From contig NYZA01000082.1 of assembly GCA_002686955.1 (NCBI GenBank), positions 1 to 8,726 on the forward strand: a DNA stretch of 8,726 nucleotides. The letters run 5' to 3'. The position numbers were made by a program, and so were the translations under genes. Each line of letters starts with the position of its first letter. Position 1 is the first letter of the stretch. This DNA is from Gemmatimonadota bacterium. GTDB lineage: Bacteria; GCA-2686955. Of this stretch, positions 1 through 8,726 are shown one piece after another. Below the pieces are notes generated by a model. It made no database searches, had not been told where the DNA came from, and saw only the letters and a list, made by a program, of their open reading frames with translations.

Positions 1-63
1 CCAAAGGCGCCCGAACTCCACCGAGGGCGATTCTACGCGAGCGCGGAATGCGCCGGGAAGAAA

Positions 64-94
64 GGGCGGTGCGGAGGTGGGGGGGACTGGGGGG
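64..94 (+). other. G-run cluster at the left edge
   Basis: The plus strand carries G-runs at 64-66, 79-85 and 89-94 just beyond the stop codon of the truncated response regulator. GGG blocks separated by 12, 1 and 3 nt could in principle form a relaxed three-tier G-quadruplex on the plus strand; on the minus strand this is a pair of C-tracts directly after the stop. No gene is visible in the first 94 nt on either strand. The quadruplex idea is inference, and the first loop is longer than in the canonical pattern. Confidence 0.25.
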
Positions 95-250
95 CTACAA
101 CAGGTCGAGCGCTTGCGCACCATTGTGAGCGGTCTGAACTTCGAAGGAAAGCTCTTCCAGGAACTCGCGCAGCAGCTTGCACACTTCCGCACTGTCATCG
201 ACCAGCAGTATTCGGGGCGATCTTGCGCCAGGGTTTTGAATGCGATTCAA
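95..250 (-). pseudogene. Truncated response-regulator receiver domain (REC fragment)
   Basis: The 51 residues contain the start of a CheY-like receiver domain: beta1 and the acidic pocket (ILLVDDSAEV, about residues 14-23), helix 1 (CKLLREFLEEL), beta2 (FEVQTA) and the start of helix 2 (NGAQALDLL), then a TAG stop. Family receivers are about 110-120 residues. Missing here are the phospho-acceptor Asp at the end of beta3, the Thr/Ser switch and the conserved Lys, so it cannot work as a normal phosphorylated receiver. I place the start at a TTG (250-248) because AGGAGG lies exactly 7 nt upstream; the longer ATG reading from 349 adds a non-homologous N-terminus. None of the three frames after the stop resumes a receiver sequence, so a simple one-base frameshift does not explain the loss. 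A functional micro-receiver is possible but less likely than a remnant. Confidence 0.7.
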
Positions 251-257
251 GTCCTGC

Positions 258-263
258 CCTCCT
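258..263 (-). promoter_or_regulatory. Shine-Dalgarno AGGAGG of the REC fragment
   Basis: A perfect AGGAGG on the minus strand lies 7 nt upstream of a TTG codon at 250-248. It decides the start of the truncated receiver gene and excludes the longer ATG-initiated reading. Its preservation suggests that the truncation is recent or that the short product is still translated. Confidence 0.6.
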
Positions 264-291
264 GGGCGGAACGGGTCCAAGTTCACTGATG

Positions 292-300
292 ATTCTATCA
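292..300 (-). promoter_or_regulatory. Extended -10-like promoter (TGATAGAAT)
   Basis: On the minus strand TGATAGAAT fits the extended -10 form TGnTATAAT with one mismatch (TAGAAT, 292-297). It would start transcription near 285 and give a leader of about 35 nt to the TTG start of the REC fragment. No good -35 hexamer is visible at 16-18 nt. The assignment rests on sequence resemblance only. Confidence 0.3.
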
Positions 301-375
301 GGAACAGGGACGCCCCGTTGTCCGGGTTCGGTGCTCGGCAGAGAGGCACGTTGGCGCGAACGGAGCGGACGCGCC

Positions 376-442
376 GCCATGAAGCGGGCGGTGCCGCTCA
401 CGAACCTGCGCCGCTTGGCGTTCCAATGCGAAGAACCGCGCC
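376..442. repeat. Degenerate in-phase copy of the 67-bp repeat
   Basis: Aligned without gaps to the unit at 443-509, this segment matches at 31 of 67 positions by hand count. The matches cluster in landmarks: GCC at the start, GAAGCGG at 381-387 (exactly 67 bp before the same heptamer at 448), CTTGG two bases out of register, and ATGCG back in exact phase. This suggests an older, diverged copy of the array. The overall identity alone would not be convincing, so the call rests on the exact 67-bp spacing and the shared landmarks. Confidence 0.4.
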
Positions 443-590
443 GCCGCGAAGCGGTCAACATCCCGCCGCGCTCATCACGACCCTTGGTACTCATGCGGGG
501 AGTTGTGCTGCCGCGAAGCGGCCAACATCCCGCCGCGCTCATCACGACCCTTGGTACTCATGCGGGGAGTTGTGCTGCCGCGAAGCGGCC
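443..590. repeat. 67-bp tandem direct repeat, two full copies plus a partial
   Basis: Copy 1 is 443-509 and copy 2 is 510-576. They differ at one position only (T at 455 against C at 522). A third copy begins at 577 and follows the unit for about 14 bases before diverging. Each copy opens with a short palindrome, CCGC-GAA-GCGG (444-454, 511-521, 578-588). At the copy 1/copy 2 junction the flanks extend it into a longer imperfect hairpin (GCGGGGAGTTG side against the CAACATCCCGC side). The near identity of the two copies points to a recent duplication. The compact palindromes resemble REP/BIME-type intergenic elements, but no known family is recognised. There are no spacers between copies, so this is not a CRISPR array. 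Confidence 0.9.
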
Positions 591-605
591 AGCACCAACT
601 CCCCG
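563..605. repeat. 19-bp imperfect hairpin at the end of the array
   Basis: The left arm (563-581) is CGGGGAGTTG, TGCTG, CCGC. The loop is GAA (582-584). The right arm (585-605) is GCGG, CAGCA, CAACTCCCCG with single unpaired C bases at 589 and 595. All 19 pairs are Watson-Crick. The left arm comes from repeat copy 2 and the partial copy 3; the right arm is unique sequence that complements it. It abuts the next hairpin at 606 with no gap. On the minus strand it would sit in the 3' end of the upstream gene's transcript. Confidence 0.75.
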
Positions 606-632
606 GTCATAGACTGCTCCGCAGTCTATGAC
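606..632 (-). terminator. 12-bp perfect stem-loop at the stop codon (terminator or 3' end stem)
   Basis: GTCATAGACTGC (606-617) and GCAGTCTATGAC (621-632) pair perfectly around a 3-nt loop. On the minus strand the stem begins with the last base of the TAG stop (634-632) of the secreted-protein gene. No T-tract follows, so it is not a canonical intrinsic terminator; a second GC-rich hairpin follows instead. It may act as a Rho-dependent or stem-only 3' end, or protect the mRNA. The structure itself is certain; the function is inference. Confidence 0.55.
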
Positions 633-1750
633 TATTTCAGAAGCACCATCGACCGTTCCAATCGAGTCTCCCCCGCTACGAGCCGAATCAGATAGACCCC
701 ACTGGCGAGCCGATCAGGCTTCCACCCGACAGTATGCCCACCCGCTGCATGCAGCCCCTCGGCCAGCACTGCGATCTTGTGACCCGACAGATCGTAGACC
801 GCCAGCTCGACCGGACCCGCATCGGCAAGCTCGAATCGAATCGTAGTGGAGGGGTTGAAAGGGTTCGGGCTGTTCTGGCTGAGGCTGGCCCGGGCCGGGG
901 CCGCCGGAGCGTTCGGTCGATCTCCACCGACACCGGTTCCCTGCGGGTACCACTCGTCGACATCCAGTTCCATGGTCGGGTTCGAATCGTCCATGACGAA
1001 TGAGAGGTTCGCGAAGCAGTCGCCGGGATGCGGGTGGCGCAGGTCCTGCCACATCCAGTTGGTCGCGGGATCCCAGGCGTCGCAAGGGTCACCCTGCATG
1101 TCGAAGCGCTCCGGCTTCGAGTCGGCGTGAGCCCGGTACTTGTAGCTGATCGTGCCCTTCGGCGTCGTTCCGGCTGGGAAGAAGAGAGAGATGCTCCACA
1201 TCCCGCCTCCTTGATCGACGAGCAGGTTGCTGTCATCGTCCCAATTCAGCGGGGCGGAGCCCCCCCGGATCGCCATCTGGTCGATGGTGCAGAGGTCGCA
1301 GTCATCGTTTTCCAGTACGTTGAAGGTCACTGTGACGTCCCGCTCCGTGAATCCCAGGAAGTCGTCGAAGTAGACCACTTCGAGCGCCAAGTTTTCTCCC
1401 TCGAAGAGAAAGCTGCGATTCGGTCCTCCATCCAGCTCCCAAATATCTTGCCCGCCAACCACCATGACGAATTTGTAATCGACGTCGGTGCCGGAATCGG
1501 CGTTGTCGAAGTCGGCGATCCCTTCGTAGACGCCGGGTTCGAGGCCTTCCACCAGCTGGATCCCGGTGCCCCAATCGAGAGGAGCCAGACCTCCGCGGAC
1601 GAAGACCACATCTCCTGAACCGGGATCGAACGCACCGATATCCTCTTGGACCGACATGTCGACCTGGAAGAGGACGGCCGATGTGTCCGCGGCGGCAAGG
1701 GTAGCGCTCATGAGCGCAAGGGCAGTGGCTACAACCAGCAGGTTCTTCAT
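632..1750 (-). CDS. Secreted protein with two starch-binding-like domains and a C-terminal sorting domain
   Basis: The product is 372 residues. It opens with a signal peptide (MKNLLVVATALAL..., likely cut near residue 20 after Ala-Ala). Two related beta domains follow: about 26-135 (VLFQVDMS, then RGGLAPLDWG) and about 138-290 (VTVTFNV, then RGGSAPLNWD, later ISYKYRA). Their shared pattern resembles CBM20-like starch-binding folds seen in FCB exported proteins. The second domain has four Cys (151, 154, 223, 245), including CDLC, suggesting disulfides or a metal site. Residues 288-372 form a FlgD-like/type IX type A sorting domain: NSPNPFNPSTTIRF, then VYDLSGHKIAVL and GVYLIRLVAG. I chose the ATG at 1750 because it begins the signal peptide and has AGGA 9 nt upstream; the longer reading from 1834 would start inside a hairpin. 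No catalytic motif is visible. The likely role is a surface-attached or released carbohydrate-binding protein. Confidence 0.85.
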   Translation of the reverse strand: MKNLLVVATALALMSATLAAADTSAVLFQVDMSVQEDIGAFDPGSGDVVFVRGGLAPLDWGTGIQLVEGLEPGVYEGIADFDNADSGTDVDYKFVMVVGGQDIWELDGGPNRSFLFEGENLALEVVYFDDFLGFTERDVTVTFNVLENDDCDLCTIDQMAIRGGSAPLNWDDDSNLLVDQGGGMWSISLFFPAGTTPKGTISYKYRAHADSKPERFDMQGDPCDAWDPATNWMWQDLRHPHPGDCFANLSFVMDDSNPTMELDVDEWYPQGTGVGGDRPNAPAAPARASLSQNSPNPFNPSTTIRFELADAGPVELAVYDLSGHKIAVLAEGLHAAGGHTVGWKPDRLASGVYLIRLVAGETRLERSMVLLK

Positions 1751-1759
1751 GACAGGGTT

Positions 1760-1763
1760 TCCT
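1760..1763 (-). promoter_or_regulatory. Ribosome binding site AGGA for the gene at 1750
   Basis: AGGA on the minus strand ends 9 nt before the ATG at 1750-1748. It supports the signal-peptide start over the upstream in-frame ATG codons at 1834 and 1792. Confidence 0.5.
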
Positions 1764-1783
1764 AAAGGGTTCGCGCATGAATA

Positions 1784-1836
1784 ACTTGTCATTCTGGCGC
1801 CCAGATGTGGTGCAGATGGGATGCCAAATGACAAGT
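1784..1836 (-). promoter_or_regulatory. Imperfect hairpin in the leader between the PorV-like gene and the secreted-protein gene
   Basis: ACTTGTCATT (1784-1793) pairs perfectly with AATGACAAGT (1827-1836). After a single bulged C at 1794, TGGC (1795-1798) pairs with GCCA (1823-1826), giving a 14-bp stem. The 24-nt loop contains a further CCCA/TGGG pairing and a direct CAGATG repeat (1802, 1813). It lies 31 nt past the stop of the PorV-like gene and 33 nt before the next start. On the minus strand it is followed by TTATTC, a poor T-tract. It could end the three-gene unit, attenuate or stabilise the downstream message, or be a protein-binding inverted repeat. No clear promoter is visible in this 117-nt gap. 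Confidence 0.55.
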
Positions 1837-1867
1837 GATTCTTGCGCGGACCCTAAGCTGTGGGCTC

Positions 1868-2938
1868 CTAGAACCTGAGCCCAAGTGTGAAAAACTGGGT
1901 GGAATCGAGTCGGCCGTAATCAGCCCAGGCGTAATCGACCGCGAGATGGACTACGCCGGGCAGGTCGATCGCGAGGCCGGCTCCCATTGTCAGCCCGCCT
2001 TCGATCGACGGGTCGCGCTCGATGTCGAGACCCATGCTCTCCAGGGCATTTCGGACCCGCAAGCGGTTCCAGCCGATCCGGAGAGCGAGGAGCTCGGCCG
2101 GCCGAGCTTCGACACCGAGGTTGAGGCTCTCGGTGTTGTCGTTCGGATGGATGGCGTCGAGTGCGAGCCGCGTCGGCATCAATTCGGATTGCAGCAAGTC
2201 GAGCGCTATTCCGGTGCGGAACAAAAGAGGCAGATTCCAGCGACTCACTTCTAGCACACCAGGGGTGTTGGCGTTGTTGCCGTCGATCTGCTCGTCGAGG
2301 TCATTGGTCGTGCGCAGATCGAGGCCCTCCATTCTCATGCGGGTGCCGAAATTGGAGACCGACGAGCCGATGCTCATGTTGCGCCATCCGATCCTATAGA
2401 CCGTACCGACGTCCAGGGCCCAGCCCGTCGCCGCCTCGTGCCAGATCGTCTGACGGATGTACTTGACCTGTCCTCCCATCGAGAACCTGTCGGTCAACGA
2501 GGCGGCGTACGCGAGCCCAATGGCGAGATCTCGCGATCGAAACTTCTCGCCCGTTCCCTCTTGCTCGTCGACTGTGGTCACCGCCATCTCGCCCAAGTCG
2601 AGCAAAGTGATCGACGCACCAACGACGCCCCCGGCCACGCCGGGCGCGATGGCGCCCAGATACTCGAAATCGATCCCCGCCAGCCAACTCGAGTGTTGAA
2701 AGAGGAGCTGGGCATCGCCGAATTCCGCGACACCTCCAGAGTTCCAGAAGAGAGTACTCGGATCGTCAGCCTGGGCGACGAAAGCTCCTCCCATGCCGGT
2801 CGCCCTCGCTCCAACGCCTAGGGTAAGAAAGGGGGCGGCAGTAGTTCCGACATTGGTCTGAGAGAGCGCTGGAGAGGCGGAGATCAGGAGCCAGAACCCG
2901 AGGCCGGCCGCCGCCGCCGAAGCGCGAAGGTCCATCAT
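1868..2938 (-). CDS. PorV/PorQ-family outer-membrane beta-barrel protein
   Basis: The 356-residue product has a signal peptide (hydrophobic stretch about 8-24, likely cut after ALS at 26). Next comes the family's N-terminal signature: GTTAAPFLTLGVGARATGMG (31-50), then GAFVAQADDPSTLFWN (51-66), where relatives usually read 'ALYWNPAG'; here it is NSGGVAEF. The remainder alternates amphipathic strands and ends in VDYAWADYGRLD and TLGLRF, with the terminal Phe expected for BAM-dependent insertion. Length is typical. In type IX secretion PorV binds the C-terminal sorting domain of cargo and carries it to the attachment complex; PorQ and the FadL fold are related. Its ATG overlaps the preceding gene's TGA by 4 nt (2935-2938), so translation is probably coupled; a second ATG follows at once (2935-2933). 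With a sorting-domain gene on each side, a partner or translocator role is likely but not shown. Confidence 0.85.
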   Translation of the reverse strand: MMDLRASAAAAGLGFWLLISASPALSQTNVGTTAAPFLTLGVGARATGMGGAFVAQADDPSTLFWNSGGVAEFGDAQLLFQHSSWLAGIDFEYLGAIAPGVAGGVVGASITLLDLGEMAVTTVDEQEGTGEKFRSRDLAIGLAYAASLTDRFSMGGQVKYIRQTIWHEAATGWALDVGTVYRIGWRNMSIGSSVSNFGTRMRMEGLDLRTTNDLDEQIDGNNANTPGVLEVSRWNLPLLFRTGIALDLLQSELMPTRLALDAIHPNDNTESLNLGVEARPAELLALRIGWNRLRVRNALESMGLDIERDPSIEGGLTMGAGLAIDLPGVVHLAVDYAWADYGRLDSTQFFTLGLRF

Positions 2939-5900
2939 TTGATCACCGCGAACTTCCCGATCTGCTCGCCGTATCCAGGCGCATCGACATGGAATAGGTA
3001 GACGCCATACGCGATCTCGAGATTGTCTCGAGATCGGAGATCCCAGCTCGCGGATCCGCTCAGTTCGACTCCGCCATCATGCTTGATCGTATCCACCAAT
3101 TCCCCCCGAAGCGTGTAGATCCGAATCGAGGCTCGGGGGGGCAAATGGGTGAAGAAGAGGCGTCGTTCGCCGCGCTCGCTGCCAAAGAGCTGCTTCGGTT
3201 CGAGGCTGTTGCCCGCTACATACGGGTTCGGGACAACCTTGATTGCGTCCATGTCGAAGGTGCCGGCGCCCGACGTCGCCGTAGGCTTCACCGTTCTGAA
3301 GGTGTAGGTATCTCCATCCACACCACCCCGGAAAGGGATTGTCGTCTTGAAGCGATATGCAGCTCCGTTGCCCGGCGGCTCCCCGCCGCCCTCATTGATG
3401 GCCAAGCTCCAAGTCGGCAGCAGAGTAGAAGAGTCGGCCGGATCCGGTCGGAGCAAGATGATCTGATCCCCTGGGTCCAGCTCGTCGTCCAGATCGCCCA
3501 ACTCCCAATAGGCAAAGTGCAATTCCCCTTCGCTGCCGCCGGTGGTCTCAAGCACCTTGAAGCGTGTGTCCACCGCCGGCAGGTGTATCGATCCGAAAAT
3601 GTCGTCGATTTCGTACTCGGTGGAGCGTCCATCGATCTCGCTGCTCACGCGTAGCTCGTAGATGCCCGGCCACGCATGACCGTTGGTTCGACGGTAATTG
3701 AACACTCGCGACGACACGCCGTATGCACCCGCTACCGCGCCGGACCAACCCGACAGCGAATCGATTGTTTCCACAGCGACATCGTTTTCCAGCACCAGTC
3801 GCATTCCGGCGAAGAAATCATCGCTTGGGCCCGCCTCGACACTGGTAGAGCTGTCCACAACGACCGAATCTGCGTCGATCAATCGAACGGTGTACGATGC
3901 TGTCGCGCGAGGGTGCAGCGTGTCCGCTTCCCAGAAGCTCTGGTCCTCGAAGGTGACCTCGTAGGATCGATTCACCATTCGCGCGGGATCGACAATCTCG
4001 ACTTGCAAATCACCGGTTGCTTCCCCCTCGTGGACGAAATCGACCACGCTCGATCCAACGTACCCGGCTGCCTTTACACCAGGAGTCACAGCCACGGTAT
4101 TGTCATCGAAGATCAACGAGCCATCGTCGAGCTCCGTGATCGATTTCGTGTTCTCGGCCGGCTGTATGTTCAGCTCCACTCCTCCGTGGTCGTAGGCCAC
4201 CACGGCGTAGTAGTAGGTGCGTCCGTTGACGACGTCGGTATCTTCAATCGAGTACCGTAGACCGGTCTCTTTGCCGAGAAAGAACTGGATCCCCCGGCCC
4301 TCGATCGGTGTTTCGAAGAAACCGAACTCCCCGTTGATCAAGTCGAACTGGGCCAGAGGATCGTTGAAAGTCTTTCTGCCCTTTGCGTCGGTGATGGTGA
4401 AGCTCTCGTTGAAGAAAGGCTCGGTCGACTTGTAGATCTTGTACCCCTCGAAATCGAAACCCAGCACATCGTCGAAGCTGTTCTCCGACTCGCTTCCGTC
4501 CCAATAGAGAGTGACCTTGCCCGAGTCGGCGGTTGCCCAAACCGTGGGATTGGCTGGTGGTCGGGCGAAATTGTAGTTGTCATCATAGATCTGTTGCGCC
4601 GTGCGCTTGTTGTCGACGATGTCTTCGAAATCCTCGCCGAACACCAAGGCCATGGAAAAGCGCTGCGTCTGACCGACCTTCAGAGGGAAATAACCCGACC
4701 CGTAGATGAAGTCCCCGTCGGCCGGCTCGTCCGGCACGACCTCGAAACGCCCGGGCTGCAAGCGTTCCCAGAGACCATCATCATCGTTCATGCGTACATC
4801 CGACGGCGGCGAGAAGTAGTCGAAACTGGTCAGCCCGATTTGATCCGATTCATCTACGTCGGTTGCGTCGAAGTTTCTTTCCCCCGCGGTTGGGACTCCA
4901 TCTCCTTCGCCTTCATCGGCCGTTCCGGGAACGCCATCGGCACCGCTGTCGTGGAGCAGGGGATCCCAATCCAGATCGTTGTCGATTCCGTCGTCGCGAC
5001 GTTCATCGATCATCTCGTCGATGCGGCCATCCGCATCGTTGTCGATGTTGTCGGCGTAAGCGAGACCGATATGTTGCACGCCTTCATCGATCAAACCGTT
5101 GCCATTGTCATCGATGCCGTTGTCGGCGACCTCGCCAGAGAGCATGCCCGCGTCGATCAGCGGGCTGCCCTCTTCACCGTCACCGTCGTCGTCGATGCCG
5201 TTGAAGGGGTTGCCCGGCGATTCGAGGAAGGCGTAGCCCGCATAGCCGACTTCGATCGTCTCCGAGACCGGCACCCAGCCTTCGAAGTCGACATTGTCGT
5301 CGGAGTCCCAGGAATAGGTCATGTCGTCCTCGAGATCGAAGAACGCGAGGTCGTCGTCCGAGTCGGTTCTTCCGCCCGAGAGCGTCCCAACCACCATGCC
5401 GAAGGCGACCTTGTCATAGTCGTGAACTGAAACGTTGGTCACCTCGTAGAGCCAGAAGATGACGTCTTCGGCCAGGAAGTGGGACCACTGGAACCCGCGG
5501 ACCTTGACCAGGAGGCCGAGTCCGGCTCGACTCGGGGCGTCGGGCGAAGGCTGCCACAGCACAGTTCCGTCGTCCGCAACATTGAACTCGGCGTCATTTG
5601 CATCGTCCACATAGAAAAACGACTCCTGGTCCGCGTTTTGCACGCCGCGGCCGAAGAAGCCGTTCCAGAAGCCGTTCCATGAGGCCGGCTTGTCGGGCCA
5701 GTGCCCCGGCCAGGTGGAAGGCAGGTGGCTCATCGCCACCCCGTCCTGGTCCTCGGCCAGAAAACCGGGGATCGGTTCGAAACCCCAGAAAACGCCGCCA
5801 CCGGGGCCGTCCGAGTTTCCTCTGGGCCCGTCGCAGGTCACAACCGTATGCACCAAATCACCGACCTTGTTGACATACTCGACGCCCACCAAGGGTGTGA

Positions 5901-6141
5901 CGTCGCCAACGTAGTCGTTTTCGGTGTTGCCGATCGGCCATTCCCCGCTCGGCTCCCCCGGATTGGCCACCAACCCGAAGTTATAGAAAACCGTCTTGAT
6001 CTTGTTGCCGCTGTGGAGGTTCTTGCGGCGCCATCCGGCGTTGCCCTGCGGCAAGTCCTCATGGTCGAAGGTATCGGCAATGCCCCCGCCGGCTACGAGG
6101 AGAGCGAGGATGGTCGGTGAGATGGCGAGGGGCGAGTTCAT
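2935..6141 (-). CDS. Large secreted protein with acidic calcium-binding-like repeats, FN3-like segment and C-terminal sorting-like domain
   Basis: The product is 1068 residues. The signal peptide (about 1-22, cut near GIA/D) is unusual in having no Lys or Arg before its hydrophobic core. Residues about 30-300 form an aromatic-rich region with few recognisable motifs. Residues 314-430 hold Asp/Asn/Gly loops (NGIDDDGDG, NGIDDNGNGLIDEG, NIDNDADGRIDE, GIDNDLDWD) like thrombospondin type-3 or dockerin calcium loops. About 530-655 is fibronectin-III-like (VTLYWDGS, FEGYKIYKS, YYYAVVAYD). About 963-1068 is a FlgD-like/sorting-like end (VVPNPYVAGN, RIYTLRGELVDTI, YGVYLFHVDA, GKFAVIK). No enzyme active site is recognisable. 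It starts 14 nt after the TonB-dependent receptor and overlaps the PorV-like gene by 4 nt, so the three are probably co-transcribed. A surface-anchored structural, adhesive or receptor-associated role is the best inference; the exact function is unknown. Confidence 0.85.
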   Translation of the reverse strand: MNSPLAISPTILALLVAGGGIADTFDHEDLPQGNAGWRRKNLHSGNKIKTVFYNFGLVANPGEPSGEWPIGNTENDYVGDVTPLVGVEYVNKVGDLVHTVVTCDGPRGNSDGPGGGVFWGFEPIPGFLAEDQDGVAMSHLPSTWPGHWPDKPASWNGFWNGFFGRGVQNADQESFFYVDDANDAEFNVADDGTVLWQPSPDAPSRAGLGLLVKVRGFQWSHFLAEDVIFWLYEVTNVSVHDYDKVAFGMVVGTLSGGRTDSDDDLAFFDLEDDMTYSWDSDDNVDFEGWVPVSETIEVGYAGYAFLESPGNPFNGIDDDGDGEEGSPLIDAGMLSGEVADNGIDDNGNGLIDEGVQHIGLAYADNIDNDADGRIDEMIDERRDDGIDNDLDWDPLLHDSGADGVPGTADEGEGDGVPTAGERNFDATDVDESDQIGLTSFDYFSPPSDVRMNDDDGLWERLQPGRFEVVPDEPADGDFIYGSGYFPLKVGQTQRFSMALVFGEDFEDIVDNKRTAQQIYDDNYNFARPPANPTVWATADSGKVTLYWDGSESENSFDDVLGFDFEGYKIYKSTEPFFNESFTITDAKGRKTFNDPLAQFDLINGEFGFFETPIEGRGIQFFLGKETGLRYSIEDTDVVNGRTYYYAVVAYDHGGVELNIQPAENTKSITELDDGSLIFDDNTVAVTPGVKAAGYVGSSVVDFVHEGEATGDLQVEIVDPARMVNRSYEVTFEDQSFWEADTLHPRATASYTVRLIDADSVVVDSSTSVEAGPSDDFFAGMRLVLENDVAVETIDSLSGWSGAVAGAYGVSSRVFNYRRTNGHAWPGIYELRVSSEIDGRSTEYEIDDIFGSIHLPAVDTRFKVLETTGGSEGELHFAYWELGDLDDELDPGDQIILLRPDPADSSTLLPTWSLAINEGGGEPPGNGAAYRFKTTIPFRGGVDGDTYTFRTVKPTATSGAGTFDMDAIKVVPNPYVAGNSLEPKQLFGSERGERRLFFTHLPPRASIRIYTLRGELVDTIKHDGGVELSGSASWDLRSRDNLEIAYGVYLFHVDAPGYGEQIGKFAVIK
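4852..5202 (-). repeat. Acidic DxDxDG-type repeat region within the large secreted protein
   Basis: This DNA encodes residues 314-430 of the 1068-residue protein. Four loop units begin near residues 314, 341, 364 and 384, so the spacing shrinks from about 27 to 23 to 20 residues. They share the core N-G/N-I-D-[DN]-[DNG]-x-[DN]-G, which matches calcium-coordinating loops in thrombospondin type-3 and dockerin-like repeats. In the DNA the plus strand repeats GTCGTC/GTTGTCGAT-like words. Calcium binding after export is inferred from Asp/Asn spacing. Confidence 0.7.
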
Positions 6142-6155
6142 CGTGGAGTGCCGGC

Positions 6156-8726
6156 CTAGTAGCTGATGCTGACGCCCATCTGCACCAAACGCGGCGCAGA
6201 AAAGAGGCTTGGATTGTCGAAGAAAGAGTCGACCGTGTTTACGAACTCGGTGGATCGCTTTTCTGCCTCCAATTCCTGCAAGCTCTCGGTCGCCCGACCG
6301 GTATCGTTGTATACAAAGAGTTCGTTCTTACGATCCAAGAGGTTGAACACGTTGGCGAAAACATCGAAATCGAGGCCCCCCAGGTCGAATCCTCGGTGGG
6401 CATTGAGATCGACATTGTAGTGCGGTGGGATGCGACCGCCATTCTCCAGCGCGGTCCCGATCTGCTGAAGATCTGGAGTGTACGGAGTAGGGCTCCAGAG
6501 ATTCGCCAAGAGCGCGATTCCCCAGCTCCGGCGATCCACGGCGAAGTGGCCGTTGAGGGTATGCCGGCGATCCCAGTCGAGGGGCACGAGTCGAGGCAAA
6601 GGCTCCGAGCCCATCGCCAATCTTCGAAAAGCCTGCGCAGGGTCGGAAGCCAGACCCTCGGCGATCTGGAATGTGTAGTCGATGCTCCAGAAGAGGAGAT
6701 CGGTATCATTTGAAAACGAGAGAGCAACGCCTCGAGCATTGCCTTGGTCTCTATTGTTGTATTGAGCGTATTTCTTACCCGCGGAGTAGCTTTCGACGAT
6801 GCGGTCGGAGGCCAGCAGGCTTCGAAAATCTCTGAAGAAAAAGTCTGCCGTAAGGCGCCCGCCATCACCGATCTGTTGTTGGAGACCGATTTCGTACTGA
6901 ACGGTCTTCTGTGCATCGATGTCGGGATTGCCCATCAACGCAGTGATGCCCACTCCGTCGCCAAGCCGCCATTCCGGATTGCTGTAGATTGTCGACAGGG
7001 TGGGGATCTGGAAGAAATGCCCATACGACACGTGGATTCCCCCGCGATCGGTAATCGGGTAGGAGAGGCCGATTCGCGGCGAGATCTGATGCTTCGCGCT
7101 CGCGTCGGTGAACATGTATTGCCTTCGGAGCGCAGCCGCTTGCGGATCATCCCAGGGGATGTCGTAGACTCCACCCTCGTACACTGGCGCGCCATCGGTG
7201 AAACCGACGATGCGCCCGGAGACATGATCGAAGAAGCTGCGAAGCGGATTGTCGATATTCGGGTCACGCGGATCGAAGGGGATTTCCGCGGCGGGATCGA
7301 AGCGATCGATTCGGACACCCACATTCAGTATTAGATCCGCCACCTCGAACTTGTCCTGAATGTACGCACTGATCTCGGTTGGCCGGACCGCGAAAGTCTC
7401 GACGAAAGGAGAGCCGACCTTGCCGTCCACGATCGACTGATTGAAAAGATCGAAGTCGTGGCGTCGAAGCTCCGCACCGATCTTCACCAGATTCTCATGG
7501 TTCAGCTGGCTCGTCAGGTCTGCTTTGGCGATGTCGGTGGTCGTCTCTTGTCGCCACCAACCAGCGGAGACGCCGCCCGTGGAGTAGGAGTAGCCGTGGT
7601 TCGGGACTTGGTCCAGAAAGGCTGTATAGTAGTAGCGCGGATCGCTGCGGTTTTCGAATACCCATGATTCCTGGTGGTTGACGAATCTGGAAAGACCGAC
7701 ATCGAGAAAGGTCCGGGCATCGGCACCAAAAGCGAATGTGCCGGTGAGAGTGTGTGATGCGCCGGTCTTTCGGTATGTGGGTGTTCCGTTGGGGTTGTAG
7801 CGGAAGAAGTGATCGTAGCTATCGCTCTTGGAGTCCTCGATGAGCAAGTTGTATCGGAGCTTGAAAGCAGGCCCCAGTCTCCAGACGAGCTTGGCCTGGC
7901 CGGAGTACTTGCGATACGGATTCATGGAGGTGAAGGAGCTGTCTCCGGTCGCAAGTGCCCGCCAATCCTCGGGGTCGGGCGCGGAGAAGTCGGCCACGTC
8001 GTAGAAGTTGAAGATCCGACGGCCGTAGAGGTAGCCGGCCGAGCCGACTGCTCTGCCGCTGGCGAAGAGCGTAAGATTGTCGCCCGCGAGCGGGCCCGAA
8101 AGGGATGCCTGCAGATTCCGCACGGCGGTTGGGGAGAAATCGTCGATGCCCCAGAAGAGATCGCTGTGGCGGGAGAGGTAGTCACCGGCATAGCTGGATA
8201 GGGAACCGGACCAATCCGATCTTCCTTCTTTGGTGACGATGTTCACGACACCGCTCATTGCCTGACCGTATTCGGCGTTGAACGCTCCGCTGATTACCTG
8301 CAGCTCTTCGACGGAGGCGTTTTCGACGGCGACCGCCTGGCCTCCCGTGAATGGATCGGTGAGCGAGACGCCGTCGACGAGATAGGCGACCTCGCCCGAT
8401 CGTCCGCCCCTGAAATGCAGCGCACCGCCGGCGTCGGTCGTGACACCCGCTTGAAGCTCCAATAGATCACCCAACTCGGTCGCCGGCGTTGTCTCGATCT
8501 CTTTCCTGCCCACCACCGACTGAGAGGCGGTCAGGTCTTTCTGGAAGTACTCACGATCGGCGATGACGACGGTTTCGCCCCCGATCTCGATGATCTCACT
8601 TCTCAGTCCGAGCACGACACGGGTCGTGTGGTCGATATTGACGCGTACCTTCGCGAGGGTCGTCCGAGTGTAGCCGAGATAGTCCGCCCGCACGGAGTAG
8701 ATACCGGGCGGGAGGTTCAGAATCGA
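6156..8726 (-). CDS. TonB-dependent receptor with carboxypeptidase-regulatory-like N-terminal domain (partial, 5' end outside the window)
   Basis: 856 residues are visible and the frame is still open at the right edge; the GTG at 8693-8691 is an internal Val codon. The fragment starts in the last strands of a CarboxypepD-reg-like domain (LPPGIYSVRADYLGYTR). A plug domain follows at about residues 67-170: SVVGRKEIETTP, LLELQAGV, then HFRGGRSGEVAYLVDGVSL, and AFNAEYGQAMSGVVNIVTKEG. The rest is a 22-strand-type barrel rich in alternating aromatic residues, ending GVSISY with a terminal aromatic. Such receptors import bulky ligands (siderophores, glycans, cobalamin) with TonB-ExbBD energy; the extra N-terminal domain is typical of SusC-like and related FCB receptors. 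No SusD gene is visible downstream. Instead it is followed after 14 nt by the large exported protein and then the PorV-like barrel. The substrate cannot be told from the sequence. Confidence 0.9.
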   Translation of the reverse strand, partial: SILNLPPGIYSVRADYLGYTRTTLAKVRVNIDHTTRVVLGLRSEIIEIGGETVVIADREYFQKDLTASQSVVGRKEIETTPATELGDLLELQAGVTTDAGGALHFRGGRSGEVAYLVDGVSLTDPFTGGQAVAVENASVEELQVISGAFNAEYGQAMSGVVNIVTKEGRSDWSGSLSSYAGDYLSRHSDLFWGIDDFSPTAVRNLQASLSGPLAGDNLTLFASGRAVGSAGYLYGRRIFNFYDVADFSAPDPEDWRALATGDSSFTSMNPYRKYSGQAKLVWRLGPAFKLRYNLLIEDSKSDSYDHFFRYNPNGTPTYRKTGASHTLTGTFAFGADARTFLDVGLSRFVNHQESWVFENRSDPRYYYTAFLDQVPNHGYSYSTGGVSAGWWRQETTTDIAKADLTSQLNHENLVKIGAELRRHDFDLFNQSIVDGKVGSPFVETFAVRPTEISAYIQDKFEVADLILNVGVRIDRFDPAAEIPFDPRDPNIDNPLRSFFDHVSGRIVGFTDGAPVYEGGVYDIPWDDPQAAALRRQYMFTDASAKHQISPRIGLSYPITDRGGIHVSYGHFFQIPTLSTIYSNPEWRLGDGVGITALMGNPDIDAQKTVQYEIGLQQQIGDGGRLTADFFFRDFRSLLASDRIVESYSAGKKYAQYNNRDQGNARGVALSFSNDTDLLFWSIDYTFQIAEGLASDPAQAFRRLAMGSEPLPRLVPLDWDRRHTLNGHFAVDRRSWGIALLANLWSPTPYTPDLQQIGTALENGGRIPPHYNVDLNAHRGFDLGGLDFDVFANVFNLLDRKNELFVYNDTGRATESLQELEAEKRSTEFVNTVDSFFDNPSLFSAPRLVQMGVSISY

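Follow-up and report, generated by a model that had tools for sequence, protein, structure and literature searches.

A family of double-hairpin elements, probably mobile and REP-like, with one-sided tandem arrays in a Gemmatimonadota genome

The locus

The window analysed here (the whole stretch of DNA, 8,726 nucleotides in length) carries on its minus strand a gene for a secreted protein with a type IX secretion C-terminal sorting domain. (TIGR04183 recognises this domain; PF18962 stays below its cut-off in the same gene.) Directly after the gene are two back-to-back hairpins, A preceding B on the minus strand, which together form a head of ~70 nt; the outermost G of hairpin A is the final base of the gene's TAG stop codon (632-634). 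Beyond the head lies a periodic array. The features are collected in Table 1.

Table 1. Features of the double-hairpin element and of the gene that it adjoins (window coordinates)
Feature	Position	Strand	Description
Secreted-protein gene with type IX secretion C-terminal sorting domain	632..1834	-	Stop codon abuts the element; TIGR04183 above cut-off, residues 323-390
Double-hairpin head, dispersed unit of the family	562..634 (563-634)	-	R1/R2 model match; 92.7 bits with R2
Hairpin A	606..632	-	12-bp perfect stem; arms 606-617 and 621-632; GGA loop 618-620
Hairpin B	563..605	-	43 nt; 19-bp stem; two unpaired G's on 5' arm (about 595, 589); TTC loop 582-584
Array unit nearest the head	510..576	-	3' arm of B, spacer, and degenerate 5' arm of next hairpin; 66/67 to next unit; lag 67 above all 200 shuffles
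Second array unit	443..509	-	TRF period 67; 66/67 to neighbour
Third, decayed unit, farthest from the head	376..442	-	31/67 in phase, p=0.0014; palindrome broken

A sequence-only reading of the window had drawn attention to the array and described it as exactly periodic, with two nearly identical units and a diverged leading copy that keeps the phase. This description holds. GAAGCGG recurs at positions 381, 448, 515, and 582, with a spacing of 67 bp each time; the two fresh units, 443-509 and 510-576, have the same base at 66 of 67 positions; and the leading copy agrees with the unit next to it at 31 of 67 positions when 17.7 are expected (p=0.0014 by shuffles), the same phase giving the best match among nearby offsets. 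TRF run on the window reports a period of 67, 2.5 copies, and a 91% match. Two details stood only in part. The CCGC-GAA-GCGG palindrome that had been placed in every unit, CCGCGAAGCGG, has three exact occurrences in the window, but the leading copy has CCATGAAGCGGG, in which the palindrome is broken. The last copy does depart after 14 identical bases, but it is no mere truncated unit: it runs into the other arm of hairpin B.

The array forms just the tail of an element that is larger and is read on the minus strand. Because a single 67-nt unit folds no better than its shuffles, while the A+B head folds far better (z of -7.6 as RNA and -9.7 as DNA against shuffles), the structured object is the head and not the unit. 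Hairpins A and B both fold as RNA and as DNA, and B does so on both strands. An intrinsic terminator (a GC-rich hairpin followed by a T run) was considered and rejected, since there is no terminator-like site in 300-750 and no T run follows A or B at the other loci of the family. A known RNA was likewise rejected, since a comparison of positions 1-2000 with Rfam gave no family above its gathering score and only chance-level miRNA matches.

Further repeats were seen in the window and elsewhere in the genome. A second inverted-repeat element (AGGGTTCGCGCAAGAATAACTT... with a matching end) lies at 1766-1854, just upstream of the sorting-domain gene, and recurs at L067 (about 1980-2180) and L149 (6983-7024); one of its occurrences is a perfect palindrome of 42 nt. 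Palindromic repeats of a third family (CGCCCAGATGTGC...GATCTGGGCGATCGGTGAG...) are found at L116 (4503), L145 (13635, minus strand), and L067 (about 2020-2160), in one place within the AGGGTTCGCGCAAGAATAACTT element. A repeat of ~59 nt, CTCTCTGCCAACATGCGTGAGACATTTTCCCATCCCGCAATTAG, follows just after the end of an ISCR-type transposase (L042, 2241-2300) and is present on at least eight contigs, including C182, C100, C22, C128, C108, C73, and C137; it is possibly the end of an IS91/ISCR element. Within the window itself, positions 95-349 encode a response-regulator receiver domain that is ended by a stop codon after about 37 of 111 profile positions, perhaps a pseudogene, and positions 5655-5679, inside the gene for a 1068-aa protein, hold two tandem copies of the 12-bp unit AGAAGCCGTTCC.

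A family of nine copies

The 67-bp unit, whose copies the earlier reading proposed to count in the genome, is not the dispersed unit. Used as a DNA query, the array matches well at one other place only, so that such a search underestimates the family. The dispersed unit is instead the two-hairpin head (563-634), which is detected by structure more than by sequence. Two further copies obtained through DNA similarity have the same A-B order and the same 35-nt register between the cores, and comparison of the first three copies shows ten pairs changed on both sides. With covariance models (R1 and R2), nine copies are found in the genome: C82 (the copy in the window), C106, C113, C194, C97, C251, C95, C121, and C249. 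The supposition that an element family and not a unique unit is present is thereby supported. The genome is a draft metagenome assembly of 4.28 Mb that is 84.5% complete (about 15% is missing); R2 was built from seven of the copies, with C251 and C121 outside its building set, and the E-values are rough, coming from a short calibration. More divergent copies may remain, because C97 was missed in the whole-genome search with R1 and was found by reading gene ends.

Among the genomes searched, R2 has matches in its own genome only, and the family is in this sense lineage-restricted. At E<=0.05 there was no match in 385 other genomes, including the sole other member of the phylum among them (the sister genome), in a wide search whose stricter filters lose weak copies and missed C121 even in its own genome. 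In addition, no copy was found by scans for the exact B-core pattern in the named genomes and viral contigs, by blastn against plasmids and phages, or with R1 over 80 loci of PorV relatives. Two other matches were set aside. One, CATGGGC...GCCCATG in G001, falls within a coding gene of repetitive sequence; the other, weak and 23 bp long, is part of a hydrolase-like reading frame where contig C105 ends, and was put down to chance.

The shape is kept and the letters are replaced

Pairwise identity among the copies is 54-81%. In the nine-copy alignment, 94.2% of the cells are standard pairs, both-side changes are present at 21 of the 31 pairs (9 of 12 in hairpin A and 12 of 19 in hairpin B), and the covariation score is 0.610, compared with 0.183 for shuffled alignments and at most 0.133 when the partners are slid. 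(The alignment was fitted to the structure, so that pair counts and covariation lean upward.) When 1.2 Mb of sequence, in large part from this genome, was scanned with a strict descriptor independent of the models, the only hits were four of the copies. Well-formed copies share the position of the two unpaired bases in B's 5' arm; the structure of C95 and C249 is poor. What is conserved is the geometry of the head, these two unpaired bases included, and the letters are swapped in matched pairs. The suggestion that the element is hairpin-based and REP-like in style is supported.

Only 7 of the 278 predicted pairs are G-U. So few G-U pairs are unusual for an RNA helix under selection, and this suggests that the constraint acts on DNA rather than on RNA.

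Arrays lie on one side of the head and carry local letters

Five of the nine copies have direct tandem copies of the 3' arm of B plus spacer. The direct-repeat lags are 67, 65, 64, 73, and 69 at C82, C106, C113, C97, and C121, respectively, each above all 200 shuffles. A weak array with a lag of 56 is seen at C249, and C194, C251, and C95 have no array downstream. The direct arrays are on the B side only, that is, downstream of the head; the upstream flanks of seven copies contain none. The farther a unit lies from the head, the lower its identity, a trend that is clearest at C82 and C97. Since each array repeats the letters of the B hairpin at its own locus, the arrays arose locally, and the earlier proposal of expansion by local duplication is sustained at five loci.

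The near-identity of the units in the window, on a short contig of a metagenome-assembled genome, might raise the suspicion of an assembly artefact. This is hardly credible, however, given that the architecture of head plus array is repeated at four other loci in other letters and with diverged units.

Sites without the element

At C194 a head of about 71 nt interrupts a gene for an IS91/ISCR-type transposase, and the paralogue of this gene at C176 is uninterrupted. The comparison indicates a loss of about 4 target bases at C194 and no target duplication, with an approximate junction, as the paralogue is only 80-81% identical. This copy, which interrupts a gene having an empty paralogue and which has no array, fits an order of events in which insertion comes first and the array later.

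The sister genome offers a second comparison. Its contig L161 (JALXCG010000693.1, Gemmatimonadetes bacterium) has the same four genes in the same order as the window (TonB receptor, 1068-aa protein, PorV, sorting-domain protein), and its sorting-domain gene ends in CTGCTCAAGTAG, after which there are no hairpins and no array. The window copy is thus absent from the orthologous site, an absence that, in a comparison with a single sister genome, could also be a loss. In addition, mobility may be old, as there are nine copies only and these are strongly diverged.

The insertion at C194, together with the unpaired bases, bears on the idea that there is no element at all and that slippage in replication and correction of quasi-palindromes, acting at unrelated places, left the copies behind. 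Such a process would account for arrays written in locus-specific letters, since hairpins like B are prone to slippage, and correction templated by one arm can yield compensatory changes. However, it would have to arrive nine times at one order and spacing of the two hairpins and at the same unpaired bases; correction would erase unpaired bases, so that their persistence speaks against simple palindrome correction; and at C194 there is an insertion into a gene. This reading is disfavoured, and we regard it as quite improbable.

Placement in the genome

The element had been described as intergenic, but this does not hold for every copy, as C194 lies inside a transposase gene. Five of the nine copies (C82, C113, C97, C249, and C121) start at a TAG stop codon. 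Given a rough 1.4% chance of such a position in intergenic DNA (an estimate from gene density), this has p ~6e-8. C251 abuts the 5' end of a tRNA-Val on the opposite strand, and C106 and C95 are in intergenic DNA. The stop-codon placement may reflect either a preference at insertion or selective retention. Four of the five stop-codon copies follow host genes with a sorting domain; a general link to such genes was considered and rejected, since the element follows, besides the window gene, only 3 of the 29 FlgD_ig genes whose stop could be read. (At C249 the preceding sorting-domain gene, L066 1431-2373, seems to be frameshifted, with its repeat-domain and FlgD_ig parts in different frames.) As a separate observation, six of the first seven copies (C113, C97, C249, C194, C106, and C95) have CAA a few nucleotides ahead of hairpin A, and the window has GAA; this is a possible target motif, although several instances are Lys codons before stops.

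The position after stop codons, four times behind sorting-domain genes, and the strong compensatory change would also be understandable if the copies were a non-mobile, structured 3'-UTR RNA of secreted-protein genes, kept by selection because it protects the mRNA or tunes termination. We consider this improbable. Copies are also located inside the transposase gene, at the 5' end of a tRNA gene on the other strand, and in intergenic DNA (C106 and C95); few FlgD_ig genes carry the element; the orthologue in the sister genome does without it; and G-U pairs are scarce.

Proposed mechanism

Taken together, these results argue that the array is part of a lineage-restricted family of double-hairpin elements, small, non-autonomous, and mobile, which are REP-like, are probably mobilised in trans, and seed tandem duplications; we assign this interpretation a probability of about 0.6. 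Both the enzyme and any effect on expression are inferences. A transposase supplied in trans, in all likelihood one of the HUH class, as for REPs, would recognise the head in its folded, single-stranded form. After insertion, hairpin B would seed tandem duplication by slippage or strand transfer, and the distal units would then decay, since selection would act on the head-proximal hairpin only. Copies that abut a stop codon would become 3'-UTR hairpins, which, as is reported for stop-proximal REPs of E. coli, may act on translation termination or on the stability of the mRNA 3' end.

A bolder version, which is rather unlikely and is offered tentatively, is that of a mobile hairpin recognised by shape almost without regard to sequence. 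Its arms would be rewritten in concert around fixed unpaired bases, it would settle at stop codons, and each copy would grow a tandem tail of its own, specific to the locus. Given the few G-U intermediates, the concerted rewriting of the arms might perhaps occur by DNA copying templated by one arm.

How small palindromic repeats spread and why they cluster at gene ends is still an open question. The present family comprises, in a single genome, nine copies in which compensatory change is extreme, together with an empty site and arrays that differ in age by degrees. The family separates the structure that must stay from the sequence that is free to vary, and it constitutes a defined set of substrates with which to find the enzyme that reads it.

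Comparison with known systems

Small palindromic non-autonomous repeats, some of them inside genes, include the Rickettsia palindromic elements (RPE), NEMIS, and RUP. No sequence relation to the present family is seen in them, and to our knowledge no double head with a one-sided array is found among small dispersed repeats of this type.

The attC sites of integrons are similar to the family in that structure is kept with free sequence, that two extrahelical bases lie on one arm, that the position is right after stop codons, and that short arrays occur. In attC sites the R boxes place AAC in the 5' arm of the folded strand and GTT in the 3' arm; in the copies these triplets either do not occur or come in the wrong order (GTT..AAC, CTT..AAG, or ATT..AAT). 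In addition, there is no cassette array, the host genes being in a normal order common to the sister genome. That the copies are attC-type recombination sites is therefore very unlikely.

IS200/IS605 elements and their miniature derivatives also have palindromic ends in which hairpins carry unpaired bases, and the insertion without target duplication would fit such elements. In contrast to these, no target tetranucleotide or guide pairing has been established for the family, and the genome's IS200-type TnpA is broken and has no A/B hairpins around it. This TnpA is also the sole PF01797 match (17.5 bits, compared with a cut-off of 80 for the RAYT model); a RAYT-type transposase, which the earlier reading proposed to look for, was not found in this 84.5% complete assembly.

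Features are also shared with REP, BIME, and REPIN sequences (PMC8266576, PMC3116915, PMC3733652), which are likewise short and imperfectly palindromic, in some cases with an irregular stem, are mostly extragenic, often just after genes, can form tandem clusters, and are believed to be moved in trans in the form of folded single-stranded DNA. REPs span about 20-50 nt, and the palindromes of one group have a stem irregularity (PMC8266576); hairpin B, with its 43 nt and two unpaired G's, is of this kind. Published work supports recognition by TnpAREP of a foot motif and a bulge on folded single-stranded DNA (PMC8266576), REPs form tandem clusters (PMC3116915), and REPs within 15 nt of a stop codon affect translation (summarised in PMC12306157). 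The differences are as follows. REPs have an unpaired GTAG or CGTC tag at the foot of the hairpin (PMC3733652), whereas most copies here do not: GTAG is present in C113, C249, and C121 and ATAG in C82 and C97, in every case from the stop codon, and neither GTAG nor CGTC is found directly at the foot in C106, C194, C251, or C95. REPs have a high extragenic copy number, whereas nine very diverged copies of this family, one of them inside a transposase gene, were found in the 84.5% complete genome. No intact RAYT was found there. Finally, BIMEs and REPINs are inverted pairs, whereas A and B are different palindromes in a fixed order and the downstream copies of B are direct repeats. Because most copies lack the tag, the copies are few, and they are not paired in inverted orientation, the family is not filed as REP, although it has the irregular hairpin; it may still work like one.
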